DNA from: Planctomycetota bacterium
GTDB lineage: Bacteria; Planctomycetota; UBA8108; UBA1146; JAJFFE01
Assembly (NCBI GenBank): GCA_020425835.1
Contig: JAGQRC010000097.1
Location: forward strand, 1-8,782
DNA: 8,782 bases
Direction: 5' to 3'
In this document: piece by piece, positions 1-8,782 of the stretch
How the letters are laid out: every line of letters begins with the position of its first letter
Numbering within the stretch: the stretch's first letter is position 1
The notes under the pieces: model-generated
Told to the model about the DNA's origin: nothing
Databases searched by the model: none
Seen by the model: the letters and a program-made list of their open reading frames with translations, nothing else
Translations under genes and position numbers: made by a program

Positions 1-1041
1 CACTCCGAACTCCCGAGCGAGCGGGACCAGGACCGGCACGAGGAAGACGATCGCCGCGTAGATGTCGATCATGCAGCCGATGAAGAGCAGGAACAGATTC
101 AGCACCACCAGGAAGGTGAGCTGACTCGTCATGTAGCCGCGGGTCGCCTCGAAGAGCCGTCTCGGCACCTCTTCGTCCACCATCATGTTCGAGACCGCCA
201 TGGTCATCCCGAGGATGATCAGGATCCCGCCGACCAGGACGATCGTCTCGTGCGCGATGCGGGGAAGCTGGGTCCACTTCACGTCCCGATAGACGACGAC
301 CTCGACCAGGAGGATGAAGGTCGCCGAGACGACCGCGGCCTCGCTCACCGTGAACTGCCCACTGTAGATTCCCGCGACGACGACGATCGGCAGCGGAACC
401 TCCCACGCTCCTTCGCGCAGGGCGGCGCCGAGCTCGGGCCAGCTGAACGGAACGCGCGGGACGCCCGAGCGAACACCGACCACCGCGGCGTAGATGGAGA
501 GGAGCCCGAGCATGAGAAGGCTCGGGAGCACGCCCGCCGCGAAGATCTCCTCGATCGATGTTCGCGAGATCACACCGTACAGGATCACGGCGAGGCTCGG
601 TGGGAAGAGAAGCCCGAGACTCCCGCCCGCGGTGATGAGACCGAGGCTGAACCGCTCCGGATAGCCCTGCTCCTTCAGCGCGGGAAGCAGCAACCCCCCG
701 AGAGCGATCAGGGTGACGCCGGATGCGCCGGTGATCGCCGTGACGAGCGACGACGCCCAGATCGCGACGATCGCGAGCCCGCCGGGAAGCCAGCCGACCA
801 GGGCGTTCGCGAGGCGGACCAGCCGCTGAGGGGCGCGGCTGTGGGCGAGCAGATAGCCACCGAAGGCAAAGAGGGGAAGACTCGACAGGAGCGGCGTATC
901 CCCGAGGCGGTTGAAGCTGATGATGATCGCTTGGAGATCGATCTCGGCGTCGCGATGGGCGAGGATCGCGGAGAGCGCCATCACGGCGAAGAGCGGGACA
1001 CCCGCGATGGCCATCACGAAGACGATGAGCTTGCCGACCAT
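1..1041 (-). CDS. dctM: TRAP transporter large permease subunit DctM (3' end outside window)
   Basis: The ATG at 1041-1039 lies three bases after the dctQ stop, with GGAG six bases upstream. The frame runs open to base 1, giving 347 residues of a family usually near 425-435, so about 80 C-terminal residues are missing. Membrane-transport signatures are in order: SLPLFAFGGYLLA (54-66), LVGWLPGGLAIVAIW (81-95), TAITGASGVTLIALGG (101-116), LITAGGSLGLLFPPSLAVIL (135-154), AGIYSGQFTVSEAAVVSA (223-240), and IGCMIDIYAAIVFLVP (321-336). The many hydrophobic helices match the DctM elevator-type domain that carries ions and substrate through the inner membrane. No frameshift or missing motif is seen in the visible part. 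It completes the binding protein, DctQ, DctM and TatT set. Confidence 0.95.
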   Translation of the reverse strand, partial: MVGKLIVFVMAIAGVPLFAVMALSAILAHRDAEIDLQAIIISFNRLGDTPLLSSLPLFAFGGYLLAHSRAPQRLVRLANALVGWLPGGLAIVAIWASSLVTAITGASGVTLIALGGLLLPALKEQGYPERFSLGLITAGGSLGLLFPPSLAVILYGVISRTSIEEIFAAGVLPSLLMLGLLSIYAAVVGVRSGVPRVPFSWPELGAALREGAWEVPLPIVVVAGIYSGQFTVSEAAVVSATFILLVEVVVYRDVKWTQLPRIAHETIVLVGGILIILGMTMAVSNMMVDEEVPRRLFEATRGYMTSQLTFLVVLNLFLLFIGCMIDIYAAIVFLVPVLVPLAREFGV

Positions 1042-1044
1042 GAT

Positions 1045-1563
1045 CTACTCCGCGTCTCCGGAGGCGATCGATGCCTTCGGCGGACGGATGCTCCGCCCGA
1101 TGTCGACGGCCCCCGCGAGGAGGAGCCGAAGCCCGATCCAGCCGAGCCCGAACGGGATCACCAGAGGCAGCCACCAGGTCGGGACGCCCCACCAGATCGC
1201 GTCATCTCCCGAGAAGGCGCGCTCGTCGCGCACGAAGGCGATCGCGGGCGGGATCAAGACGATCAGCACCGCGCACGCGACGAGTTCCCCGACCCCGCGC
1301 AAGGCGAGCCGGGGGCGATCGGGGAGGTAGTGTCCGATCGCGTCGATCGCGATGTGCTTGCGCTGTCGAGTGGCCGCGGCGGCGCCGAAGAGGGCGATCC
1401 ACAACACGAGATACTCGGTGAACGGCTGCGCCCAAGGGAGCCCCGGTGTGCCGAGGAGCCTCGCCACGACCGGGACCAGGCAGAAGCTCAGGAGTACGGC
1501 CATAAGGGTCAGGCTGATCGCCGCCTCCAGCCGGGCGAGACGACTCTTCGAACGCTCGATCAT
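1045..1563 (-). CDS. dctQ: TRAP transporter small permease subunit DctQ
   Basis: The protein has 172 residues, normal for the family. Its ATG overlaps the binding-protein stop as ATGA (1563-1560), and GGAAGAAG about five bases upstream acts as the ribosome site. There are four membrane segments, near residues 15-35, 50-66, 92-112 and 130-150. The family signature LFGAAAATRQRKHIAID (58-74) is present: a Gly/Ala helix followed by the basic 'R..HI.ID' stretch. DctQ forms the inner-membrane complex with DctM, which uses an ion gradient to import solute delivered by the binding protein. The charged C-terminal tail (SIRPPKASIASGDAE) is short and cytoplasmic in typical topology. This is a confident call. 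Confidence 0.95.
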   Translation of the reverse strand: MIERSKSRLARLEAAISLTLMAVLLSFCLVPVVARLLGTPGLPWAQPFTEYLVLWIALFGAAAATRQRKHIAIDAIGHYLPDRPRLALRGVGELVACAVLIVLIPPAIAFVRDERAFSGDDAIWWGVPTWWLPLVIPFGLGWIGLRLLLAGAVDIGRSIRPPKASIASGDAE

Positions 1564-2546
1564 GACTTCTTCCGCAGCTCCTGCAGCGCCTCACGAACCG
1601 CATCGAGCACCGCGCCGGAGAACTCCTTGTCCCGGAGCTTCGCCTCGATGCGCTTCGTCGCCTCCCGGAGCTCGCGGCGGTCGTCCTCTCCGATCGCGGA
1701 GCACTTCATGCCCCGCTTCTCCAGGACCTCGAGCGCCTCTCGATTCTGCAAGCCGACCTTCTCGTTCAGCTCGGTGACCCTTCGCTGGATCACGTCTCGA
1801 ACGGTGCGCTGGAGGTCCTCGGGGATCTTCTTCCATGTCCGCTGCGAGACGGCGATGACTCCGACGGAGTAGTTGATCGCGAGGTCGACGCGATGCTTGA
1901 CCTTGGTGTGCCACTGGAGCGCGACCAGGCCCACCGGTGGTGAGAACACGGTGTCGATCAGCCCCGATTGGAGCCCCGGAAGGACGTCCGTGACGCCGAC
2001 CGTGACCGGCGTGATGCTCAGCGCCTCGAAGAGCTCCTTGGAGAGCCGATCGTTCTCGATCAGCCAAGGCTTCGCCTTGCGCAGCTCGGCGACCGAGCCC
2101 ACGGGTCGGGTGCTGAAGAGATACGAGAACCCGAGATGGGGCCAGGCGAGCACTTCGTAGCCGTTCTCCTGGCACTGTTTCTCGAGGAGCGGTCCGACGC
2201 GCGACAGGACTTCGTCGACCTCGGTCCGGTTCTCGAACTGCAATGGGAACTGCAGCGCGAGGCTGTCCTTGCAGATCTGGGCCAGCCCCGACCCGATGAA
2301 CGCGGCGGCATGGAGCTGTCCGACCCGGATCTTCCGGAGGACGGTCTTCTCATCGCCCTGGACACCGTTGGCGTAGCACTTGAGCCGAACGCGTCCCTCG
2401 GTGGCCTCGTCGATCTCCGCGGCCATCTCCGTCATCGCTCGACCCCAGACGCTCTGTTCCGGGGCTTGGGTGGCGAGCTTGATCTCGACGGTCTCGGAGG
2501 AGACCGACGGCGCGGTCAGCGCCAACACGAGCCAGAAGGCATGCAT
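1560..2546 (-). CDS. dctP: TRAP transporter substrate-binding protein (DctP/TatP type)
   Basis: The protein has 328 residues. The ATG at 2546 follows AGGAAG (2561-2556), which overlaps the tatT stop, with a 13-base intergenic gap. The hydrophobic start MHAFWLVLALTAPSVSS is a short signal peptide with no Arg or Lys. An upstream in-frame ATG at 2618 would add a basic region but would overlap tatT by 59 bases. Binding-protein hallmarks follow: VEIKLATQAPEQSVWG, YANGVQGDEKTVLRKI (58-73), FSTRPVGSVAELR (144-156), DVLPGLQSGLIDTVF (187-201) and WKKIPEDLQRTV (238-249). It binds the transported solute in the periplasm and hands it to the membrane pair. Where most DctP proteins have 'K-h-R' supplying an Arg to the ligand carboxylate, this one has KPW (159-161). 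Together with the tatT neighbour, this suggests a ligand other than a simple dicarboxylate. Confidence 0.92.
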   Translation of the reverse strand: MHAFWLVLALTAPSVSSETVEIKLATQAPEQSVWGRAMTEMAAEIDEATEGRVRLKCYANGVQGDEKTVLRKIRVGQLHAAAFIGSGLAQICKDSLALQFPLQFENRTEVDEVLSRVGPLLEKQCQENGYEVLAWPHLGFSYLFSTRPVGSVAELRKAKPWLIENDRLSKELFEALSITPVTVGVTDVLPGLQSGLIDTVFSPPVGLVALQWHTKVKHRVDLAINYSVGVIAVSQRTWKKIPEDLQRTVRDVIQRRVTELNEKVGLQNREALEVLEKRGMKCSAIGEDDRRELREATKRIEAKLRDKEFSGAVLDAVREALQELRKKS

Positions 2547-2559
2547 GGGATTCTGCTTC

Positions 2560-3465
2560 CTAGAAGAAGTCGTCCTTGTGCGCGAGCAGCTCGCGCGCGC
2601 GGCGACGCGCGAGGGCATTGGTCAGCGCGTCGCGGTCGTCGGAGCCCCGGGGCACATCGAGAACTGCTCGAAGCTCGTCGACGAAGAAGGCCTCGTCGAG
2701 CGTCGCCTTGCCGATGAACTCGGCACGGAGGACGCGAGGAAGGAGTGAGGCCGCTCCGCGAAGCTCGATCGCCCGCCGGAAGTGCTCACGACTTCGTTCG
2801 AGATCCTGACCCGCTCCCCGCGGCTGGGCGGCGAAGTAGACCGCGAACACGAGATGGACCGCCCCCGAGTCGTGATCGGGATCGATATCGAGGACTCGAT
2901 CGAGGAGCGCCAGGGCCCGGGGCACGTCCGCGACCGCTTCCATCGACTCGGTGTCGGAGAGGATCCAACCCAACCATGCGGAGCCCGCCGCATAGAGCGC
3001 ATCGATCGCCTCGGAGCCCTGGACCGCGGCGAGGAACTCGTCGAAGTCGCTCGTCACCGGGTCGGGAAACCCGACGAGTCTCAGGAGTTCCCAGCCGTGG
3101 GTGCGGGCCTGCTCGTTGAGGAGGCGGGCGCGATCGGTGTCGGCGAGGAAAGCCTGCGCGTAGCTCGAGAACGTGAGCGCGGCTCGTCGTCGGAGCTCGA
3201 CGTCGTCGGGTCGTGCGCGAGTGAGGCTGTCGAGAAGGAGCAAGAGGGTCGGAACGCCATCGCGGACCAACTCGATGTCGGGCTGCCGTTGGATCGTCGC
3301 GTCGAGCCCCCTCAAGAGATCGCTGGTCGCTTCAAACGCGGACGATCGGATCCAGGATGCGCACCCGGGAAGGAGTGTCCCGCACAGCGACAACAGCATC
3401 GCGACCGTTGCGCGGCGCGACGTCGGGAAGCGTTGCGATCGAGGGGCAAGGGCTCGACGAGTCAC
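2560..3465 (-). CDS. tatT: TatT-type TRAP transporter T-component lipoprotein
   Basis: The protein has 301 residues and begins at a GTG that overlaps the radical SAM stop as GTGA (3465-3462). A basic N-terminus (RR, R, RR) precedes a hydrophobic stretch, VAMLLSLCGTLLPGC, with a lipobox-like LPGC putting the lipidated cysteine at residue 35. The rest is helical and TPR-like: an early SSAFEATSDLLRG, a VPTLLLLLDSL helix, the repeat-like segment ALALLDRVLDIDPDHDSG (184-201), and a terminal ARELLAHKDDFF. The opening, the 'DG(V/I)P..LLLLDSL' segment and the 'LL..(K)D.(L/F)F' ending are typical of the TatT family, known from T. pallidum Tp0956, which docks on the binding protein TatP. Its place directly before the binding-protein gene agrees. 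It likely sits lipid-anchored facing the periplasm and assists substrate delivery. Family assignment is from pattern recall and gene order, and is fairly sure. Confidence 0.85.
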   Translation of the reverse strand: MTRRALAPRSQRFPTSRRATVAMLLSLCGTLLPGCASWIRSSAFEATSDLLRGLDATIQRQPDIELVRDGVPTLLLLLDSLTRARPDDVELRRRAALTFSSYAQAFLADTDRARLLNEQARTHGWELLRLVGFPDPVTSDFDEFLAAVQGSEAIDALYAAGSAWLGWILSDTESMEAVADVPRALALLDRVLDIDPDHDSGAVHLVFAVYFAAQPRGAGQDLERSREHFRRAIELRGAASLLPRVLRAEFIGKATLDEAFFVDELRAVLDVPRGSDDRDALTNALARRRARELLAHKDDFF

Positions 3466-4775
3466 GCGTGGACGGTCGCCGGTCGCCAGTCGCGCTCGAG
3501 ACTCGGCTCGACCGTGTCGAACTTCGCGAGCGCCGTGGTGTTGGGCGGCCGCCGCCCGTCGAAGAGGTCGCACGCGCGGTAGTACCGGAGGTCGTCCCAC
3601 CAGAGGCGCGCGAAGGTCCGATCGTGACGGAAGCGCTGCAGCAGGTCGATCGGCCGCTCCAACAGCTCGAGGACCGGGCCGAAGAGCTCCGACGGATCCC
3701 GGAAGCACTCCCAGTCGCAGCGCGTGCACGACTCGCTCCTCGGTCGCGTGTCGAGGTCGAGGTCCTCGAACGGACCGAGGCTCTCGGATCCGCGGTATCC
3801 GCACGGGTAAGCGTGCCCGTCCTTGGAGTCGACGAAGAAGAAGTCGAGCCCACCGCGACAACCGTACCCGGGATCGCGCGACGCCCCCGAGTAGTAGCGA
3901 CGAAGGGTGTGCAGTGTGGCGCGCGGCGAGAAGACGCGGATTCGGGAGCGGACCTCGGGAATGGTGTCGAAGAGCGCCTCGTAGAGCGTGGCTCGCTCGG
4001 ATGGGGCGAAGCGGACGATTCGATCGGAGGAAGTCGCCGCGTAGACCGCGGCGAGCTCCCCCGTCCCCGGGTCGACGCTCATCGGATAGCAGCAGTTGAC
4101 GATCGTGAAGCCGAGATCCACGACGCGTTGGTAGAACTCTCGAAGGCCCCGGCGATAGCGATGATAGAACTCGTCGAGGTAGCCTCGGGTCGGACCGTCG
4201 GGTCCCGCGTCGAGCTCCCACGTGAGGTCCCCGCCGAGATTGCGGTTGAGACCGAGGTTGGCCGAAGGATAGAGGCCGTGCTGGTGGAAGATCGGGATCG
4301 CGCGCGCGATCCCCTCGAAGAGGCCGCGGAAGCCCCGCATGCGCTCGTGCACCTCGGGGACCGCAGAGTCGATCGAGATCCAGAAGTTCCGAATCGGCGA
4401 CCCGGCGAGTTTCTCGATCGTCTCGTGGGTTCGAGCTTCCCATCCCGGACGATCGGGGTGCGCGAAGAGATACCCGTTGGTGCCGGTGCGAATGTACCGG
4501 ATCCCGACGTCCGCGGCGTGCCGACCGAGCTCGACGATCTCGTCGAGGTAGAGGAGCGGCTCCCCACCGGTGAAGGAGAGGACCGAGATGCCGCGGGCGG
4601 CCGCGGCGTCGATCATGCGCCGCATCGCGTCGACCTCGAGCTTCGAGCGCGCGAACTTCGAGGTCACTCGCATTTCGCACTGCGGGCACCGCGCGTTGCA
4701 CTGGTCGGTCAGCTGGATCACGAGCTGGCCGGGCACTCGTCCCCGGACGAGTGCCCTCAGTTCGCGGAGTCGCAC
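3462..4775 (-). CDS. Radical SAM enzyme with C-terminal twitch/SPASM-like cysteines
   Basis: The protein has 437 residues from the chosen GTG. The hallmark CNARCPQC (C26, C30, C33; C-x3-C-x2-C) binds the [4Fe-4S] cluster that cleaves S-adenosylmethionine. FTGGEPLLY (68-76) is the SAM-binding GGEP motif, and WISIDS (132-137) fits a core barrel strand. The C-terminal part carries YGC (C306), YPCG (C325) and CTRCDWEC (C350, C353, C357). This spacing suggests at least one auxiliary iron-sulfur cluster of twitch or SPASM type; C228, C229 and C402 are extra. Such enzymes modify peptides, sugars, lipids or cofactors. No precursor peptide gene is visible nearby, which argues mildly against peptide maturation. 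The gene overlaps the glycosyltransferase by 19 bases and shares GTGA with the tatT-like gene downstream, so its product is probably needed with both. An enzyme of unknown substrate is the safe call. Confidence 0.92.
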   Translation of the reverse strand: MRLRELRALVRGRVPGQLVIQLTDQCNARCPQCEMRVTSKFARSKLEVDAMRRMIDAAAARGISVLSFTGGEPLLYLDEIVELGRHAADVGIRYIRTGTNGYLFAHPDRPGWEARTHETIEKLAGSPIRNFWISIDSAVPEVHERMRGFRGLFEGIARAIPIFHQHGLYPSANLGLNRNLGGDLTWELDAGPDGPTRGYLDEFYHRYRRGLREFYQRVVDLGFTIVNCCYPMSVDPGTGELAAVYAATSSDRIVRFAPSERATLYEALFDTIPEVRSRIRVFSPRATLHTLRRYYSGASRDPGYGCRGGLDFFFVDSKDGHAYPCGYRGSESLGPFEDLDLDTRPRSESCTRCDWECFRDPSELFGPVLELLERPIDLLQRFRHDRTFARLWWDDLRYYRACDLFDGRRPPNTTALAKFDTVEPSLERDWRPATVHA

Positions 4776-7207
4776 GAGACCTCCAACGCTGGGCTGATGT
4801 TCGGGAGGTCCTTCAGATCGAACAGCGCGTCGCAGACCCGTTGCCAGCTGACGTCTTCCGCTGCGGTGCGGGCTCGATCGCGAAGCGGCTGGAGGGCGTT
4901 CGGATCGCGGATCCAGTCCACCATCGCATCGCGGAGTGCCTCTCGATCGGCGCGAGGACCACGGCTGGGCACGATGACTCCAGAGTCGAAGCGCGACACG
5001 ACCTCGGGTGGACCGCCTTGGTCGAAGACCACGGCCGGGAGTCCCGAGGCGTGCGCCTCGAGCACGGCGTTGCCGAACGTGTCCGACAACGATGGGAAGA
5101 CGAAGGCGTCGGCGGAGGCGTAGGCCTCCGCCAACCGCTCGCCGGTCAACGGACCGGTGAACAGCACTCGCGGAGGGCGGGACTCCCGGAGCTCGTCGAG
5201 GATCGGGCCGTCGCCGACGACCACGAGCTCCGCATCGAGTCCGCGGTGGACGACATCCTCGAACGCGCCGAGCAAGCAGTCGATGTTCTTCTCCTTGCTC
5301 ACCCGACCGACGTAGAGGAACTTGAACGCCCCGTTGAGACCGTAGCGTTCCCAGTAGCCGTTCCGACGACGTCCCGGGCTGAAGAGCGTCGTGTCGACTC
5401 CACGGCCGAGCACTGACAGCTTCTCCGGCGGGAACCCGTGTCGGACGAGACGATCCCTCGTGGCGTTGCTGGGCACGAGGATCACGTCCATCGGATCGTA
5501 GAACCAACTCATGAACCGCCAGGTCAATGCCTCGAGCGTCGCGTCACCGGTCAGTTGTCGGACGTACTCGGGGAAGTCCGTGTGGTAGATGCCGATCGTC
5601 CGCATGCCGAGTAGTCCCGCCGCCGTCCGCGCGACGAGTCCCATGGGACCGGGCGTCGAGATCCAGAGCTCCGCGAAGCGCTCTCGCTCCAGGTACTCGA
5701 GGATCTCGAGGAAGGGAGGGAACGCGAGTCGTTGATCCTCGTACTCGGGGAGCTCGAACATCCCGAGCGGCTGGAAGTTCACCAGGTCGAAGTCGACCCG
5801 AGGAGGACGTTCGGCGCACGAGACGACGGTGAGCGGTCGGCCGGACTGCTTCGCGATCGCGCTCAGGGTGCGGATCGTCCGAGACACACCGTTGATCTCG
5901 TCGATCGTGTCGGTGACCCATGCGCGTCGATCCGATCGCCACCGGCGGTCGAGAAGGGCGGGGAAGTGTTGTGCGACCTGCTGGAGGAATCGTTCATCCT
6001 TGTGTTGAGTCTTGAAGGCCGCGAGGTAGGGGGCGATCGCGAGAGCCACCGGACCCAGCGAGGCGAAGGTCTGGAGGCTGTCGATCAGCTGTCCCCGACG
6101 GAGTTTCTTCGCGAACTTCCCGAGGAACGAGAAGGCGAGCTGCTGGCTCATGTCGCAGGCCAGCTCGAACGCGCGACGATCCGCCGGACGGCCGGCTCCT
6201 CCACGGCTCTCCGACGTCTCGAAGAGCTCCGAGAACTCTCCGACGAGCGATCGCTCGATCTCCGTCAGCTTGCGCATTTTGCGACCGGGGAAGACGAGGT
6301 TGGGCAGACGCCCGAGCGCCGTGACCCATCGGAGTCGACGCTTCGGTGCGGGCTCGTTGAGGAGACGTCGGAACAACTCGGCGACCAGGGTCGATCCATG
6401 ACCCGCGCCGAGGAGCTTGTGGCGGTAGTAGCTCGACGCGATCTGATAGAAGCAGTGGGCGATCAGCACGCTGTTTCCGTGGGAGCCACCCTCTTCGTGA
6501 CGACCCGCGCGCAGGTGGTCGAGGAATTCGTCGACGTTCGCGGCGTGCGGAGTTCTCGTGAACGCTGCGCCGACGTACCGCCCACTGTGGTCATCGCTCC
6601 CGCCCGTGAACCGCTTGATCCAGGGCGTCGGTCCCACCGGCGGGATCCCGTGACGATCGGCCATGCGCTCGATCGTCCGCGGGGTCAGCTGATCGAGGAG
6701 CGCACGAGCCATCTCGCATGCGCGCGGGTCGCGGGTTCCGTTGATCGCCTCGAAACGGTCGAAGAGGAGGATCAGCTTCTCGACGTGTGCAGGCGTGAGC
6801 CGATCGTTGACGCGAAAGAGCGGGTGCGCCACGGAGTAGACGATGTCCTGCTCCGCGAGGTATCGGCGGAAGTCGTAGATGTCCCGCCGGATGTCCTGGA
6901 TCGCGGCGAACTGGGTCTCGGTGATCCCCGTCACCAGGCAGTGGATCTTGCAGTCATCCTCGGGGAAGTAGGTCGTCACTTCGCAGGAGATGAACGTGTC
7001 GGGAAGGTGGGCGATCTCCAACGCGCCCGAGATGCAGTTGTGGTCGGAGATCGTGACGAAGTCGAGACCTCGGTCCTTGGCCACTCGATAGACCTCGAGC
7101 GGGTCGACGAAGGACTCGGGCGATCCGATGCGTCGGAGGATCCACTCCGAGGGGCGATCCGAGTACTTGCTGTGGACGTGCAGGTCCGCGCTCGAGTGCT
7201 GCTTCAA
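4757..7207 (-). CDS. PHP-domain phosphoesterase fused to GT4-family glycosyltransferase
   Basis: This 816-residue two-enzyme fusion starts at TTG. Residues 7-240 are a PHP domain with its metal ligands in place: DLHVH (H10, H12), ISDHN (D55, H56), E76, H89, AHPL (H128) and GGSDDH (D205-H207). PHP domains hydrolyse phosphate esters using two or three metals. From about residue 430 comes a GT4 (GT-B fold) glycosyltransferase: an acceptor-side start DTIDEINGVSRT (433-444), YHTDFPEY, the VGRVSKEKN donor-domain start (633-641), and a nucleotide-sugar site DTFGNAVLEAHASGLP where D709 and E717 form a D-x7-E version of the usual E-x7-E. Residues 245-425 match nothing I know and look helical. No membrane segment is evident, so the protein is likely cytosolic. 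It heads the operon and overlaps the radical SAM gene by 19 bases. Plausible roles are glycan, glycolipid or glycosyl-phosphate metabolism. Domains are secure; the sugar and acceptor are unknown. Confidence 0.9.
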   Translation of the reverse strand: MKQHSSADLHVHSKYSDRPSEWILRRIGSPESFVDPLEVYRVAKDRGLDFVTISDHNCISGALEIAHLPDTFISCEVTTYFPEDDCKIHCLVTGITETQFAAIQDIRRDIYDFRRYLAEQDIVYSVAHPLFRVNDRLTPAHVEKLILLFDRFEAINGTRDPRACEMARALLDQLTPRTIERMADRHGIPPVGPTPWIKRFTGGSDDHSGRYVGAAFTRTPHAANVDEFLDHLRAGRHEEGGSHGNSVLIAHCFYQIASSYYRHKLLGAGHGSTLVAELFRRLLNEPAPKRRLRWVTALGRLPNLVFPGRKMRKLTEIERSLVGEFSELFETSESRGGAGRPADRRAFELACDMSQQLAFSFLGKFAKKLRRGQLIDSLQTFASLGPVALAIAPYLAAFKTQHKDERFLQQVAQHFPALLDRRWRSDRRAWVTDTIDEINGVSRTIRTLSAIAKQSGRPLTVVSCAERPPRVDFDLVNFQPLGMFELPEYEDQRLAFPPFLEILEYLERERFAELWISTPGPMGLVARTAAGLLGMRTIGIYHTDFPEYVRQLTGDATLEALTWRFMSWFYDPMDVILVPSNATRDRLVRHGFPPEKLSVLGRGVDTTLFSPGRRRNGYWERYGLNGAFKFLYVGRVSKEKNIDCLLGAFEDVVHRGLDAELVVVGDGPILDELRESRPPRVLFTGPLTGERLAEAYASADAFVFPSLSDTFGNAVLEAHASGLPAVVFDQGGPPEVVSRFDSGVIVPSRGPRADREALRDAMVDWIRDPNALQPLRDRARTAAEDVSWQRVCDALFDLKDLPNISPALEVSCDSAN
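4780..4784 (-). promoter_or_regulatory. Shine-Dalgarno GGAGG for the radical SAM gene, inside the glycosyltransferase gene
   Basis: GGAGG lies four bases before the GTG at 4775-4773, within the last codons of the glycosyltransferase. This supports that GTG over the next in-frame GTG at 4736-4734, which has only a weak GGGGA at a three-base spacing. The close spacing and the 19-base overlap suggest that ribosomes finishing the upstream gene re-initiate here. Confidence 0.5.
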
Positions 7208-7215
7208 ACGGGGTC

Positions 7216-7221
7216 CCTCCT
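7216..7221 (-). promoter_or_regulatory. Shine-Dalgarno AGGAGG that decides the TTG start
   Basis: A full-consensus AGGAGG lies eight bases upstream of the TTG at 7207-7205. No ATG, GTG or other TTG occurs in this frame between that codon and the upstream stop at 7373. The next sequence downstream already encodes the essential PHP metal-binding motif (DLHVH). Together these fix TTG as the start. Confidence 0.75.
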
Positions 7222-7248
7222 CGGGCGGTGCGCCGAAGGCTGCCCGAG
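7220..7248 (-). promoter_or_regulatory. Leader hairpin abutting the Shine-Dalgarno of the PHP-glycosyltransferase gene
   Basis: Arms CTCGGGC (7248-7242) and GCCCGAG (7226-7220) form a 7-base stem that G-U and G-C pairs can extend by about three pairs. The 3' arm includes the first two bases of the AGGAGG ribosome binding site at 7221-7216. Folding could therefore modulate access of the ribosome to the first gene of the operon. It matches no riboswitch class that I recognise, and chance formation is possible at this GC content. Confidence 0.3.
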
Positions 7249-7303
7249 AAGGGTGAACGTCATGGGGATTCTGTGTGAAGGTAGGGGCCCGCTCTTCACG
7301 GGT

Positions 7304-7335
7304 TCGGCGGCGTCGTGGTGGGGATCCGCCGCCGA
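7304..7335 (-). terminator. GC-rich hairpin 37 bases after the dockerin protein stop; possible terminator
   Basis: A perfect 9-base inverted repeat, TCGGCGGCG (7304-7312) and CGCCGCCGA (7327-7335), encloses a 14-base loop. It lies just downstream of the TGA at 7373-7375 on the transcribed strand, where a terminator would be expected. No run of T follows, so it is not a canonical Rho-independent terminator. It could be a U-less terminator, an mRNA 3'-end stabiliser, or chance in GC-rich DNA. Confidence 0.35.
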
Positions 7336-7372
7336 GTCGAGCGTCCCCTGTTGGCGTTCGACCGTCGATCGA

Positions 7373-8782
7373 TCAAGGGCAGCTCCCGAACGAGGGGCAA
7401 GTCAACGCGTCCGTCGTCGGGTCCGGTCCGCAGGCGGGGAATGGTGGTGGCGGCGGGGCAGCGCCGGTGAACAGGTGGGCGAGGGTCGAGACGGGATCGG
7501 CGATGTCGAAGTGGCCGTCGTCGTTGGTGTCGCAAGCGTCCGAGCAGAGCACCGAGGCGGTGCCGATGAACAGCGCGTCGAGTGCCGCGATCGCATCGCC
7601 GATGTCGATCGCTCCATCCCCGTTGCAGTCCGCGCGGATGAACGACGACGTCTCCTCGAAGAGTTGCACGGTGATCCCATCGCCCGCGACCGCGATGCGC
7701 CCGTGGCTCGCCGCGAGGCTGCTCACGGTCAGCGGGAATCCGGTCGTCGTGACCAGGTCGACGCTCCCAGCGATCGCGCCATCCGGGTCGTACCGAACCA
7801 GCACCGACTCGGAGACGATTCCGCTGACCGACACCCCGGAAGTGTACACGCCTCCTGCCGCGTTCGATCGATCGACGCCGATCGCGGTGGCGCGCTCGAC
7901 GTCGGTGCTGGGGAGGTCGATCCGCTCGACCCACAGCTCGCTGCCGAGGGCGTCGTATCCGACGGTCACGAGATCGGAGAAGTCGACCGTGTCCGGCGTG
8001 ACGCCACTCCCGGTCACGTAGACGCGCCCGTTCCCGTCGACCGCGTTGCCGAGAGGATCGGACGAAGAGCAGGGGGTCGGTCCGTGATAGCCGACCTCCC
8101 ACTCGAGAATCCCGCTGGGCGAGAGCTGAAGGGTCCGGTACTCGAAGAGCCCGCACGTCGTCTCGTGCCCGCTGGTCACGATGATCCGATCGTCGGGGCC
8201 GATCGAGAGCGTGGATGGTGCCACGACGCCTCCGAACGCGCCCAACGTCTGATGCTCCCACTCGAGTCGACCAACAGCGTCGTACCGTGCGGTCACCGTC
8301 CCCGAGCCGGACCCGAGGAACGCGGTCACGGCCACGGCGCCGGTCGAGTCGACCCCGAGCGCGAAGAAGCCGGTGCTGTCCGCGAGGATCCCGTCGTAGG
8401 GCGTCGTCCAGAGCTCGCCTCCCACCGCGTCGTAGCGGATCAGGCGGAAGTGGTCCCCGTCGGTGGTTCCGACCGTCACGGAATCATCGGGTGCGATCGC
8501 GATGGCCGGTGGATTCGAGAACGTGGGAGGGGCGGTCGTGAGCGCGAACTCGCTCTGCCAGAGAAGGACGCCGTCGAGGTCGAACCGGCACGTCACGAGG
8601 CTTCGTCCGGTGGCCGCACTCGCGAGCCCGACGACCGAGATCGAGGTCTCGGAGACGGCGACATCGGTCAGCTCATCGAAGCCGTCACCGGGTCCCGGGA
8701 AAACCACGTCCCAGAGCAGGGTGCCGTCCGGCGAGTAGCGCAGGAGGAGGAAGTCGTCGAAGCCGGGGGGATGAGGGGTGAA
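7373..8782 (-). CDS. Secreted beta-propeller repeat protein with C-terminal dockerin-like module (5' end outside window)
   Basis: The frame is open to the right edge, so the N-terminus and any signal peptide are missing; 469 residues are visible (numbered from the edge). Repeats of the form 'hxxRYDxxGxLxW' end in Trp at residues 24, 75, 125, 175, 228 and 284, with a seventh degenerate copy (YDPDGAIAG) near 331-340. The 50-56 residue spacing is typical of SBBP-like beta-propeller blades. Two EF-hand-like calcium loops of dockerin type follow: DCNGDGAIDIGD (385-396) and DTNDDGHFDIAD (418-429). The tail is Pro-rich (PPPPPFPACG) and then Cys-containing, ending SFGSCP. The domain types point to an exported calcium-binding surface or extracellular protein, probably for adhesion or assembly. 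No enzyme motif is visible. It lies 165 bases upstream of the PHP/glycosyltransferase gene on the same strand, but the spacer and hairpins make shared function doubtful. The fold call is firm; the role is unknown. Confidence 0.8.
   Translation of the reverse strand, partial: FTPHPPGFDDFLLLRYSPDGTLLWDVVFPGPGDGFDELTDVAVSETSISVVGLASAATGRSLVTCRFDLDGVLLWQSEFALTTAPPTFSNPPAIAIAPDDSVTVGTTDGDHFRLIRYDAVGGELWTTPYDGILADSTGFFALGVDSTGAVAVTAFLGSGSGTVTARYDAVGRLEWEHQTLGAFGGVVAPSTLSIGPDDRIIVTSGHETTCGLFEYRTLQLSPSGILEWEVGYHGPTPCSSSDPLGNAVDGNGRVYVTGSGVTPDTVDFSDLVTVGYDALGSELWVERIDLPSTDVERATAIGVDRSNAAGGVYTSGVSVSGIVSESVLVRYDPDGAIAGSVDLVTTTGFPLTVSSLAASHGRIAVAGDGITVQLFEETSSFIRADCNGDGAIDIGDAIAALDALFIGTASVLCSDACDTNDDGHFDIADPVSTLAHLFTGAAPPPPPFPACGPDPTTDALTCPSFGSCP

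What the first reader, a model, noticed from the sequence alone, without database searches (positions are those of the whole stretch)
1..7207. PHP-glycosyltransferase fusion and radical SAM enzyme translationally coupled to a TatT-type TRAP transporter
Six genes run without a break: 19-base overlap, GTGA overlap, 13-base gap, ATGA overlap, 3-base gap. TRAP operons usually contain only transporter and catabolic genes. Here two enzymes of quite different chemistry (sugar transfer or phosphate-ester cleavage, and radical chemistry) precede tatT. I infer a make-or-modify and transport locus for a glycosylated compound, possibly hydrophobic as has been proposed for T. pallidum TatPT. I know of no described system with this set.
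Basis: partly seen in the sequence, partly recalled or inferred. Interest (0 to 1): 0.7.

Follow-up and report, generated by a model that had tools for sequence, protein, structure and literature searches.

The report
Glycolipid-type enzyme pair beside lipid-type transporter
Six overlapping bacterial genes join two known kinds of module, a two-enzyme pair that may make phosphorus-free sugar lipids and a transporter of the type thought to carry greasy molecules; in the relatives examined the enzyme pair recurs without the transporter, so the full set looks like a local combination.

Summary
The interpretation splits. (1) PHP-GT4 and the radical SAM enzyme are a genuine, widespread pair: within 1.5 kb of each other in 55 of 80 loci; in 150 genomes of the Desulfovibrio order, 25 of 27 with the radical SAM also hold PHP-GT4. 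(2) TatT-DctP-DctQ-DctM is a TPAT transporter, a known kind. (3) The two modules are not a conserved unit: no TRAP gene found in the 80 loci, and none of 294 Planctomycetota genomes has PHP-GT4 plus TatT over cut-off. The nearest TPAT found lacks the pair. My reading: the pair makes a phosphorus-free glycolipid (phosphoesterase fused to glycosyltransferase, a PlcP-Agt analogue) and the radical SAM edits the sugar head group, perhaps glucuronosyl (nearest solved structure BlsE; a UDP-glucose dehydrogenase gene lies between GT4 and radical SAM in L007). The transporter's binding protein has Trp at the carboxylate-Arg position; 25 of 25 TatT-linked homologues lack that Arg. Function is inferred, not shown.

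The parts
4757..7207 (-). PHP-GT4: N-terminal PHP-type phosphoesterase domain (about residues 1-245), helical linker, C-terminal GT4 glycosyltransferase (about 425-805); 816 aa, TTG start
3462..4775 (-). Radical SAM enzyme, 437 aa, CNARCPQC cluster motif (C26 C30 C33) and C-terminal cysteines C306 C325 C350 C353 C357, GTG start inside the PHP-GT4 gene
2560..3465 (-). TatT, TRAP transporter T-component, candidate lipoprotein (LLPGC, read by eye), GTG start (ATG at 3399 possible)
   Evidence: Pfam TAtT E 8.5e-56; phmmer to 8g52 E 2.3e-8 and to TatT 3u64 E 3.2e-7
1560..2546 (-). DctP-family solute-binding protein of the TatP(T) type; Trp161 at the place of the carboxylate-binding Arg
   Evidence: NCBIfam TRAP_S1 269.9 bits over cut-off 50; TatP(T) 3u65/4di3 rank second and third among PDB matches; Trp 18, Phe 6, Met 1, Arg 0 in 25 TatT-linked homologues
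1045..1563 (-). DctQ small permease subunit
   Evidence: Pfam DctQ E 7.1e-21
1..1041 (-). DctM large permease subunit, cut by the window end
   Evidence: Pfam DctM E 1.8e-63

Best explanation
The segment is two modules in one transcription unit. Module A (PHP-GT4 plus radical SAM) makes a phosphorus-free glycolipid: the PHP domain cleaves a phosphate ester of a lipid (for example a phospholipid or phosphatidate) and so supplies diacylglycerol, the fused GT4 domain adds a sugar or sugar acid from a UDP-sugar, and the radical SAM enzyme changes the sugar head group, possibly at a glucuronosyl residue. It is an analogue of the PlcP-Agt lipid-remodelling pair with a different phosphoesterase fused on. 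Module B (TatT-DctP-DctQ-DctM) is a TPAT importer for a non-carboxylate, probably hydrophobic ligand. Shown: gene order, domain assignments, wide conservation of module A as a pair, absence of TRAP genes near module A in the loci examined, the Arg-to-Trp difference. Inferred: the lipid substrate, the chemistry, the radical SAM reaction, co-transcription, and any link between A and B, which is at most lineage-specific.
For: Pairing: 55 of 80 radical SAM loci have a PHP-GT4 or GT4 relative within 1.5 kb, 53 of them on the same strand (33 of 51 loci with at least 3 kb on both sides); the 4 of 294 Planctomycetota genomes with the radical SAM all have the pair side by side; in the Desulfovibrio order 25 of 27 co-occur, 6 within 1.2 kb and 6 at 7.7 kb. 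Lipid and phosphate context of the 80 loci: LGT-like 12, phosphatidylserine-decarboxylase-like 10, PstS-like 10, PhoU 8, alkaline phosphatase 5; PhoU in 4 of 29 full windows against 0.25 expected, P 1.3e-4. Pho-box-like repeats upstream of PHP-GT4: mean best score 8.80 of 14 in 70 regions against 8.43 for 554 other genes of the same loci, P 9e-4, reached by 0 of 200 permuted patterns. GT4 fold near MshA, BshA, PimA. Radical SAM nearest BlsE, cytosylglucuronate decarboxylase, by profile and by fold; a UDP-glucose dehydrogenase gene lies between GT4 and radical SAM in L007 and about 0.4 kb upstream of the radical SAM in L013. A D. alaskensis mutant in the glycosyltransferase Dde_3613 lacked glycolipids under phosphate limitation (PMC5193443, passages). 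TPAT side; T-component BstC binds sterols (PMC10942540, passages).
Against: No substrate was tested. I could not show that Dde_3613 belongs to the PHP-GT4 family (one search names no D. alaskensis protein among its best 120 of 2626). In 20 PHP-GT4 windows of the Desulfovibrio order phosphate genes are not significantly enriched: 5 of 20 against 1 of 16 controls, one-sided P 0.15. The window itself has no good Pho-box-like site (best 8 of 14). One of the PHP positions conserved in A2, D17, is Thr, Lys or Ser in the 12 aligned sequences of that order, so the metal site may differ. 25 of 80 radical SAM loci have no PHP-GT4 within 1.5 kb, 56 of 81 genomes of the Desulfovibrio order with PHP-GT4 lack the radical SAM, and 2 of 27 have the radical SAM without PHP-GT4; GT4-only partners exist (L007, L041), so neither the PHP domain nor the radical SAM is indispensable. 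The BlsE match by sequence covers profile positions 22-177 only and by fold stands about 2 Z units above the next rows. The neighbour families were chosen after seeing the loci, and PhoU was counted with different models in loci and genomes.
Confidence: 0.45

Rival explanations
1. One reading: all six genes form one make-or-modify-and-transport system, the TPAT carrying the substrate or product of the two enzymes.
For: Overlapping and closely spaced genes in the window; both modules point to hydrophobic or lipid-like compounds (PMC10942540 and PMC5812351, passages); TatT occurs over cut-off somewhere in 27 of 77 genomes that hold the radical SAM (base rate in comparable genomes without it not measured).
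Against: No TRAP gene found in 80 radical SAM loci or 20 PHP-GT4 windows; in 294 Planctomycetota genomes the PHP-GT4 model (21 genomes, 5 of them GT4 part only) and TatT over cut-off (36) share no genome, 2.6 expected by chance; the closest TPAT cassette found, 45-57% identical, is flanked by carbohydrate phosphorylase and glutamate-dehydrogenase-type genes instead.
Confidence: 0.25
2. The GT4 product is a soluble or polymeric glycoconjugate (cell-wall, exopolysaccharide or small-thiol type) and the PHP domain hydrolyses a sugar phosphate or nucleotide; no membrane-lipid role.
For: The best GT4 fold matches are MshA, sucrose-phosphate synthase and BshA; PHP families act on many phosphoesters (recalled); many database names say cell wall biosynthesis.
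Against: Recurrent neighbour families include phosphate scavenging and phospholipid chemistry; the TatT and aromatic-site DctP next door fit a greasy compound.
Confidence: 0.3
3. The radical SAM enzyme matures a peptide (SPASM/twitch type) and has nothing to do with the sugar made by PHP-GT4.
For: Fold matches to anSMEcpe, SkfB and SuiB are only about 2 to 3 Z units below BlsE; auxiliary cysteines are conserved.
Against: The usual partner is a glycosyltransferase. I saw no recurrent small precursor-like gene, but ORFs under 80-110 aa were not collected, so this was not really tested.
Confidence: 0.2

Closest known systems
PlcP-Agt lipid-remodelling operon (phospholipase C plus glycosyltransferase, MGDG/GADG under phosphate limitation; PMC4796936 and PMC5193443, passages)
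   Same: A phosphoesterase coupled to a glycosyltransferase; phosphate-starvation genes nearby in part of the genomes
   Different: The phosphoesterase is of the PHP superfamily and fused to the GT4; a radical SAM partner; product and regulation untested
TPAT (TatT-TatP(T)-TatQM) of Treponema pallidum (PMC5812351, passages)
   Same: TatT domain, DctP related to TatP(T), permease genes in one cassette, no carboxylate arginine
   Different: DctQ and DctM are separate genes; the Arg position is Trp, whereas in Tp0957 it is Ala (PMC4646407, passage); two enzymes precede it
BlsE, cytosylglucuronate decarboxylase (radical SAM; PDB 7vob)
   Different: 19% identity; far below NCBIfam's cut-off for BlsE (41.8 of 400 bits); longer, with conserved C-terminal cysteines
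BstC sterol-binding protein of Methylococcus (T-component; PMC10942540, passages)
   Same: TatT-superfamily protein. The best PDB match of the window's TatT is 8g52, a 'TPR_REGION domain-containing protein'; I suspect but did not confirm that this is BstC
   Different: BstC sits with sterol genes; no TRAP permease is described beside it in the passages read

Membership tests
TPAT (TatT-associated TRAP transporter) | TAtT domain protein | tested here: met
   PF16811 189.6 bits, cut-off 26.5
TPAT (TatT-associated TRAP transporter) | Adjacent DctP, DctQ and DctM genes | tested here: met
TPAT (TatT-associated TRAP transporter) | Binding protein without the carboxylate-binding arginine | tested here: met
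   Trp161 aligned to the Arg of KIRT in 4p47, which I take as the Arg-147 equivalent (motif recalled); W 18, F 6, M 1 in 25 TatT-linked DctPs
TPAT (TatT-associated TRAP transporter) | TatT-binding-protein complex with hydrophobic pore | not testable with these tools
   needs structure of the complex
PlcP-Agt lipid remodelling | Glycosyltransferase of GT4 fold | tested here: met
PlcP-Agt lipid remodelling | PlcP-type metallophosphoesterase (calcineurin-like, recalled) | tested here: not met
   No calcineurin-type Pfam match at E 0.1; the phosphoesterase part is PHP-type. It may work like PlcP, it is not PlcP
PlcP-Agt lipid remodelling | Control by phosphate (Pho box, Pho neighbours) | tested here: inconclusive
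   Enriched over the family, not significant in 20 windows of the Desulfovibrio order, no good site in the window
PlcP-Agt lipid remodelling | Makes MGDG or GADG | not testable with these tools
   needs lipid analysis
PHP phosphoesterase superfamily | Profile match and conserved metal-ligand pattern | tested here: met
   PHP_C 26.6 bits over cut-off 21.3; CehA/McbA model under its cut-off, 31.7 of 80 bits; HxH, D, DH, E, H, H, DxH in 27 of 27 sequences, but the D of position 17 is absent in the 12 of A3; ligand roles recalled; fold not tested
BlsE-type sugar-acid decarboxylase | Member of the BlsE family model | tested here: not met
   41.8 bits against cut-off 400
BlsE-type sugar-acid decarboxylase | Same fold of the core | tested here: met
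   the fold is shared with many radical SAM enzymes, so this shows no function

The most novel reading that the evidence does not exclude
PHP-GT4 plus radical SAM is a widespread route, found mostly in organisms named as anaerobes, to a phosphorus-free membrane lipid: one fused protein swaps the phosphate head group for a sugar acid, and the radical SAM enzyme then converts the glucuronosyl head group (for example by decarboxylation) into a head group not yet described. In the window's lineage the pair has been joined to a TPAT that moves lipid-like molecules across the periplasm.
Probability: 0.18. Interest if true: 0.8.

Novelty: new variant of a known kind. Interest (0 to 1): 0.5.

Why it matters
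If the pair makes phosphorus-free lipids, it would name enzymes for glycolipids of anoxic waters in groups whose records carry the pair here (Desulfobacterota, Nitrospirota, Planctomycetota, Hydrogenedentota, Omnitrophota, and with GT4 alone two Firmicutes), and would give a radical SAM enzyme a lipid head group as a testable substrate. The aromatic residue in place of arginine in 24 of 25 TatT-linked binding proteins (Met in the other) is a possible sequence mark for TRAP systems that are not acid importers.

Tried and rejected
Six-gene unit: rejected as a conserved system. TatT, DctP, DctQ and DctM models built from the window and 32, 24, 8 and 1 further sequences find nothing in the 80 loci; DctP, DctQ and DctM find a TRAP operon in control window L221, the TatT model had no positive there, though plain phmmer found TatT in every locus fetched for it.

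Dde_3613 as a PHP-GT4: tried through a profile of 12 sequences from the Desulfovibrio order; the best 120 of 2626 hits name Pseudodesulfovibrio, Maridesulfovibrio, Desulfocurvibacter and others but not D. alaskensis, and only part of the rows carry names; in PMC5193443 (passages) and the one paper that holds the tag (the same paper) I saw no statement of its domains. Left open.

Closer relatives of the window: 392 Planctomycetota genomes gave the same 4 radical SAM genomes and 29 genomes of the class of G263 none. The contigs of P0005, P0006, P0125, P0126 cannot be fetched with these tools. Only 3 to 5 candidates per genome were scored, so a few genes may be missed. Group names are mine: 'Planctomycetota' is the phylum of the genome of L054, 'Desulfovibrio order' that of L069, named after the record titles.

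PHP domain by PDB sequence search: no relative. The fold searches of the full model list GT4 chains, so the PHP fold was not tested by structure.

Literature: searches show, in the rows listed (one search lists 20 of 60 papers, 20 of 163), no paper on a PHP-GT4 fusion or a radical SAM partner; PMC12419801 (one passage) concerns another PHP protein. Absence is claimed only for those rows.

UDP-glucose dehydrogenase as a general neighbour: found in L007 (with L142, same genome), L013 and, beside GT4 but not the radical SAM, L146; two weak matches at 22-24% identity in L199 and L208. Suggestive; no enrichment test.
Full report
What is there. The window carries seven genes on the minus strand. The first (8782-7373, cut by the window end) has a beta-propeller-type and a dockerin match, both under cut-off; after a gap of 165 bases begins the six-gene run of the finding. 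ORF listing and family scans confirm PHP-GT4, radical SAM, TatT, DctP, DctQ and DctM with the stated overlaps and gaps. Two start codons are open to doubt: TatT could begin at the ATG at 3399, PHP-GT4 uses TTG. No whole genome is held for the window; the few close relatives that bear a name are Planctomycetota MAGs.

The enzyme pair. Among the best 120 hits PHP-GT4 has relatives at 51-60% identity over 93-100% of its length, the radical SAM at 52-73%. In 27 aligned PHP-GT4 sequences D8, H10, H12, D17, D55, H56, E76, H89, H128, D205 and H207 are identical; in 12 sequences from the Desulfovibrio order the same holds except for D17, which is Thr, Lys or Ser. The radical SAM has CX3CX2C and five further invariant cysteines in the C-terminal part. 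A scan of one genome per species (GTDB 220) with the radical SAM alignment found 242 coding places; the best 80 were kept. By record title they come from Desulfobacterota, Nitrospirota, Omnitrophota, Planctomycetota, Hydrogenedentota, Latescibacterota, Victivallales, Chloroflexota, Firmicutes and Gammaproteobacteria. In 55 of the 80 a PHP-GT4 or GT4 relative lies within 1.5 kb: 42 upstream and 11 downstream on the same strand, 2 opposite; 25 have none near, some because the contig ends. With at least 3 kb on both sides the count is 33 of 51.

Co-occurrence. In 294 Planctomycetota genomes 4 have the radical SAM, all with PHP-GT4 beside it; 21 match the PHP-GT4 model, 16 of them including PHP positions and 5 in the GT4 part only. 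In 150 genomes of the Desulfovibrio order 81 have PHP-GT4, 27 the radical SAM, 25 both (odds ratio 15, P 3e-6); in 6 the two are within 1.2 kb (three of these convergent), in 6 others 7.7 kb apart, and in 13 far apart or on other contigs. So PHP-GT4 can do without the radical SAM, the radical SAM seldom without PHP-GT4: it looks like an added step on the glycosyltransferase's product (inference).

No link to TRAP elsewhere. Profile models of TatT, DctP, DctQ and DctM find nothing in the 80 loci or in 20 PHP-GT4 windows; the last three find a TRAP operon in control window L221. In the 294 Planctomycetota genomes TatT occurs over cut-off in 36, in none of the 21 that match PHP-GT4 (2.6 expected); one, G278, has a TatT match under cut-off on another contig. 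27 of 77 genomes that hold the radical SAM have TatT over cut-off somewhere (2 of 10, 19 of 49, 6 of 18), so genome-level coexistence is not rare there, without nearness in the flanks held; two of the 80 loci lie in genomes that are not held, and two share one genome. The closest TPAT cassette found, in G263, is 49, 51, 45 and 57% identical in TatT, DctP, DctQ and DctM, and is flanked by carbohydrate phosphorylase and glutamate-dehydrogenase-type genes; neither enzyme of the pair was found in that genome. The transporter is thus a separable module.

What the transporter is. TatT matches solved T-component 3u64 and 8g52, and TatP(T) ranks second and third among solved matches of DctP. Fischer et al. 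(PMC4646407, passages) report that 3% of 6142 DctP sequences lack the carboxylate-binding arginine, Phe being the commonest substitute, and that Tp0957 has Ala there and a hydrophobic pocket. The window has Trp at this place (aligned to Arg in 4p47), and among 25 distinct TatT-linked DctPs I found Trp in 18, Phe in 6, Met in 1, Arg in none. With the sterol binding of BstC (PMC10942540, passages) this favours a non-carboxylate, greasy ligand.

What the pair may do. Among gene families within 10 kb of the radical SAM in the 80 loci are an LGT-like family (12 loci), phosphatidylserine-decarboxylase-like (10), an unnamed family of about 800-830 aa (10), PstS-like (10), PhoU (8), PhoH-like (8), PstC/PstA-like and alkaline phosphatase (5 each). 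In 29 loci with full flanks PhoU is found in 4, expected 0.25 from genome-wide counts, P 1.3e-4; this family was picked after seeing the loci. A second set of 20 PHP-GT4 windows from the Desulfovibrio order shows phosphate genes in 5, controls in 1 of 16 (one-sided P 0.15), which is not significant, and none of the LGT-like, decarboxylase-like or 800-aa families. Pho-box-like direct repeats (half-site recalled from E. coli) score higher upstream of PHP-GT4 than upstream of 554 other genes of the same loci (8.80 against 8.43, P 9e-4; 0 of 200 permuted patterns as high), but the effect is small, the sequences are related, and the window has no good site.

Verdict. Observation right; the two enzymes are a real and widespread pair; the six-gene set as one system is not supported beyond this contig. 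Most likely function of the pair is phosphorus-free glycolipid synthesis with radical editing of the head group (0.45 for the whole reading, less for a glucuronosyl substrate). The link to the TPAT may be real in this lineage, since both may handle lipids, but rests on one contig.

Noticed in passing
window 7373-8782 (-): Upstream gene, cut by the window end: beta-propeller (SBBP-type model, 18.3 of 400 bits) with a type I dockerin match under cut-off near the C-terminus; no evident tie to the operon.
   Followed up: no
L163:3116-8386; 806-828 aa family also in L008, L011, L023, L026, L037, L043, L066, L068, L070, L071: A cluster of an 806-828 aa protein without Pfam match, a phosphatidylserine-decarboxylase-like, an LGT-like and (in L163) a methyltransferase-like gene lies near the PHP-GT4/radical SAM pair in Planctomycetota and Desulfobacterota; looks like an undescribed lipid gene cluster.
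   Followed up: partly
TatT-linked DctPs in L081, L109-L138 and L158: The carboxylate-arginine position of DctP is Trp or Phe in 24 of 25 TatT-linked proteins and Met in one: a possible sequence mark of TPAT binding proteins.
   Followed up: partly
L007:7381-8547, L041:11283-12428, and Planctomycetota G012, G044, G103, G180, G286: GT4-only relatives without the PHP part exist, with the radical SAM beside them in L007 and L041.
   Followed up: partly
L163:12221-13132: A sulfotransferase-family gene follows the radical SAM directly in this Planctomycetota genome; could further modify a glycolipid head group.
   Followed up: no
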